DNA from: Acidobacteriota bacterium
GTDB lineage: Bacteria; Acidobacteriota; Blastocatellia; UBA7656
DNA length: 64,000 nt
NCBI GenBank assembly: GCA_016201275.1
Contig: JACQDB010000081.1
Coordinates: 1 to 64,000 of the forward strand
Direction of reading: 5' to 3'
Under the pieces are notes generated by a model. That model was not told where the DNA came from. It saw nothing but the letters and a program-made list of their open reading frames with translations, and made no database searches. Each line of letters begins with the position of its first letter. Position 1 is the first letter of the stretch. Below are positions 1 to 64,000 of the stretch, piece by piece. The position numbers were made by a program, and so were the translations under genes.

Positions 1-331
1 ATCTAGCAACGGAGAGCCGAGGCAGTGAGGCAATTCGTCTGAATCCCCCAACGGAGAGCCGAGGCGGTTTGGTCATTCGCCTGCCCCCCAACGGAGAGTC
101 GAGGCGGTGAGGCCATTCGTCTGAATCCCCCCAACGGCAGTTGGGGGATGCTTAAAGCCCAGCCTACACTCAAGCAAGCAAAGTTTTTTTTGCAATCCCC
201 CCGATGGCAATCGGGGGATAGTTAAAGTCCAGCCTTGAGCATTGGGCAAGGTTGGACTTTAAGCATCCCCCGACTGCAGTCGGGGGGATTAGCAAGGCTG
301 GTTCGCCTCTGAAAAATGTACAAAGTCGAGC
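1..331. repeat. R4 element, copy 1 (left part cut by window edge)
   Basis: This is an array of GC-rich palindromes. Three imperfect units of about 42 bp (roughly 8-50, 50-90 and 90-133) each begin AACGGAGAGCCGAGG and end in a C run. They are followed by palindromes of the form CCCCC-GACTGCAGTC-GGGGG at about 125-150, 197-222 and 263-292. The right end reads TGTACAAAGTCGAG (318-331). The second copy at 36284-36742 has the same order and the same end but only one of the 42-bp units. The element carries no credible coding sequence and abuts R1 copy A on its right. Confidence 0.8.
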
Positions 332-441
332 TAATTAGAGGGTGTCGCAGAATTCCAGAAATCGCCTATATTTTGTAGATAGTCACACCAGCACACACAA
401 TATCTGGACAGAACATCCTTTTATACGACACGCTCTAATTA
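332..441. repeat. R1 element, copy A
   Basis: This is a 110-bp imperfect hairpin. The left end TAATTAGAGGGTGTCG pairs with the right end CGACACGCTCTAATTA with one mismatch. The interior carries a CCAGAAA-CGCCTATAT block facing CACAATATCTGG, so the arms also pair internally. Four other copies lie at 18445, 45476, 50705 and 63073. It sits directly between R4 copy 1 and R3 copy 1. Confidence 0.85.
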
Positions 442-834
442 CCCAGCCGGTTTGAAAATTGCCGGTTGCTGCGTCGTTTTGCGCCGTAGGCGCACCGCAG
501 AGCCAAGCCAGCGGTCAGAGACCGCTGCTCAACCGGAATCAAGGGATTATATTTTCTTGCCGGTCGCTTCGTTTTTGCGCCAGAGGCGCAGCGGAGATTA
601 GCCCCTGGGAAAGTTATGGGAAGGCGCAAGCGGCTTGATGGTCGCGCTCTGACAGAGCGCCGGAGGCTGGCGGCGTCGCCTCTCCTGCACCCTTTCAGGG
701 CGCGCCGCGTTTGCTCAACTTGATTCCAATGCCTACAGCACTGGCTAATTTCCTACACCCCTGCGGGGCAAAGTCTATCGTCACCTTTTTGATGACCGGA
801 GGCGAATAATTTCCTACCCCCCTGCGGGGCAAAG
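442..834. repeat. R3 element, copy 1, with extra internal duplications
   Basis: The stretch from CCCAGCCGG (442) to CCTGCGGGGCAAAG (about 776) matches, in reverse orientation, 45243-45475. It contains small palindromes such as GCGCCAGAGGCGC, CCCTTTCAGGGCG and the trinucleotide-spaced AGCGGTCAGAGACCGCT. This copy has about 120 bp not found in the other copy, apparently from duplication of the GGCGC-rich segment. It also has a second AATTTCCTACMCCCCTGCGGGG unit at 807-834. Any reading frame here is derived from the repeat and should not be called a gene. Confidence 0.7.
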
Positions 835-902
835 CAGGCTGGGTCGTTACAAAAAATCAGGCTCGACCGGCGACCAACTTCGCCGTCTTCGAGCCGTTTG
901 CC

Positions 903-972
903 AGTGCTTGCACGGGCGAGTTTCTGTGGCCGCTCCTTCATCAAAAGGGGCGACCACAAAAGCTCGCCTGTA
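903..972. repeat. Hairpin related to the GGGGCGACCAC palindrome family
   Basis: TTGCACGGGCGAG...GTGGCCGCTCCT faces AGGGGCGACCAC...CTCGCCTGTAC around a loop of about 8 bases. The sequence is a diverged relative of the long palindrome at 28089-28250. It lies 36 bp beyond the 3' end of the peroxiredoxin gene and could act as its transcription end, but there is no clear T run. Confidence 0.5.
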
Positions 973-1007
973 CTTTCATGTGCAAGGCGCTCTCCGGGTG
1001 GTTCACT

Positions 1008-1481
1008 TCAATTTTGCGCTTGGCGAATAGCGGTCAAAACTTCATCATCGCTGGGGCGAAATATCGGCATCACCGATTTGCGATAGCGGATGACGCCCTG
1101 TTGATCAATGACCAGGACGGCGCGTTGCGAACCGCCGAACAACGATTTGACGTTCAGCAATTTGCTGACTTCGCCGTTTTCGTCGGCCAACAAAGTCTGT
1201 GGCAGGTTGTAATGCGCGGCGAATTTTCTATGCTGTTCAACTGTGCCGACGGAAACCGCTACGACCTGCGCGCCGCTGGCTTCATAATCCGCCCAGTTGT
1301 CGCGCATACTGCACATCTGTTTGGTACAAACCGGCGTTTCATCTTTCGGATAAAAGACCAGAGCGACGACCTTGCCGCGATGTTCGGATAATCGCCAGGG
1401 CTGCCCGTTGCTATCGAGCAATTCAAAATCCGGCACGGCTTCGCCGACGTTGGTTCCGCTAGTTGGTTTTGCGCTGCTCAT
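1008..1481 (-). CDS. bcp: Bcp/PrxQ-type thiol peroxidase (peroxiredoxin)
   Basis: This 157-aa protein should reduce hydrogen peroxide and organic hydroperoxides in the cytoplasm using thioredoxin-type reductants. The AhpC/TSA fold is evident: a PDFEL start near residue 17, the FYPKDETP strand, then the active site TPVCTKQMCSMRD. Cys52 would be the peroxidatic and Cys57 the resolving cysteine, the five-residue spacing typical of the Bcp/PrxQ subfamily. I start it at the ATG preceded by GAGGAAAATC; an upstream in-frame start would add 28 residues unlike the family. It lies about 105 bp downstream of the giant VIT/TonB-receptor gene on the same strand and could be co-transcribed with it. Confidence 0.9.
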   Translation of the reverse strand: MSSAKPTSGTNVGEAVPDFELLDSNGQPWRLSEHRGKVVALVFYPKDETPVCTKQMCSMRDNWADYEASGAQVVAVSVGTVEQHRKFAAHYNLPQTLLADENGEVSKLLNVKSLFGGSQRAVLVIDQQGVIRYRKSVMPIFRPSDDEVLTAIRQAQN

Positions 1482-1586
1482 GATTTTCCTCGCCGCGTGC
1501 TGCCGCGCAGCGTCCTTTCGTGATTGGAATTTTGCTGCAAGGCATTGTCTATGGCACCTCGGCAAAATGCAAATTCAAAGTGCCGC

Positions 1587-4500
1587 TTAAAAAATCAATT
1601 TCAAGGCCAGGCGAAGGCGGCGCGGGCTGGCATCTACTTCGCCATCATCGGCGAAGCCGCGTCCACCGGCGTTTTCCAATATGAAATTCGGGCGGGCGCG
1701 ATTCGGATGATTGAACAGGTTGAAGGCTTCGGCGCGAAATTGTAGCGACACTTTTTCGCTTAATTTCGTGGTCTTGAGCAACGCGAAATCCAGATTCGCC
1801 AGTTTCGGACTGAACAAACGATTGCGCCCTTCGTTACCAAAAGCTCGCCCCGCCGCAAAGGTTTGCCCGAAGGCCATAGGCGATAATCCCAAACGTCGCG
1901 CCGCCTGCTCGACCGCATAATCGTTATAGACGAAGCGCGCTTCTCGCCAATCTCCGGCGTGATACGCCGAGCGATTAGCGATGATGAATCCCGTGGCGCT
2001 CACGAAGGGCGTGCCGTCGGCGTTCACAAAGAAACGATAGTATTGATTCGCCGCATTGGAAAAAGCCACGGTGTCCGTAGGCGCAGCAAGGTTGCCGGTA
2101 AATGGTCGCACGTTGCCGAAGCCTTCGGCAAACATCGCCGAAAACGTCGCTGCTGAAGGCAACGACTGCCCGAAATATTGCACCGCCGTGTAAGGCGCGC
2201 CGCTTGATATTTCCAGTATGCCGCTCGCCTGCCAACCTTCCGTCAGCTTTGCCCAAAACCCCGAACGCCCACGCACACGCGGAAAACTGTAGAGGAAAAA
2301 TCCATTCAGCGAATGCCGACGATCAAGATTCGATAGCGCGTGTTCGCCACCAGAAAGATCCACAGGATTCTGCGCGAAGGATTGCACGCCGTTCAAGTTT
2401 GGCGTTTGTTGAATGCCGGATATATTTGCCATTGCATAATCCGGCACATCGTCGGTCAACTTCGACAAGGTGTAAGCAAGTCCCGCTGTCAGCGTGTCAA
2501 TCACCTGCACGTTGAGCCGGGTTTGCAAGGCGTGATAAATGGAGCGACCGGTGCTGGCATAAAGACGCGAAGTAGCAAACAACTTGGCGTCAGGTGACTG
2601 GCGATTGGTCGCGCTGCCATCGAGCAGACGAGTCAAACCAATGCCGCGAGAGCCTACATAGTTCAGTTCCCAAAGCGCCTTGCTATCGAAATCACGAGTC
2701 GCCGACAGATGCCAGTTCAGCGAATAGGCATTGCGAAAATCGGCAGTCAAAGCGACCTTGGAAAATTGCGCCGCATCGCTGCGCGCCAAGGTACGCAAGG
2801 TCGCCGCATCAGGCAAATCGGGAAAACGCGGCAAGCCAGGATAGGCTGCCGGATTGATGACCGCCAGAAAAATATTCGGCGAGCTTCTTGCCACATCAGC
2901 AAGTGGACGATACGCGGTCGCGTCATAAGCCATTGAGACGCCGCCGCGTATCACCGTCTTGTCGAAGCCAAAAGGATTGAAACCGAACACTTGAAAACGC
3001 GGCGTGTAAGCGAACCCGAAACGCGGCGCGAAGTTGTTGTTATCGCCTGCGACCTTTGCCAGAGTTCGACTAGAGAGCGGCTGAGAAACCGCAAAGAGCG
3101 CAGTGGTCGCCGACGCTTCACGTTTGCGGATTTTTTCGGCAAGCGCGTTGAGGGGCGGCGTGGAGTTTTCATAACTCAAGCCGTAAGACAACGTGAGATT
3201 GCTTTTCACGCGCCACGAGTCATCGGCAAAATAGTGTTGATGGGTTTCGGTAAAAGGCGTTCGCGCCTCGCCTGCGGCAACCGTCAAAGTGAATGCCTGA
3301 TTCAAAACAAAATCATCGAAGTTGAAAAAATTGTATTGTCCGCGCTCGCCGCTCAACTCGTTGAAGGTCGTCAAACGGCGTTTGACCTGTCCACCCCACT
3401 TGATATTGTGAGGACCTTCGGCGCGTGTAAACGTATCGGCAAATTCAAAAACCGAAGAGTTGTAATGCGCGGGAAGTCGCGGACTGTTGCCGTAAGCAAG
3501 CCCGAAAAGCCCAATGTTTACGCTGCTTTTTGCCTCATAGGGATTGTCGCTGGCGCGAAAAGACAAGCTCGAACGATTGAAGACAAAGGTCGCTTCGTTA
3601 ATCGAAATCGGCGAGATATTTCTCGACCAACGGATTAACCCAAGGTGGCCGTCGTTGTTGGCATCAGCGGTGAAACCGGCGACCAAGCGGCCTGTTGAAT
3701 TGCGCGTCTGGCGTTTGCTGAACCAGTATTCGGCTTGCAGAATATCGCGCAACGTCAAGTTGGCATCGAATCTGGCGTTGGCTTCATAACCTGTCGTTGC
3801 CGCCGGTAATAATCGTGTGATTTCACCAAATTCAATTGGCACGCCTTGAATCATGCGTTGAAAAGTTCGACTGATGTGGGCTGGGCTGACGGTTTGTTGC
3901 AAGGGACTGCGTTTGAGCAAATCCGCCACCGTCGGCGAATCGGGAAAAAGCCGCCCAAGTTTTTCCAGCCCCGCCAAGGTGGGCGTTTGATAAGCCGAAG
4001 TGGAATCGAAGAAGCGATTGGCGCGTTCGCTTTCGCCTTGAAACGAGCCGAAGAAAAAGAAGCGGTCGCGTTGGATGGGGCCGCCAAACGTAGCGCCGTA
4101 CAAGCTGTCTTTGTCTTTTGGTTTCGCCGTCAAGCCGTTTCTTCTTTCCAGCGGCGAGAGCGCCCCCAAGCCGCGATGCAAATAGTAATCGAAGAGCGAA
4201 CCGTGAAAATAATTTGAGCCGGAGCGCGTTTGAATATTGATGGAAGAAGCGCCGCTCATGGCGACCTCGCCGGAACTGCGCGTCGTGGCGACAAAGAGCG
4301 ACTCAATCGCCTCGGCATTACGAAGCGCAATCGTCGGTTGTCCATCAAGGCCGTTGTTGTCCACTTGATTCAAGGTGTGCGTAGTGGAGAGCGGACGACC
4401 GCCGTTGATGAAGAAGCGAAAATCAAATTCGTGTGTGAAGCCGGTTTGCGGACGATTCAATCCTTCGCTTGAAGTCTTGACGCCCGGAGCCAACAGCGCG

Positions 4501-7001
4501 AAGCGTTCCAGCGGTTCCAGCAGCGGCAGGTCTTTCACTTTTTTCGGTTCGATGGTCGTCGCAAGTTGCGCCGTCGAAGCGTTCAAAGCTGAAGCGACGC
4601 TGGTGACCAGCACCACTTCCGTAACGGTGGCCACAGACATTTCGACGCCGGTGGCGGTGACCTGCCCGGGTTGCACGGTGACGTTCTGCAATTGCGTGGT
4701 CGTAAAGCCCGGAGCCGCGACCGCTATGGAATATTCACCGGGCGGCAATCCGGCCACGCTGTAATTCCCGTTGGCATCGGTTTGCGCCATGCGCGTAGCG
4801 CCGGTGTTCTGGTCTTTAATCGTAATCGTGGCGTTGGCAATCACCGCGCCGTTGGCGTCCACCACGGTTCCCGGCGGCGCTGGCGCACTCGGATTGTTGA
4901 GCCCCCCACGGCTATCCACAGAGGCCGCGTTCTGATTTTGCGGCGTGCGTCCGGTCAAAAGCCGTAACGCTTCAAATGGCGTATTCGACGCGGGGTTTGC
5001 CGGAGCGTTGGCGGCATTGGCCTGCGATCTTACATCTGCAACAAAACTTCGTCCGTTCAGAGGAAGATTATCAACTCTGCTTGTGGTGATGTCGCCTGGT
5101 GGATTTGGCGGCGTCGCCGATGGATTGGTTTGCGGCGCGGCTGGTTCGATCAAGCGTTCGCGCTGCAATTCGGCGGTTGTCGGCACATACATTGAAGTGT
5201 ACGGCGTCACCAGATTGAACTCTTTTGCCAGTTGAATAACTTCGTCTTTGCGTTCGGGGGTCTCGCCGTACAGACGAATCTGCGCCAGCAACGCGGCGAT
5301 TCTTTCATGCGCCCAGAGCGTTGCCAGAAATTCGTTGTCGGTAGTTTCGAGTGGAAAATTCAGGCCGCTGAAATCGAAGCGTTGCGCTTCTTCATTCATT
5401 CTTCCGGTCAAGATTACGGTAGCGTCGCGCAGCGCTTCGGCATTGCGATAGCGCCCGAAAATTTTGATCTGGCCGCGAGTGTAAAGGTCTGGCAACTCGG
5501 ATGGCTGCATTCGTTCAACCTGTAGCGCGCCGAAATCAACTTGCAAATCGGCCAGCACAGGCTGCGCGACGCGGGCAAAAAAAGCCGACACGGTGCGCTT
5601 GAGTTCGGCAGCATCGTTGATGTTCGCAGTTGCGCCGCGATTTTCCGTAGAGAGTTTTTCCAGCAGATAATGATTCACGCCTGCGCCTATGCCAAAGGAA
5701 AAAAGTTTGACCCGCTGATGATTGGCGGCGCGCACGTTGGCGGCAATGGTATTCGGGTCGGTGATACTTGCAGACGGTTCGCCATCAGTTAAAAAAACCA
5801 GATTGTGCGGACGGCCATTGTCTTCAAACATCTGCATCGCGGCAATCAGCGCGTCGTTGATATTGGTGCCGCCCACGGCTTTCAATTGGTCAATAAAATC
5901 AAGGGCTTTGGCAAGACTGGCGGGGCTTGCCATCAACATCGTCGAACTCATAGGAATGATGCGATCATCAAAGGCCACGATGTTAAAGCGGTCGCTCTCT
6001 TTCAAGGTCTGCTGCAAACCAAATTGCAAAGCCGCTTTCGCCTGCTGTAGTTTGTCGCCTGCCATTGACCCCGAAATGTCTATGACAAAGAGGCAATCTT
6101 TGGCGGAGATGCGTCGCCGGTCGAAATCAATTTTCGGCGACAGCAGCATCAGAAAGTAGCCGTCTTCGCCTTTCTGGCGATAGGTCAACAACGACAGCGA
6201 CACATCAGTTTCAGCCAGGGAATACTGCAAGGTGAAATTTTCGGCAGCGCCGCCGCCAACGGTTTCGAGTTTGCCGCTGACGTGGCGCTCGCCATCGAAA
6301 TGGAAATCCATCGGATGCGAGGGCGAGAAGACATTTTTGATTGCGGCGGTGGCCGACAAATCGAGTTCGATTGCCACTTTGCCGACCGGCACGCGCAATT
6401 TTTTATAGCCCTGTCCGAGCGCATACGCGAAAGTAATCAACTGGTCTTTTGCCGCAAGCACCTGCGAATAGACCATCTCTACGCGCTTGTCGGAATGCGC
6501 CGGGATCGGGTAGATGTGCGATTGAAACCAACCGCGTCTGGTCATCTCTAGCATCGCCGGGTCTTCGCCCTGAGCGGCGGCGGCGGCATAAGCGGCGCGA
6601 GCCTCCTCTTTTTCTTTGACGCGCCCGACGCGGCGTTCATCGCCATCATAGACGGCAAACTCCAGAAGGCTTGCGCCTTCGGGAACAGGAAAATAGTAGG
6701 TGCCTTCGAGGTCTTGACTGGTGTCGTTGCGGAATTGATGTTCGACGCGCACGATGGCGACCTGACCGACGATCTTCAATTTGATTTTGATGGCGGAAAC
6801 CGGCAAGGTCGAGGGGATCGGCTCGTTGGCTTCGGCGCTATTCGGCGTCGCTATAGGCGCGGCGGTGAGTGGGTTTTCGGTTCCCTGCTGTGGTCTGGTT
6901 GGCGGCAGCAAATGGCGGCGCGGTGTGATAACGCCTTGAGCAAAACCATTGATCGCCGCAAAAACCAAGACCATAGACGCGATGAATAATCTCGGTCGCA
7001 T
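1587..7001 (-). CDS. VIT-vWA domain protein fused to an Oar-like TonB-dependent receptor
   Basis: This 1804-aa exported protein joins two normally separate architectures. Residues 1-22 are a signal peptide. About 65-195 is a VIT domain and 301-475 a von Willebrand A domain with a complete metal site: D308-S310-S312 in DISGSMAG, T379 in GGTN and D406 in LTDGE. A linker at 640-700 carries the motif NLPLNGRSF, which normally marks the plug of acidobacterial Oar proteins. A carboxypeptidase-regulatory/CnaB-like domain (about 705-790, GLPPGEYSI) follows, then a second plug-like segment (VKDLPL, 820-930) and a long outer-membrane barrel to the C terminus. The ATG is preceded by GGGGGAAGAAG; an upstream in-frame start adds 17 residues without a signal. 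The reading frame is continuous over 5.4 kb, so I see no frameshift artefact. Ligand and role are unknown. Confidence 0.88.
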   Translation of the reverse strand: MRPRLFIASMVLVFAAINGFAQGVITPRRHLLPPTRPQQGTENPLTAAPIATPNSAEANEPIPSTLPVSAIKIKLKIVGQVAIVRVEHQFRNDTSQDLEGTYYFPVPEGASLLEFAVYDGDERRVGRVKEKEEARAAYAAAAAQGEDPAMLEMTRRGWFQSHIYPIPAHSDKRVEMVYSQVLAAKDQLITFAYALGQGYKKLRVPVGKVAIELDLSATAAIKNVFSPSHPMDFHFDGERHVSGKLETVGGGAAENFTLQYSLAETDVSLSLLTYRQKGEDGYFLMLLSPKIDFDRRRISAKDCLFVIDISGSMAGDKLQQAKAALQFGLQQTLKESDRFNIVAFDDRIIPMSSTMLMASPASLAKALDFIDQLKAVGGTNINDALIAAMQMFEDNGRPHNLVFLTDGEPSASITDPNTIAANVRAANHQRVKLFSFGIGAGVNHYLLEKLSTENRGATANINDAAELKRTVSAFFARVAQPVLADLQVDFGALQVERMQPSELPDLYTRGQIKIFGRYRNAEALRDATVILTGRMNEEAQRFDFSGLNFPLETTDNEFLATLWAHERIAALLAQIRLYGETPERKDEVIQLAKEFNLVTPYTSMYVPTTAELQRERLIEPAAPQTNPSATPPNPPGDITTSRVDNLPLNGRSFVADVRSQANAANAPANPASNTPFEALRLLTGRTPQNQNAASVDSRGGLNNPSAPAPPGTVVDANGAVIANATITIKDQNTGATRMAQTDANGNYSVAGLPPGEYSIAVAAPGFTTTQLQNVTVQPGQVTATGVEMSVATVTEVVLVTSVASALNASTAQLATTIEPKKVKDLPLLEPLERFALLAPGVKTSSEGLNRPQTGFTHEFDFRFFINGGRPLSTTHTLNQVDNNGLDGQPTIALRNAEAIESLFVATTRSSGEVAMSGASSINIQTRSGSNYFHGSLFDYYLHRGLGALSPLERRNGLTAKPKDKDSLYGATFGGPIQRDRFFFFGSFQGESERANRFFDSTSAYQTPTLAGLEKLGRLFPDSPTVADLLKRSPLQQTVSPAHISRTFQRMIQGVPIEFGEITRLLPAATTGYEANARFDANLTLRDILQAEYWFSKRQTRNSTGRLVAGFTADANNDGHLGLIRWSRNISPISINEATFVFNRSSLSFRASDNPYEAKSSVNIGLFGLAYGNSPRLPAHYNSSVFEFADTFTRAEGPHNIKWGGQVKRRLTTFNELSGERGQYNFFNFDDFVLNQAFTLTVAAGEARTPFTETHQHYFADDSWRVKSNLTLSYGLSYENSTPPLNALAEKIRKREASATTALFAVSQPLSSRTLAKVAGDNNNFAPRFGFAYTPRFQVFGFNPFGFDKTVIRGGVSMAYDATAYRPLADVARSSPNIFLAVINPAAYPGLPRFPDLPDAATLRTLARSDAAQFSKVALTADFRNAYSLNWHLSATRDFDSKALWELNYVGSRGIGLTRLLDGSATNRQSPDAKLFATSRLYASTGRSIYHALQTRLNVQVIDTLTAGLAYTLSKLTDDVPDYAMANISGIQQTPNLNGVQSFAQNPVDLSGGEHALSNLDRRHSLNGFFLYSFPRVRGRSGFWAKLTEGWQASGILEISSGAPYTAVQYFGQSLPSAATFSAMFAEGFGNVRPFTGNLAAPTDTVAFSNAANQYYRFFVNADGTPFVSATGFIIANRSAYHAGDWREARFVYNDYAVEQAARRLGLSPMAFGQTFAAGRAFGNEGRNRLFSPKLANLDFALLKTTKLSEKVSLQFRAEAFNLFNHPNRARPNFILENAGGRGFADDGEVDASPRRLRLALKLIF

Positions 7002-7633
7002 AACTTCTTCCCCCTGAGTCGCGTTTGAGTTGAGTCGGTTTGGGCTGTTCAACCCTCAGAACGACTCTTCCATAATCTTCTTGCATAAAGAAATCCGTCA
7101 CCGACAAGAGGTTTTGCCAACTCGCCGCCGCCCCTGCCCTGCCAACCGGCCTGCGGCTCCCTTTGATGAAGTCTGGGCGCAAAACCCATACCGACATAAA
7201 TGTAAATCTGTCATTGGAAAACAACAATTTTGTCACCCTCCCAAAAGCCCACGCATGATTTTTTGCCGCAACCTTTCCGCCTTCCTTCCGTCATCTGCTG
7301 TTCAAGGCGACTGGCCTGCTCATCGCAGCCGACCACGCGGCAGAATTCGGAGTTTCCCAAAATTATATTTATCAACTGATTTACCGCGCTTGAATTCGCT
7401 TCGCCAAGCGACAGCACGCTATTTGTTGCCGTGATGGTCAAAAACCCAAAGCGACAATTTTGTGTCATTGGATATTTGAAGTTACAGAATTGTACTTCGC
7501 GCATTTTTCCGTTTCTTCTCTACAGAGCGTCGAGCTTGAAAAACAGCCCATAAACAAAGGGGTTTTGCGCCTGCTTCGAGATTCACACGACTCTGGCATC
7601 CGGCTTGCACTGCGGTTAGCGAGAATTATGTAG
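7002..7633. other. Divergent intergenic region between the fusion gene and glnD
   Basis: These 632 bp separate two outward-reading genes and should hold both promoters. Short open frames occur on both strands but have no recognisable family signature, no good ribosome-binding sites and cysteine/arginine-rich, low-quality translations. I could not assign a specific promoter or operator. Confidence 0.5.
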
Positions 7634-10830
<3,197 letters not shown>

Positions 10831-10833
10831 ATA

Positions 10834-10850
10834 CTGGCGTTGCCGCTGCG
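10834..10850 (+). promoter_or_regulatory. Possible sigma-54 -24/-12 promoter for amtB
   Basis: The sequence CTGGCGTTGCCGCTGC has GG and GC elements with the ten-base spacing of sigma-54 promoters, 130 bp ahead of the amtB start. Sigma-54 control of amtB is known in other bacteria. The match is partial (CTGC instead of TTGC) and I see no sigma-54 gene in the window, so this is only a suggestion. Confidence 0.25.
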
Positions 10851-10980
10851 CGCCACTCGAGTGCCGCACGCAGTTCAACCGTTTCCGGCACCTCCGGTAT
10901 GCCGTTTGGCAACGCCTCAATCAGGCGCAGAAATTGTCTATTGATTCGCCAAAAGATTTCGCACGTTAAAGGAGAAAACC

Positions 10981-12642
10981 ATGAGAAGAGCGGGTGCCAC
11001 AGGAGTTTTGTTGGCTTTGGGATTATGTTTCTTGATTAGCCAGGGAGCCAGTTTCACGGCTTTCGCGCAAGCCCCGGCGACAGCTACACAAGCGCCGCCT
11101 GCGCCGGTTGCCGATGCCAATGGCGGCAGCACCGGCACGGCCAGCGACATCACCGCAGCAGAAGCCGGTAAGCCGACGCTGGATGAAGTAGCCGCCACCG
11201 TAGGTCATAACAAAATCGCCATTAATTTTATATGGGTGTTAGTCGCGGGCTTTCTGGTCATGTTTATGCAAGCCGGATTTGCGTTGGCCGAAACCGGCTT
11301 CACGCGCGCCAAAAACGCGGCGCATACCATGTCCATGAATATGCTGGTTTATGCCGTAGGGATGTTGGGCTTCTGGTTATGCGGTTTTGCTTTAATGATG
11401 GGCGGCGTCGGCTCCACGCCAGCGGTGGGCGCTGCGACTTCGGTGCTAAACCATGAGGTCACCATTTCAGTGGCCGGCAAAGCGTTCGGCATTTTGGGAC
11501 TGAAAGGTTTTATGTTAAGCGGCACGACATATGATGTCGGAGTCTTTGCGTTGTTTCTCTTCGCTATGGTGTTTATGGATACGGCGGCGACGATTCCGAC
11601 CGGCGCGATGGCAGAGCGCTGGAAGTTTTCGGCCTTCCTCATCTTTTCATTTTTCATGGGCGCGTTGGTTTATCCGATCTTCGGCAACTGGGTATGGGGT
11701 GGCGGCTGGTTGGCGACGCTGGGAACCAATTTCGGACTCGGACATGGCTTCGTGGATTATGCGGGTTCGTCGGTGGTGCATATGACGGGCGGCGTCACCG
11801 CCTTTGTCGGCGCGAAACTGTTAGGCCCACGCATAGGCAAATTCACTGCCGACGGCAAACCTGTAGCATTGCCCGGTCATGATTTGCCTATGGCCTTGCT
11901 GGGCGTCTTGATATTGGCCTTCGGCTGGTTCGGCTTCAACGCGGGCAGCAGTCTGGCGGGCGGCGATTTGCGTATCAGTGTCATCGCCGTCAACACCATG
12001 CTGGCTTCGGCATCGGGCGCGCTCATCAGCGGCCTCTATGTGTGGAAACGTCTGGGCAAACCGGATCCGAGTATGATGGCCAACGGTATGCTTGCCGGTT
12101 TAGTTGCGATCACCGCGCCATGCGCCTTTGTCACCAGTTGGGCGGCGGTCTTGATTGGCGCGCTTGCCGGAGTGCTGGTGGTCGAAAGCATATTGTTTGT
12201 CGAACGCACGCTGAAAATAGACGATCCCGTAGGCGCAATATCGGTTCACGGTGTCAATGGCTTTTTTGGTGTCGTGGCGCTCGGTCTGTTTGCCGATGGC
12301 ACCTATGGCGATGGCTTTAACGGCGTAACCGGCACTGGCGTGACCGGCTTGTTTTATGGCGATGCCAAACAATTCATGGCGCAATTGATCGGTCCGCTGG
12401 TTAACATCATTTTCGTTGGCGTGGCGTTCTTTGTCATTTACAAATTGATTGACAAAGTGGTTGGTCATCGCGTCAGCGCCGAAGCGGAGATCGCCGGACT
12501 CGATCTGCCGGAGATGGGCGCGCTGGCCTATCCCGATTTTCAAATCACTTCCAACACCTTAACGGGCGCTTACCGGACGCAGCCGACGGTTCAAACGGCC
12601 AGCGAAGAGGGTTTGGCCGGAGTGATGTTGAAATCACAATAA
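10981..12642 (+). CDS. amtB: Ammonium transporter AmtB with signal peptide
   Basis: This 553-aa inner-membrane channel conducts ammonium and is normally gated by PII. Residues 1-29 look like a signal peptide (cleavage after TAFA). An Ala/Pro-rich spacer follows, then eleven membrane helices starting with NFIWVLVAGFLVMFMQAGFA. Both pore histidines are visible, in SSVVHMTGG and SVHGVNGFFG, as are the conserved GFALAETG and GWFGFNAGS segments. The ATG follows AAAGGAGAAAACC. The position right behind glnB supports PII gating. The N-terminal spacer of about 50 residues is longer than in the E. coli protein. Confidence 0.95.
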   Translation: MRRAGATGVLLALGLCFLISQGASFTAFAQAPATATQAPPAPVADANGGSTGTASDITAAEAGKPTLDEVAATVGHNKIAINFIWVLVAGFLVMFMQAGFALAETGFTRAKNAAHTMSMNMLVYAVGMLGFWLCGFALMMGGVGSTPAVGAATSVLNHEVTISVAGKAFGILGLKGFMLSGTTYDVGVFALFLFAMVFMDTAATIPTGAMAERWKFSAFLIFSFFMGALVYPIFGNWVWGGGWLATLGTNFGLGHGFVDYAGSSVVHMTGGVTAFVGAKLLGPRIGKFTADGKPVALPGHDLPMALLGVLILAFGWFGFNAGSSLAGGDLRISVIAVNTMLASASGALISGLYVWKRLGKPDPSMMANGMLAGLVAITAPCAFVTSWAAVLIGALAGVLVVESILFVERTLKIDDPVGAISVHGVNGFFGVVALGLFADGTYGDGFNGVTGTGVTGLFYGDAKQFMAQLIGPLVNIIFVGVAFFVIYKLIDKVVGHRVSAEAEIAGLDLPEMGALAYPDFQITSNTLTGAYRTQPTVQTASEEGLAGVMLKSQ

Positions 12643-13096
12643 TCATTTTGTTTGCGGGTTGCTGGAATCACCTGTTCCTGGGGAAGCGCCTCCATCACCC
12701 GCAATACAGCAGGGACGCTCCGTTTTTATGATGCTGCAACATCATGACGAAGCGTCCCACTTTGCAAAGCACGAGCAACTGTTAAGGCTATCGCGCATTT
12801 GCGTGTCCAGTGTAAAACTTCTGCGAAGAGCTTGACAAGCTTGGCAAGCTGGAATCTCCACGACGCACGATAGCCAACCATCAAAGCCGGTTTCGAAAGC
12901 CGGTTCACTATAGTCTTTAAGAAGATTTTTTTTCACCACGAAGCACACGAAGACTGCAAAGAAAGAACTACGAAGGATGTCAAAACCCCTGATTTTATTA
13001 GCGCTTCTTTCATCTTGATTGGCTCTTGGTAATCTTTGTGTCGCTCCTGGTGAAAATCTTTTTCTTGCTGTCTATATCAAAGGAGAGACCACTATC
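12643..13096. other. Intergenic region after amtB with hairpin at 12712-12758
   Basis: GGGACGCT (12712-12719) pairs with AGCGTCCC (12751-12758), enclosing a second near-palindrome ATGATGCTGCAACATCAT. This could be the transcription end of the glnD-glnB-amtB group, although the following T run is weak. The stretch CACCACGAAGCACACGAAG (about 12936-12954) is a half copy of the ACCACGAAG repeat seen elsewhere in the window. No gene is visible. Confidence 0.45.
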
Positions 13097-13813
13097 ATGC
13101 TGATACGCAGCCTTATTTCATGCGCCTTCCTGTTGTTCTTCATGACATTTTGCAGCCGCCTCGCCGAAGCTCAATCCACCATCTTCAACATCCCTTCTAC
13201 CGATGTCGTCGGCAAAGGCAAATCATATTTTGAATTCGATTTCATCTCGCATTTGGAGAGCCATCGCAACGGCGGCTTTCAATCCTATGTGCCACGCGCT
13301 GTCTTCGGTTTGGGCAAAGGGCTGGAAATCGGCGCGAATGTTTCGTTCACGGATGCGCTGACGCCCGCGCAGCCCGTCGAGTTGCAACCGAATCTGAAAT
13401 GGCAATGCTACAGCAGCGAGAAAAGCGGCGTCGCCATTACTGTCGGCGGCATCGCTTATCTGCCCATCGCGCACACCACAGGGGTAGATAAATTCGGTTT
13501 GATTTACAGCAACGTCAGTAAAAAATTCAGCGGCAAATATGGCCCCAGACTAACCGGCGGCGCGTATGGCTTGCTCGGACGCGAAAGCGGGTTGGGCGCG
13601 AAGGCCGGAGCTATCGTTGGCTATGAGCAACCGCTGCACACCAAAATCGCGCTGGTCGGCGATTGGTTCAGCGGCGCGAACCGCTTCGGCTATGTGACTC
13701 CGGGGCTGGCCTTCACGGTGTCCAAAACCAGTATCTTTTACGCGGGCTACAGCATCGGCAACGAAGGCCGCAAAAACAACGCGCTGTTCCTTTATTACGG
13801 CATCACCTTTTAA
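13097..13813 (+). CDS. Small outer-membrane beta-barrel protein of unknown function
   Basis: This 238-aa protein has a signal peptide (1-25, cleavage near AEA-Q). Alternating hydrophobic/polar strands rich in G and aromatic residues follow (YFEFDF, GLEIGANVSF, GVAITVGGIAYLPI, ALVGDWFSG, IFYAGYSIG), ending in aromatic Phe (LFLYYGITF) as outer-membrane barrels do. It resembles small barrel proteins of the MetA-pathway/transporter type, but I cannot name a substrate. The ATG is preceded by AAAGGAGAG at a rather long distance (11 nt). It stands alone between amtB and the antiporter. Confidence 0.75.
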   Translation: MLIRSLISCAFLLFFMTFCSRLAEAQSTIFNIPSTDVVGKGKSYFEFDFISHLESHRNGGFQSYVPRAVFGLGKGLEIGANVSFTDALTPAQPVELQPNLKWQCYSSEKSGVAITVGGIAYLPIAHTTGVDKFGLIYSNVSKKFSGKYGPRLTGGAYGLLGRESGLGAKAGAIVGYEQPLHTKIALVGDWFSGANRFGYVTPGLAFTVSKTSIFYAGYSIGNEGRKNNALFLYYGITF

Positions 13814-13861
13814 AGGTTGCAGCACGAGCCGCAGACCAGCGAACCTGAACACCGTTTTTCA

Positions 13862-13936
13862 ATCACGAGGCTCACAAAGGGCGCGAGGCTACCGAATTGC
13901 TTCTCCGGTTTCGTGTGCTTGGTGAGCTTCGTGGTA
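13862..13936. repeat. ACCACGAAG-type hairpin
   Basis: AATCACGAGGCTCAC pairs imperfectly with GTGAGCTTCGTGGT across about 45 bp. Related hairpins occur at 35002-35086 and, as a perfect 25-bp stem, at 63428-63497. It lies ahead of the antiporter gene. Confidence 0.5.
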
Positions 13937-13986
13937 TGATTGGCTTCTTCATCCTTGTTATGACTCTGATCGAAGGGAGTTTTTTC

Positions 13987-15261
13987 GTGCAAGAACCTGC
14001 AATGCGCGTCGTCGCATTTTTTTCCGGCGGCGAAAGCGCGACGATTCTGCTGGCGCTTTTTGCGTTGATCGTTGCGGCAAAACTCCTTGCCGAATTGTTC
14101 GAGCGCCTGCGACAACCGGCGGTGATTGGCGAAATCCTCGCCGGAATTCTCATCGGCCCAAGCCTGCTCAACTTCATTCACACGACGGACGCGGCGGGCG
14201 CTGCCACCACCACCGGCATAGTCATTGACAGTCTCGCCAATATCGGCGTCATCTTTCTGTTGTTCACCGTCGGTCTAGAAACACGCCCCAGCGAACTTTT
14301 CAAAGTCGGCAAACTCGCCACCAGCGTTGCACTCCTTGGCGCGGCGCTTCCCTTCCTGACCGGCTGGCTGTTGATTCTGTATTGGCCGGGCGGACATTCC
14401 CACATCGAAGCGATCTTTACCGGCGCGGCGATGGTTGCCACTTCCGTGGGTATCACGGCGCGCGTCTTGTCAGGGCTTGGCTTAATCTCCACCGAAGCCA
14501 GTCGCGTCATCCTGGCAGCGGCGGTCATAGATGATGTCATAGGCCTGCTGGTGCTTGCGGTAGTGAGCAGCCTGGCTTCCGGTCACGTCAATTATTTGCA
14601 GATCAGTATAACGGCAATTCTGGCCGTGGGCTTTACCATCTTCGTGGTGCTGGTTGGCGCTAAGGCCGTCAACAAAATCAAAGCACCGGTCGAGGCTCTG
14701 CGAATCAATCATTCATTGTTCATCTTTTCGATCATTCTCTGTTTCGGTTTAGCGGCGGTAGCAAACTTCATAGGCATTGCCGGAATTGTCGGCGCGTTTC
14801 TGGCGGGAGTGGCTTTATCGGAAGCCTCAGACGATACGGATTTGCATCAACAGGCACAGGCGCTGACGGAATTCACCACGCCATTTTTCCTGGTCAACAT
14901 CGGCTTAAAACTCAACCTTGCGGTCTTTCTGTCGCCGCAGATATTGCTTTTATCCGTAGTCGTTACGGTGCTGGCCATCATCACCAAATTGATCGGTTGC
15001 GGTTTACCGGCTTTGACACTGGGCAGAAGACGGGCGCTACAGATTGGTGTCGGCATGGCTCCTCGAGGTGAAGTCGGCATTGTTGTCGCGCAAATCGGCT
15101 TGGGGCTTGCGGCGGTCAGCGATGCGATGTACGCCGTGGTGTTGTTTATGGCAGTGGCAACGACGTTGGCCGCGCCGCCGTTAATCAAAATCGCGTTTGC
15201 CAATGAAAGCGCGGTTGACCGACAGGCCGACGGTCGTGAACTGCATTATGAAATTCATTGA
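13987..15261 (+). CDS. CPA2-family cation/proton antiporter
   Basis: This 424-aa inner-membrane antiporter of the KefB/Na-H exchanger superfamily should exchange Na+ or K+ for protons. It has about twelve helices, the N-terminal PAVIGEILAGILIGPSLL motif, and the core AAVIDDVIGLLVLAV, whose paired Asp residues form the ion site. There is no C-terminal RCK/TrkA-N domain. I choose the GTG start because GAAGGGAG lies seven bases upstream; upstream ATGs would add up to 30 residues without ribosome sites. The ion cannot be told from sequence. A decayed peptidase gene on the other strand begins just past its stop. Confidence 0.85.
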   Translation: MQEPAMRVVAFFSGGESATILLALFALIVAAKLLAELFERLRQPAVIGEILAGILIGPSLLNFIHTTDAAGAATTTGIVIDSLANIGVIFLLFTVGLETRPSELFKVGKLATSVALLGAALPFLTGWLLILYWPGGHSHIEAIFTGAAMVATSVGITARVLSGLGLISTEASRVILAAAVIDDVIGLLVLAVVSSLASGHVNYLQISITAILAVGFTIFVVLVGAKAVNKIKAPVEALRINHSLFIFSIILCFGLAAVANFIGIAGIVGAFLAGVALSEASDDTDLHQQAQALTEFTTPFFLVNIGLKLNLAVFLSPQILLLSVVVTVLAIITKLIGCGLPALTLGRRRALQIGVGMAPRGEVGIVVAQIGLGLAAVSDAMYAVVLFMAVATTLAAPPLIKIAFANESAVDRQADGRELHYEIH

Positions 15262-15273
15262 ATATCGTTGCTT

Positions 15274-15523
15274 GACCTGCGTAGAGCCTGCAAGTTTGCC
15301 ATAAGCGTTACCGATGAAGACCGCGCCCGGTACTTTTTCGCAGAAAAGATTTCCTGCGTGTGGCAAAATCGCCGTCACCCCGGTGCGTATCTGGTCGCCG
15401 CGAATGACCGTCGTGTGGCCTACCTGCCCCCCGGCACATCGGTGATGGGGTTCCCCGTTCCGGTCGGCAATATACCGATAGTCAGCCCCAGTCACGCGCT
15501 CACGGTCGGTCATTTTTGCTCAT
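15274..15523 (-). pseudogene. Decayed N-terminal fragment of a P1-family (DmpA-like) peptidase
   Basis: Reading the minus strand from the ATG at 15523 gives MSKNDRP, a TGA stop, then fragments in shifting frames: GLTIGILPTGTG-NPITDVPG, and after a one-base loss in the G run VGHTTVIRGDQIRTGVTAI, LPHAGNLF, EKVPGAVFIGNAYGKLAGST. This is the conserved start of P1-family N-terminal-nucleophile peptidases. At least three lesions are visible: an in-frame TGA, a lost T near the GGGG of the RDLGL region, and a lost base at GGGGGCAG. Similarity ends at about 15274, next to the antiporter stop codon, so the C-terminal two thirds including the catalytic Ser are gone. Confidence 0.75.
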
Positions 15524-15682
15524 CGCCTATCCTCTCAGCGCCAGAATTTCGGAAAAACTTTTGACTGGTCGGCAGAAAAAATTAGTGGTGATTTTCTACC
15601 TTTGATGGTTTATCATTTTCTCACTGCCGTTTCGATTTGGTCTGGCAGTTTTGCGGTTTCTCCAAACGCATAGTACCACGCT

Positions 15683-15717
15683 CCCTTTGCCCTCTTTGCC
15701 CTCTTTGCCCTCTTTGT
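15683..15717. repeat. Nine-base tandem repeat CCCTCTTTG
   Basis: Four units (the first lacking the CT) of CCCTCTTTG run in tandem 60 bp ahead of the pilB start. On the minus strand this is an AAAGAGGGC purine tract, similar in style to the GGGGAGA tracts at gene ends elsewhere in the window. Confidence 0.7.
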
Positions 15718-15774
15718 CGTTTTTCATTTTGTCGAGTAACGCACTTATCAGGTAAGCGATTCGCAGGAGGCTCC

Positions 15775-17697
15775 ATGCTTCAGCATTCATTTGACGAGCG
15801 CATTGAAGTCGCGCTCATCAACGAAGGACTTTTAACTCAAGAACAATTAACCAGAGCTAGAAATATTCATCAGCATTTGAGCGGCACGAAATCACTCAAA
15901 GAAGTTTTGATAGATATGAATTGGGTGAACGAAAAACAGCTAGATGAATTTGTGCGCCGCCAGAAAGCCAAACAGCGCATCGGCGAAATCCTTGTCACCC
16001 GCAAGCTCGTCAAAGAAGCCGACGTGCAGACGGCTCTCGAAATGCAGCGCAAAACCGCACCAAAAGCCAAACGCATAGGCGAACTTTTAGTTGAGATGGG
16101 ACTGGTCGAAGAGCGTCATGTGATTGACGCGCTGGCAGAAAAATTTTCCCTGCCGGTGATCGAACCCGACATCAGTCAGATCAATGTTGACTTGGTTCGC
16201 AAAGTCTCGCTCAAATATCTGCGCCGCCAATTCGCGCTGCCCATCAAGATTGAAAACTCGAATCTGCTGTTACTGGTCGCCGACCCGACCAATACCCATT
16301 TTATCGAAGAGTTGGCACGTTTGTTTCAATGCCACATCCATCTGATGCTTGCGCCAAGCGCTGTTATTCTGCAAACCCTGGACATCATGGATGCCATGTT
16401 GCAGGGCAAAGATTCGGGCATTGCCGATTATCAAAAAGTCAAATATCACACGCTGGAAACGCCGCCTCCGGCGCAGATCACCGCCGCCGAAGATCGCGTC
16501 ATTCAGATGGTGGATCAGATGATCCGCTCGGCCATTGAAGAAGGCGCGTCCGATGTTCACTTGGAACCGATGGCCAATAAACTGCGCCTGCGCTATCGCC
16601 TAGATGGCGTGCTGGTTCACAAGATGGATTTTCCCAGAGACTACACGCCGCGCATCATTTCGCGCATCAAGCTGCTGGCCGAAGCCGATCTTGCCGAACG
16701 CCGCAAACATCAGGACGGCAGAATTTTCGTCAAGACCGAAACCCAGGAGATAGACATACGCGCTTCGTTTTATGCGACGGTATTCGGCGAAAACGTGGTG
16801 CTGCGAATCTTGAACAAAGCCTCGCTGATCAGCATACGAGAATTGGGATTCGCGCCCAACATTTTGAAAACCTACACCGAAGATGTGCTGTCCGCGCCTT
16901 CGGGAATCACTTTGATTACCGGGCCAACGGGGTCTGGCAAAACCACTACGCTCTATAGCTCTGTGGATTTTTGTAATGACCCGACGGTGAAAATCATCAC
17001 CTGCGAAGACCCTGTGGAATATGTCATTGACGGCATTTCGCAATGCTCCATCAATGAAAAAATTGGTCTGACGTTTAACGAAACCCTGCGCTCCATCGTG
17101 CGCCAAGACCCGGATATTATTGTCATCGGCGAAATTCGCGACAAATTTTCCGCCGATGTTGCGGTCAATTCAGCGCTCACCGGTCACAAAGTTTTTGCCA
17201 CTTTTCACACCGAAGATTCGGTCGGCGCGCTCGTCCGTTTAATCAACATGGACATAGAGACTTCGTTGATTGCCTCGACCATAGGCTCGATACTGGCGCA
17301 ACGATTGGTGCGAAGAGTTTGTTCGCAATGCCGCGTGGAATACACGCCGGAGGATAAAGTGTTGCGGCGTTTTGGACTGAGCCGCGCCGATTTGAGCGGC
17401 TACAATTTGCAGCACGGCAAGGGCTGTACCCATTGCAATTTCACCGGCTATAAAGGCCGCGTGGGAATTTATGAACTGCTGGTTCCGAACGTGGACATAC
17501 GCGATGCGATTTTGCAGAAGCTGACCATGCAGGAGATTCGTCAAATCAGTCTGGACTCTTGCAACCTCTGCACTATGCAGGAAGACGGCATGGCGAAAGC
17601 TTTGCAAGGCCACACTACGCTCGAAGAAGTTTTAGAAAATGCGCCGCGTGTATTTCATCACCGCCCGTTGAAGACCTTGCTGGAGATTATTGGCTGA
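15775..17697 (+). CDS. pilB: Type IV pilus/type II secretion assembly ATPase (PilB/GspE family)
   Basis: This 640-aa cytoplasmic hexameric ATPase should power pilin polymerisation or pseudopilus extension. The N-terminal 170 residues hold two MshEN-type domains (RIGEILVTRKLV and RIGELLVEMGLV), which in relatives bind c-di-GMP. The motor follows: Walker A GPTGSGKTT (about 383), Asp box and Walker B DPDIIVIGEIRD (about 445), the His box TGHKVFATFHTED, and the zinc tetracysteine CSQC (about 515) with CTHC (about 550). GCAGGAGGCTCC precedes the ATG. No other pilus or secretion gene is adjacent, so PilB versus GspE cannot be settled. The c-di-GMP protein at 22106 may be relevant to its control. 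Confidence 0.92.
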   Translation: MLQHSFDERIEVALINEGLLTQEQLTRARNIHQHLSGTKSLKEVLIDMNWVNEKQLDEFVRRQKAKQRIGEILVTRKLVKEADVQTALEMQRKTAPKAKRIGELLVEMGLVEERHVIDALAEKFSLPVIEPDISQINVDLVRKVSLKYLRRQFALPIKIENSNLLLLVADPTNTHFIEELARLFQCHIHLMLAPSAVILQTLDIMDAMLQGKDSGIADYQKVKYHTLETPPPAQITAAEDRVIQMVDQMIRSAIEEGASDVHLEPMANKLRLRYRLDGVLVHKMDFPRDYTPRIISRIKLLAEADLAERRKHQDGRIFVKTETQEIDIRASFYATVFGENVVLRILNKASLISIRELGFAPNILKTYTEDVLSAPSGITLITGPTGSGKTTTLYSSVDFCNDPTVKIITCEDPVEYVIDGISQCSINEKIGLTFNETLRSIVRQDPDIIVIGEIRDKFSADVAVNSALTGHKVFATFHTEDSVGALVRLINMDIETSLIASTIGSILAQRLVRRVCSQCRVEYTPEDKVLRRFGLSRADLSGYNLQHGKGCTHCNFTGYKGRVGIYELLVPNVDIRDAILQKLTMQEIRQISLDSCNLCTMQEDGMAKALQGHTTLEEVLENAPRVFHHRPLKTLLEIIG

Positions 17698-17744
17698 ACA
17701 ATGAATGGAAGGCAATATAGGCTTAGATACCAGGAGAACGAAAA

Positions 17745-18215
17745 GTGACCAACATCAAATGCAGTTCCTGTGGATTAATAAATTTCAAAGACGTTCAAAC
17801 TTGTAGAAAATGTGGAAATGCTTTATCACCAATGCAAGCCGCCCGTTTCGATCAATCTTCAGGCGGCTCTCAGGTACAACCTCAATGGCAATCTACCATC
17901 TCTTTTCAACAAGAACTCGGTCCGGTGAATCCTCCTGCAAAAGTGTACTCACTTAAATGGTCACTCATTATTCTAGGTGCTGGACTGACTTTAATAGATT
18001 GGTTACTGCTTATTTATGCCGACATCCATCCGCATTTATCAAGTGTTGCTGGACCAATGGTTTTGATCATAGGTCTTTCACTTTTTTTTGTTCCCCCTCA
18101 ATATCTAACAACTATGGGCGAGGTAAGCACAAAAGGTAAAATAATCCTCGCCATTGGTTTTTTTGTAGGTGCATTTCTTGGCACGCTGAATCAAAATATA
18201 ATGAAAAATTTTTAA
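17745..18215 (+). CDS. Zinc-ribbon membrane protein, function unknown
   Basis: This 156-aa protein has a four-cysteine zinc ribbon at the N terminus (C6-C9 and C20-C23, forms CSSCG and CRKCG). A Gln/Pro-rich linker follows, then three hydrophobic segments (about 75-95, 103-120, 132-150). It starts with GTG behind CAGGAGAACGAAAA. Its base composition is clearly more AT-rich than neighbouring genes, which may indicate recent acquisition. It forms a pair with the next zinc-ribbon gene (17 bp apart). I do not recognise a specific family. Confidence 0.75.
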   Translation: MTNIKCSSCGLINFKDVQTCRKCGNALSPMQAARFDQSSGGSQVQPQWQSTISFQQELGPVNPPAKVYSLKWSLIILGAGLTLIDWLLLIYADIHPHLSSVAGPMVLIIGLSLFFVPPQYLTTMGEVSTKGKIILAIGFFVGAFLGTLNQNIMKNF

Positions 18216-18231
18216 CCTAGGAAAAGAGAAG

Positions 18232-18447
18232 ATGTTTTTTATCATCGGCATACATTTTTTTGTGTGGGGACAGGAGCGCGCCGCTCAAGCGATGCACTGC
18301 ACCAACTGCGGAATCGTTGCGCCTTTTCTGGTCAGGAAAGGTAGGCAATTCATCACGCTGTTTTTCATCATCCCGATTCTGCCCATCAGCGGAGTGAAAC
18401 ATATTTTGCAATGCCCCAACTGCCGCACACGCTTTCAGGGTGCCTAA
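18232..18447 (+). CDS. Small zinc-ribbon protein with stop codon inside R1 copy B
   Basis: This 71-aa protein has two CxxC pairs, C23-C26 (HCTNCG) and C61-C64 (QCPNCR), flanking a hydrophobic stretch (FITLFFIIPILPISG). That pattern fits small zinc-ribbon proteins often linked to membrane trafficking or assembly, but no function is known to me. GGAAAAGAGAAG precedes the ATG. The TAA stop is the first three bases of R1 copy B, so the repeat may have supplied or displaced the original end. Confidence 0.7.
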   Translation: MFFIIGIHFFVWGQERAAQAMHCTNCGIVAPFLVRKGRQFITLFFIIPILPISGVKHILQCPNCRTRFQGA

Positions 18448-18554
18448 ATAGCGCGTGTCGCAAAATTCCAGAAACCGCCTATATCTTGTCGATGGTCAAA
18501 TCGTCCCACACAATATCTGGATAGAAAATCCATTTCTGCAACACCCTCTAAATA
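18445..18554. repeat. R1 element, copy B
   Basis: The ends TAAATAGCGCGTGTCGCA and TGCAACACCCTCTAAATA pair imperfectly, and the interior matches the other R1 copies (ATTCCAGAAACCGCC...CACAATATCTGGATAG). It overlaps the stop codon of the zinc-ribbon gene on its left. It is the most diverged copy at the tips. Confidence 0.85.
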
Positions 18555-18652
18555 ACGATTAGTTTGCCGACGCTCAAGAGCAGTTTCCCCCGCTCCGACA
18601 AGCGGTTCCCACCTCGCCACGCCTTCGGCTCACCAAGTCTGCCGCGTTTGAT

Positions 18653-19879
18653 TTATCTGCCGCCGCCGGTCAAAACATATTCGACCATGTAGCGACGCAG
18701 TTTGTCGCGGTTCTGTTTCAGATAAGCCGGATAGTCTGCGGCGATGCCCTGATCGGGACGCGCCAATAAAATATAGGCTTCGAGCAAGCCATCATCATTC
18801 AGCTTCTTCAATTTTGCCAGCGCCGAATGCAAAGTCTTGGTGCGCTTGTCGGTCATCGCTGCCGTCAAGACGCTGCGTAACGCCTCAGCCTCTTCGACCA
18901 GAGAGTGACGATAGGTCTTTTCGTTGGGAAAGGTTTTGGCAAAGGTTTCCTTGTGCCACTTCACCCGCGCTATGCTGTAAGACAACCACGCGAAAGTGCC
19001 ATCCTCAGTGCCGCCGATTAACTTCGCATCGAAATTAATTTTGGCGTCACCCTTTTCATCAAAGGTGACGCTGCTGGGAATTTCTATATTGGGATGCGCG
19101 ATTGTGGTGTTGGTCACCTGCGCCCATTGCGTCAGCCCAACGGCGGAATAGCGGTTGTACGGTTCGCTGATATACGCTTCGATATAACGATCACGCGCCA
19201 ACTCTTTCTTCTCCTGGCGCATCAACGGCGTCGCCGAATAGCGATAGGCGGTTTCGCGATTCGGATCAATAGCGATGGCTTTTTGATACCAGATTTCGGC
19301 CTGCGCGAAATCGCCGCGCTGCGTGTACACATCGCCGCAGAACAGCGCCGCTTCGTAAATTTTCGGGTCCAGTTCCAGCGCCTGCTGATAATTTTTCAGC
19401 GCCTCGTCCAGTTTCCCTTGACTGAATAACGATTCGCCTTCGGTCATCAATTCATTGGCCTGCGGGTTGCTTGAAAAAGCTCTGCCATCTGCGCCATCCG
19501 GCGGGATGCTTTGAATCAACGCCTCAACCAACTCTTCTTTATTGCCCAACTCTTTCGATTTGAGAAAGGCTTCGCGGGCGCGCACCCGCAAGGCTTTGCG
19601 CGCCAGTGGGTCTTTGACGGTGCTGGCCTGAGCGAGCAGCGAAAAGCCCAGGAAAAAGCGCATCTGCGAATTGTCCGGCTCGGCGGCGACAATCTTTTCC
19701 AGCATCGGCAAGGCTTCGGTGTAGCGTTGCGCCTTCAACAACTCGTCAACTTTCTGCTTCATTGCGGGGAGCGTGTCGCTCGTCTGCGCGTAACTTGAAA
19801 TTGGTAATAGCAACGCCGCCAGCACCAAACACAGCAGCGCGCCGCGTCGCGCCATGTGCATCAATTGAGTGTGCAACAT
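18653..19879 (-). CDS. Exported tetratricopeptide-repeat protein
   Basis: This 408-aa protein has a signal peptide (about 1-32, PISSYAQ) and at least four TPR units. These include AQRYTEALPMLEKIVAAEP near the N terminus and the clear pair GKLDEALKNYQQALELDP / GDFAQAEIWYQKAIAIDP. The C-terminal 170 residues (TFDEKGDAKINFDAKLIGG onward) are not TPR and are unfamiliar to me. It probably acts as a periplasmic scaffold. The ATG follows AAGGAGAAATC; an upstream in-frame start would add 21 residues before the signal peptide. It is transcribed alone, convergent with the zinc-ribbon genes. Confidence 0.8.
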   Translation of the reverse strand: MLHTQLMHMARRGALLCLVLAALLLPISSYAQTSDTLPAMKQKVDELLKAQRYTEALPMLEKIVAAEPDNSQMRFFLGFSLLAQASTVKDPLARKALRVRAREAFLKSKELGNKEELVEALIQSIPPDGADGRAFSSNPQANELMTEGESLFSQGKLDEALKNYQQALELDPKIYEAALFCGDVYTQRGDFAQAEIWYQKAIAIDPNRETAYRYSATPLMRQEKKELARDRYIEAYISEPYNRYSAVGLTQWAQVTNTTIAHPNIEIPSSVTFDEKGDAKINFDAKLIGGTEDGTFAWLSYSIARVKWHKETFAKTFPNEKTYRHSLVEEAEALRSVLTAAMTDKRTKTLHSALAKLKKLNDDGLLEAYILLARPDQGIAADYPAYLKQNRDKLRRYMVEYVLTGGGR

Positions 19880-20288
19880 GATTTCTCCTTGAAAAGAATT
19901 GGTTAAAAAAATTTCAGACACCTCTTTTGATACCACGTTCAATCGGCGGATTCAAACCAATCACATCACTCTGAACTGGCAGTTGCGGGGGAAGGGAAAA
20001 CCTTGCGAGACGCAGCCTTCGACTGATGAGTAGGGCAAAAAAAGTAAGGCGTGATTGGCAACCCACTGCGCCGGTTTCGCCCTTGCAGGGCTAGTCGTTG
20101 GGACTCTCGCTTTCCTGGCGCGATGCGCTAGGCTATAGAATTTCGCCCTTTCCGGGCGGCGAACAGGGCGCTGCTTTTTGCTGGCGTCCCACTTTCACTT
20201 GCCCCCTACCGACTGATAAATTGCATTTGGCTCTTGGGCGGACAATTGCTAATCTAAGTTTTTCAATTTTGCTTTGAGGTATTGCCCA
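19880..20288. other. Divergent intergenic region rich in small hairpins
   Basis: About 410 bp lie between the TPR gene and the cyclophilin gene, which read away from each other. The stretch 20060-20175 contains TTTCGCCCTTGCAGGGC, GGCGCGATGCGC and TTTCGCCCTTTCCGGGCGG, short palindromes in the style of the R3 element. Promoters must lie here, but none can be assigned securely. Confidence 0.45.
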
Positions 20289-21461
20289 ATGTTCGACGCC
20301 AAATCGTTATTCCGCCTTCATCAAAAAGTCGTTGGCAAACGCTCGGCGCTGCTCTTGCTACTGGCTTGCGCGGTCTTGCTGTTGAGCGCGGCGCAACAGA
20401 AGAAGCGCGACACCTTGCCCGCCAAGGCGGAAGCGAACGCCGTCACCGTCGCCGAAGCGGCGCAACTGGAAGCCGTAGTGACCACTACTTTGGGCGTGTT
20501 TCGCTTCGAGTTTTTTGCCGACAAAGCGCCCAGGCACGTTCAACAATTCATACGGCTGGCGCGTTCGGGTTATTACGATGGCTCGGCTTTCTTTCGCGTC
20601 ATCCCGCGAGCGATGGTGCAGGGCGGCGATCCGCTGTTGAAGAATGCCGCGACGCCAAAAGACCGTTGGGGCACCGGCGGTTTGAATTTATTGGCCGAAG
20701 AAATCACCGACATCAAGCACGTTCGCGGCACCGTTTCGACGGCGCGCATTCCCGGCAAAGCGGGTAGCGACGGGGCGCAGTTCTTCATCACGCTCTATCC
20801 AATTCCCCAATATGACGGGCAATTTTCAGCATTCGGATTGGTCAACGAAGGCTTAGAGGTGGTCGAAAAAATTTCCCTGGCTGAGGCCGATGCTCAACAG
20901 CGCACCTTGACGCCGATAAAAATTCTCAGCATCAAAATCGAAGCGAAAAAGATCGAGCCGTTCAAAGACGCTACCGTTGACCAGTTGCGGCGCGAGGTTT
21001 TATTGCGAACGACGATGGGTGACATCAGTCTGGAAATGGATCCGGCGATGGCTCCCGAACACGTTCGCAATTTTTTACGGCTGGTCGAAACCGGCTGGTA
21101 CAATCACACCGAATTTCATCGCGTCATTCCCGGCTTTGTTATTCAAGGCGGCGTCGGCGCAACACGCGCCGGAAGTCCTACGCATACGGCTGACCGCTGG
21201 GTTCATAATCTCAAACCGGAGTTCAGCAAACTGCCGCATACTCGCGGCGTGCTGTCTATGGCCAGAGGCGAGACCGAAGATTCGGCCAGCACTTCGTTTT
21301 TCATCATGCTAGGCACGGCTCCGCATCTTGATAACAAGTACACGATTTTCGGCAAGGTCATAGACGGCTTTGAAACCCTGAACAAAATCGAACAAGCGCC
21401 GCGCCACGGCGAGCGACCGGTCGAGCGCATAGAATTAATCGAAGCGGTGATTAAACCGTAA
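20289..21461 (+). CDS. Exported peptidyl-prolyl isomerase with two cyclophilin domains
   Basis: This 390-aa protein has an N-terminal membrane anchor or signal (about 20-36, ALLLLLACAVLLLSAA) followed by two tandem cyclophilin domains (about 60-215 and 230-388). Both domains keep the catalytic core: FFRVIPRAMVQGGDP in the first and FHRVIPGFVIQGG in the second, each followed by a GTV/GVLSMAR strand and a QFFI or SFFIMLG segment. It should speed proline isomerisation during periplasmic folding. GAGG lies nine bases before this ATG; an in-frame TTG five codons earlier is less likely. Single-domain cyclophilins are the norm, so the duplication is notable. Confidence 0.9.
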   Translation: MFDAKSLFRLHQKVVGKRSALLLLLACAVLLLSAAQQKKRDTLPAKAEANAVTVAEAAQLEAVVTTTLGVFRFEFFADKAPRHVQQFIRLARSGYYDGSAFFRVIPRAMVQGGDPLLKNAATPKDRWGTGGLNLLAEEITDIKHVRGTVSTARIPGKAGSDGAQFFITLYPIPQYDGQFSAFGLVNEGLEVVEKISLAEADAQQRTLTPIKILSIKIEAKKIEPFKDATVDQLRREVLLRTTMGDISLEMDPAMAPEHVRNFLRLVETGWYNHTEFHRVIPGFVIQGGVGATRAGSPTHTADRWVHNLKPEFSKLPHTRGVLSMARGETEDSASTSFFIMLGTAPHLDNKYTIFGKVIDGFETLNKIEQAPRHGERPVERIELIEAVIKP

Positions 21462-21590
21462 AGCGCTGCGAGAAAATCCAAAGCGGTCGCCTCAGCAAAA
21501 TCGAATAGCGCATAAAAACGCCCGATTTTATTGAGTTTTTTCGACCCTCAAGCATTTTGCAAGCACGGCAAGGCAATCACAGGAGCAGGT

Positions 21591-22070
21591 TTGAACCAAT
21601 ATCGAAAGGTGACGATTTATACGGATGGCGGGTGCATAGGCAATCCCGGCCCCGGCGGTTATGGCGTGGTTTTGTTATGCGACGGCCATCGCAAAGAATT
21701 GACGGGCGGCTTTCGCCTGACCACCAACAACCGCATGGAGATGATGGCGGCCATTGTCGGCCTGGAATCGTTGAAGCAGAAATGTCAGGTAACTTTGTAC
21801 AGCGATTCCAAATATGTCGTGGATGCCATCATGCAGGGTTGGGCGGCACGTTGGCAACAAAACGGCTGGTATCGCAACAAAAAAGAGAAAGCCTTGAATC
21901 CCGATTTATGGGAGCGCTTGCTGGCCGCTTGCCAACTGCATCAAGTTGAATTTGTCTGGGTGAAAGGTCACGCCGGAAATGTCGAGAACGAGCGTTGCGA
22001 TTATTTGAGCAAGCGCGCCGCGTATGGCAATGATTTGTCGGTTGATGAAAAGTATGAAAACGGTTCGTAA
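21591..22070 (+). CDS. rnhA: Ribonuclease HI
   Basis: RNase HI cuts the RNA strand of RNA-DNA hybrids, removing primers and R-loops. This 159-aa protein shows the complete metal-binding set: Asp in YTDGGC, Glu in NNRMEMMAA, Asp in YSDSKYV and Asp in NERCDYLSK. The WVKGHAG loop and the basic WQQNGWYRNKKEK handle of the E. coli type are also present. I place the start at the TTG five bases after AGGAG; an upstream in-frame TTG would add 20 residues not seen in the family. It follows the cyclophilin gene by about 130 bp. Confidence 0.94.
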   Translation: MNQYRKVTIYTDGGCIGNPGPGGYGVVLLCDGHRKELTGGFRLTTNNRMEMMAAIVGLESLKQKCQVTLYSDSKYVVDAIMQGWAARWQQNGWYRNKKEKALNPDLWERLLAACQLHQVEFVWVKGHAGNVENERCDYLSKRAAYGNDLSVDEKYENGS

Positions 22071-22105
22071 ACTCCATGCGACCATCAACCGCGCAGCGCG
22101 ACGAT

Positions 22106-24634
22106 TTACACCGCATTCGTCCGACGGGCTTGCGGGAAAGGGATAACCTGGTCGTTCTGCTTTTTACCAGTATCTGAATTTTTCGATTTGGCTTTATCGG
22201 AATACATAGCTTGATCGGCCACATTCATCAACGCTTCTATGGTGTTGCCATCTATCAGAAATTCGGCAGCACCGATGCTGATGCCAGCGCGTGTGGTAGA
22301 GCCGGAACTGGTCATCAAGACAAAATTTTCGACGGCGGATTTGATGCGGTCAATCATGGCGAGCGCTTCTTCTTTGGTGGTGCGCGGCAGGATGGCGATG
22401 AATTCATCCCCGGCATAGCGCCCGAAGAAATCGCAACTCCGCATCTGCGCGCTGATGATGCGCGATACCTCTTTGAGAAATTGATCGCCGACCTGATGCC
22501 CCAGCGTATCGTTAATCTGTTTGAACTTGTCCAAGTCCATCATCAGCAGAGAGAACTGCTCATCGTGGCGTTGCGCGCGGCAGGCTTCGTTCTCGAAAAC
22601 CTCCAAAATCGCCCGTAAATTGGGCAATCCGGTGAGTTTGTCGGTAAAAGCCGTAGCCTCCATCTCTTCATGATTGAGCGCGTTTAGCACGGCGTCACTG
22701 GCCAGTCGGGCAATGGATTCGACCAAGCGTATGTGTTCGAGCGAGTATTGCCCAAGCTCCGAAGAATAGAGCGCCAGCGCCCCGACCACGCCATCGTCTT
22801 TGCCCAACGGCACTACCACAGAAGTTTTGTAGTGCTGGCTTACCTGCACTTTTAAGGCGTCCAGATCAAGGCGCGGGTCGGAATTGTACATGGGTTTGTT
22901 ATTGGCATAAACCCAACCGACGATGCCAGAGCCGGATTTGATCGTATGCGAATAAAACTCTTCGCCGTGAACGCCGCGAGTTGAAGCGACACGCAGTTGT
23001 TCGCGCTCCTTGACCTTTAATAACACCAGGCTGGTCGTCGAAGGCACAATCGCTTCGACGCGTTCGAGCAAGATGGACAGGGTGTCGCGCAGAGAAAGAC
23101 TGCTGCCTACGGTTTGAGCGATTTCATAGAGGATGACCAGTTCTCTGTGCGCCGCCGAAATTTTTTCCAGAGTGCGCGCATAATCCTGTTTGGCAACCAC
23201 CGGAGTCAGATTGCCGGAAGCGCGTTCCACTTGAGCAAGCAACTCCGCGGCCTCGGCGTCATCAGGCTGTTCCAGTTGGCGCGCCGCGATCTCGGCTTCA
23301 AATTCGGGCAGATGTTTGAGAAAGATCTCGACGATGGTCGGGTCATAATTTTTTCCCGCGCCCGCCTGCAACATCTCTATGGCCTGTTGCCGCGTCATGG
23401 CTTTGCGATAGTGGCGTTTTTCCCGCACCGCGTCAAAGCAATCAATGACGCTGAGAATGCGTGCGGTCAAAGGAATCGCTTCGCCTTTGAGGCCGTCTGG
23501 ATAGCCGCTGCCATCCCAGCGTTCGTGATGATGGCGGACAACCGGCACTACCGGATAAGGAAACTTCACCTGGGTGAGGATTTCCGCGCCGACCAGAGTG
23601 TGAATCTTCATCTTTTCAAATTCGGCTTCGGTGAGTTTGCTAGGCTTATTGAGGATATAATCCGGCACCGCCAGTTTGCCGACATCGTGGAGCATGGCTC
23701 CGGCTTCGATGGCCTGAATTTCCAGTTCCGAAAGGCCGAACAATCTGGCCATGCCGCGTCCGTAAATCTTCACCCGCTGAACGTGATCGGCAGTGGTGCT
23801 GTCCTTGGCATCAATCGAGAGCGCCAGCGCCTGCACGATGGACAGATGCAATTCATTCATCTCTTCGATCTTCTGCATCTTCTCTTCGACTTTCTTGTTG
23901 TACTGCGAAATCGAATAGTAGGTAATCAGGAAAACCGGAACCGCCGCCAGCACCATCACCCAGCCGACTTGCTTGACACAGATATAGAGAAACAACGTCA
24001 ACATAGTCAGAGGGAAATAGGTCACGCCGGTCCACAGTTGGTTATCAATCCAGTGTTGGCGGATAGAGCGGTTGTAGCGCAAGCCCAAGATGATGGATAA
24101 CAGTGTGCTGTTGACCACAAAATGTATGGTGGCGGCGACCAGCAAAGGAGCCACCAGCGACAGCACCGGATAATGAAAGCCGGGGTTCGGCTGGCGCTCT
24201 TCCAGTCGCAGCATGGCGTCAAAGGAGAACGTCGCGGCCTGAAACGATAAGGCGTACATGGCCAGGGTGAAGAAATTGCTCTGCCAGCGTTTGACGGTGC
24301 GCCGCGAGGCAATCAAACCGTCTATGCCGCCGATGACGATGGCGGCGACCGGCCCTTGCAGGATCAGGAGGAGGAAGGTCAAGGCGTCGGAGAGCGAAAT
24401 CGAAAGCTGTTGTTGGCGCTTCAAACTCATGCCCGGCGTAGTGATCTGCACCGGATAGAGGCTGATGGCGACGACGCCCAGCAGAAAGAAAGCGAACTGA
24501 ATATAAGTGGGAGTTTGAAAATTGATGAGCAGTTGCTCCAGACACGCAAGCCAGAGCAGTCCGCCAATGGCAATGATTGTCCATTGAAAGATTTTGCTGT
24601 GAAAGCTGGCTTGCGGTTTGTCTTTTTTATCCAT
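22106..24634 (-). CDS. Membrane-bound HD-GYP / GAF / GGDEF c-di-GMP protein
   Basis: This 842-aa protein carries both classes of c-di-GMP enzyme. About 15-245 hold seven or eight membrane helices forming a sensor region. An HD-GYP phosphodiesterase follows (about 265-440) with LHDVGK (H316-D317) and HHERWDGSGYP (to P379). A GAF domain covers about 500-650. The C-terminal GGDEF domain has DLDKFKQINDTLGHQ and the signature AGDEF in place of GGDEF, with an RSCD inhibitory site five residues before it. AGDEF variants are active in some known cyclases, so both activities are possible. The start is uncertain: I use the ATG giving MDKKDKPQ; one 16 codons upstream is also open. The PilB-type ATPase at 15775 is a possible downstream reader. 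Confidence 0.9.
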   Translation of the reverse strand: MDKKDKPQASFHSKIFQWTIIAIGGLLWLACLEQLLINFQTPTYIQFAFFLLGVVAISLYPVQITTPGMSLKRQQQLSISLSDALTFLLLILQGPVAAIVIGGIDGLIASRRTVKRWQSNFFTLAMYALSFQAATFSFDAMLRLEERQPNPGFHYPVLSLVAPLLVAATIHFVVNSTLLSIILGLRYNRSIRQHWIDNQLWTGVTYFPLTMLTLFLYICVKQVGWVMVLAAVPVFLITYYSISQYNKKVEEKMQKIEEMNELHLSIVQALALSIDAKDSTTADHVQRVKIYGRGMARLFGLSELEIQAIEAGAMLHDVGKLAVPDYILNKPSKLTEAEFEKMKIHTLVGAEILTQVKFPYPVVPVVRHHHERWDGSGYPDGLKGEAIPLTARILSVIDCFDAVREKRHYRKAMTRQQAIEMLQAGAGKNYDPTIVEIFLKHLPEFEAEIAARQLEQPDDAEAAELLAQVERASGNLTPVVAKQDYARTLEKISAAHRELVILYEIAQTVGSSLSLRDTLSILLERVEAIVPSTTSLVLLKVKEREQLRVASTRGVHGEEFYSHTIKSGSGIVGWVYANNKPMYNSDPRLDLDALKVQVSQHYKTSVVVPLGKDDGVVGALALYSSELGQYSLEHIRLVESIARLASDAVLNALNHEEMEATAFTDKLTGLPNLRAILEVFENEACRAQRHDEQFSLLMMDLDKFKQINDTLGHQVGDQFLKEVSRIISAQMRSCDFFGRYAGDEFIAILPRTTKEEALAMIDRIKSAVENFVLMTSSGSTTRAGISIGAAEFLIDGNTIEALMNVADQAMYSDKAKSKNSDTGKKQNDQVIPFPQARRTNAV

Positions 24635-25702
24635 CGCTTCCCACTGGCGTGACGCATCAACAGAACGAAGTAGAAACGCCATGCTCTTTGATACAAAATG
24701 GTAGCGAACTCAAAACGGCGAGAAGGCGATTATCAAAGAAGGTCTTCGCATCTACATTCGGGGTGATCAACCAGAACCCACATTCCCGGTCTGAGGCCGC
24801 CACTGTTCTCGTATGAAAACCGGCACTCAGGGTTTGCTAATTCTTCAGGTTTGGTACCAGTAAACCTGTTTTACACGGCGCAACAACTCGATAGCGGTAC
24901 GATTTTTTCATTGCCTCGATTGCCCTTGGCAGAACCCTTGTGGCCTCTGCACAAAGAAAATCCTTGACTGGAAATCTGGCAAAACTCAACCTTCTGAAAC
25001 CCTCGTTTCGCGGTTGCTCCCCCGCTTTGCACCACCCCGTGCGAGCGCTTGGCGCTGGCAGTTATTTTCAGGCGTTGCCGCTTAACGGCTGGCGAGTAGA
25101 GACCGGCGTGGACATTTGCTTGTCGAACTGCAAGAGTAGAAAAATTTTTCCAGGGCAGCGGCGTCAGCCTTGCGCCTGACCTTTGCAAAGGGCGAGCGCT
25201 GATCCGAAGGAACGAGAATCCGGCGGTATCAAAAAATCTATCAGTCCATTTTGGAATTATAAAATGTAGAGTCTTCATCTCACCTCTTTCCTTACACTGT
25301 TCACACGCCTGCTGCTGGATGCTTCCCAGAAGGAGCAAATGTTGTGCCTTGTCACCAACAAGCCGCCGAAAAAATTTCTTACTTATTTTCAGGCGTTTGC
25401 CAGAAATGCGAAGGCCAACATAGCGTCAGCGCCCCATCAAATTGACCGACCATCAGCAATTTGACTGACCGTTTTTGAACTATTGTTAAGGAAAACTGTC
25501 AGTCGCTTTTGCTGTTTTCTCAGGCTGGTTGAGTGATGAAAACGCGCTTGATAGGCGGTCAAGAAATTGGTCGTTTGGGTTCCCCTCTCCCCTTGTTCGC
25601 ACCTCAACCTGAGTTTTTTCGATCTTGCTGCCGTGGTCTCAAAAGTCTTACCCACGCGGCACGGCAACCGCACAGCCGATGCAGGCCAACCCGCGTAAGT
25701 CT
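24635..25702. other. Gene-poor stretch of about 1 kb
   Basis: I find no reading frame with a recognisable family or codon pattern on either strand. Short frames on the minus strand (24871-25338 and 25437-25673) translate to Arg/Ser-rich sequences without domains. Small hairpins occur (for example GTCAGCCTTGCGCCTGAC near 25167). It may be decayed DNA or the control region of the c-di-GMP gene. Confidence 0.45.
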
Positions 25703-27778
25703 TCAGGGAACCGGTTGCATGGCGGCGGTATCATCACCATAAAAACTGGCCGAGACACGGATTTTGCCATCGCCCAACACCACGCCATCGCTCAAGATCA
25801 CCCCTTCCCCCAAGACTACGCCATCGCCCAGTACCGTGCCATCGCTCAACACTACACCTTCCCCTAAGACTACACCGCTGGCGAACACCTGGCCGGTTGC
25901 CAGATAGGTGGAAAAAGAATGCGTCAAGGCTCCCGAATTGATGCTGACGCCGCTGGTGATGAGGTTGGGGTTGTAATAGAGTTGACTGTTTTGATACCAG
26001 GTGACCCAATCCATCTCATTGGCGTTGGCATAAACTGGTTGCCATTTGGTAATCAAGGCACTGCCATACAGGAAGCAATAATTGGTGATAACACCCTGCC
26101 CCCAGACTGCTGTCTGGTTGGAAATGGTGCTGGCTTGCGGCGAGGGCAAAGCTCCGATCAACAGCGCGTCGCCATAATACAGATTTGCCAGATCGGTTCG
26201 CATCAGTTTGGCGATTCGCACAGCGCCATCTATGTTGACCTGTCCGGCTCCCTGCTCCAAGGTGTTCGCGCCATTCAACGTCTGCGCCGTATAGCAGAGA
26301 ATGGTTTTCACCAGATTGGGCGTCAGGCTCGGATTGACCTGCAACATCAAGACAACCGCGCCAGTCACAATCGGCGCGGCCATAGAAGTGCCGCTCAGAT
26401 ACATCAGTTTATCTGAGATATTTTGATAACTGCCGGTCGCCAAGGTCGGCGCGATGGAAAGAATATTATTGCCGCCGCCGATTTTACCATTGGAACGCGC
26501 CCCGATGATGCGATTGCCCGCCGCAACCAAGTCCGGCTTGATGTAGTTTTCATATTTTCGGCGACCATAAATATCCACCGAATAACTGCGCGTCGGGCCA
26601 CGCGAACTATAGGTCGTGACGACATTATCGGAACGGGCGTCGGTGCCAAAAGTATTGAGAGCGCCGACGGTAATCACGGTCGGGTCTATGGCCGGTGAGT
26701 TGATGCCGCCATAGACTTTGCGTCCCTGCGCGTCTTTGCCAAGGTTTCCGGCTGACGCTACCACCACTATGCCATTGGTAAAAGCGCTATAGACAGCGCT
26801 GCACAACGGGTCGTGAAAATGGTCATCTTTCGGAGAGGTGCCAAGACTTAAATTGATGACGCGAATATTATAGGCGGCTTTATTGGTGATGCACCAATTG
26901 ATTGCCGCCATGACATTGCAGGTGGTGCCTTGACCATTCTGATCCAGCACCGTCAAGTCCAGAAGACTGGCATTCGGCGCGATGCCACGATACGCCCCGT
27001 TGCCCACCGTGGCGCTTCCGGCAACGATGGAAGCGACGTGAGTGCCATGCCCGTAAGGGTCATTGACCGTCCCTGTGCCGGTGAAATCCTTGCGATAGAC
27101 CACACCGGCATGACCGGTGCTGGGTTTGAGCAAATTGTGGTTCTGGTCTATGCCGCTATCGAGAATCGCCACGCCTATGCCGCGCCCATCCACTGTCGTC
27201 CCCTGCACCAGAGCGCGTATATTGAGCGCTCCTTCTTCGGTCTCCAAATGACCGTTGCTGGCAGAGGCCACGGCTCTATCGGGACTGATGTAGTCAATCG
27301 CCGGATCAGCAGACAATTCCGCAAGGCGCGCCAACGGCATATCGGCAGCTACCATGCCCAAAGCGCTGAACGATCTTTTTAACTTGCCGCCCAAACCTTT
27401 GATCTTCTGGCGCACTTCATTCTTCTGATCTTCGGTGATTAGCGTCATGGCGGCCTCGCCGGTCATCGCGTCGCCAACCATCGCGGCGTTGCTCTGCGGT
27501 CTGGGCAGGCTGATGATGACCGACATTCGCGCCGATGAATCTTCCACCGATAGCGACTGCTGCTCTATAGCGAGTTGCAAATCAGGAGCGATTTTGCGTG
27601 GCGGAATTTCGGTGCTGAGAGATTGTGGTGACTCGGTTGCAAGCCAGGGAGTTTGTGAGCGGCGCGGTGTTTGCGCTATCAGACTGGCGGAGAGGCATTG
27701 AAAAACCAGGAGAAAAGTCAGGAAAACAATAACCCTTTTCCTAACCTGCTGCCAACATCCGAGGGACATACGTTTCAT
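25703..27778 (-). CDS. Secreted subtilisin-like serine protease (S8) with hexapeptide-repeat tail
   Basis: This 691-aa exported peptidase has a signal peptide (about 13-35), a propeptide domain (about 85-165) and an S8 catalytic domain. The triad is Asp207 in LDSGID, His244 in GHGTHVAS and Ser465 in SGTSMAAP, with an oxyanion-region ASAGN near 342-345. After a linker, the C terminus holds about six tandem hexapeptides of the form G-[DE]-G-V-[VI]-L / S-D-G-[TV]-V-L, encoded by 18-bp DNA repeats at about 25762-25880. Such six-residue periods form left-handed beta-helices in other proteins. AAGGAAAACCTGA precedes the ATG. The protease probably acts outside the cell; the tail may anchor it or bind a surface. 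Confidence 0.93.
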   Translation of the reverse strand: MKRMSLGCWQQVRKRVIVFLTFLLVFQCLSASLIAQTPRRSQTPWLATESPQSLSTEIPPRKIAPDLQLAIEQQSLSVEDSSARMSVIISLPRPQSNAAMVGDAMTGEAAMTLITEDQKNEVRQKIKGLGGKLKRSFSALGMVAADMPLARLAELSADPAIDYISPDRAVASASNGHLETEEGALNIRALVQGTTVDGRGIGVAILDSGIDQNHNLLKPSTGHAGVVYRKDFTGTGTVNDPYGHGTHVASIVAGSATVGNGAYRGIAPNASLLDLTVLDQNGQGTTCNVMAAINWCITNKAAYNIRVINLSLGTSPKDDHFHDPLCSAVYSAFTNGIVVVASAGNLGKDAQGRKVYGGINSPAIDPTVITVGALNTFGTDARSDNVVTTYSSRGPTRSYSVDIYGRRKYENYIKPDLVAAGNRIIGARSNGKIGGGNNILSIAPTLATGSYQNISDKLMYLSGTSMAAPIVTGAVVLMLQVNPSLTPNLVKTILCYTAQTLNGANTLEQGAGQVNIDGAVRIAKLMRTDLANLYYGDALLIGALPSPQASTISNQTAVWGQGVITNYCFLYGSALITKWQPVYANANEMDWVTWYQNSQLYYNPNLITSGVSINSGALTHSFSTYLATGQVFASGVVLGEGVVLSDGTVLGDGVVLGEGVILSDGVVLGDGKIRVSASFYGDDTAAMQPVP
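25762..25880 (-). repeat. 18-bp coding tandem repeat (hexapeptide repeat)
   Basis: About six 18-bp units within the protease gene encode alternating GDGVVL, GEGVVL and SDGTVL hexapeptides. The DNA units are near-identical (GCCATCGC and CCTTCCCC variants on the plus strand), which suggests recent expansion and possible length variation between strains. Confidence 0.8.
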
Positions 27779-28427
27779 TCAGGTTTTCCTTATTGTGCTA
27801 GGTACATCATTAAATGGAATAGTGTTCAGGGAGGCATAACCGTGCAAATGATGTGCCTTCCGACGATTACCCGATTTGGGGAAAAACGCCGTTACGTAGG
27901 GAAGGTAAGATGACGGTTTGACAGAAGCGTTCCGTCAACGATGACGGTTCGGTTGACGGAATTGCGGCATTTTGACTGATGGAATCAGTCATCTGAAACG
28001 ATTTTTTCAGCCTTTTGACGGAAGGGAGAAAGAGCATATCGGTGGGAGTTCAACGGGGCGAGAAAGGAGAGCGCGACATTGCCAATACGGATGGTGGATG
28101 AAATAACCTACAAAACTTGAGAGATTTTCCCATGCCTTGTACGGGCGACCCTGCGGTGGTCGCCCCTTCTTGAAAGCAACATGATTCCAAGGAGGGGCGA
28201 CCACCACAGGGTCGCCCGTACAGGGTTGCACTTGATTTCATCCACCATCCTAAGCAGCAAGGCAGGCCATCGCCACGTCCGTTTTTCCTGCTTGAATAGA
28301 CCGAAAAACTTTGGCGTAAGGACTTGCGTCATGCGCCATTCCACAACATCTTTGCAGCGATTTCGCCCGACTCGTAGAGCGTTTTCAAGTGCAGGCGCAA
28401 AGCCTTTGTCGCCAACCTTGCGGCCTG
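27779..28427. other. Intergenic region with hairpins and the 28089-28250 palindrome
   Basis: The 650 bp upstream of the protease contain CGTCAACGATGACGGTTCGGTTGACG and TGACTGATGGAATCAGTCA (about 27935-27995), palindromes close enough to the start to be regulatory sites. Further out lies the nested inverted repeat described separately. No gene is visible. Confidence 0.5.
28089..28250. repeat. Nested long inverted repeat, 162 bp
   Basis: The outer arms GGATGGTGGATGAAAT (28089-28104) and ATTTCATCCACCATCC (28235-28250) are perfectly complementary. Inside, TGTACGGGCGACCCTG...GGTGGTCGCCCCT pairs with AGGGGCGACCACC...AGGGTCGCCCGTACA with a loop of about 24 bases. The inner palindrome type (GGGCGACC...GGTCGCCC) is one I know as a dispersed repeat in several bacterial phyla. 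The perfect outer arms suggest a defined element. Confidence 0.8.
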
Positions 28428-29831
28428 CTATTTCTGGCTGAGGCTCTGGCGGATGCGTGCGGCATACCAGTTGGCTTTGGCGCGCACCGTGCCTTCATCC
28501 AGAGTCAAGACGCGACGATTCTGCATGACCAGCTTGCCGTTAATCATCACGGTCTCGACATCCGAGGCTTTGGTCGCATAGACCAAGTGCGAATACACAT
28601 TGTATAAAGGCGTTTGATGGACGCTGCTCATGCCGACGATAATTACATCGGCGCGTTTGCCGGTTTCCAGCGAGCCGATCTCTTGGCCCAGATGAATGGC
28701 TCGTGCGCCGCCAATCGTCGCCAGTTGCAAAGCGTCTTTGGCATTCAAGGTTCGCGGGTCTTTGGAAATCAGCTTGTGCAATTTGGCCGCCGTGTCTATC
28801 TCTTCCCACATATTCAAATCATTATTCGACGCCGCGCCATCGGTTCCCAAGCCGACATTGACTCCGGCCTTCAACATCTGTGGCACAGGAGCGGCTCCTG
28901 CAGCCAGTTTCATGTTCGATTGCGGACAATGCGCGACGCCGACTTCACGCGCCGCCAGGGTTTTAATATCGTCATCCGTAGGCCACACCATGTGCGCGGC
29001 AATCACGCGAGGGTCTAAAAAGTTCAGGCTTTCCAAATAGGCGACCGAGCTGGCCTTGTACCGCTCCATAATGGTTTTGGTTTCCGAAGGGTCTTCGGCA
29101 ACGTGAATCACCAGCGGCACGCCGAAGCGTTGCGAAAAAGCATGAGCCTGTTTCAGATGCTCGGTCGAAACCGTATAAGGCGCGTGCGGCGCGATGGCTG
29201 GAACGATGAGGGCGTGGCCTTGCCACTTCTGCACGAACTTCTCCGTATAACTCAGCGCCGCCTCCCAGGTCTTGTTGTCGGGCGCGGGGAAATCCAACAC
29301 CGTTTCGCCCAACACGGCGCGCATACCGGCGCTGGCGGTCTCTTGGGCAACGGCATCTTCAAAGTAATACATATCCACGTAAGTGGTCGTGCCGCCGCGA
29401 ATCATCTCCAGACAACCCAGTCGAGTTCCCCAACGCACGAACGCCTCATCTACGTTTTTCGCTTCGGCGGGAAAGATGTACTGGTGCAACCATTCGGGCA
29501 GCAGCAAATCGTCAGCGATGCCGCGAAACAACACCATAGGCACATGAGTATGGGTGTTGATAAGTCCCGGCATCACCACTTTGCCGTTGGCGTTGATGAT
29601 GCGTCGCGCCGTGTATTGACGGGCGATTTCAGCACTCGTGCCGACGGCAACAAGGCGTTCGCCGCGAATTGCGACCGCGCCGTTTTCAATCACCCGCGAG
29701 GCGTTATCCATCGTCACCACCGTGCCGCCGCGAATAATGGTATCCACTCGCTCTGCTGCAATCGTTTGGAAAGGCAAAGCCGTTGTCAGTAAAATAAAGG
29801 TCAACACAAAGGTTGTGATAGTCTTTTTCAA
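28428..29831 (-). CDS. Exported amidohydrolase of the MTA/SAH-deaminase type
   Basis: This 467-aa metal-dependent hydrolase resembles 5'-methylthioadenosine/S-adenosylhomocysteine deaminases and related aminohydrolases. Metal ligands are visible: H94 and H96 in NTHTHVP, a His in VIHVAED, a His in AAHMVWP and Asp in GTDGAASNN. Unlike the cytoplasmic enzymes it begins with a signal peptide (about 1-26, FILLTTALPFQTIAA). I choose the TTG start because GGAGGAGAA lies just upstream and yields a clean signal peptide. It follows the nucleoside salvage genes on the same strand, so an extracytoplasmic role in adenosine-type nucleoside breakdown is plausible but unproven. Confidence 0.85.
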   Translation of the reverse strand: MKKTITTFVLTFILLTTALPFQTIAAERVDTIIRGGTVVTMDNASRVIENGAVAIRGERLVAVGTSAEIARQYTARRIINANGKVVMPGLINTHTHVPMVLFRGIADDLLLPEWLHQYIFPAEAKNVDEAFVRWGTRLGCLEMIRGGTTTYVDMYYFEDAVAQETASAGMRAVLGETVLDFPAPDNKTWEAALSYTEKFVQKWQGHALIVPAIAPHAPYTVSTEHLKQAHAFSQRFGVPLVIHVAEDPSETKTIMERYKASSVAYLESLNFLDPRVIAAHMVWPTDDDIKTLAAREVGVAHCPQSNMKLAAGAAPVPQMLKAGVNVGLGTDGAASNNDLNMWEEIDTAAKLHKLISKDPRTLNAKDALQLATIGGARAIHLGQEIGSLETGKRADVIIVGMSSVHQTPLYNVYSHLVYATKASDVETVMINGKLVMQNRRVLTLDEGTVRAKANWYAARIRQSLSQK

Positions 29832-29989
29832 CAGTTCTCCTCCGCAAAATCTGCGCCACAATTCAAGTAAGCATGAGTTTGTTCTTTTGACCTGTACCTG
29901 AAGGTCGCTGGTTATTTCTGCGCTGGGTTTTTCTTATCCTGCACATTTCCTGCGTGTGGTGCTGGATCACTCAAAATCGGAATGGTTCT

Positions 29990-30421
29990 TTACCATATTA
30001 AGCCGATGAGGAGCAATGCTCCTGCGAAACTCAACACCATTCCACCAATCATTAAATCCTCGAGTTGGAGTCCAGCTTCAAGTACACTGATATGAGGTTT
30101 CTGAGGATTGTAGTAAACTCGTATGCAGGTTTGGGGTAGAAATCTTTGCAGGCGTTGCTTCTGAGACCGGAGAGAAGTACCTCCTTCCCGATACCGTCGA
30201 ATACGCTCTGAACGATATTCTTGTCCCTCTACAATATATCGGTATCGCACAATTGGTTCGTATATCTTCGTGCCCTCATCCAATTCTTCGCGAATCGCAA
30301 GATCATCTACCACTCCCTCAACAAAAGGCCACTTGCTGGTTTCCCATTCTAAGTAAAGCGCTACTACTGTATGCGCCAATATCAAAATACCGAAAGCGAT
30401 GAGCCTGTTCAGTTCAAACAA
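29990..30421 (-). CDS. DUF3592-type membrane protein
   Basis: This 143-aa protein has an N-terminal helix (about 8-24) and a C-terminal helix (about 124-142) around a beta-rich segment with EPIVRYRYIVEGQEYRS and YYNPQKPHISVLE, the pattern of DUF3592 proteins. Function is unknown. The start is a TTG with no clear ribosome site, so the exact N terminus is unsure. It is 40 bp downstream of cdd. Confidence 0.75.
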   Translation of the reverse strand: MFELNRLIAFGILILAHTVVALYLEWETSKWPFVEGVVDDLAIREELDEGTKIYEPIVRYRYIVEGQEYRSERIRRYREGGTSLRSQKQRLQRFLPQTCIRVYYNPQKPHISVLEAGLQLEDLMIGGMVLSFAGALLLIGLIW

Positions 30422-30461
30422 ATGATCGTCACGACAACCCTACAACTTATTCACGGTTCAA

Positions 30462-30869
30462 TCAGCCGACGCCTACCAGAAAACTGCTGTCGAAGGCTTT
30501 GGGCAATAGCTCGCGGATTTCGCATTTGGAAACGTCGCCCGACAGGTTGGCTAAAATCACTGTGGTTTCATCTGCCGCGAACTCCCAGATCATCTGCCGA
30601 CAACAGCCGCACGGCGGCGTCAGATTTTCGGTATCCACGACCACAGCGATCTTGACGATTTCGCGTGCGCCTTCACTCACGGCTTTGAAAATCGCCACGC
30701 GCTCGGCGCACACCGTCAAACTGTAGGTTGAATTTTCAATGTTGCAGCCGCTAAAGACGCGACCATCGGCGGTCAGCAGCGCCGCGCCCACTTCAAATTT
30801 GGAATACGGCGCGTGCGCTCTTTCGCGAGCTTCACCGGCTAACGCAATCAACGCTTCATCACTAATCAT
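30462..30869 (-). CDS. cdd: Cytidine deaminase
   Basis: Cdd converts cytidine and deoxycytidine to uridine forms in pyrimidine salvage. The 135-aa length is that of the small tetrameric class. The zinc site is complete: C54-A-E56 in VCAERVA and C87/C90 in PCGCCRQ; the substrate loop FSGCNIENSTY is intact. It is the third salvage gene in a run punA-udk-cdd, 45 bp behind udk, next to a nucleoside ABC transporter. Confidence 0.95.
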   Translation of the reverse strand: MISDEALIALAGEARERAHAPYSKFEVGAALLTADGRVFSGCNIENSTYSLTVCAERVAIFKAVSEGAREIVKIAVVVDTENLTPPCGCCRQMIWEFAADETTVILANLSGDVSKCEIRELLPKAFDSSFLVGVG

Positions 30870-30914
30870 AACGCCCTGCTTCTTGGCAAAAAGATTTCGC
30901 GGCGGTCCTGCGCT

Positions 30915-31529
30915 TCACCTCTGGGCATTCAATATGGCTTTGATCTTACCCGTGATTAAATCAATGCCCACCAGATTGCTGCCGCCTTCGGGAATGATTA
31001 TATCAGCATAGCGTTTCGATGGCTCGACAAATTGCAGGTGCATAGGCCGCACCGTCGTTTGATACTGCTCCATCACCGATTGCGGCGAGCGCCCACGGTC
31101 TTCGATGTCGCGTTGCAGACGGCGTATGAAACGTATATCGGCATCGGTATCCACAAAAATTTTCAAATCCATCATGCTGCGAAGTTCGGGGCTGTAAAAC
31201 ACCAGTATGCCTTCGAGGATGATAATCGGGCGCGGTTCGATGTGGCGCGTCACGGTGGTGCGCGAATGCGTGGTGTAGTCGTAAACCGGCTGGTCTATGC
31301 TCTCGCCAGCCTTCAAGGTTTGCAGATGATTAATCAACAAATCGTTATCCAGCGCATCGGGATGATCAAAGTTGACGTGCCGTTTAATCTCCAAAGGCAT
31401 ATCGCCAAGATTGCGATAGTAAGAATCCTGTTGCAGATAGACCACATTATCTACGCCGACTTCCACAACGATTTTATTGGCGACCGTGGTTTTCCCCGAC
31501 CCCGTGCCGCCGCTGATGCCAATTACCAT
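30915..31529 (-). CDS. udk: Uridine/cytidine kinase
   Basis: Udk phosphorylates uridine and cytidine to UMP and CMP. This 204-aa protein has the P-loop GGTGSGKTT at 7-15, LQQDSYYRN, NFDHPDALDNDLL and the lid region RRLQRDIEDRGR. I use the ATG 19 bp after the punA stop (GAAGAAGCT upstream); an in-frame start 16 codons earlier would overlap punA. Together with cdd it channels imported cytidine to UMP. Confidence 0.95.
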   Translation of the reverse strand: MVIGISGGTGSGKTTVANKIVVEVGVDNVVYLQQDSYYRNLGDMPLEIKRHVNFDHPDALDNDLLINHLQTLKAGESIDQPVYDYTTHSRTTVTRHIEPRPIIILEGILVFYSPELRSMMDLKIFVDTDADIRFIRRLQRDIEDRGRSPQSVMEQYQTTVRPMHLQFVEPSKRYADIIIPEGGSNLVGIDLITGKIKAILNAQR

Positions 31530-31548
31530 AGCTTCTTCTATGCCCCTG

Positions 31549-32379
31549 TCACGCCAGACGCGGGATGATGCGAACAATTAATTCCGCCAGTTGTTTACCG
31601 GCGCGTTCGCCGATTTCCATCACTTCGCTGTGGGTGATTTCCTGGCTGTGCATCCCCGCCGCAATATTGGTGATGCAGGAGAACGCCAGAATCTTCATGC
31701 CGCAATGACGAGCGACGATGGCTTCGGGAACCGTTGACATCCCCAAGGCGTCGCCGCCCAAGGCCGCCATCATACGCACTTCGGCAGGCGTTTCATAACT
31801 CGGCCCACGCAAACCTAAATAGACGCCTTCGGCCAATAATAAATCCATCTCGCGCGCTGCGGCTCTGGCAATGTCCAGATAAGCAGGCGTGTAGATGTTG
31901 GTCATATCGGGAAAGCGCGGCCCGAAGCGTTCATCATTCGCGCCTTGCAAGGGGTTGTCGCCCATCAAATTGATGTGGTCATTGATGAGCATCAAAGTGC
32001 CGGGCGCAAGATATTTGGCCGCGCCGCCCGCCGCATTGGTCAGGATGAGCGATGAAATGCCGAGCAAAGCAAAGACGCGCACCGGCAAAGTGATCTCCGG
32101 CATCGCATAGCCTTCGTAAAAATGAAAGCGGCCTTTCATCAGCAACACCTCAACGCCGCCGAGCGACCCGGCGATCAATTTTCCGGCGTGGCCTTCGACC
32201 GTTGACACCGGAAAATGTGGAATGTCGCCGTAAGGAATTGCCACCGCCTCTGTGACCGTATCGGCGACGCCGCCCAGCCCTGAGCCTAACACTACAGCGA
32301 CACGCGGTTTGCGCGTGCCGATTTGCATGGTGATGAAGCGTGCGGCTTCGCTTGCTCTATCGTAAGTTGAAATTGCCAC
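31549..32379 (-). CDS. punA: Purine nucleoside phosphorylase
   Basis: This enzyme splits inosine and guanosine with phosphate into the base and ribose-1-phosphate. At 276 aa it belongs to the trimeric class: GSGLGGVAD phosphate loop, GHAGKL, MKGRFHFYEGY, the NAAGG loop, LRGPSYETPAEVRM and SCITNIAAG. It starts with GTG behind AAAAGGAGTAGGA. It is the first gene of the salvage run, 26 bp behind the C45-type hydrolase gene. Hypoxanthine released here would be reused by Hpt, whose gene lies 15 kb away in the window. Confidence 0.95.
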   Translation of the reverse strand: MAISTYDRASEAARFITMQIGTRKPRVAVVLGSGLGGVADTVTEAVAIPYGDIPHFPVSTVEGHAGKLIAGSLGGVEVLLMKGRFHFYEGYAMPEITLPVRVFALLGISSLILTNAAGGAAKYLAPGTLMLINDHINLMGDNPLQGANDERFGPRFPDMTNIYTPAYLDIARAAAREMDLLLAEGVYLGLRGPSYETPAEVRMMAALGGDALGMSTVPEAIVARHCGMKILAFSCITNIAAGMHSQEITHSEVMEIGERAGKQLAELIVRIIPRLA

Positions 32380-32405
32380 TCCTACTCCTTTTCATTGTGA
32401 TTTGC

Positions 32406-33956
32406 TCAACGCTTCTTTGCTTCAAACATCACCCAGGGATTGGCCTTGATGTCGCGCAGCAAGGGCGCTTGCCAAGCATATTCGGGATGTTTTTCCAGAA
32501 ACGGTTTGACCATAAATTCGCTGCCATCGGAAAACCCCAAGCGCGCCCAAAACGCCATGCGCCTGGCCAAATCGGCGGTCACTACTTTGCCATTCACGGT
32601 TCCCATCGGATAGTACGGCGTCGCGCCAAACACCGAGCGCTCGTCAACTTCACAATGCCCGTTCAAGGTTGATCCGGTTGACCCCTGCTTGTGCAAAACT
32701 TCGTCGTAGTTATCCGCCAGAAACTGCTGCGCTTCTGCCGCGCCGATTTTGCCTTTATGATTTTTCATCAAGGCAATCCAGCGCGCCTTTCTATCACTAC
32801 ACGAATTGGAGAAGTTGGTCAAATCCACGGTGCATTCTTCGGCAATCAATTTGGGATTTTCGGGAAAGTTCGAGCCGATGAACGCGCCATCGCTCGTCGT
32901 TTGAAAGGTCACATTTTTTAAGCCCAATTCCAGCTTGCCGATTTCGTTACTCTTGATGTCGCCGACCAGCCAGGTGTTAGCATAGCCGCCATTGTTGCCC
33001 GCTTTCATCAGGCGCGCAAAATCGTCGAGCGTGTTGGCATACTGTGCAGCTTTGCGGGCGCGCACAAATTCCGGCACGCCCTGTTCATTGAAATTCAAAT
33101 AGCCGCCGATGGTGGTTTCGGTAATCACCAGGCCAGCGGTGTTGATGGCGAAATCGTCGCCGCTGTGAATGAAGCCCGGCCACGCATCCATCAGTATGCG
33201 ATGTCCGCGCAGTGGCACAATGTCAAGCACGAGATTCCAACGCTGACCGATGAGGTAATGCACCCAAGCATTGTGCGCCATCACGATTTTGCCATCCGCA
33301 GTGGCGCTGCCGGTAGCAATGAAGGCGCTGCAATAAGGCGGCGCTTTGCTTGTCGCCTCTTTTTGTTTCGCTTCCAGATAAGGCACGTAATACCACGCCA
33401 GTTCAATCCAACCGTTGTGCGCTGTCATATCAATGGCATCGTAGTGGAAACCCCGCGCCCGCAGTCCCGCCGCCATGCCTTCGAGTTCCTGTTGATACTC
33501 GCGGTCAATCTTAGCCCAGAACATACGCTTGGCCGCTTGCCGATAAAATTCCCAATCTTTTTTGGTTTCGTTCTTCAGGAAAAGTTGCAGAGCGCGATTC
33601 GCGTCATCAATTTCACCTGCGAGCAAGTAGCCGTATTGAAAACCGATTTGTCGCGGCGTGCCTTCCAGGTGTGCATAAACCCAGCCGCCTTTTTCCTGTC
33701 GTGAGGCTTTTCCCAGTTGCCTGTCCTTTTTGACAGGCGGTTCGGGAGGCGTCAAGCCCGTGTCAATCAAGCGGGCGGAAGGCTTGACCGCTGGCTTCGG
33801 CGGATGTTTCTGTTGCGTGAAGCCGGAATCCACCACCTTTTGCGTAAGACCTACGCGCTTTGCGGTTGCTTTCGTGTGGCTCAAGGCCGCAGGTGTAACC
33901 GGCCATCCGGTGTTGATCACCAGAGACCCGATGATTACCCATCGTAAAATTTTCAT
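32406..33956 (-). CDS. Exported C45/phospholipase B-like Ntn hydrolase
   Basis: This 516-aa protein has a signal peptide (about 1-25) and a basic, Pro-rich spacer (about 35-90). The body has the layout of C45 acyltransferases and phospholipase B-like hydrolases: RQIGFQYGYLLAGEI, then APPYCSAFIATGSATADGKIVMAHN, where Cys would become the N-terminal nucleophile after self-cleavage, and later NTWLVGDIKSNEIGKLELG. It should cleave an amide or ester outside the cytoplasm; the substrate is unknown. AAGGAGGTAAAGACTG precedes the ATG. It lies between the ABC permease and punA genes and may be co-transcribed. Confidence 0.8.
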   Translation of the reverse strand: MKILRWVIIGSLVINTGWPVTPAALSHTKATAKRVGLTQKVVDSGFTQQKHPPKPAVKPSARLIDTGLTPPEPPVKKDRQLGKASRQEKGGWVYAHLEGTPRQIGFQYGYLLAGEIDDANRALQLFLKNETKKDWEFYRQAAKRMFWAKIDREYQQELEGMAAGLRARGFHYDAIDMTAHNGWIELAWYYVPYLEAKQKEATSKAPPYCSAFIATGSATADGKIVMAHNAWVHYLIGQRWNLVLDIVPLRGHRILMDAWPGFIHSGDDFAINTAGLVITETTIGGYLNFNEQGVPEFVRARKAAQYANTLDDFARLMKAGNNGGYANTWLVGDIKSNEIGKLELGLKNVTFQTTSDGAFIGSNFPENPKLIAEECTVDLTNFSNSCSDRKARWIALMKNHKGKIGAAEAQQFLADNYDEVLHKQGSTGSTLNGHCEVDERSVFGATPYYPMGTVNGKVVTADLARRMAFWARLGFSDGSEFMVKPFLEKHPEYAWQAPLLRDIKANPWVMFEAKKR

Positions 33957-34039
33957 CAGTCTTTACCTCCTTGGTTTATCACAAACACACTCTGACTATA
34001 GCGACGAAAAAGTTATGATTGCGGCCTGCTCAAAAAAAA

Positions 34040-34981
34040 TTATTGCTCCTTGGTATAAGGAATGCCCAACGCCTTGGGTGGAATGGCGCGGCCTATGAAG
34101 CCCGCCAGCACAATCAAAGTTAAAACATAGGGAATGATTTGAATAAACTGCACGGGGATTTGCACGACGCCTTGCATACGTATGGAGATCGCTTCGGCGA
34201 CACCGAACAACAGGCAGGCGAAAAACGCGCCGACCGGATGCCACTTGCCAAAGATCAAGGCCGCCAGCGCGATGAAGCCGCGCCCTGCCGTCATATTGCG
34301 CGTGAACAAAGAGTTCTGCCCTATGGATAAATACGCGCCGCCGATGGCCGCCAGCATACCGCTCACCAACACCCCAGCATAGCGCAAACGCGCCACGCTG
34401 ACGCCAGCGGTGTCCGCCGCTTCGGGGTTTTCGCCCACGGCTCTGAGGCGCAAACCGAAGCGCGTCTTGAACAAAATGTAGTAAGTGACCGGCACCATCA
34501 AGAGCGCGAAATAGACAATCGGTTTATGCCCCGAAAGCACTTCGTTGAGTTTAGGAATCCGATCAATCAAGGGAATGTTCCAATCCGGCAAGACCTGTTC
34601 GCGGGGCAGTTGCGGGGTCGCGCCGGTGGATTCAAACATCGCGCCGGAAGCCAACGCCGGAATGCCCAAAAACAAAATATTAATCGCCGTGCCGACCACT
34701 ACTTGATCGGCTTTGAATTGAATCGTCGCCACCGCGTGTAGGCAGGCGACCAGTACGCCAGCCAACGCCGCGCATAACAAACCAAGCCAGGGATTCCCGC
34801 TTTTCGCCGTCGCCGCCGCCGCCGTGAACGCTCCCGACAACATCATGCCTTCGAGAGCGATGTTGATGACGCCGCTGCGTTCGGAAAACAAGCCGCCGAG
34901 CGCCGCTAAAATCAACGGCGTGGACAAACGAATCATCGAGGCCAACAACGAGAGATTAATGATTTGCAATAAGGTTTCCAT
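34040..34981 (-). CDS. Nucleoside ABC transporter permease, NupQ/YufQ type
   Basis: This 313-aa permease of the BPD_transp_2 class is one of two membrane subunits of a BMP-type nucleoside importer. Diagnostic segments are LILAALGGLFSERSGVINIALEGMM at the N terminus, VGTAINILFLGIPA and ALAALIFGKWHPVGAF. About eight to ten helices are visible. GAGGGTTT precedes the ATG. Its partner permease and the ATPase lie upstream on the same strand but are separated from it by the beta-lactamase-fold gene and the broken hicB. Confidence 0.9.
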   Translation of the reverse strand: METLLQIINLSLLASMIRLSTPLILAALGGLFSERSGVINIALEGMMLSGAFTAAAATAKSGNPWLGLLCAALAGVLVACLHAVATIQFKADQVVVGTAINILFLGIPALASGAMFESTGATPQLPREQVLPDWNIPLIDRIPKLNEVLSGHKPIVYFALLMVPVTYYILFKTRFGLRLRAVGENPEAADTAGVSVARLRYAGVLVSGMLAAIGGAYLSIGQNSLFTRNMTAGRGFIALAALIFGKWHPVGAFFACLLFGVAEAISIRMQGVVQIPVQFIQIIPYVLTLIVLAGFIGRAIPPKALGIPYTKEQ

Positions 34982-35001
34982 AAACCCTCACTCTTTCGGA
35001 T

Positions 35002-35086
35002 CAACCACGAAATCACTGCACCGCAAAGATCACGAAGCCCAAGCAGTGAGCAAGCATCTTCGCGTTCCTGGCGGTCTTCGTGGTTG
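35002..35086. repeat. ACCACGAAG-type hairpin in the beta-lactamase/permease gap
   Basis: CAACCACGAAATCAC and a GCAAAGATCACGAAG block face TTCGCGTTCCTGGCGG and CTTCGTGGTTG. The pairing is imperfect. The tips are the same as in the perfect stem at 63428-63497. Confidence 0.5.
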
Positions 35087-35110
35087 GAAAACGAATTGTA
35101 TTTTCCAGCC

Positions 35111-36205
35111 TTACGGAAGCACGATGTCGGAAATTTGTCGCGCCAGTTCGACGCGGCTGCCGACGCCTTCCAAATTCATCATCAACACGACTGCCAAACC
35201 GCGTTCGGGAAGCATATACAAATAAGTCGTCACCCGCGCTTGATTGCCGCCGTGCGATATTTCTTTCACGCCGTGGCGCTCATTCAACTGCCAGCCTAAA
35301 CCATAAGCTGTAGCTTTGCCGTCGCTAGTTCGCTGTTTGCTCCACGCCTGCTTGAGCGATTCCGGTTTCAATAATTTGCCGGTCTGTAAAGCGCTGGCAA
35401 ACTTCGCCACATCTTCGACGGTCGCACAGAAGCCGCCGCCGGGAATTTTATAACTCGTATCGGCAAGCTCGGAGTTTCGCAATTGCCCACTCTTGTCTTT
35501 GCTATAGCCTTGAGCGCGATTGGCAATAATCGCCGCAACTTCGTCTTCACGAATCGTCATCATCAGCGCTGGCTTGAACACATAGTCGCGGACAAAATTG
35601 AGATAGGTCATTCCCGACGCGCCTTCGATGACGCAGCCCAGCAGGTTGTAGCCGTAGCTTGAATAAAAATATTTCGAGCCGGGTTGATGAATCAGCGGGT
35701 CATCTTTGAAAAAGCTCAAGCTGTCGTTGATGCTGTTAAAGTGCCGGGTGTTTTCAGGAAAATCTTTAGCCAGATAATGGCGTATGCCGCCCAAATGCCC
35801 CAGCACCTGACGAGTGGTGACCGGCCATTGCTTTGGCGGAAAGGCCGGGCAATAGTTCTGCACCGGCGCGTCCAAATCGAGTTTGCCGCGTTCGACTAAT
35901 TGCAACACGGCTGTTGACGTGATGGTTTTGGAAATCGAAGCGAGACGATAGACGGTTGAGGCTTTCGCGGCAACCTTGTTTTCCAAATCGGCAAACCCGT
36001 AGCCATTCGCCCACACCAGTTTTTTATCCATCACCACGGCAACCGACATTCCCGGAATATTCTCTTTCGCCATCGTCGCAGAGATCGCCGCTTCAATCTT
36101 CCTGATTTTATCTTGCGGGATACTCGAAACATTTTGCGCCGTCGCTGCAAGCGAAACGCCAAGCAACCACAAGACCGTCACAATAAAAACCGACACTTTA
36201 CGCAT
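35111..36205 (-). CDS. Exported beta-lactamase-fold serine hydrolase
   Basis: This 364-aa protein has a signal peptide (about 1-23, cleavage after ATA) and a class C/penicillin-binding-protein fold. The SxxK motif is S90-I-S-K93, the second motif is in YSSYGYN and the third is a HGG near the C terminus (KEISHGGNQ). Such LACTB-like enzymes act as peptidases or esterases more often than as true beta-lactamases. It begins 13 bp after the stop codon of the hicB remnant, so it was once tightly linked to that gene and to the nucleoside permease operon. Confidence 0.88.
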   Translation of the reverse strand: MRKVSVFIVTVLWLLGVSLAATAQNVSSIPQDKIRKIEAAISATMAKENIPGMSVAVVMDKKLVWANGYGFADLENKVAAKASTVYRLASISKTITSTAVLQLVERGKLDLDAPVQNYCPAFPPKQWPVTTRQVLGHLGGIRHYLAKDFPENTRHFNSINDSLSFFKDDPLIHQPGSKYFYSSYGYNLLGCVIEGASGMTYLNFVRDYVFKPALMMTIREDEVAAIIANRAQGYSKDKSGQLRNSELADTSYKIPGGGFCATVEDVAKFASALQTGKLLKPESLKQAWSKQRTSDGKATAYGLGWQLNERHGVKEISHGGNQARVTTYLYMLPERGLAVVLMMNLEGVGSRVELARQISDIVLP

Positions 36206-36218
36206 ACAATAACCTGCC

Positions 36219-36887
36219 TTACGGTTTGGGAATTTCCCTGCCTAACTCTTTTGCGGTCTCCATCCACTCATCAATGATGACTTTGTACAATTTCAAATTG
36301 AACCACACCAATCAAGCGCTGACCTTGCGGTTCGCCAGTTGAATGATTGAACCTCAGCTTGTTGAGGTGAGGTTCAATCATTCCAGGTGCTGAAAAAGCC
36401 AATGAAATCAGGCTGCTTCGCCTCTAAAAAATCTAGCAACGGAGAACCGAGGCAGTGAGGCAATTCATCGGAATCCCCCCAACGGCAGTTGGGGGATGCT
36501 TAAATCCAGCCTACACACCATGCCAGCAAAACTTTTTTCAATCTCCCCAACGGCAGTTGGGGGATGGTTAAAGTCCAGCCTTGAGCCTCGGATAAGGTTG
36601 AACTTTAACTATCCCCCAACTTCCATCGGGGGGATTCGTTTATCGTTGGCAGCGTTTCGTAGGTTGAGCTTTAACCATCCCCCGATTTCCATCGGGGAGA
36701 TTGGCAAGCTCGGTTCGCCTCTGAAAAATATACAAAGTCGAGCAATGATGACTTCAACATTGGCGACTGCCTCTGCATCAGTAGCGCCATCGGCAGCGCC
36801 GCCCGGTAATTCAGGAACTTCGACGATGAAGGCTTTATCTTCGGCGCTCCAATAAATGACTAACGCGTATGTGGGTTTCGTATTCAT
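36219..36887 (-). pseudogene. hicB: hicB-like antitoxin gene split by R4 copy 2
   Basis: The N-terminal part (36743-36887) encodes 48 residues in the HicB style, from MNTKPTYALVIYWSAED through VPELPGGAADGATDAEA to VEVII. The C-terminal part (36219-36283) encodes IIDEWMETAKELGREIPKP and a stop. Removing the intervening insert and one copy of CAATGATGACTT joins them in frame as a 65-aa protein with the usual HicB pattern. The uninterrupted gene would start 16 bp after the NupP-like permease stop. No hicA is visible nearby, so it may have been an orphan HicB-like protein. The remaining start frame now runs into the repeat and would give a chimeric 92-aa product. Confidence 0.85.
36284..36742. 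mobile_element. R4 element, copy 2, inserted in hicB
   Basis: The element lies between direct copies of CAATGATGACTT (36272-36283 and 36743-36754). Its ends ACTTTGTACAA and TATACAAAGT are near-perfect inverted repeats. Inside are a perfect 15-bp hairpin (AATGATTGAACCTCA and its complement, about 36341-36383), one AACGGAGAACCGAGG unit, four CCCCC/GGGGG palindromes, and a TTAAAGTCCAGCCTT/AAGGTTGAACTTTAA stem. It has no transposase gene, so it is non-autonomous. The flanking repeat allows a target duplication of 9-12 bp. Confidence 0.8.
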
Positions 36888-36902
36888 CGCAGAATGAACT
36901 CA

Positions 36903-38045
36903 TCAAACTTTGCCGCCGAGCAAACGCTTTGCGCCGCCGCGAAAGACGGCTTCACAAGCGACGAACAAAATAATAATCGCCTGCAAAATCACCACCCAGT
37001 CTTTCGATACGTTGTCGGTAAAAATATCTATGAACAGGCTGGAGCGGTTCAACGCGCCAAACAACAGCGCAGCAAAAAATACGCCAACCGGATGATTGCG
37101 CCCCAACAACGCCACGGCTATGCCGGTGAAGCCATACGATGCCGAAAAACCGTCATAGTAACGATAGCGATAGCCCAACACTTCATTGATGCCAACCATT
37201 CCGGCCAAGCCGCCGGAAATCAACATCGCCAAAATAATATTGCGGGTAATCGAAATGCCGCCGTACTCTGCCGCTGTGCCGCTAATGCCGACCGCGCGCA
37301 GTTCATAGCCCCACTTGGTCTTCCACAAAAACACATAGACCAACACGCACATCAACAAGGCCAGTAAAAACGCGATGTTCAAAGGCAGTCGCTCAGGAAA
37401 ATTAATCCCCAGCGGCGCAAGCAAAGCGTGCATACGCGGCAGGTGTGGCCCAACCAACGCGCCGTCTTTGAGTTCGGCAATTGGCAGCGTTTCCAAGATC
37501 GGGTCGCCCTGCCTTTTATAATAATATTGCGTCAAATACGTCACGATGCCGACCGCTATGAAGTTCATCATGATCGTGGTGATGACTTCGTGTGCGCCGA
37601 ACTTCGCCTTCAACACGCCGGGAATGCCTGACCACAAACCGCCGACCACCACCGCCGCCATCATCGCCAGCAGCGTAACCAGATAAGGATTCGTATGCGG
37701 CAAGGTAAGCCCTACCCAGGCGGTCGCAAACGCCGCCATCGTCAATTGCCCTTCTGCGCCAATGTTGAGCAAGCCACATTTGAACGCCACCGCCACCGCC
37801 AGCCCCGTGAAGATCAGTGGCGTCGCGTAAAACAAGGTGTAGCCAATGCCATCGAGTGAGCCGAATACACTGGAAAAAAACAGTTCATAAACCAACAACG
37901 GGCTATCGCCAACCATCCAGACGATAATGCCACCGACGAGGAACGCCGCGACGACCGCTATCAAAGGAAAGAGCAATTCTCGAAGGGGAGAAAGGGAGAA
38001 AGGCAGAAAGGGAGAAGGAGAATTTGAAGGTGAACTGTCTTTCAT
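36903..38045 (-). CDS. Nucleoside ABC transporter permease, NupP/YufP type
   Basis: This 380-aa membrane subunit has about ten helices and the family segments GLAVAVAFKCGLLNIGAEGQL, EVITTIMMNFIA, ELRAVGISGTAAEYGGIS and GFTGIAVALLGRNHPVG. Residues 7-22 (SNSPSPFLPFSLSPL) are encoded by a seven-base tandem repeat and are probably a recent extension. AGAGGAAGAAACTG precedes the ATG. The start overlaps the stop of the upstream four-helix-bundle gene as TGATG, suggesting coupled translation. Confidence 0.92.
   Translation of the reverse strand: MKDSSPSNSPSPFLPFSLSPLRELLFPLIAVVAAFLVGGIIVWMVGDSPLLVYELFFSSVFGSLDGIGYTLFYATPLIFTGLAVAVAFKCGLLNIGAEGQLTMAAFATAWVGLTLPHTNPYLVTLLAMMAAVVVGGLWSGIPGVLKAKFGAHEVITTIMMNFIAVGIVTYLTQYYYKRQGDPILETLPIAELKDGALVGPHLPRMHALLAPLGINFPERLPLNIAFLLALLMCVLVYVFLWKTKWGYELRAVGISGTAAEYGGISITRNIILAMLISGGLAGMVGINEVLGYRYRYYDGFSASYGFTGIAVALLGRNHPVGVFFAALLFGALNRSSLFIDIFTDNVSKDWVVILQAIIILFVACEAVFRGGAKRLLGGKV
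37984..38026. repeat. Purine-rich tandem repeat inside the permease start
   Basis: On the plus strand units of GGGAGAAA repeat with small changes. On the coding (minus) strand the repeat gives Ser/Pro/Phe/Leu codons at the N terminus of the permease. It resembles the GGGGAGA tracts found after stop codons elsewhere. Confidence 0.7.
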
Positions 38046-38446
38046 CAGTTTCTTCCTCTCAGACCTGATGGCAATACCCAGTCAGCAGGATTATTTATCA
38101 TAACTACAAAAATTGCGATTATCTCGTCATAGATTTTGAATAAGGCTCTGCCGATTTCAGGAGTAAGATAGTCACCACGAACAGCAAAGTCTAGCCAAGT
38201 CTGCGTCTCAGCGGCTTCGGCTTCAGAGTCATTTAGCTTGCTTACAAACGCCGCTTCATAACGTCGTTTTCGCCAAGTTTCGGCAAGATTCGCGCAGACT
38301 GAACGTGACGACCTGCGAATCTGGTCAGTCAGAGAATATGTTTCCTCTTTGGGAAATTTCTTACTCAATTCAAATACCTGCATTGCCGCTTCAAAGGCTT
38401 TTTTATATATATTCAAATCCTGATGCCTGATAATTTTCTCACTCAT
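38045..38446 (-). CDS. Four-helix-bundle protein (S23/IVS-encoded family)
   Basis: This 133-aa protein belongs to the small four-helix family first noticed in intervening sequences of 23S rRNA genes: KAFEAAMQVFELSKKFPKEETYSLTDQIRRSSRSVCANLAETW, then RRYEAAFVSKLNDSEAEAAETQTWLDFA. It is a stand-alone protein forming pentamer-like bundles in relatives, with no settled function. It sits between the ATPase and permease genes of the nucleoside transporter and overlaps the permease start by one base (TGATG). No reverse transcriptase is nearby, so it is not acting as a diversity-generating-retroelement partner here. Confidence 0.88.
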   Translation of the reverse strand: MSEKIIRHQDLNIYKKAFEAAMQVFELSKKFPKEETYSLTDQIRRSSRSVCANLAETWRKRRYEAAFVSKLNDSEAEAAETQTWLDFAVRGDYLTPEIGRALFKIYDEIIAIFVVMINNPADWVLPSGLRGRN

Positions 38447-38487
38447 GCCTGAAATTCCTTCCTACTAATTTGTAAACGAAAACCAAT

Positions 38488-38524
38488 CCCCCATCTCCCC
38501 TTCTCCCCTTCTCATTTCCCCCCC
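38488..38524 (-). repeat. G-rich tract across the stop codon of the ABC ATPase gene
   Basis: On the coding strand the runs are G7, G4, G4 and G5 with loops of 4 to 10 bases, the first run being the last Gly codons and the others directly following the TGA. This meets the pattern for an intramolecular G-quadruplex in DNA or mRNA. Confidence 0.7.
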
Positions 38525-40029
38525 GTCATCATTAAGCCAATCGCTTCTTCAGTCACAGTTTTTGGATCAACTTCACCGACAATGCGACCGTCGTACATCA
38601 CGATGACTCTATCGCTGAGGCTCAAAATTTCATCCAGTTCGGCAGACACCAGCAGCACCGCCGCGCCGTTATCGCGGTACTCGATAATTTTTTTGTGAAT
38701 GAATTCGATAGCGCCTATATCCACACCGCGTGTCGGCTGCGACACTAAAATCAAGTTCGGCTTGATGTCCATCTCGCGGGCGACGATGAGTTTTTGTTGA
38801 TTGCCGCCCGATAAAGATTTCGCCGCCAACGCGATGTTCGGCGGACGCACATCGTACTCTTGCACCAGACGGTTGGCGCGTTCGGCGATGAATTTTTGAT
38901 TTAACAAAATGGCTCCTGAAATCGGCGCATTGCGATGCACGCCCAGAATGGAATTGCTCGCCAAATCAAAAGGCAAGAGCAGGCCGCGACGATGACGGTC
39001 TTCGGGAATGTGGGCAACGCCCAGTTGTTTGCGCTGTCGGGCATCAAGCTTGTTGATATTTTTTTCTTGCAGCAACACCTCGCCCGCTGAAGGCGCGCGC
39101 AAACCGGCGAGGATTTCAATCAACTCGGTCTGGCCGTTGCCTTCGACTCCGGCGATGCCTAAAATCTCGCCGCTGCGAACCACCAACGAAACCGCGCTCA
39201 ACGCCGCGTGGCCTTGCTTATCGGTCAGCGCCAGGTCTTTGACTTCGAGCGTCGTCGCCGCCGGTTGCGCGGGCGCTTTTTCCACCCGCAACAACACCTC
39301 GCGCCCGACCATCAAGCTGGCGAGCTTTTCGGCAGTGGCGTCTGGGGTGGCCAGTTGGCCGACGACTTTGCCATCGCGCATCACGGTGATGTGGTCGGAC
39401 AGCGCCAAGACTTCGGCGAGTTTGTGCGTGATGATGATGATGGTCTTGCCCTGGGCTTTGAGGCCGCGCAGAATGGCGAACATTTCGTGGACTTCCTGCG
39501 GCGTCAGCACGGCGGTCGGCTCGTCGAGTATCAATAGGCGAGCGCCGCGATACAGCGTCTTCAAAATTTCGACGCGCTGTTGCTGGCCTACGGACAGGTC
39601 GGCGATGCGAGCATCAGGGTTGATCTTCAAGCCATATTGTTCGGAAATTTCGCGGACGCGGGCGCGCGCTTTTTTATAATCAATGGCGATGCCTGTGGTC
39701 GGCTCCGCGCCGAGGATGATGTTTTCCGTCACCGTCAATGTTTCCACCAGCATGAAGTGTTGATGCACCATGCCGAGTCCCAAAGCAATGGCTTCACGCG
39801 GGCTGTTGATGGAACGCTGGTCGCCATCCACAAAAATCTCGCCTTCATCGGCGCTATAAAATCCGTAGAGGATATTCATAATCGTAGATTTGCCTGCGCC
39901 GTTTTCGCCGATGATGGCGTGTATGGAGGCGGCAGGAATGGCGAGGTTGATACAATCGTTGGCGAGGACTTCGCCGAAGCGTTTTGTGATGCCGCGCATT
40001 TCGACAGCGGGTTTGGTTTCGTTACTCAT
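38512..40029 (-). CDS. Nucleoside ABC transporter ATPase, NupO/YufO type (two ABC modules)
   Basis: This 505-aa cytoplasmic protein holds two fused ATPase modules and drives the BMP-type nucleoside importer. The first module is complete: Walker [10 protein letters not shown] (about 42-50), signature [11 protein letters not shown], Walker [12 protein letters not shown]. The second has a degenerate P-loop (GVEGNGQTE) but keeps [15 protein letters not shown] and a Walker B ending in SQPTRGVD, as usual in this family. It is first in a run of genes on the minus strand including two permeases. No BMP-family substrate-binding lipoprotein is present in the window. Confidence 0.93.
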
Positions 40030-40156
40030 ATAGTGTGAAGGTGCAAAACAGTATTGAGCTAAAGGCTCGTGAAGCGGCGTAATGATAATGGATTAACGAG
40101 CGGATGAAAAGGCAGCGGATGAACGCGGCAAAGGAAAAATTGCTCAACCAAAAACG

Positions 40157-40196
40157 CGAAGGCGAGACGTTGCATTTCTTCAACGTCTCGCCTTCG
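40157..40196 (-). terminator. Rho-independent terminator of the secretin-domain gene
   Basis: CGAAGGCGAGACGTTG (40157-40172) is perfectly complementary to 40181-40196, an 8-base loop. On the minus strand the stem is followed by CGTTTTTGG. It lies 21 bp past the stop of the secretin-domain gene and ends the sigma/anti-sigma transcription unit. Confidence 0.85.
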
Positions 40197-40217
40197 TGAG
40201 GCATCGGTGCGGCGGAA

Positions 40218-41267
40218 TTACTTATGTACTTTCGCGGTGAGGACAACGATCAAACCTTTGTCGCCCATCGTGGTGGTGCCGACGACGACCTTTTCACCTT
40301 CGCGCAAACTGACGGGCGAACGGAAACCGACGTTCTGGTAAGTAATTTTCGGGTCGGTGCTGCTTCCCATAACCAAAGGGATTCGCAAGCTAAATCCGAA
40401 TTGCCCGATTTGCACAGTCGTTCCGGCAGAGGTTGAAGAATCAACATAGATTTGCCCGATGGAGTAATCATAAAAGATCTGATTGCCGGAAGGAACCGCG
40501 ATGGTGTTAAACAATTTGGCTTCTGCCACGCCGTTGTTGCCGACTCCGGGAGCGCCTTCTTTGGTGCGATGCAGCGCCGAAAACATCAGGCTGTAGTTTT
40601 TGTATTTGAGAGCCGATTGCAACTGATTGACGACCTCTTTCAAATCCGCAGGCATCTCTTCGCCTTGTATAGCCATCGCCGAACCAATCAGTACATGGAT
40701 GCGAAACTCGATGTCGGGGCGCGGCGCTTGCGGCGTGTCCAGGCGTTTGATGGCTTCTTCTATCGCCGCTATGTTTTCGGGAAAATCTCTGATGGTGATG
40801 GTTTTGAATTCATCACTGTAGGAAATTTGTGCGCCTTTAAAGCCGCTACCTAAATTCGCCACGGCCTGACGAACGGCGCTTGGTTCTCTATACTTAATTT
40901 CAAATACCTTGCCTTTGAAGCCTTTTTCGCTAATAAAATCCGGCTCTTTCGCAGGCGGCGCAGAGGTCGCTACGGTCGGTTGTTGTGCGCTGCGGGTCGC
41001 GCCCGTCGTTGATGCAATCTTCGGTTGTGTAGTCGCTCTTGGCGAAGAGGAGGGCGCGGCGACCGCCGGAGCTGTGGGCGTGGCCTGAACCGTAGCTGTC
41101 GTTGCGCTACGCGCAGGCCTTGCGGCAACCGGCGCAACCGTTGTTCGTACAGGCGCAGCCGTGGTTGGCGCAGAGGCTTGCGCCGGAGCAAGAGGGGTCG
41201 CCTGCTGACCGAAGGCGACAAAGGCCAGCAACACGATTATGGCAAACAAGGTGAGCAATTTTTTCAT
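40218..41267 (-). CDS. Periplasmic protein with secretin N-domain
   Basis: This 349-aa protein has a signal peptide (1-20), an Ala/Thr/Pro-rich low-complexity spacer (about 22-105), then a secretin N1-like fold: KVFEIKYREPSAVRQAVANL and TITIRDFPENIAAIEEAIKRLD. A second half (from PDIEFRIHVLIGSA) ends with REGEKVVVGTTTMGDKGLIVVLTA. It lacks the pore-forming secretin domain, so it cannot make a channel alone. AGGAGAAACGAAC precedes the ATG. It is 11 bp behind the anti-sigma gene and probably belongs to the regulon of that sigma factor or is part of its sensing chain. Confidence 0.8.
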   Translation of the reverse strand: MKKLLTLFAIIVLLAFVAFGQQATPLAPAQASAPTTAAPVRTTVAPVAARPARSATTATVQATPTAPAVAAPSSSPRATTQPKIASTTGATRSAQQPTVATSAPPAKEPDFISEKGFKGKVFEIKYREPSAVRQAVANLGSGFKGAQISYSDEFKTITIRDFPENIAAIEEAIKRLDTPQAPRPDIEFRIHVLIGSAMAIQGEEMPADLKEVVNQLQSALKYKNYSLMFSALHRTKEGAPGVGNNGVAEAKLFNTIAVPSGNQIFYDYSIGQIYVDSSTSAGTTVQIGQFGFSLRIPLVMGSSTDPKITYQNVGFRSPVSLREGEKVVVGTTTMGDKGLIVVLTAKVHK

Positions 41268-41278
41268 GTTCGTTTCTC

Positions 41279-42037
41279 CTATTCTGTATCTAGTTTCAAA
41301 GCTTGAGAGCTACGCATTTTCGGGGCGAACCAAATGATGCGAATGTTCGGATCAGCAGTTTGCAATTCCATTCGTGTCATTTGCAAAGTGTCAAAAAAAA
41401 CTTCAATATCGCCCGTGTTTATTGGGGATTTTTCAATCCCGCCAGTGGTTTGATTCGCCGCAATCACTTCTTTGGGGTGCGTAAGTTCTGGCTTCACCGA
41501 GGGCAAAGTCCAGGGCAAAGTTCTCTCGCGCTTTTGCCGCAAAGGTTTTTTCGGCTGCTTCACAACGGTGAAATTCTGCGACAGATTTTCTCGCTCTTCC
41601 TTCGGCAACGGTGGCGCATCTTGTCGCTTCTCTGGGGGCGGCTTCACAATCACTTGCTCTTGAGTTGCATCTGGCTTCGGCTGTTTCGCATAAATGAAAA
41701 AAGCGATTGCGCCGACGAGCAGCACCAACAGCATGGCCAGCGCCCAGCCGCGTCGCCATCGCAAGGCTTCTGTCAACCGATGAAACACCGACAGACGCGA
41801 AGGGCGTCGAGCGATCTCCTGCATCACGTCGCGCTGCAAATTCAGATAGAAAGCCGCATCGAATTCCGGCAATGCCTGCGTATGTAGCCAACTCTGGCTC
41901 GCCGCATAATCATGCAAAAGCGCCGAGCAAGTTTCGCAATCACTCAAATGCCTGGAAGCTTCCTGCATTGCCGCGTCCGGCAAATCCTTTTCAACCAGCA
42001 ACGGCATCAATTCAGTTATGCGCCGACAATTCATCAT
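41279..42037 (-). CDS. Zinc-finger anti-sigma factor
   Basis: This 252-aa single-pass membrane protein has an N-terminal zf-HC2 domain with H30-x3-C34-x2-C37 (HLSDCETC), which would hold the ECF sigma factor at the membrane. One helix lies at about 98-117, with a periplasmic Pro/Lys-rich domain beyond. Two ATGs are adjacent; the second leaves better spacing from GAGGAGGA. It is downstream of the sigma gene and upstream of the secretin-domain gene, the normal order for such regulators. Confidence 0.88.
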   Translation of the reverse strand: MMNCRRITELMPLLVEKDLPDAAMQEASRHLSDCETCSALLHDYAASQSWLHTQALPEFDAAFYLNLQRDVMQEIARRPSRLSVFHRLTEALRWRRGWALAMLLVLLVGAIAFFIYAKQPKPDATQEQVIVKPPPEKRQDAPPLPKEERENLSQNFTVVKQPKKPLRQKRERTLPWTLPSVKPELTHPKEVIAANQTTGGIEKSPINTGDIEVFFDTLQMTRMELQTADPNIRIIWFAPKMRSSQALKLDTE

Positions 42038-42109
42038 TCCTCCTCATCGTTCAAGAAAAGCTTTGGTGCAGCAAACCCGGCAGCAAAGCGTTTCGCCTTT
42101 TTGCGGCAA

Positions 42110-42145
42110 CCGCCTGAAGGCGGAACTCCAAACCTCATCTCCCCG
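42110..42145 (-). repeat. Gene-end module with CCGCCTTCAGGCGG hairpin, copy 1
   Basis: On the minus strand GAGATGAGGTTTGG, a short spacer and the palindrome CCGCCTTCAGGCGG follow the sigma-factor gene. The same arrangement with few changes occurs at 54952-54982 after an SGNH hydrolase gene. It could act as a transcription end or RNA-stability element. Confidence 0.6.
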
Positions 42146-42169
42146 TCTCCCCGTCTCCCCGTCTCCCCG
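42139..42169 (-). repeat. G-quadruplex-type tract directly after the sigma-factor stop
   Basis: On the coding strand TGA is followed by C and four GGGG runs separated by AGAC, a textbook four-run quadruplex motif with equal four-base loops. The DNA unit GGGGAGAC is an eight-base tandem repeat. Confidence 0.85.
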
Positions 42170-42817
42170 TCACCGCTGCAATCCCTTGATGAAGCGCTCG
42201 TGAAAGCGTTTCAGTTTCGCACGCGCCGTGCTGATCTGCGACCGCACGGTGGTTTGGCTCGAACCAAGCAGGCGCGCTACTTCGGCGGTCGAATGGCCTT
42301 CCAAATCGCGCAGCACCAAGGCCGCACGTTCCTTGCCGCTCAAGGTTTGCAAGGCTTCGTCAATCAAGGCTCGATGCTCGGCGTTGATGGCTGCCGATTC
42401 GACATCATCACGACTGGCAAGGGCGGCAAAACTCCCAGCTTCCTGTGCCGCTTCAAACGAGGTGAAGCGCTCGGTCGCGCCGCGCTTGCGAACGATATCC
42501 CGGCAGGCGTTGATGGTGATTTTGTACAACCATCCGGCAAAATCCTGCTCGGCGTCATAGCTTTTCAAATAGCGAAAGGCTTTTAAGAAAGTCTCCTGCG
42601 CCGCGTCTCTGGCGTCTTCACGATTGCCCAGCATTCGATAAGCCAGCGCCACTACTTTGCGTTGATAGCAATTCATGATTTGCTCGAAAGCCGCCGCCTC
42701 ACCGGCTCTGGCGCGTTCAATCATAGCCGCGACCGCCGCGCCGGTTGCTGCTTCCGCGCCGCTGCCGATGCCAAAACCGTTTGTCATTAAAGCGATGTCG
42801 CTAACCTCGCCGGTCAT
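42170..42817 (-). CDS. ECF RNA polymerase sigma factor
   Basis: This 215-aa sigma-70-family factor has region 2 (FEQIMNCYQRKVVALAYRMLGNREDARDAAQETFLKAFRYL) and region 4 (LPTL-like TLSGKERAALVLRDLEGHSTAEVARLLGSSQTTVRSQISTARAKLK). Regions 1 and 3 are missing, as in ECF factors. The N-terminal 35 residues before region 2 are a Gly/Ala-rich extension. I use the ATG behind GGAAAGGCAGAAG; one five codons earlier is possible. It should direct polymerase to the anti-sigma and secretin-domain genes downstream and perhaps to its own promoter. Confidence 0.93.
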   Translation of the reverse strand: MTGEVSDIALMTNGFGIGSGAEAATGAAVAAMIERARAGEAAAFEQIMNCYQRKVVALAYRMLGNREDARDAAQETFLKAFRYLKSYDAEQDFAGWLYKITINACRDIVRKRGATERFTSFEAAQEAGSFAALASRDDVESAAINAEHRALIDEALQTLSGKERAALVLRDLEGHSTAEVARLLGSSQTTVRSQISTARAKLKRFHERFIKGLQR

Positions 42818-43225
42818 CTTCTGCCTTTCCATGCAGTCTCATGTTTTTCTACTCGCCAAGGTCGAAAACCGTTGAGAGAAATTTTCGGTCGGCTTGCAAA
42901 TTAGCTGCCGGGTAAGAAGGGTCTCAAACTTGGCGTTTCCTTTGCGGCTTTGCGGCTTGACGCGAGACCGCTGACTTATGACAGCGGCAGCCCCTTTCGC
43001 GCAACGTCGCAAAGGCGCAAAGATTCGCAAAGACTCCTCTTTCTCCTCGCCGCATCAAGGGGGAAAGATAAGCGAAATTTTCACCCATAGACGCTTCGCC
43101 TTCCCCTCGCACCATTCAGCCCTTCCACCCCGACTATATTTCCAGACCCTTTGCCACGGCCTCTTGTCTAAACCGTTGTCCCGTGAGTTTGTTTCAATAG
43201 ATTAAGTCGGACGGAGTGAATCCCA
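42818..43225. other. Divergent intergenic region
   Basis: About 400 bp lie between the sigma gene and the secreted 607-aa protein gene. A large imperfect stem joins CCTTTGCGGCTTTGCGGC (about 42938) to GCGCAACGTCGCAAAGGCGCAAAG (about 43000-43022), with an inner GACCGCTGACTTATGACAGCGG. Promoters for both genes are expected here; I cannot place an ECF-type -35/-10 pair with confidence. Confidence 0.45.
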
Positions 43226-45049
43226 ATGTACAAAAGCAACAAAATCAAACGTGGCCTTACAGCTTTAGGGTATGCCGTAATCTGTATGATCGCGCTCTCC
43301 GCTTCCCTGCTCCCCCAACCCTTGACCACCGCGCAAGCGGCTTCGCAAAACTATGTCATGTTTTCCATCAATGTTCAGGACTTCTCTTATCCTGAGTACA
43401 GCATCGCCACGCTCAATCGCATTCTGGATATACATGAAAAATATGGTGTGCCGGTTGATCTCTATTTGACCACGACGATGACCGATATTTATGAAGCGCA
43501 GTCGCCCGCGCTGTTGACGCGCTTGAAGACTTCGCCTGTCGCATCGGTCTCGTATCATGTGCGCCCGCCCAATCCGTACTACACCAATTATGATTGGCTG
43601 GGACTTTCGCAGCTTACTTCAACGCAGCAATACACCACGGTGATGAATTATGAAACGCACGGTTTGGATTTAGTGACCGGGCAACCGACCAGTCAGACAG
43701 GTGGATATAAAAAGCTGACCGAGGTGATGGGCTATGCGCCGTATGTGGCAGCCAATCAACCGGACGCCAGCGTTGGGCAAGAGACCAGCGACGTATTCAA
43801 GGATTTAGGCGCACGGTTTTTCATTCAACACGACCGCATCATCAACCTCGGCGACAAACTCAACGGCGTCTATCTGCGCCCTGAACATTACGACCTGAAA
43901 CTTTTCGAACATGTCGGCGAGAAGGCAAAAAACCTAATAAAAACGGCCTTTTCTGAGGCGCAGGCCGCAACCGGAGCGCAAGCTCCTTACTTCGTCGGCA
44001 TCAAAATGCACGACAATGATTTCTTTGCCGTGGACTCTGCGTGGGTGACGGTTTACACCAAAGGCTCGAAGCGACCGCCTTGGGACACCAGCAAAAAATC
44101 GGCGCTGCTGAGTGACGCAGAACAACAGGCGGTGTGGAATCAATATGAAGCAACGGTCGCCTACATCGCCGCGAAGAACAGCAAATATAAACCTCTCAAC
44201 GCGCCTCTGCTGTGGCAAATGTTAGGCGGCACGATCACGCCGCCAGCGCCCACCGCCGCAACGACCCTCTACCTTTCCGGCACTATGCACATCGAGACGA
44301 ATCAAAGCAGTTGGCCAAACCCCGACGCCTTGCTCGCCTTCTTTGCTCGCGCTACCGCTACCGGAAAAATCGCTAATCAAACCACCGCTATGCGTTGGTC
44401 TGTAGGCGCAGACATCGGCTGGTTGCAGGGCGAAGCGCGTGCCGCTGAAGTCATACGCGCCACCGAAGCGATGGGCGTCGAGTGGGATGTTCACGCGCAC
44501 GAGATGGCCGACCGCGCCAATTGTTCGGCCAAGCTCACGCAACTCGGCGGACATCCGAATCACGTAGCTTCCGGCGTAGTCGCTACGGAAATTGATACTC
44601 TGCGTTCATTGGTTCGTGGCAGCAGTGGGGCAAGCTGGCAGGCAGAAATTTTATGGGGCATCGTGCGTCAAGCGAATCACGGCGTCGGTTCGGACGATGA
44701 TGCGATAGGCGTATGGCGACCGAAAAATTCTACTGACTGGACGACGCATGATCCGAACGGCAATTTGATAGCGGTCGGCGGCGGCAATCGGCGTTTACCG
44801 GAAATCGAAGCTTACGCCGGTAAACTCAGCGTCAATGCACAGGGCTTGCCGCCGGTGTTGAGCGCAACGATTATGGTCTCGCCGAAAACGCTGACCATCA
44901 CCAACACGACGGACGGCATAGACGCGATTGAAAGTTGGGCGTGGCGCATCGGCGCATTACCCAATATCAAGTGGGCGAATCTGCGCGAAACCGCTACCGC
45001 TTGGGTAGCCGCTGGCTCGGTCGCTTCCCGCCTTGAAAACTGGCAGTGA
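43226..45049 (+). CDS. Secreted protein with two polysaccharide-deacetylase-like halves
   Basis: This 607-aa exported protein (signal peptide about 1-38, TTAQAAS) is not a family I can name. The N-terminal half reads like a NodB/glycoside-deacetylase barrel: FSINVQDFSYPEYSIATLNRILDIHEKYGVPVDLYLTT. After residue 345 a second half repeats the theme (TLYLSGTMHIETN...PDALLAFFARATATGKIAN...MGVEWDVHAHEMADRANC). Metal-ligand candidates are His and Asp in those stretches, but the classic TFDD motif is absent. It may act on an extracellular glycan. CGGAGTG lies upstream of the ATG. A G-rich tract directly follows the stop. Confidence 0.75.
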   Translation: MYKSNKIKRGLTALGYAVICMIALSASLLPQPLTTAQAASQNYVMFSINVQDFSYPEYSIATLNRILDIHEKYGVPVDLYLTTTMTDIYEAQSPALLTRLKTSPVASVSYHVRPPNPYYTNYDWLGLSQLTSTQQYTTVMNYETHGLDLVTGQPTSQTGGYKKLTEVMGYAPYVAANQPDASVGQETSDVFKDLGARFFIQHDRIINLGDKLNGVYLRPEHYDLKLFEHVGEKAKNLIKTAFSEAQAATGAQAPYFVGIKMHDNDFFAVDSAWVTVYTKGSKRPPWDTSKKSALLSDAEQQAVWNQYEATVAYIAAKNSKYKPLNAPLLWQMLGGTITPPAPTAATTLYLSGTMHIETNQSSWPNPDALLAFFARATATGKIANQTTAMRWSVGADIGWLQGEARAAEVIRATEAMGVEWDVHAHEMADRANCSAKLTQLGGHPNHVASGVVATEIDTLRSLVRGSSGASWQAEILWGIVRQANHGVGSDDDAIGVWRPKNSTDWTTHDPNGNLIAVGGGNRRLPEIEAYAGKLSVNAQGLPPVLSATIMVSPKTLTITNTTDGIDAIESWAWRIGALPNIKWANLRETATAWVAAGSVASRLENWQ

Positions 45050-45050
45050 A

Positions 45051-45081
45051 GGGGAGATGGGGAGATGGGGAGACAGGGGGG
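45051..45081 (+). repeat. G-quadruplex-type tract directly after a stop codon
   Basis: One base after the TGA come GGGG-AGAT-GGGG-AGAT-GGGG-AGACA-GGGGGG on the coding strand. A complementary C-rich tract at 45647-45691 faces it across the intergenic region. Confidence 0.85.
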
Positions 45082-45092
45082 AATTTGAATGT

Positions 45093-45212
45093 CTCGAATT
45101 TTGGCTCTCCCGTAACTTCCATGAAAGGTGTCAAGATATTGTGCTATCTATCGCAACGGCGTACAACATCTTGGGAGTCTTTACGGAAATTACGGGAGAG
45201 CCCGAATTTTTT
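45093..45212. repeat. Inverted repeat element, 120 bp (R7)
   Basis: CTCGAATTTTGGCTCTCCCG...CTTCC (45093-45120) pairs with GGAAATTACGGGAGAGCC...GAATTTTTT (45185-45212) with few mismatches. Inner blocks CAAGATATTGTGC and GTACAACATCTTG also pair. Length and folding resemble R1, but the ends differ. Only one copy is seen in the window. Confidence 0.7.
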
Positions 45213-45242
45213 GCTATTCAAATTTTGTAACTACCCAACCTT

Positions 45243-45475
45243 CTTTGCCCCGCAACGGGTGTAGGAAATTAGCCAGTGCTGCAGGCACTGGAACCAAGTT
45301 GGACAAACGCTATGCGCCCTGAAAGGGTGCAGGAGATGAATTGCCGCCAGCCTCCGGCGCTCTTCCAGAGCGCGACCGCCAAGCTGCCTGCGCCTTCCCG
45401 TGGCTTCACCACGGGCTAATCTCCTATGCGCCTCTGGCGCAAAAACTCATAGACCGGCAATTTTCAACCAAGCTG
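45243..45475. repeat. R3 element, copy 2
   Basis: In reverse orientation this matches 442-776. Shared landmarks are CTTTGCCCCGCA, GGTGTAGGAAATTAGCCAGTGCTG, GCCCTGAAAGGGTGCAGGAGA, CCAGCCTCCGGCGCTC, GGGGCTAAT-like CGGGCTAATCTC, GCGCCTCTGGCGCAAAAAC and CCGGCAATTTTCAA. It ends in AGCTGGGTAG, where R1 copy C begins. Confidence 0.75.
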
Positions 45476-45589
45476 GGTAGTTAGAGCGTGTCGCAGCATT
45501 TCAGAAGCCGCCCATATATTGTGGCTAGTTACACCATCACATACAATATCTGGACAAAGAATCCAGTTATGCGACACGCTCTAACTACC
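45476..45589. repeat. R1 element, copy C (perfect 20-bp terminal inverted repeats)
   Basis: The left tip GGTAGTTAGAGCGTGTCGCA (45476-45495) and the right tip (45570-45589) are perfect inverted repeats. Inner blocks CCGCCCATATATTGTGG and CACATACAATATCTGG extend the hairpin. This is the best-preserved copy and defines the element at 114 bp. Confidence 0.9.
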
Positions 45590-45646
45590 AATTTTTTTGC
45601 TATCTTGATGCCGTTGGCTTCATTCAAAAGCGAGACAAATTTTATT

Positions 45647-45691
45647 CCCTGTCTCCCCCTGTCTCCCCGTCTCCCTGTCTCCCCTACTCTC
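45647..45691 (-). repeat. G-rich tract directly after the rpiB-like stop codon
   Basis: On the coding strand the TAG is followed by GAGAGTA and runs of G4, G3, G4, G5 and G3 separated by AGACA or AGAC. It is the fourth case of a GGGGAGA-type tract abutting a stop codon. Confidence 0.8.
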
Positions 45692-46324
45692 CTACTCCCT
45701 CGAATACTCCTCGCCGATGGCGTCAATCTTGGCGACGCGGCGGCGGTGGCGGTCTTCGGTTAATTCCGTAGCCAGCCATGCGGTGACAATTTTTTTCATC
45801 AACTCGGTAGCCATCATTTTGCCGCCCAAGGTCAAGACGTTCGCGCCGTTATGTTCGCGGCTGTTTTTCGCGCTCGCTTCGTCGTAACACATGGCGGCGC
45901 GCACGCCCGGAACTTTGTTCGCTACCATGCACGAGCCTATGCCTGCGCCGTCTATCATAATGCCCAAATCGCAGGTGCCTTTGGCGACGGCTCGCGCCAC
46001 GGTGTGCGCGTAATCGGGATAATCCACCGCCTCGGTCGAGTGACAACCGAAGTCTTGAAATTCATGGCCGAGGTCGGCAAGCAGGCGCTTAAGGTCTTCT
46101 TTCATCTCGAAGCCGCCGTGGTCTGCGCCTATGGCGATGCGGCGACGGCGTGCCGCCAGGCGGCGTTTGGCTCTTTCGATGTGAATGCCGCGCTCGCGGG
46201 TCAGGTCTTCGGCAAGCGAGGTCAGACGGGCGTTGTCATCTATGCGAAGCGTATCGCCCGCCACCAGATTTCGCACGTCCACTTCGGTGATTACGGATTT
46301 GCCTCTTTCATCAATCACGCTCAT
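45692..46324 (-). CDS. rpiB: RpiB/LacAB-family sugar-phosphate isomerase with N-terminal extension
   Basis: This 210-aa protein has an RpiB core from residue 62: GADHGG (D68, H69), DYPDYAHTVARAVA, then IDGAGIGSCMVANKVPGVRAA and the NSREHNGANVLTLGG phosphate loop. E. coli RpiB has Cys66 in CGTGIG as the base; here the aligned residue is Asp125, so the chemistry or substrate may differ. The first 60 residues (ITEVDVRNLVAGDTLRIDD...TRERGIHI) form a small extra domain. The family interconverts ribose-5-phosphate and ribulose-5-phosphate or related sugars. Ribose-phosphate from PunA could feed such an enzyme. Confidence 0.88.
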   Translation of the reverse strand: MSVIDERGKSVITEVDVRNLVAGDTLRIDDNARLTSLAEDLTRERGIHIERAKRRLAARRRRIAIGADHGGFEMKEDLKRLLADLGHEFQDFGCHSTEAVDYPDYAHTVARAVAKGTCDLGIMIDGAGIGSCMVANKVPGVRAAMCYDEASAKNSREHNGANVLTLGGKMMATELMKKIVTAWLATELTEDRHRRRVAKIDAIGEEYSRE

Positions 46325-46498
46325 AAGATTGTGGATTGTAGTTTTTGCCTGACCGATTGTCTAATCGAATTGCTGACGAAGGAGTTTGCCGCGTCTTCCC
46401 GTATGCTGCGCCCCGTCGAGATGGCGACGCGAGCATAGCACTTCCCGGATGGCGCGCCAAAAGGGAGCGACGAAGTTGCGGCGTGCTGGCATTGCGGT

Positions 46499-46915
46499 TC
46501 AGGGCGTTTCGCCATTGGGTGCGGCTTGCCCATTTGTCGCTTTGCAATTCGCTTTCTGTAACATCTCGCGCACGATGTTGACCAGTTCATCGAAATCGAA
46601 GGGCTTATAAAAAGCCTGGTCGGCTCCGACCTCCATAGCAGCATCCGTAGTCGCGCTGCCGTGCGCGGTGAATACCAATATCGGGATATGGGCGGTCTCG
46701 CTGTCGGCGCGTAACTGCTTAATCATTTCCGTCCCGTCTATATTGGGCATACTTAAATCGGTGATGATGAGATCAGGCTTTTCGGCCTCTGCCATATACA
46801 ACCCTTCGCCGCCATCGCTCGCCATCGCCACCGTAAATCCGGCATTGGTGAAATACATATGAAGAAGTTCACGAGTATCTTTGTTATCTTCGACAATCAG
46901 AATTTTGAAAGACAT
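46499..46915 (-). CDS. Stand-alone CheY-like receiver protein
   Basis: This 138-aa protein is a single receiver domain: acidic pocket VEDN near 8-11, phospho-acceptor Asp in LIITDLSMPNIDG (about 53), Thr in VFTAHG and Lys in YKPFDFDEL. It has no output domain, so it works by protein contact. GGAAG precedes the ATG by seven bases. No kinase gene is adjacent; the partner is unknown. Confidence 0.93.
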   Translation of the reverse strand: MSFKILIVEDNKDTRELLHMYFTNAGFTVAMASDGGEGLYMAEAEKPDLIITDLSMPNIDGTEMIKQLRADSETAHIPILVFTAHGSATTDAAMEVGADQAFYKPFDFDELVNIVREMLQKANCKATNGQAAPNGETP

Positions 46916-47109
46916 GGAGAAGACTTCCGAAAGTGGTACGTTCAGGAGTGAAGGGGAAGGACAGTATAGGATGATTTCGCTCTTGATGCAACGAAGTGTT
47001 CGCTGAATTACAAAACTGCCATTTGCCCAATTGTTCCGGCGTTGACAGCCATCCTACCGGTTGCGTATATTGCCCAATCAAATTCCAATCCCCCGGCAAG
47101 GAGACCCAA

Positions 47110-47688
47110 ATGACCGCCAACCAACCCGCTTCCTTTATTCACGATCCCGGCCTTGAAGTGTTAATCACCGAAGCCCAAATTCACACCCGCATAGGCGAGA
47201 TGGGAGAGCAGATCACCAAAGATTATCAAGGCAAAAATCTTCACCTGATTGCCGTACTCAAAGGCGCGTGCGTCTTTCTCTCCGATTTGATTCGCCACAT
47301 AGACCTGCCCTTGACCATTGATTTCATAGGCATCTCCAGTTACGGCGCTTCGACAAAATCATCCGGCGAAGTGAAGATCACCAAAGACCTAGACAAAAGC
47401 CCTACCGGCAAAGATGTGTTGGTGGTCGAAGACATCATTGATACCGGTTTGACCTTGAATTACCTGATGAATATTTTTCAATCGCGTGAAGTCAACTCGA
47501 TCAACATCGCCGCCTTGCTCGATAAACCGGAGCGTCACGAGATCGAAGTGGATGCCCAATACCTCGGCTTCACGATTCCCAATCTCTTCGTCGTGGGTTA
47601 CGGCTTGGACTTCGCCGAACGCTATCGCAACCTGCCTTTCATAGGCGTCCCCAAAGACCCCGATGCCTTTGTGCAAAGCAAAGGCTGA
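47110..47688 (+). CDS. hpt: Hypoxanthine phosphoribosyltransferase
   Basis: Hpt joins hypoxanthine or guanine with PRPP to make IMP or GMP. The 192-aa protein has the PRPP motif VLVVEDIIDTGLTL, the LKGACVFLSDLIRHI segment and the C-terminal VVGYGLDFAERYRNLPFIG typical of the bacterial enzyme. AAGGAGACCCAA precedes the ATG; an upstream in-frame start would add 38 unrelated residues. It converges with glpD. It can reuse the hypoxanthine released by the PunA encoded at 31549. Confidence 0.95.
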   Translation: MTANQPASFIHDPGLEVLITEAQIHTRIGEMGEQITKDYQGKNLHLIAVLKGACVFLSDLIRHIDLPLTIDFIGISSYGASTKSSGEVKITKDLDKSPTGKDVLVVEDIIDTGLTLNYLMNIFQSREVNSINIAALLDKPERHEIEVDAQYLGFTIPNLFVVGYGLDFAERYRNLPFIGVPKDPDAFVQSKG

Positions 47689-47705
47689 AACGGGGCAGCG
47701 CTTTT

Positions 47706-49403
47706 TCAGCGGCTTCGGTCGCACATTCTATATTCACTTTCCACTTCGGATTTGAAGTGAACAAGCTGGCAGGGAATCTCCTGTTCGTCCCAGTTCAACT
47801 CCTGCGCTAATACGGCGGCAACTTCTGGCGCAACGGCAAGCACGGCGTCTCCGCCCAGCATCACGGCACGCGTGCGCCGCGCCAACACATCGGCCAGCGT
47901 CAACGCCATTTCCTCGCGCACCGCGTAAATCACCTCGGCAAAAATCATCGGCAAGCCTTCGATAAGCGGCTGGCGAAAAGCTGTTTGCTCTTGAGCAATC
48001 GCCGCAATCACCTTGGCATTCGCACCATAATTGTTCACCAGATGACGAGCCATTTCGGCATCGCAGTTTGCGCTTGCCGCAAGCTGTTGCGCGAAAGACG
48101 CAAGCGCCTCGCGCTGGATTGGTCCGCCATCAAGCCTGACTTTGGCGCTGCGACTTCCCGTCGTCGTCGGCATCGAGAATCGTTCGCGCAATCGTTTAAC
48201 CGCTAAATCAATTCCCCGCTCTGCCATCAGGCGAAAGGTCGTCAATTTTCCACCGGCTATGGAAATCAAACCGTCAGCGTTTTCAACAAGCAGTTCTTTG
48301 CGCGAAACATCGGTGGTAGATTTGGCGTTGGCATCGCCAATCAAAGGTCGCAATCCCGCCCACGCCGAAATCACATCGCACGTTTGCAATCGCGCTGTAG
48401 GGAAATACGCATTGATGGCGTCGAGAATTTCTTTGACCTCGGCGAGGTTAGCGCAGGGCGAATCTTTGTCGCCGTGATAATCGCTGTCGGTCGTGCCTAT
48501 GTTGACGCGGCCTTGCCAGGGAACGACGAAATAGAAGCGATGCCCGGTCAGCGACGGAATCAACCACGCGGCCTTCACCTGCAAACGCGCTGCGGAAACC
48601 GTCAGATGAATGCCTTTCGAGGGGCGCAGAGTTTGGCCTTTCAACTCGTCGAGTGATGAATGATTCGTATCAAGTTTCCTCACCTCGTCCATCCATACGC
48701 CGGTTGCATTGATGACCAGTTTCGCTTTCGTCTCAAGCAATGCGCCGCTTATTTCATCGCCCAGTCGCACGCCTGCGATTTGCCCTTTGGCATCTTTGAT
48801 AAAGCCCTTGACGCTGGTGTAATTGGCGACAATCGCCCCGTTTTTATTGGCGGTTTTGAGAACTTCGATGGTCAGCCGCGAATCATTGGTCAAGCCATCG
48901 AAGTACAGCAAAGCGCCTTGCAACCCGGCGCTATCCAGTTGCGGCGCAAGTCGCAAAGCGGCGTCGCGGTCGAGGCGTTGATGGCGCGCCAGGCCAGAGG
49001 CTCCGGCAAGCAGGTCATAAAGAATCAAGCCGAGGCGCATTTTCAAAGGGTGGTCGTAATTGCGTTTGGCATCGCTATAAATCGGTATCACAAACGGCAG
49101 AGGTTCGGCCAGATGCGGCGCGATGTGCATCAATGTAGCGCGTTCGCGCAAGCCTTCGCGCACCATCGCAAAATCGAAGTGTTCCAGATAACGCAAACCG
49201 CCGTGCAGCAATTTGGTAGAGCGGCTGGAAGTCCCCGCCGCGAAATCGCGCTTTTCCACCAGCGCCACTTTCACGCCGCGTAAAGCCGCCTCCAGCGCGA
49301 GTCCGGCTCCGGTGATGCCGCCGCCGATGATGAACAAATCGAACTCTTCGTTCGCTAATCGTTTGATATTTTCAAGCCGCGTCCGCCATGAAAACTCGCT
49401 CAT
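47706..49403 (-). CDS. glpD: FAD-dependent glycerol-3-phosphate dehydrogenase
   Basis: GlpD oxidises glycerol-3-phosphate to dihydroxyacetone phosphate at the membrane and passes electrons to quinone. The 565-aa protein has the FAD fold FDLFIIGGGITGAGLALEAALRG, the GTSSRSTKLLHGGLRYLE substrate region, NIGTTDSDYHGD and SIAGGKLTTFR. The C-terminal 160 residues form the DAO_C domain (TLADVLARRTRAVML). It follows the KAS III gene by 61 bp on the same strand and may be read together with it, though a functional link is not evident. Confidence 0.95.
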   Translation of the reverse strand: MSEFSWRTRLENIKRLANEEFDLFIIGGGITGAGLALEAALRGVKVALVEKRDFAAGTSSRSTKLLHGGLRYLEHFDFAMVREGLRERATLMHIAPHLAEPLPFVIPIYSDAKRNYDHPLKMRLGLILYDLLAGASGLARHQRLDRDAALRLAPQLDSAGLQGALLYFDGLTNDSRLTIEVLKTANKNGAIVANYTSVKGFIKDAKGQIAGVRLGDEISGALLETKAKLVINATGVWMDEVRKLDTNHSSLDELKGQTLRPSKGIHLTVSAARLQVKAAWLIPSLTGHRFYFVVPWQGRVNIGTTDSDYHGDKDSPCANLAEVKEILDAINAYFPTARLQTCDVISAWAGLRPLIGDANAKSTTDVSRKELLVENADGLISIAGGKLTTFRLMAERGIDLAVKRLRERFSMPTTTGSRSAKVRLDGGPIQREALASFAQQLAASANCDAEMARHLVNNYGANAKVIAAIAQEQTAFRQPLIEGLPMIFAEVIYAVREEMALTLADVLARRTRAVMLGGDAVLAVAPEVAAVLAQELNWDEQEIPCQLVHFKSEVESEYRMCDRSR

Positions 49404-49464
49404 GGTTTGAGTATGACAAAGCCTGTAATTTTTTCAAACCACCGAAGCGCTTCCCCGCAAACCT

Positions 49465-50487
49465 TCAGCACACGCGACACAAAGCCGCGCCCCAGGTGAA
49501 GCCCGCACCAAAGGCCAATATCAAAACCCAGGCATCTTCCGTCAAGCGCGCTTCTCGTTGCGCCTGCCACAAAGCCAGAAACGCCGACGCGCTGCTGGTG
49601 TTGCCGTAACGCTCCACATTCATCACCACACGCTCCGGCGCAATCATCAGGCGATGACTCAAAGCGCGCAGCAAATTCGCATTCGCCTGATGCGGAATGA
49701 CCAAGCTGATTTGCGAACGCGACAGGTTATGGCGCGCCAGAATGTCGTTGGCGGCAGCGGTCATTTTTTTCACCGCCTGCAAAATCACGGTGCGCCCGTT
49801 CATCGCGCCGCAATGAAGATTCGCCGCCATCTGTGCGGCGTCAAACCAACGCGCTCCGTTAGCCGTTCCCGGTGCGCGCACGATTAAATCTTCGGCAAAA
49901 CTCCCATCCGTAGCGATCAACACATCTTCGATTTTCAAAGCGCGGTGCTTCCCTTCCCGGCGTGCTGGCAGCACATCGCACAACACCAAAGCGCCCGCGC
50001 CATCGCCAAACAACATACTGATTTCGGCGCTCTGCGGGCTTAACTCCAGCCCTTTCGATTGCGCTTCGGCGGCAAAACAGATTATCGTCTTCGCCGTTTT
50101 CGATTCGATCAAACCGCGCCCGATTTGCAAACTGTAGAGCAGTGTCGCGCACGCCGCTCGCAAATCAAGCGCCGGAATCGCTCGGCATCCTGCGACTTTG
50201 CGTTGCACGAGCGGGGCAATTCCCGGCGTTTGATAATCCGGGGACAGCGTGCCGCCAATCAAATAATCAACTTGCTCCGCGCCAATGCCAGCATCGTGCA
50301 AAGCATCGTTCACGGCTTGCGCGGCAAGGTCAGAGGTGGCTTGATTCGCGTCAACCCAACGGCGTTCGCGTATGCCGCAATTGGCCACTATCCAATCAGG
50401 CGCAACGCCAAGTTTTGCGGCAAGCTCTGCATTAGTGATGACGCGCTCTGGCAAAGCCGCGCCGCTGCCGATGATGTAGCAACTCAT
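49465..50487 (-). CDS. 3-ketoacyl-ACP synthase III (FabH-like)
   Basis: This 340-aa condensing enzyme has the full KAS III triad: Cys113 in LDLRAACATLLYSLQ, His266 in VIPHQANANLLRAL and Asn296 in ERYGNTSSAS. FabH enzymes join an acyl-CoA with malonyl-ACP. I prefer the second ATG (MSCYIIGSG) with GGAG six bases upstream. The gene lies in line with an ACP, an MBOAT and two SGNH proteins, separated from the ACP gene by three stacked repeats, so a dedicated role in making the acyl group for that system is possible. It could instead be an ordinary fatty-acid starter enzyme or a specialised-metabolite KAS. Confidence 0.9.
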   Translation of the reverse strand: MSCYIIGSGAALPERVITNAELAAKLGVAPDWIVANCGIRERRWVDANQATSDLAAQAVNDALHDAGIGAEQVDYLIGGTLSPDYQTPGIAPLVQRKVAGCRAIPALDLRAACATLLYSLQIGRGLIESKTAKTIICFAAEAQSKGLELSPQSAEISMLFGDGAGALVLCDVLPARREGKHRALKIEDVLIATDGSFAEDLIVRAPGTANGARWFDAAQMAANLHCGAMNGRTVILQAVKKMTAAANDILARHNLSRSQISLVIPHQANANLLRALSHRLMIAPERVVMNVERYGNTSSASAFLALWQAQREARLTEDAWVLILAFGAGFTWGAALCRVC

Positions 50488-50511
50488 TAACATCTCCTGA
50501 TTTCGTCGTAG

Positions 50512-50689
50512 CGCCTTCAGGCTAATGGCATGAAGTTAAGCGGCATAGATGTAGCGCAGGCGGTCTAGCCTGTGGTGGACTTGGTGGCAGAAGCGCGCGA
50601 AATCCAAGTCTTAGCTTGCCGCTGTCAGCCGCAGACTAGACTGTCTGCGGTACCGTTTTTCTTAACTTCATGCCATTAGCCTGAAGGCG
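50512..50689. repeat. R5 element with perfect 29-bp inverted ends
   Basis: The left arm (50512-50540, beginning CGCCTTCAGGCTAATGGC) and the right arm (50661-50689) are perfectly complementary over 29 bp. The interior contains two smaller stems: GGCGGTCTAGCCTG and CCGCAGACTAGACTGTCTGCGG. It is inserted between the KAS III start and the ACP end. Confidence 0.85.
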
Positions 50690-50704
50690 GAAGCATCTTT
50701 AGTT

Positions 50705-50817
50705 GTAACTAGAGCGTGTCGCAAAATTCCAGCAACCGCCCATATGTTGTAGATAGTCAAGCCATCGCACACAATATCTAGACAGGAAATCCATTTCTGC
50801 ACCACGCTCTACCTACC
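50705..50817. repeat. R1 element, copy D
   Basis: The ends GTAACTAGAGCGTGTCGCA and TGCACCACGCTCTACCTACC are imperfect inverted repeats. The interior is nearly identical to copies B and C (CCAGCAACCGCCCATATGTTGT...CACAATATCTAG). It lies between R5 and R2. Confidence 0.88.
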
Positions 50818-50844
50818 TGGCCTCTTGGTGAGCGCTGAACGCTG

Positions 50845-51045
50845 TGCGGCGGTGCCGCTTTGAGGTGCGGAAAGGCTGCGCCTTGCCGTAAGCTATGCTT
50901 CCCATTCTCGCGGCTGCGCCGCCTGTGGGCTTCTGCCGCCAAGTTTTTCTGAGGCACCGCCTCCGGTGCGGCAGAGCCGCGAAAAAGTAGCGCCAGCCGA
51001 GCGGAGAGTCACAGACTCTCCGCACCTCAAAGCGGCACCGCCGCA
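50845..51045. repeat. R2 element, copy 1 (perfect 26-bp inverted ends)
   Basis: TGCGGCGGTGCCGC...TTTGAGGTGCGG (50845-50870) and its exact complement (51020-51045) bound a region with inner stems such as CTCGCGGCTGCGCCGCC, GCCTCCGGTGCGGC and GAGAGTCACAGACTCTC. The second copy at 62845-63045 has the same spacing. Flanks continue to 51064 with AGCACTGGCTGGGTAGTTA. Frames on the minus strand here give Arg-rich artefacts. Confidence 0.88.
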
Positions 51046-51113
51046 AGCACTGGCTGGGTAGTTACCTTGAGTTTGGAAATTTCGCTTGAAGTCGCGACCA
51101 CAAAACATCAAGT

Positions 51114-51359
51114 TCATTTCACGGCTTGCGCTCTGGCGATGAGCGCTTCGACTTTGGCAAGGGTATCAAAATTTTCCGGGCGTAACTCTCTGTCCTCCAC
51201 CTTGATGCCGCATTCATTTTCGATGAGCGTGACAAAATCAAGCAGTGAAAACGAATCCAGCAAGCCCGATAGAAAAAGCGACGCCTCGCGCTCCGGCATT
51301 TTCGTATGCGCTTGCTGCGCCGCCTGCTGCAAATACGTGGTGATGGTTTCCGGTAACAT
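51114..51359 (-). CDS. Acyl carrier protein, DltC-like
   Basis: This 81-aa protein has the carrier-protein fold, with the phosphopantetheine attachment at Ser36 in SGLLDSFSLLDF, then ENECGIKVEDRELRPENFDTLAKVEALI. The GLLDS context and the C-terminal helix look more like DltC or specialised ACPs than the housekeeping AcpP (GADSLDTVE). AGGAGGATGAATTA precedes the ATG. It lies 33 bp after the hypothetical secreted protein gene and downstream of the SGNH/MBOAT genes. I infer that it presents an activated acyl group to the MBOAT protein. Confidence 0.88.
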   Translation of the reverse strand: MLPETITTYLQQAAQQAHTKMPEREASLFLSGLLDSFSLLDFVTLIENECGIKVEDRELRPENFDTLAKVEALIARAQAVK

Positions 51360-51392
51360 TAATTCATCCTCCTATTTTTCCAACGGCAAAGG

Positions 51393-51968
51393 TCATTGAT
51401 TCAAATCACACAAGGGGTGAATAGTGCCAAACCATTTCGGTTCGTTGTGTTGATAAGCACTGATTACATAGCCGCGTGTACAGGGCTGATATTTCCCCCT
51501 GCGAAAACAGAATGTGACCAACATACAATCGGAAGCGTTTTGATGGCTGCACGTTGAAATTGCAGGCCACCTCCCAATGGAAAGCTGGCGTGGAAAAATC
51601 CATTCGCCATTGATGATTCCCAACAGACGCACAGGCCGCCCAGCAAAAACTCCCCAATCACAATTCCCTGTGGCTGAACATTGCAGTGGCACAAAATATT
51701 CTGGGATTGAATCCTTATTCAAATCGTAGGCGAACGCGATATTGCCCCATTTGATGCCCCATCTTTCCGAATGCTGGAAGATTCGGGCTACTTTTCGATT
51801 CAACTTTGCTTTTCCAAAGGCGATCTGGTTTGCACACTCAAAATCTATTCTCGCGATAACTTTTGTCCGCGCATCTTTGGGAAGCCAGCGCCTCGCTTTT
51901 GCTTTTGCCCCGCAGTGGCTAACCAGGCAACACCAAATTGCGAGGATGATAAATGCTCGTTTCATCAC
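51393..51968 (-). CDS. Secreted hypothetical protein
   Basis: This 191-aa protein has a short signal peptide (about 1-21, IILAIWCCLVSHCGA) and several Cys pairs. A segment AYDLNKDSIPEYFVPLQCSATGNCDWGVF looks like an integrin/FG-GAP-type calcium loop followed by a strand. I do not recognise the family. It lies between the first SGNH gene (15 bp) and the ACP gene (33 bp), so it is very likely part of that operon. Base composition is somewhat more AT-rich than its neighbours. Confidence 0.65.
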   Translation of the reverse strand: MMKRAFIILAIWCCLVSHCGAKAKARRWLPKDARTKVIARIDFECANQIAFGKAKLNRKVARIFQHSERWGIKWGNIAFAYDLNKDSIPEYFVPLQCSATGNCDWGVFAGRPVRLLGIINGEWIFPRQLSIGRWPAISTCSHQNASDCMLVTFCFRRGKYQPCTRGYVISAYQHNEPKWFGTIHPLCDLNQ

Positions 51969-51983
51969 TTCAATATCTCGTTA

Positions 51984-53411
51984 TCATTTGCTCGACTGAG
52001 CAACGGATTGCATTTGACTTTTGTACCCTTCATACGCCTTCATCATCGCGTCGTAGATGAGGGTGCCGACGATCTCTGCGCCTGGTGCGGTCGGGTGGGT
52101 GTAATCGCCGCCCATCAAACGCGGACGGGCGTCGAACCATTTAGCAACCGTGCCTTCGCCGCCCATCGCCGTGAAGGTGTCAAAGAAAGCGCACTGCAAT
52201 TCAACCGCCAGTTTTCGTTGATACGCCACTAACTTTTTAATCATCGGGCGCGTGACGATTTGTCCGCCAGCGCCGCGCCTCCCTCTGTCCATAGGCGCAA
52301 TCAACATGATGGACGCCTCCGGCAAAGCTTGACGTATGCGGCGCACCGCTTCACGGGTGTCGCGTTCGTATTGACTCATGTTCAAACTCTCGAACTGACT
52401 TTCGTTCGCGCCGTAACCGATGATGACCAAATCCGGTTGACGATGGCGCAGTTGCTCTTGCCAGTGCGCTTCGTCCAAGTAATTTGCCAGCAAGCCAATG
52501 AACGCACCGTTCACGCCTAATGAATCGTAAGCGACACCTACCGCTTGATTTTCCAACACCACGCCAAACATACGCACTTCACCGTTGCCAACCGTTCGTA
52601 TGGTCAAGGTGCGCGCCATCGGCTGAACCGCCACACGATAGAAAGCCGATTTTATTTCCTCGTCCGCAGTAGCAACACGCATCTGTTTTGCGCCGTCAAT
52701 CTCTACCTCAAAGTCGCCGCCGCGTGGTTGCGCCAGGTAATAAATATCGAAAGCAGTAACCATATGTTGTAGTTCACCTTCTGCCAACACACTAAATGTT
52801 GCGGTAGCGTTTGCCGCGCTCGTCGTAAAGCTTGCGCCGCCCAAACCAAAACGATGGTCGCCGCGAGAGATAAACATCGGTTCGCTATCCCATTCGCGGC
52901 TCGCGGCTGTCGCTACGCCGTGATGTTCGTACCAGCCCCAAGGCTTCGCTGCTAACACAAAGCCGTGACCGGCATCGCCGAAACGCTGTTGCAATTTTCT
53001 TCTGATGGTCGAGGTGATGCCGTCGTTGGTGATGGGCGAATCGCCGTAATGACAGATGCGCGTTGGTGCACCGGCGCTTTCGGTTTTGGCGAGCGCCGCA
53101 AAAAAATGATTCAAGGCTTTACCGCCAGGGTCTTCGATTTCTCCGGGCTGCACGACAGAGGAATTAGCCGGGTTTTCATTAGGGTTTTCGCCGTCTTCGC
53201 CGGTTTCCTGATTTGCCTTTGGTGATGCGCCAAACGGGAGCGCGGGCCACAGGCGAAAGCGCCGCAACCCCGGCAAGGCATACGGCAAGGCGACCAGCAA
53301 AACAAAACTGAGCAGCGTTTGCGAAGTCTTGTTGAAAACGACACGCGAGGTTTTCTGTTGGCGCGTGAGCCTTTGAATTTTCTGCCCTGAGCCGATCATT
53401 CTTGTAGTCAT
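51984..53411 (-). CDS. SGNH/GDSL hydrolase-family protein 1 of the acyltransfer cluster
   Basis: This 475-aa protein has a membrane anchor (about 31-48), a Pro/Asn-rich linker and a periplasmic SGNH domain: block I HYGDSPI (Ser125), a jelly-roll-like insert (about 190-300), block III-like IIGYGANESQ, and block V GGDYTHPT with the catalytic Asp-His. Its layout matches the second SGNH protein in the cluster (shared RQRI-EDP-G, RFGD-G-GFVLA-KPW and YGDS segments), so the two are paralogues. Like AlgJ/AlgX or DltD, it may move acyl groups from the MBOAT protein to a surface polymer. The MBOAT gene lies 6 bp upstream. Confidence 0.88.
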   Translation of the reverse strand: MTTRMIGSGQKIQRLTRQQKTSRVVFNKTSQTLLSFVLLVALPYALPGLRRFRLWPALPFGASPKANQETGEDGENPNENPANSSVVQPGEIEDPGGKALNHFFAALAKTESAGAPTRICHYGDSPITNDGITSTIRRKLQQRFGDAGHGFVLAAKPWGWYEHHGVATAASREWDSEPMFISRGDHRFGLGGASFTTSAANATATFSVLAEGELQHMVTAFDIYYLAQPRGGDFEVEIDGAKQMRVATADEEIKSAFYRVAVQPMARTLTIRTVGNGEVRMFGVVLENQAVGVAYDSLGVNGAFIGLLANYLDEAHWQEQLRHRQPDLVIIGYGANESQFESLNMSQYERDTREAVRRIRQALPEASIMLIAPMDRGRRGAGGQIVTRPMIKKLVAYQRKLAVELQCAFFDTFTAMGGEGTVAKWFDARPRLMGGDYTHPTAPGAEIVGTLIYDAMMKAYEGYKSQMQSVAQSSK

Positions 53412-53417
53412 ATTTTC

Positions 53418-54845
53418 CTAGAACCTCGTATAGACAAATGGCACCACATCGGTGCTGGCCACCAGATAAAGTCCGTTGGCCAACGCAAAGAGCAGCGCTG
53501 CCTGCGCCAGCGCCGGTAATCGTATGAAGCCGTTTCGCAAGGTCTCCATCGCTCGGTCGGGCATCGCGTGCGCGAGTAATCCGAGCGCGATCAACAGCGC
53601 TACAGGCAACCCCAAGTTGGCGGTGTCAGTAGTGAAAGTGGCGAGTTGATGAAGCACGGCGAAAGCTTGCGCGAAGCTTTCAGCGCGAAAAAACATCCAC
53701 GCCAGACCGACGAAATGAAAGGTTATGAAGACGCCAAGCGCACGGCTCCAGACGGCATCTCGCGTCGCCAGGCCGAAGCGTTTTCGCAAAGCAGCAAGCC
53801 AACGCACACCAACCAACCCCGCGCCGTGCAAAGCTCCCCAGGCAACAAAATTCCCGCTCGCGCCGTGCCACAGACCGCCGATCAACATCGTCACCACAAG
53901 GCCGCCATACAACCTCGCAGAATTTTTTGAACGCCGCCCCGCAAGGCTGAAGAACACATAATCGCGCAGCCAAGTCGAGAGCGATATGTGCCAGCGTCGC
54001 CAGAATTCCGGCAAGTCTTTCGCCAGATATGGCGCATTGAAATTTTGCGGCAAACGCAAACCCAACAACAGCGCAGAGCCTATGGCAATGTCGCTGTAGC
54101 CGGAAAAGTCCGTATAGATTTGCAGCGCGTAGCCGTAAATCGCCGCCAGATTTTCAAGCGCCGAAAACCGTTCGGGAAAATCGAACACGCGGTCAACAAA
54201 GTTCGCGCCCAGATAATCGGCGATGGCGATCTTCTTAATCAAACCGAGAGCGATTAAAAACAACGCCTCGCTGCCCATCGTCGCGTCAAAATTCAAACGA
54301 CCGCGCAATTGCGGCAGCAGTTGGCGGACGCGCAAAATCGGTCCGGCCAACAGGGTCGGAAAGAAACTGATAAAGGCCAGATATTCGCCATAATTTTCGG
54401 CGGCTTTGACATCGCCGCGATAGACATCCACAACGTAGGCGATGGATTGAAAAACGAAGAATGAAATGCCCAGCGGCGCGAGTAGATGCAGAGGCGACGG
54501 CGCGATGGAAAAACCAAAACCGGACAGGGCGCTTGCGGTTGCTGCGATGAAAAAGTTCGCGTACTTGAAAAAGCTCAACGCGCCGAGGTTTGCGAGCAGC
54601 GACAGCGCCAGCAAAATTTTCCGGCGGCGTGGATTGACGGCTTGCGAAAGCCAACGCGCATTGGTGAAATCAAGCAACGACAGCGCCAGCAATAACCACA
54701 ACCCGCGTCCGCCCGTCAGCGCATAGAAAAACAGATTGGCGGCAAGCAACAAGGCAACGCGCCCTTGCACTTTATGAGCAATCCACCAGTACGCGAAAAA
54801 AATCACGATCAGAAAAATGTAATAGGTTCCGTTGGTGAATAACAT
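53418..54845 (-). CDS. MBOAT-family membrane O-acyltransferase (AlgI/DltB-like)
   Basis: This 475-aa polytopic protein carries an acyl group across the inner membrane for transfer to a polymer. MBOAT marks are plain: FFPTLLAGPILR, ALQIYTDFSGYSDIAIG, LPEFWRRWHISLSTWLRDYVFF (His286) and the catalytic His327 in LIGGLWHGASGNFVAWGALHG. About eleven helices are visible. It is flanked on both sides by SGNH genes (6 bp and 131 bp) and followed by an ACP gene, the set used by DltB-DltC-DltD or AlgI-AlgJ-AlgX systems. Confidence 0.94.
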   Translation of the reverse strand: MLFTNGTYYIFLIVIFFAYWWIAHKVQGRVALLLAANLFFYALTGGRGLWLLLALSLLDFTNARWLSQAVNPRRRKILLALSLLANLGALSFFKYANFFIAATASALSGFGFSIAPSPLHLLAPLGISFFVFQSIAYVVDVYRGDVKAAENYGEYLAFISFFPTLLAGPILRVRQLLPQLRGRLNFDATMGSEALFLIALGLIKKIAIADYLGANFVDRVFDFPERFSALENLAAIYGYALQIYTDFSGYSDIAIGSALLLGLRLPQNFNAPYLAKDLPEFWRRWHISLSTWLRDYVFFSLAGRRSKNSARLYGGLVVTMLIGGLWHGASGNFVAWGALHGAGLVGVRWLAALRKRFGLATRDAVWSRALGVFITFHFVGLAWMFFRAESFAQAFAVLHQLATFTTDTANLGLPVALLIALGLLAHAMPDRAMETLRNGFIRLPALAQAALLFALANGLYLVASTDVVPFVYTRF

Positions 54846-54951
54846 CTATGCGCCTCTACGAATCCTTGGTTAGTACCGCTGAAATATTGAGAGCAAGAAA
54901 AAGAAGTTTAGAGTTTGGCTTTCAGTTGGCCGATTGCGACTGCGAAACCTG

Positions 54952-54982
54952 CCGCCTGAAGGCGGCACGCCAAACCTCATCT
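54952..54982 (-). repeat. Gene-end module with CCGCCTTCAGGCGG hairpin, copy 2
   Basis: Directly at the end of the second SGNH gene, GAGATGAGGTTTGG (whose TGA is the stop codon) is followed by the palindrome CCGCCTTCAGGCGG. This is the same module as at 42110-42145. The last codons (KGKEER) come from the purine-rich start of the module. Confidence 0.6.
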
Positions 54983-56263
54983 CTCCTCTTTACCTTTGGC
55001 CTGCGATTTTTTTTCACGGTGCGGCGTAGCAAGATAGCCGCGCAGCAATTCCGCATACAACAGCTCTGCGACTTTTTGATAACCGCGCCGCGTGAGATGC
55101 ACGCGGTCTGCCTGTGCCAGTGAAAGTTGGTGCCAGCCTTCGATAGCCCCTGCGCCGCCCATCGCTTGAAAGAGATTCCAGAAAGCCGCGCCGGATTTGA
55201 GCGCGGCGGCTCTTTGGGTAGCGACCAGCGCCGACATTCGCGCCAGAGATTGCCAAGTGCCTTGAATGAAAGTGGCGCGATCCGGCGGAGCCATCACCAG
55301 TAGCGCGGCGGCAGGCGCAGCTTGATGCAGGCGATTCAACAGAAGCGAAAATTTTTTGCCGTACTCGTTCAAGTCTAGGTCTGGGTCGCTCACTTCATTC
55401 GAGCCATAAGCGATGACAATTAAATTCGGACTGCGATGTTCGAGATTGCTGGCGAGAATGTGCCAGTCCCAAGCGAGCGGACGATAGAGGCGCGCTCCAT
55501 TAATACCCAACGCATCATAGACCACACCGGCTTGATGATTTTCGATAGCCACACCAAATATCTTCACCGCGCCAGGTTTGACGGTGCGAATTTCCAGCGT
55601 GTGCAAACCCTCGCTTTCGGCTTCGACGGACAAATAAAACGGCGCGAAGGTTTTTGCAGCAAGAGAGATTTGCGGATCAATCGGCTCATCATCCAACCGC
55701 ACATCTATCACCCCGCCGCCCGGTTGCTTCAATAGATAAAGGTCGAAGCGGCTGCCGTTGGCTTGCAAGGTTATCCATTCATCTTTGCCTGCGGTTGTCA
55801 GGCTCACGCCTGCAAGCCCGAATTGCCCGCCTGCTGATTGAGCGGCTTTGCCGAGGCCTTCAACTTTCCAGCCATTGCTTTGGCGGCTTCGCAGATTGCC
55901 GCGCCGATACCACGCCCAAGGTTTTCCCGCCAACACAAAGCCGATTCCGCCATCGCCGAAACGCTGTTGCAATTGGTTCCGCAACTGCCCCGTCAACAAG
56001 TCGGCGGCGACGTGCGAATCGCCATAATGAAGGACGCGAACCCTCGCCAAGCCGGCGTCCGCCTTGCGTAGCGCTGCATAAAAATTGAGCATCGCGCCGT
56101 CCGGGTCTTCGATACGCTGCCGCGTAGTGGTGACGCAGGTAGGTAGTTTTTCTACAGCGAAAACTCCCAAGTTCAGTGCGCCTGAAACCGTCAGCGCCAA
56201 CCCCACAGCGGTCAGGATTTTGCGACGCGATGCTTTCTGGATGGCTGCGACCGTTTTGCTCAT
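54977..56263 (-). CDS. SGNH/GDSL hydrolase-family protein 2 of the acyltransfer cluster
   Basis: This 428-aa protein has an N-terminal anchor (about 14-36) and a periplasmic SGNH domain with HYGDSHV (Ser83), VIAYGSNEVSDP and a C-terminal DRVHLT that supplies Asp and His. It is a paralogue of the protein at 51984 (about the same order of segments throughout). The conventional GDSH block, compared with GDSP in the first copy, suggests the two may differ in activity. The start is uncertain: I use the ATG giving MSKTVAAI; others lie 6 and 18 codons upstream without good ribosome sites. It is the first gene of the cluster. Confidence 0.87.
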   Translation of the reverse strand: MSKTVAAIQKASRRKILTAVGLALTVSGALNLGVFAVEKLPTCVTTTRQRIEDPDGAMLNFYAALRKADAGLARVRVLHYGDSHVAADLLTGQLRNQLQQRFGDGGIGFVLAGKPWAWYRRGNLRSRQSNGWKVEGLGKAAQSAGGQFGLAGVSLTTAGKDEWITLQANGSRFDLYLLKQPGGGVIDVRLDDEPIDPQISLAAKTFAPFYLSVEAESEGLHTLEIRTVKPGAVKIFGVAIENHQAGVVYDALGINGARLYRPLAWDWHILASNLEHRSPNLIVIAYGSNEVSDPDLDLNEYGKKFSLLLNRLHQAAPAAALLVMAPPDRATFIQGTWQSLARMSALVATQRAAALKSGAAFWNLFQAMGGAGAIEGWHQLSLAQADRVHLTRRGYQKVAELLYAELLRGYLATPHREKKSQAKGKEER

Positions 56264-56525
56264 CGGCGCAATTATCGGCATCGCAGAGGGAAACCATAAC
56301 GAGACCCTCAACAGCAAGCTGGCGGGAAGACCGCGCTATGAGATTGTGGCTCGCGCTAATTGTCAGCCTGTGGCTATCCACAGAAAACAACCTGAAATAT
56401 CCGGTTCGCATCCGAAGCAGGTCGGTTTCAAAATAGTGGCGCAAGTGACTGGCAAGGCTGAACTGTGGTTTGCCACATTGCTTATTGCCCCGCGACACGA
56501 TACAAATCATTCAGTTTGCATTGCA
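56264..56525. promoter_or_regulatory. Divergent promoter region
   Basis: The 262 bp between the first gene of the acyltransfer cluster (minus) and the response-regulator gene (plus) must hold both promoters. I see no clear operator palindrome. Confidence 0.4.
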
Positions 56526-57302
56526 ATGGATTCGAGTAAGCCTATGGCCATATTAATCGCCGAAGACAATGTAGCGCAGCGGCGTTACCTGCGCGAAATT
56601 CTGGAGCGCGAATTCGCTTCGCATATGCCGATACTGGAAGCCGGTGATGGCGAAGCGACCGTGGCGCTGGCGCTCGCCCACAAGCCGTCGCTGTGCGTCA
56701 TGGATATTCAAATGCCCAAACTTTCCGGCGTCAAAGCGGCACGAGCCATCTGGCGCAATCTGCCATCGGCGCGCATCATTTTCTGGACCCAGTTTCCTCA
56801 CGAAATTTATATCAACGAGATTCGTAAGATTCTGAAAACTATCAAGCCGACTCCGGCCTATGGCTTCATAGACAAGAACAATCCCGAAACTCGCTTTCTG
56901 CGTTTTGTCGCCGCCGTGTTGGAAGACGGCGCGGATATGATTGATCCGGCTTTCAAAGATTCTTTCAAGCGTCCGCTGTTGACCGAGTTTGAAGCGGAGG
57001 CGTTGTATTATTTGGCGCTGGGTTTATCGAATTGGGCTATCGCTCGCAAATGCAGTTTGAGTTTGCGCGGCGTCGAAAGCCGGTTGGCGACCTTGTACGA
57101 AAAACTTTTCATCTCGTCGCCGGTTGGCACGGTCAACGAAACCTACGACAAGCTGGCTTATAATGTGCGAACCCGCGCCTTCTTTGAAGCTTTGCGTCGC
57201 GGCTTGATTAACAACGACGAATTGGAAAAAGCGGCGAGCGATTTAGAAGGTTGGATAGACCGCGACCGCCGCCGCTTTATTGAAAAGCCAAAAGAATTAT
57301 GA
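56526..57302 (+). CDS. NarL/FixJ-like response regulator
   Basis: This 258-aa protein has a receiver domain (LIAEDNVAQRRYLREIL; phospho-acceptor Asp in LCVMDIQMPKLSG) and a C-terminal LuxR-type helix-turn-helix (LTEFEAEALYYLALGLSNWAIARKCSLSLRGVESRLATLYEKL). The DNA-binding part is longer than usual, with a basic tail. Either the ATG here or one six codons on (MAILIAEDN) may be the start; neither has a strong ribosome site. It overlaps the next gene by four bases and precedes a histidine kinase, so the three form a signalling operon. Confidence 0.88.
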   Translation: MDSSKPMAILIAEDNVAQRRYLREILEREFASHMPILEAGDGEATVALALAHKPSLCVMDIQMPKLSGVKAARAIWRNLPSARIIFWTQFPHEIYINEIRKILKTIKPTPAYGFIDKNNPETRFLRFVAAVLEDGADMIDPAFKDSFKRPLLTEFEAEALYYLALGLSNWAIARKCSLSLRGVESRLATLYEKLFISSPVGTVNETYDKLAYNVRTRAFFEALRRGLINNDELEKAASDLEGWIDRDRRRFIEKPKEL

Positions 57303-57586
57303 AAAGCCGGAGAAAAATTTTATGGAAAACGGGAATAGGATGGGCGCTGGTTTTCGCATCGCTTGCGGCAGTGGGCAATCCGTTCGTGCCGGACATCTGC
57401 ACCACACGAGGCTATGGTTTTCCTCTGCCGGTTTACATTGTCTGGTGCGAGTGCTTTATTGAAGACTATCCACCGGCAATCAATATTTCCTACATCGCTT
57501 TTGATTTGCTCTGTTGGGGCAGCGTGTGGATGTTGATGAGCGCGGCGCTCATCAAACGCGCAACAAGGTCGCGACAAATTGCTTGA
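57299..57586 (+). CDS. Small two-helix membrane protein in a two-component operon
   Basis: This 95-aa protein has two hydrophobic segments (about 10-26 and 64-83) with a short periplasmic loop holding Cys residues (DICTTRGYGFPLP...WCECFIEDYPP). I do not recognise the family. Its ATG overlaps the response-regulator stop (ATGA), and the kinase gene follows 21 bp later, so it is probably an accessory of that system. Confidence 0.7.
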   Translation: MKSRRKILWKTGIGWALVFASLAAVGNPFVPDICTTRGYGFPLPVYIVWCECFIEDYPPAINISYIAFDLLCWGSVWMLMSAALIKRATRSRQIA

Positions 57587-57607
57587 GCCAATCGCAGGAA
57601 AGAAATC

Positions 57608-60600
57608 TTGAGGTCAATATACACAGCCCTATACGCAGGAGCTTTGGCTGCCGTCCTCCTACTCTTTTTGCTGTGGCCAATTCCTGTAGCGCTTTCTTCA
57701 TCCGCACAACCCGATAACGACGCGGCGTCGGCGTCGCCCAACCTGCATCAATGGGGCGCGGTGACGCTCTTTCACGGGTTGCCTTCCAATCACGTTCGCG
57801 CCATCGCGCAGGACACGGACGGCACGCTGTGGTTTGGCACCGATAGCGGTTTGACTCGCTACGATGGTCGCCGCATCGAAAAAATCGCCATCGAAGAACT
57901 GGCCGCCACCCGCATCAACGCGCTCAAAATGGACCGTCACAACACCCTGTGGATTGCCACCGACAACGGCGCGTTTCAATTCTCTCATCAACAATTCAAA
58001 CTGCTTCACGAAACCCTCGGCAAAGCCATTACCGCTATCGCTATTGATGCTCAAAACCGCATCGCTATGGTCAGCGAACCGGGCATCATTTTTATTTGCA
58101 CAGCGGCAAACGATTCCTCCCTGCAAGTGAAAACTCTGACGCCTGCCGACTACGCGCTCTTGAACCTTGACGCCAACAATCGCCCGCTGCCGTTGACCAG
58201 CGTCGCCTGGGCGGGCGATGCCCTCATCGTCGGTTCGCATGGGCGCGGTTTGTTGAAGGTGGAAAATTCTGAAGTCAATGAAATCAACAGCACCCCCAGA
58301 GCTTTTTTCATCGAAGCGATTACCACAGACGTTGATGCGCGGTTGTGGTTTGGCGCGCAGTTGAAAGCCAATGATGGCGGCCTCTATCAAAGCGTGGATG
58401 CGAATCACCCAATAAAATCGGGCGAAAAAACCGGCACGGTCAGCGTCTTGAGTTGCGCCGCGCAGAGTTTGCTGTGGGCAGGCACGCAAGGGCAAGGCGT
58501 GTTCGTCTTCAAAGACGGCAACCTCGCAGAGCATTTCACCTTTGAAAATACCGCCGGAGGCTTGCGCTCGAATAATCTCTTCGCCATCTTCATAGACCGC
58601 GAAGGCGTTGTGTGGTTCGGCACAGATCGCGGCGTTTGCCGTTACGACCCGCAGAGCGTGCGCGTCGAAACCATCGCCGCCAATCCCGAAAGCAATTTCG
58701 CCCGCGTGTTGGCGCAAACCTCGGATGGCTTGATTTGGTGCGGCTCAAATCGCGGCCTGTTCGTGCGTTCGGCGTCCGGCAAATTCTGGAGCGAAGTCGA
58801 AGAGTTCAAGGGCAAAACTATTTACGCCCTGAGCGAAGACGCGCATCAACGCCTGCTCATCGGAACCGCCGCCGGACTCTTTGCCGGTGAGCAAGCGGCA
58901 GGCGTCAATTCGGCTGATTACTTCGCCGGACGCATACGCTTCACGCGCCTCGAAAGCGAAGCGCAGAAAGACGGCGCAGGCGACAGCATACGCTCGATCT
59001 GCGAATTTCAGGGAGCCGTTTATCTGGCGGTCTTCGGGCGCGGCATCGAACGACTGGACGGTACCAAACGCACGCCGGTCTTTCCTTCGGACAATGACGA
59101 CAACAAAAAATCACAGGTTCTCAGTGTGGCGGCCAAGGGCAACGAAGCGCTTTGGTTCGGCACCGCCAGAGCCGGGGTTTTTTTATTCGATGGCAGACAA
59201 GTCAACACCGACGCTCAACTCGCGCCGCTCAACAGCAAAACAATTTGGTCAATCGCGGTCTCCAAAGCCGGCGCGATCTGGTTGGCTTCCGATGCCGGTT
59301 TGTTTGTTTACGCCAATCGCCGTTTGCTCCACGTCCTCAAAGATGTGGATGCGCGACAGGTCATCGCTTTACCCAAGCCGGAGAATGCCGTGTGGTGCGC
59401 GACGGCGGACAACGGCTTGTATAAAGTTCTGCTCAACGAAAACCTTGAACCAATTTTGACGCGCTTCGATACCGAGCAAGGACTGCCTTCGCAAAAAATC
59501 TTTGCCGTGTTGACAGCGCAAAGTGAAGCGCGCCGCGAAGTATTGATCATTGGCACGAACAAAGGCATCGCCAGATTTGCGCCGGGCAATCTCGCGCCCG
59601 CGCTCAAAGCGGCGCGTGTCATCGGCAATCGCCTGTTTCAAACGCCGGAGATTCAAGCCGGGCTGGCGCTCGAATATCCGCAGAACAGCTTGCTGGTAGA
59701 GGTGACGGCGATCAGCAGTCGCACCTTTCCCGAACAGTTTCAATATCGCTTTGTGGTGCAGAACGAAGCGGGGAAAATCGTCGCGCAAAAACTCTCGCGC
59801 GATTCGCAGATGTTGATGGAAGGGTTACAGACCGGCGGCTATACCTTGACGGCGCAAGCCTTCACCAACGAATTGATTGCCTCCGACCCTTTGACCATAC
59901 GCTTCACGGTGAAGCGCGCACCGTTTCCGTTGGCTTCGACCGCGCTGGCGATTTTGCTGGCCTTCGCATTGTTAGCGATGTGGTGGGGCTATCGCCAGAA
60001 TCGCATGATTGCGCGCAGCAATGCGGCGCTGGCTTCGACCAATCAACAACTGGCCGAGACTCGTATGCAATTGGCCAATGAAACCGAGACCGAACGCCGC
60101 CGCATCGCTCGCGATCTGCACGATCAAACGCTGGCCGATTTGCGCCGCCTGATGATGCTGTCGGACGAACTGGCGACCAATGATGCAGCACCCCATAAAA
60201 CCGTACTGGAAGCGAAAGTTTTTCGCAGTGAAATCGAATCGGTGTCGGCAGAGATTCGCCGCATCTGCGAAGACCTCAGCCCTTCGGTGTTGGAAAACGT
60301 AGGCTTTGCGGCAGCGCTCGAATATGCGTTGACCGATGCCGTCGCGCACCTGCCCGCCGCAAACAAATTCGAGTACGAGTTTGTTTGCGAAGAAGGCATA
60401 GAAGACCGCTTGCAGTTATCGCCGGTGATGCAGATTCACCTCTACCGCATCGCCCAGGAAGTCATCAATAATATTTCGCGCCATTCGGCTGCGACGCGGG
60501 TGCGACTGACAGCGCGCATTGCCAACGGCGGGGCTTTGGTGTTGGAGATTGAAGACAACGGCAGAGGCTTTCAATTAGCGACAGCCGAAAAACGCGGACG

Positions 60601-60724
60601 CGGCCTGGCCAACATACGCTCCCGCGCCAGCCTGATTGAAGCCGAAGTTAATTGGAGCCAGCGACCAGAGGGCGGCACGCTCTTCACCTTGCAAAAAGCA
60701 GCAAAGACAGGCAATGAACTCTGA
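57608..60724 (+). CDS. Propeller-sensor histidine kinase (Reg_prop/Y_Y_Y, HisKA_3)
   Basis: This 1038-aa inner-membrane kinase has an N-terminal anchor and a large periplasmic sensor (about 45-690) made of repeated blades of the form IAQDTDGTLWFGTDSGLTRYDG, FIDREGVVWFGTDRGVCRYD and ISVSKAGAIWLASDAGLFVY. A Y_Y_Y-like domain follows (about 700-770), then a helix near 775-795. The kinase part has the HisKA_3 box TERRRIARDLHDQTLADLRRL (His838) and an ATPase domain with EDNGRGF and GRGLANIRSRA. It starts with TTG behind AGGAAAGAAATC. It should phosphorylate the response regulator two genes upstream. Such sensors often detect carbohydrates, but the ligand is unknown. Confidence 0.93.
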   Translation: MRSIYTALYAGALAAVLLLFLLWPIPVALSSSAQPDNDAASASPNLHQWGAVTLFHGLPSNHVRAIAQDTDGTLWFGTDSGLTRYDGRRIEKIAIEELAATRINALKMDRHNTLWIATDNGAFQFSHQQFKLLHETLGKAITAIAIDAQNRIAMVSEPGIIFICTAANDSSLQVKTLTPADYALLNLDANNRPLPLTSVAWAGDALIVGSHGRGLLKVENSEVNEINSTPRAFFIEAITTDVDARLWFGAQLKANDGGLYQSVDANHPIKSGEKTGTVSVLSCAAQSLLWAGTQGQGVFVFKDGNLAEHFTFENTAGGLRSNNLFAIFIDREGVVWFGTDRGVCRYDPQSVRVETIAANPESNFARVLAQTSDGLIWCGSNRGLFVRSASGKFWSEVEEFKGKTIYALSEDAHQRLLIGTAAGLFAGEQAAGVNSADYFAGRIRFTRLESEAQKDGAGDSIRSICEFQGAVYLAVFGRGIERLDGTKRTPVFPSDNDDNKKSQVLSVAAKGNEALWFGTARAGVFLFDGRQVNTDAQLAPLNSKTIWSIAVSKAGAIWLASDAGLFVYANRRLLHVLKDVDARQVIALPKPENAVWCATADNGLYKVLLNENLEPILTRFDTEQGLPSQKIFAVLTAQSEARREVLIIGTNKGIARFAPGNLAPALKAARVIGNRLFQTPEIQAGLALEYPQNSLLVEVTAISSRTFPEQFQYRFVVQNEAGKIVAQKLSRDSQMLMEGLQTGGYTLTAQAFTNELIASDPLTIRFTVKRAPFPLASTALAILLAFALLAMWWGYRQNRMIARSNAALASTNQQLAETRMQLANETETERRRIARDLHDQTLADLRRLMMLSDELATNDAAPHKTVLEAKVFRSEIESVSAEIRRICEDLSPSVLENVGFAAALEYALTDAVAHLPAANKFEYEFVCEEGIEDRLQLSPVMQIHLYRIAQEVINNISRHSAATRVRLTARIANGGALVLEIEDNGRGFQLATAEKRGRGLANIRSRASLIEAEVNWSQRPEGGTLFTLQKAAKTGNEL

Positions 60725-60725
60725 G

Positions 60726-61100
60726 TCACTTGATATGGTTTTCAGCAAACTCAATAAACTTCTCAGCGCGATCAATCTGCTCATTAGCTTCTGCCTCTGA
60801 AAACACCGGAAAGATTTTGTAATCCCCGGCGCTACGCTTGGCTTCTGCATCTATCAAATAGCGATGAAACTCTTGCGGCACAATTCCAAGTTTAGCGAAC
60901 TTTTGCCCAAAGGCAGCAACCACCGCCGAGTGTTTTGAATAAGAGAGTCCTTCCCCCAGAAGGAAAGCTTCGGCTATATAAAACATCGCATAGTAAGCGC
61001 GGGAAACCGCAAAGTCATAGAGCGTTTCCTTCACGAGAGCGCGTGCGCCGCGTAAGCTGGCTTTCGCTTTTTGAATCAACCCGCCTTGCTCTGGGGTCAT
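60726..61100 (-). CDS. HEPN-domain protein, toxin half of an MNT/HEPN pair
   Basis: This 124-aa protein has the HEPN helical pattern LIQKAKASLRGARALVKETLYDFAVSRAYYAMFYIAEAFLL followed by KHSAVVAAFGQKF. Relatives act as RNases restrained by a partner nucleotidyltransferase. Its ATG overlaps the MNT gene stop by four bases (ATGA), the typical arrangement. The strict RX4-6H motif is not obvious, so the RNase activity is uncertain. Confidence 0.85.
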   Translation of the reverse strand: MTPEQGGLIQKAKASLRGARALVKETLYDFAVSRAYYAMFYIAEAFLLGEGLSYSKHSAVVAAFGQKFAKLGIVPQEFHRYLIDAEAKRSAGDYKIFPVFSEAEANEQIDRAEKFIEFAENHIK

Positions 61101-61420
61101 AGTGCCACTCCCTCTTTGCGAATATTCAATAATAACGGGCTATTTTCAATAGCGAATTGCTGATCAGAAACAAAGACACAACTGATGACAACATCATGGG
61201 CAAGTGACAGCGCAGCAGTAATTTTTGAAGTGCCTGAAATCTCTATTCCGTCGCGCACCTCGCCTTTCAACACCACCAGCACATCAATATCGGAATCGGG
61301 TTCGGCATCGCCGCGCGCTTGCGAACCAAACAACACCACTTTCGATAAGCGCTCGCCGTAGAGGTTTTCCAATTCGCGGCGCAACTCTGCCAGAATCGTT
61401 TTCAATTTGTTGTTGGTCAT
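61097..61420 (-). CDS. MNT-type minimal nucleotidyltransferase, antitoxin half
   Basis: This 107-aa protein has the nucleotidyltransferase core VVLFGSQARGDAEPDSDIDVLVVL (G32-S33, D44, D46). In known MNT/HEPN pairs the enzyme modifies and silences the HEPN toxin. I use the second of two close ATGs; a longer open frame upstream (to 61585) has no support. It is transcribed first, with the HEPN gene overlapping its end. Confidence 0.87.
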   Translation of the reverse strand: MTNNKLKTILAELRRELENLYGERLSKVVLFGSQARGDAEPDSDIDVLVVLKGEVRDGIEISGTSKITAALSLAHDVVISCVFVSDQQFAIENSPLLLNIRKEGVAL

Positions 61421-61681
61421 AACCATGTCCAGTCTATAGCGAATCGGCGCTCTACAAAAATGAAAAAGCGCGTGGCCTGGCCTCTTCCCAGCAGGAAAGC
61501 CGCCGCCATGTATGCACCCGAAGAATAAAGAATCGCTGTGAAAAGGCAAGGATTTTTCGCGGTTTCTTCTGGAAGCCTTTCCCATCCTTACACCAACTCA
61601 TTCTGTAGAAGACCCTGAGATGCCGTTTTGATGGAGAGGATTGCGAGTGTTATATTCGTAGCTGAAATAGGAGGCAAAACC

Positions 61682-62236
61682 ATGACGACATCTTTGCGCT
61701 GGACTTCCGCCGATCTCGAAACGCTTCCTGATGACGGCAAGCGCTACGAAATTATTGACGGAGAACTTTACGTGGCAAAACAACCTGATTGGCCTCATCA
61801 AAGAGCTTGTGGTCAAGCTTTCAGACTTCTGCAAAATTGGAGTGACCAAACGAACCATGGACAAGCCAACATCGCGCCGGGCTTAATCTTTGCCGATGAC
61901 GATGATGTTGCACCGGATGTAATTTGGATCAGCAACGAACGGCTCAACACGGCGCTGGAAAGCGATGGCAAATTGCACTACGCGCCGGAACTTGTGATTG
62001 AAGTTCTTTCGTTCACAGGAACCAACGAGAGACGTGACCGCGAGGCGAAACTCAAGCTCTATTCGCGCCGCGATGTGTCCGAGTATTGGTTATTGGACTG
62101 GCGCAAAAAACAGGTTGAAATTTATCGCCGCCAAGGCAAGGCGCTCGAACATTTCGCTACCCTCGACGAAGACGAGACGCTCACTACGCCTTTGCTTGAT
62201 GGTTTCTCCTGCCCAGTCGCAAAGCTCTTCGCATAG
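61682..62236 (+). CDS. Uma2-family PD-(D/E)XK nuclease-like protein
   Basis: This 184-aa protein has the Uma2/DUF820 layout: [12 protein letters not shown] near the N terminus, [47 protein letters not shown]. Asp in APD, Glu in VIEV and Lys in AKLKLY form the nuclease-type site. The family is abundant in acidobacteria, cyanobacteria and relatives, but its biological role is unsettled. AATAGGAGGCAAAACC precedes the ATG; an upstream in-frame start is not needed. Confidence 0.92.
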
Positions 62237-62309
62237 CTTGTCTCGTCATCAGCAACATAGTATTCAAGCGTTCTTTGCCGCTTTTCTTCATCAAGAAAAG
62301 AGAAAAATC

Positions 62310-62798
62310 ATGTCACCACTGGTCGGAATTATCATGGGGTCAAAGAGCGATTGGGAAACCATGTCAAATGCCGCACAGACGCTTGACGCGCTCGGCGTAG
62401 CCTATGAAGTGCGCGTCGTCTCGGCGCATCGCACCCCTGATTTATTATTTGAATACGCCGCAACCGCCGAAGCACGCGGCCTTGAAGTCATCATTGCAGG
62501 AGCAGGCGGCGCGGCGCACTTGCCGGGAATGACCGCCGCGAAAACCGCGCTACCGGTGTTGGGTGTGCCGGTCGAATCCAAAGCTTTGCAAGGCCTGGAT
62601 TCGTTGCTCTCCATCGTGCAGATGCCTGCCGGTATTCCGGTCGCTACCCTCGCCATCGGCAGAGCCGGAGCCATCAACGCGGCGTTGTTGGCGGCGGCGA
62701 TTTTGGGCAATAAATATCCAGAGATTAAAGCCGCAGTGAAACAGTATAGAGCAGCACAGACCCAAGCCGTGTTGGATAATCCGAATCCGCGTGAGTGA
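62310..62798 (+). CDS. purE: N5-carboxyaminoimidazole ribonucleotide mutase
   Basis: PurE moves the carboxyl group of N5-CAIR to give CAIR in purine synthesis. The 162-aa protein has the class I pattern: [103 protein letters not shown] precedes the ATG. PurK, its usual partner, is not adjacent. Confidence 0.95.
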
Positions 62799-62844
62799 AG
62801 GCAAAAGTAAAATGTAAAAAGTAAGCAACTACTCAGCCAGTGCT

Positions 62845-63045
62845 TGCGGCGGTGCTGCTTTGAGGTGCGGACAGACTGCGCCTTTCCGTAAGCGGCGCTC
62901 CCAACTCTCGCGGCTACGCCGCCCTTGGGCTTCTGCCTACAAGCTTTTCTGAGGCGCAGCCTCCGGTGCGGCAGAGCCGCGAAAACGCAGAGCCAACCTA
63001 CCGGAGAGTCTGTGACTCTCCGCACCTCAAAGCGGCACCGCCGCA
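62845..63045. repeat. R2 element, copy 2
   Basis: The 26-bp ends (62845-62870 and 63020-63045) match with one mismatch; the interior repeats the CTCGCGGCTACGCCGCC and GCCTCCGGTGCGGC stems of copy 1. Its orientation relative to copy 1 is reversed: here R1 lies on the right, joined by AGGCTGGGTAG. The apparent minus-strand frame from 63055 to 62402 is an artefact reading through this repeat and the back of purE. Confidence 0.88.
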
Positions 63046-63072
63046 CAGCATTCAACTCTCACAATCAGGCTG

Positions 63073-63180
63073 GGTAGGTAGAGCGTGCTGCATAAACGGA
63101 TGTTCTGTCCAGATATTGTAGGTGATGACTTAACCATCCACAACATATGGGCGGTTGCTGGAATGCTGCGACACGCTCTA
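63073..63180. repeat. R1 element, copy E (reverse orientation)
   Basis: The left end GGTAGGTAGAGCGTGCTGCA and the right end TGCTGCGACACGCTCTA are imperfect inverted repeats. The interior is the reverse complement of the other copies (CAGATATTGTAGG...CACAACATATGGGCGGTTGCTGG). Confidence 0.87.
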
Positions 63181-63376
63181 GAGCGATTTTGGTTTGAGGT
63201 TACTGAAATATCAAACCCGTTGAGCGGCGGTCTCTGACCGGCGCTAGAGCGATTTTGGTTTGAGATTACTGAAATATCAAAGCCGTTGAGCGGCGGTCTC
63301 TGACCGGCGCGCGGTCGAAGACCGCTGCTCCACGATAGGGGGTTCCGTACACACAGATGAAAACCGCTCTAGTTAC
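63179..63376. repeat. 66-bp direct duplication inside a TAGAGCG-ended element (R6)
   Basis: Two 66-bp units (63179-63244 and 63245-63310) begin TAGAGCGATTTTGGTTTGAG, end GACCGGCGC and differ at two positions. They are followed by GCGGTCGAAGACCGC and the end AAAACCGCTCTAGTTA, which is an inverted match to the unit start CTAGAGCGATTTT. R6 overlaps the end of R1 copy E. The GCGGTCTCTGACCG stem is related to one inside R3 (near 511). Confidence 0.75.
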
Positions 63377-63427
63377 AAAAGTAAAAAGTAAAAGTGACAC
63401 GGCATTGAAGATTGCTGAAACCAGAAA

Positions 63428-63497
63428 AACCACGAAGGCCACAACGAACACGAAAATTTATAAAAGTTTCTGCGTGTTCGTTGTGGCCTTCGTGGTT
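63428..63497. terminator. Perfect 25-bp hairpin beyond the clpA stop
   Basis: AACCACGAAGGCCAC...GAACACG (63428-63452) pairs perfectly with 63473-63497 around a 20-base loop. It lies 33 bp past the clpA stop on the minus strand and could end clpA transcription. Its tips belong to the ACCACGAAG repeat type seen at 13862 and 35002. Confidence 0.65.
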
Positions 63498-63529
63498 AGA
63501 AAAGCTTTCCAACTGCAAACCAGCAGCAA

Positions 63530-64000
63530 TCAATTCGCCGCAAACTCAAGGGCGATTTCGCCGTCTTTCGCATCAATCAACACCTTGCCGCCCGCCTGCA
63601 AATTGCCGAAGAGAATTTCTTCCGCCAACGGCTCTTTGATTTTTGCTTGAATCAATCTGCCCATCGGTCTTGCGCCCATCTGTTTATCGTAGCCTTTTTC
63701 GGCAAGCCAGTTGCGCGCCGCATCGGTCAATTCAATGGTCACCGATTTCTCTGCCACTTGCTCGCGCACTTCGTTGATGAATTTATCCACGACCATTTTG
63801 ATGGCATCGGACGCCAGCGAATTAAAGGCTACCCAGCCGTCCAAGCGATTGCGAAACTCCGGGCTGAAGGTGCGTTCGATGACGCCTTTGCCTTTGCTGC
63901 CCGTCGCGCCTTTGTTAAAGCCTATCGAGTCGCTGCTGATTTCGCGGCCCCCGGCGTTCGTCGTCATGATAAAAATCACGTTGCGGAAATCGGCCTTCTT
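63530..64000 (-). CDS. clpA: ClpA-type protease ATPase, C-terminal part (gene continues beyond the window)
   Basis: The frame enters from the right edge and shows the second AAA+ module and C terminus of ClpA: RNVIFIMTTNAGGREISSDSIGF, FSPEFRNRLDGWVAFNSL, VVDKFINEVREQVAEKSVTIELT and GYDKQMGARPMGRLIQAKIKEPLAEEILFG. ClpA unfolds substrates for ClpP. The start and Walker motifs are outside the window. The TFSPEFRNRLD and short-tail pattern favours ClpA over ClpB or ClpC. Confidence 0.92.
   Translation of the reverse strand, partial: KKADFRNVIFIMTTNAGGREISSDSIGFNKGATGSKGKGVIERTFSPEFRNRLDGWVAFNSLASDAIKMVVDKFINEVREQVAEKSVTIELTDAARNWLAEKGYDKQMGARPMGRLIQAKIKEPLAEEILFGNLQAGGKVLIDAKDGEIALEFAAN

Follow-up and report, generated by a model that had tools for sequence, protein, structure and literature searches.

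A cassette of genes on the minus strand of an acidobacterial contig probably encodes a peptidoglycan O-acylation system of the OAP (Pat-Ape) type, in which a dedicated acyl carrier protein (ACP), loaded by a KAS III-like enzyme, would replace acetyl-CoA as the acyl donor. The cassette lies in a 64,000-nucleotide stretch of DNA (hereafter the window; G000:C144) from a host genome of 6.84 Mb in 162 contigs, and comprises the following features.

54977–56263, minus strand: SGNHa, a secreted SGNH protein assigned to the Ape1 family (ATG start; Pfam Lipase_GDSL_2), with an intact triad (GDS ... DRVH)
53418–54845, minus strand: MBOAT O-acyltransferase of PatA/AlgI type (Pfam MBOAT), with His286/His327 and a C-terminal F470-V-Y472-T-R-F475
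51984–53411, minus strand: SGNHb, an exported or membrane-anchored protein (Pfam Lipase_GDSL_2) with a predicted Ape1 fold and conserved Ser125, Asn336, Asp436 and His439
51393–51968, minus strand: small secreted protein, no family match
51114–51359, minus strand: ACP (Pfam PP-binding), with the phosphopantetheine Ser36 in an LDSF motif
50845–51045, between ACP and KAS III: palindromic repetitive element 2, with 44-bp inverted ends (86%)
50512–50689, between ACP and KAS III: palindromic repetitive element 1, with 29-bp perfect inverted ends
49465–50493, minus strand: KAS III-like enzyme (Pfam ACP_syn_III/_C) of a cassette-specific clade, with Cys115-His268-Asn298

Read 5′ to 3′ along the minus strand, the order is SGNHa, MBOAT, SGNHb, small secreted protein, ACP and KAS III, followed by a glycerol-3-phosphate dehydrogenase gene; an alternative TTG start for SGNHa lies at 56317. 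All six open reading frames of the minus-strand run described in an earlier note on this DNA are present, and Pfam and NCBIfam back the gene names, with Pfam supplying the domains, for all but the small secreted protein, which matched neither collection. The 6–33 bp given there for the spacing of the middle genes were measured as 6, 15 and 33 bp, within a series of gaps from SGNHa to KAS III of 131, 6, 15, 33 and 620 bp, the last of which separates ACP from KAS III. The small secreted protein had been listed among the genes of the run; it was seen only in the window and in one relative (L026) and does not belong to the conserved core. In most relatives the ACP and KAS III genes abut or overlap by 4 bp, and since the 4-bp overlap is seen in L030, L031 and L032, repeats seem to have broken up the junction in the window. 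Each palindromic element belongs to an interspersed repeat family that occurs many times across the genome, its best copies being more than 90% identical. ORF-like stretches within the gap (50813–51117) were considered as a lost gene and rejected, as they fall mostly inside the repeat elements. Relatives of the second palindromic repeat recur at window positions 62827–63181. Divergent from SGNHa are genes for a LuxR-type response regulator (56085–57302, plus strand) and a Reg_prop histidine kinase (57608–60724, plus strand). This pair may control the cassette, as a similar regulator is found upstream of the cassette in L027.

The cassette is a conserved system and not a chance neighbourhood. 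The MBOAT was searched for in 147 genomes of the class and the ACP, in reverse, in 162, and a survey covered 396 genomes of the phylum; the relatives' ORFs were called by a simple script and many assemblies are drafts or metagenome-derived, so that single absences at contig ends weigh little. Ten MBOAT relatives (L026–L035; 48–64% identity) adjoin SGNH genes, and the ACP accompanies all ten; counting the window, every one of the 11 orthologous MBOAT loci sampled from the class carries it, in L033 split over two frames. The KAS III gene adjoins in 10 of these 11 loci (nine of the ten relatives), truncated at a contig end in L027 and in L029; the eleventh genome (G016) has it on a different contig, with 65% identity. 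The reverse search returned 13 strong ACP matches, 12 of them beside an MBOAT. The thirteenth (G020; L049, 3335–5527) is a decayed cassette: it lacks the MBOAT, SGNHa and the first part of SGNHb, while the 3′ part of SGNHb remains together with ACP and KAS III genes that are still open. The order MBOAT-SGNH-SGNH-ACP-KAS III was found in six genomes of a family in another class (f16); in three further families (f11, f29 and f39) the ACP-KAS III pair lies beside SGNH/MBOAT genes on the opposite strand, and in two genomes of family f70 the pair stands alone, with a cassette-type MBOAT and an SGNH gene elsewhere in the genome. The earlier note had proposed looking for such linkage in related genomes and had named its absence as grounds for refutation; this search found the linkage across the phylum, so that its reading withstood the check.

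Outside the phylum (Bacteroidota, Ignavibacteriota and others), no cassette-type ACP lay beside the MBOATs among the matches listed; there, again among the matches listed, the MBOAT often comes after one or two SGNH genes, and KAS III is represented only by two partial matches at the edge of one locus, about 7.5 kb away. These matches may miss close relatives and do not confine the cassette to one phylum. The existence of such SGNH-SGNH-MBOAT runs without the cassette ACP, together with the repeat-split ACP-KAS III junction of the window, could be taken to mean that the ACP and KAS III work in lipid or secondary metabolism and stand next to an ordinary OAP cluster by accident. Such a coincidence is highly improbable in view of linkage that spans the phylum in several gene orders, co-occurrence of the genes where they are unlinked, and KAS IIIs that form a single clade. 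Chance linkage was rejected on the outcome of the ACP-based reverse search and of the phylum-wide survey.

The ACP had been described as a DltC-like carrier. It is indeed a conserved, small PP-binding carrier: the serine of its DSF motif is invariant in 12 aligned sequences and present in further cassettes, with phenylalanine directly after it in all examined. The positions one and four residues after this serine are mostly hydrophobic and that five residues after it is acidic, a pattern resembling Met36, Val39 and Glu40 of DltC, which contact DltB (PMC11035591). The likeness to DltC is otherwise weak, however, with scores of 24 and 17 bits against the two DltC models, far below their cut-offs of 68 and 52.

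In its predicted anatomy the MBOAT is PatA-like and not DltB-like, as it ends in a PatA-type FxYxxF, the acyl-shuttle motif whose tyrosine is acetylated in PatA (PMC12148441). This C-terminal motif occurs in all cassette MBOATs; both histidines are invariant and FWRRWH is present. The MBOATs of the core cassettes and the two from f70 form one clade (97/94), whose sister is a Polyangium MBOAT without an ACP. When 21 cassette-type MBOATs were compared with 41 others, the cassette clade proved to have lost a cytoplasmic loop that carrier-less MBOATs conserve, LGG[NS]R[KG]G; at column 164 the cassette type has T, V or S, as against mostly Q or H in the others and T in DltB. The loop aligns with the DltB segment containing Met302, Val305, Ile306 and Met309, residues that bind DltC (PMC11035591). 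These differences mark the clade as a whole, may go back to a single event, and are no proof that a carrier docks there. The residue after the shuttle tyrosine was considered as a mark of acyl size and dropped, as acetyl-using PatA proteins (FIYANF, FIYSSF) have the same small residue as the cassettes.

Other MBOATs were seen in different surroundings. The second MBOAT of the host genome (L036; G000:C76:76000-95500) has a CoA-type LGGNR loop and lies in a glycan gene run, and the cassette ACP and KAS III are absent beside it. At two loci (L040, 6977–10654; L042, 8709–11737) the ACP-KAS III pair accompanies divergent MBOATs that fall outside the core clade and lie among glycan genes, which suggests that ACP and KAS III can move together as a donor module.

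The joint presence of a carrier, an MBOAT and an SGNH protein, and the weak match of the ACP to the DltC models, could also speak for a Dlt system proper, carrying out D-alanylation with DltA supplied in trans. This reading is very hard to sustain, and membership in Dlt was ruled out on four features. As had been noted earlier for the run itself, DltA is missing, with none above cut-off in the host genome; the MBOAT scores 196 bits against the DltB model TIGR04091, whose cut-off is 375; the ACP falls far short of the DltC models; and the shuttle tyrosine is carried in an FxYxxF fused to the MBOAT, not on a separate DltX microprotein. The SGNH proteins, moreover, are Ape1-like.

Both SGNH proteins are placed by profile with the peptidoglycan O-acetylesterase Ape1, SGNHb also by its predicted fold. 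The best solved match of the SGNH profile is Ape1 of N. meningitidis (E 4e-46), followed by that of C. jejuni. The structure predicted for SGNHb (mean pLDDT 86) agrees with both Ape1 structures at TM 0.81–0.89 by target length, the next protein being far behind. In PatB the glycine of block II is replaced by Ser or Asn, the canonical Gly being kept in esterases (PMC12148441); SGNHa and SGNHb both retain this glycine, in G(V/I)NGA, and a PatB identity is thus unsupported for either. A gene for a DPBB protein (RlpA-type lytic transglycosylase) lies beside the MBOAT in all six f16 cassettes, and an SLT transglycosylase gene is found near two cassettes of family f3. O-acetylation is described as controlling lytic transglycosylases (PMC6627197, PMC1199599).

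It is likely that the modified polymer is peptidoglycan and that the OAP cluster is the nearest known relative of the cassette, given Ape1-family SGNHs and a PatA/AlgI-type MBOAT with a fused FxYxxF; the Ape1 fold and the transglycosylase neighbours point to this polymer and do not prove it. The cell-surface polymer of the earlier note is accordingly narrowed to peptidoglycan on the strength of these SGNH and MBOAT types. An unlikely but still appreciable alternative is that the same carrier-dependent machine modifies an exopolysaccharide or another surface glycan. Alginate and cellulose are further polymers on which MBOAT/SGNH pairs act (PMC12148441), and the divergent MBOATs of L040 and L042 stand with ACP and KAS III among glycan and methyltransferase genes. 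Against this, the SGNHs of the core cassettes are specifically Ape1-like, lytic transglycosylase neighbours occur in two lineages, and no core cassette lay inside a glycan cluster among the loci examined.

The KAS III-like enzyme of the cassette resembles the FabH/PqsD type in family and likely fold: the KAS III family domains are present, NF006829 is matched over its cut-off, and the best PDB profile match is PqsD (3h76). It differs in belonging to a separate clade, in which 24 cassette KAS IIIs group together (100/98) against 17 other KAS IIIs, these including the same genomes' other FabH-like enzymes and E. coli FabH. Identity with a housekeeping FabH was ruled out by this separate clade and by another KAS III, on contig C73 of the host genome (35% identity). 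Three residues of E. coli FabH that we take to contact CoA and AcpP (R36, K214 and R249) are exchanged in every one of the 24 cassette enzymes, R249 always for Asn. From these replacements we infer that the cassette KAS III has a changed carrier partner.

The full Cys-His-Asn triad reported earlier stands for the window and 12 relatives but not for the clade, since alignment with E. coli FabH shows Ser in place of Cys in 11 of the 24 members, with His and Asn in all. The split tracks the two main branches, with Cys-His-Asn in 13/13 members from the class of the window and Ser in 11/11 members of the other branch. The triad consequently does not hold as evidence for condensation across the family. 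Within the branch of the window the triad is intact, and the position of FabH F87 is occupied by T, V or I in the same 13 enzymes, which suggests that their pocket differs from the one in E. coli FabH (if the role that we assume for F87 is correct). Both features are compatible with a true condensing enzyme that would build a β-ketoacyl chain (acetoacetyl, for example) on the carrier, so that the wall bears an unusual acyl ester. We regard this as rather unlikely, given the Ser-for-Cys replacement in 11 of 24 clade members and the outcome of a search of the cassette for a dedicated reductase or dehydratase gene, which found none; for the window's own Cys-type enzyme, classical condensation would be possible. 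The invariant His and Asn, together with that same replacement, favour malonyl-ACP decarboxylation or acyl transfer as the probable activity of the clade over classical condensation. In KAS III enzymes His and Asn take part in malonyl-ACP decarboxylation (PMC4807248). In one f16 genome, a fusion of AMP-binding, PP-binding and acyltransferase domains follows the KAS III gene (L173, 9499–12084).

In the mechanism that we propose, a phosphopantetheinyl transferase would arm Ser36 of the ACP. The KAS III-like enzyme, with the cassette ACP and not AcpP as its partner, would then load the carrier with a short acyl group. It could do so by decarboxylation, turning malonyl-ACP into acetyl-ACP, or by transferring the group from an acyl-CoA, with classical condensation possible in the clade of the window; linkage, clade structure and residue patterns suggest this loading step. 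On the cytoplasmic side of the membrane the carrier would hand its acyl group to the MBOAT, which with His327 would pass it to Tyr472 of the FxYxxF, a shuttle proposed by analogy with PatA around a motif that is itself observed. One of the Ape1-like SGNH proteins would finally accept the acyl group on its Ser and deliver it to peptidoglycan, and the other may remove the acyl group or do the same.

The earlier note read the run as an acylation system of MBOAT and SGNH proteins that depends on a carrier and has a KAS III in the place of DltA. That reading is retained, apart from the kinship with Dlt, as the OAP cluster is nearer; the substitution of a KAS III for DltA is strengthened by phylum-wide linkage and by trees in which KAS IIIs and core MBOATs each form a single clade. 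More tentatively, and at somewhat less than even likelihood, the cassette may represent a phylum-wide form of carrier-dependent peptidoglycan acylation, in which a KAS III-like malonyl decarboxylase/acyltransferase feeds a PatA-type MBOAT through an ACP, possibly with an acyl group other than acetyl. If true, the cassette would be a PatA-type shuttle with a carrier, bridging the Dlt and acyl-CoA MBOAT/SGNH schemes; the donor side of PatA-type MBOATs would be exchangeable, and KAS III would gain a role in wall modification. The cassette also provides a testable prediction of wall chemistry for a little-studied group of bacteria. Literature searches that covered few subscription journals found no description of a combination of MBOAT, ACP and KAS III for wall acylation.

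Among known systems, Dlt (DltA-DltX-DltB-DltC-DltD) resembles the cassette in joining an MBOAT to a small phosphopantetheine carrier and an SGNH partner. The cassette differs in having neither DltA nor DltX, in an MBOAT and an ACP that fail the DltB and DltC models, and in its Ape1-type SGNHs. The OAP system PatA-PatB-Ape1 (PMC1199599, PMC12148441) shares with it an AlgI-type MBOAT with a catalytic His and a C-terminal FxYxxF, and the pairing of this MBOAT with two SGNH genes of the Ape1 family, with lytic transglycosylase genes near the cassettes of two lineages; the OAP clusters described in 2005 contained a pat gene and one or two ape genes (PMC1199599). The cassette departs from OAP in its dedicated ACP and KAS III, in the loss of the CoA-type cytoplasmic loop, and in that neither SGNH has the PatB oxyanion marker, which has been described for some OAP clusters but not for every one. 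A 2025 account assigns a carrier protein to Dlt and none to the other MBOAT/SGNH pathways (PMC12148441), since these evidently draw on acyl-CoA. The cassette looks OAP-like on its membrane and periplasmic side and Dlt-like on its donor side, fitting the full definition of neither.
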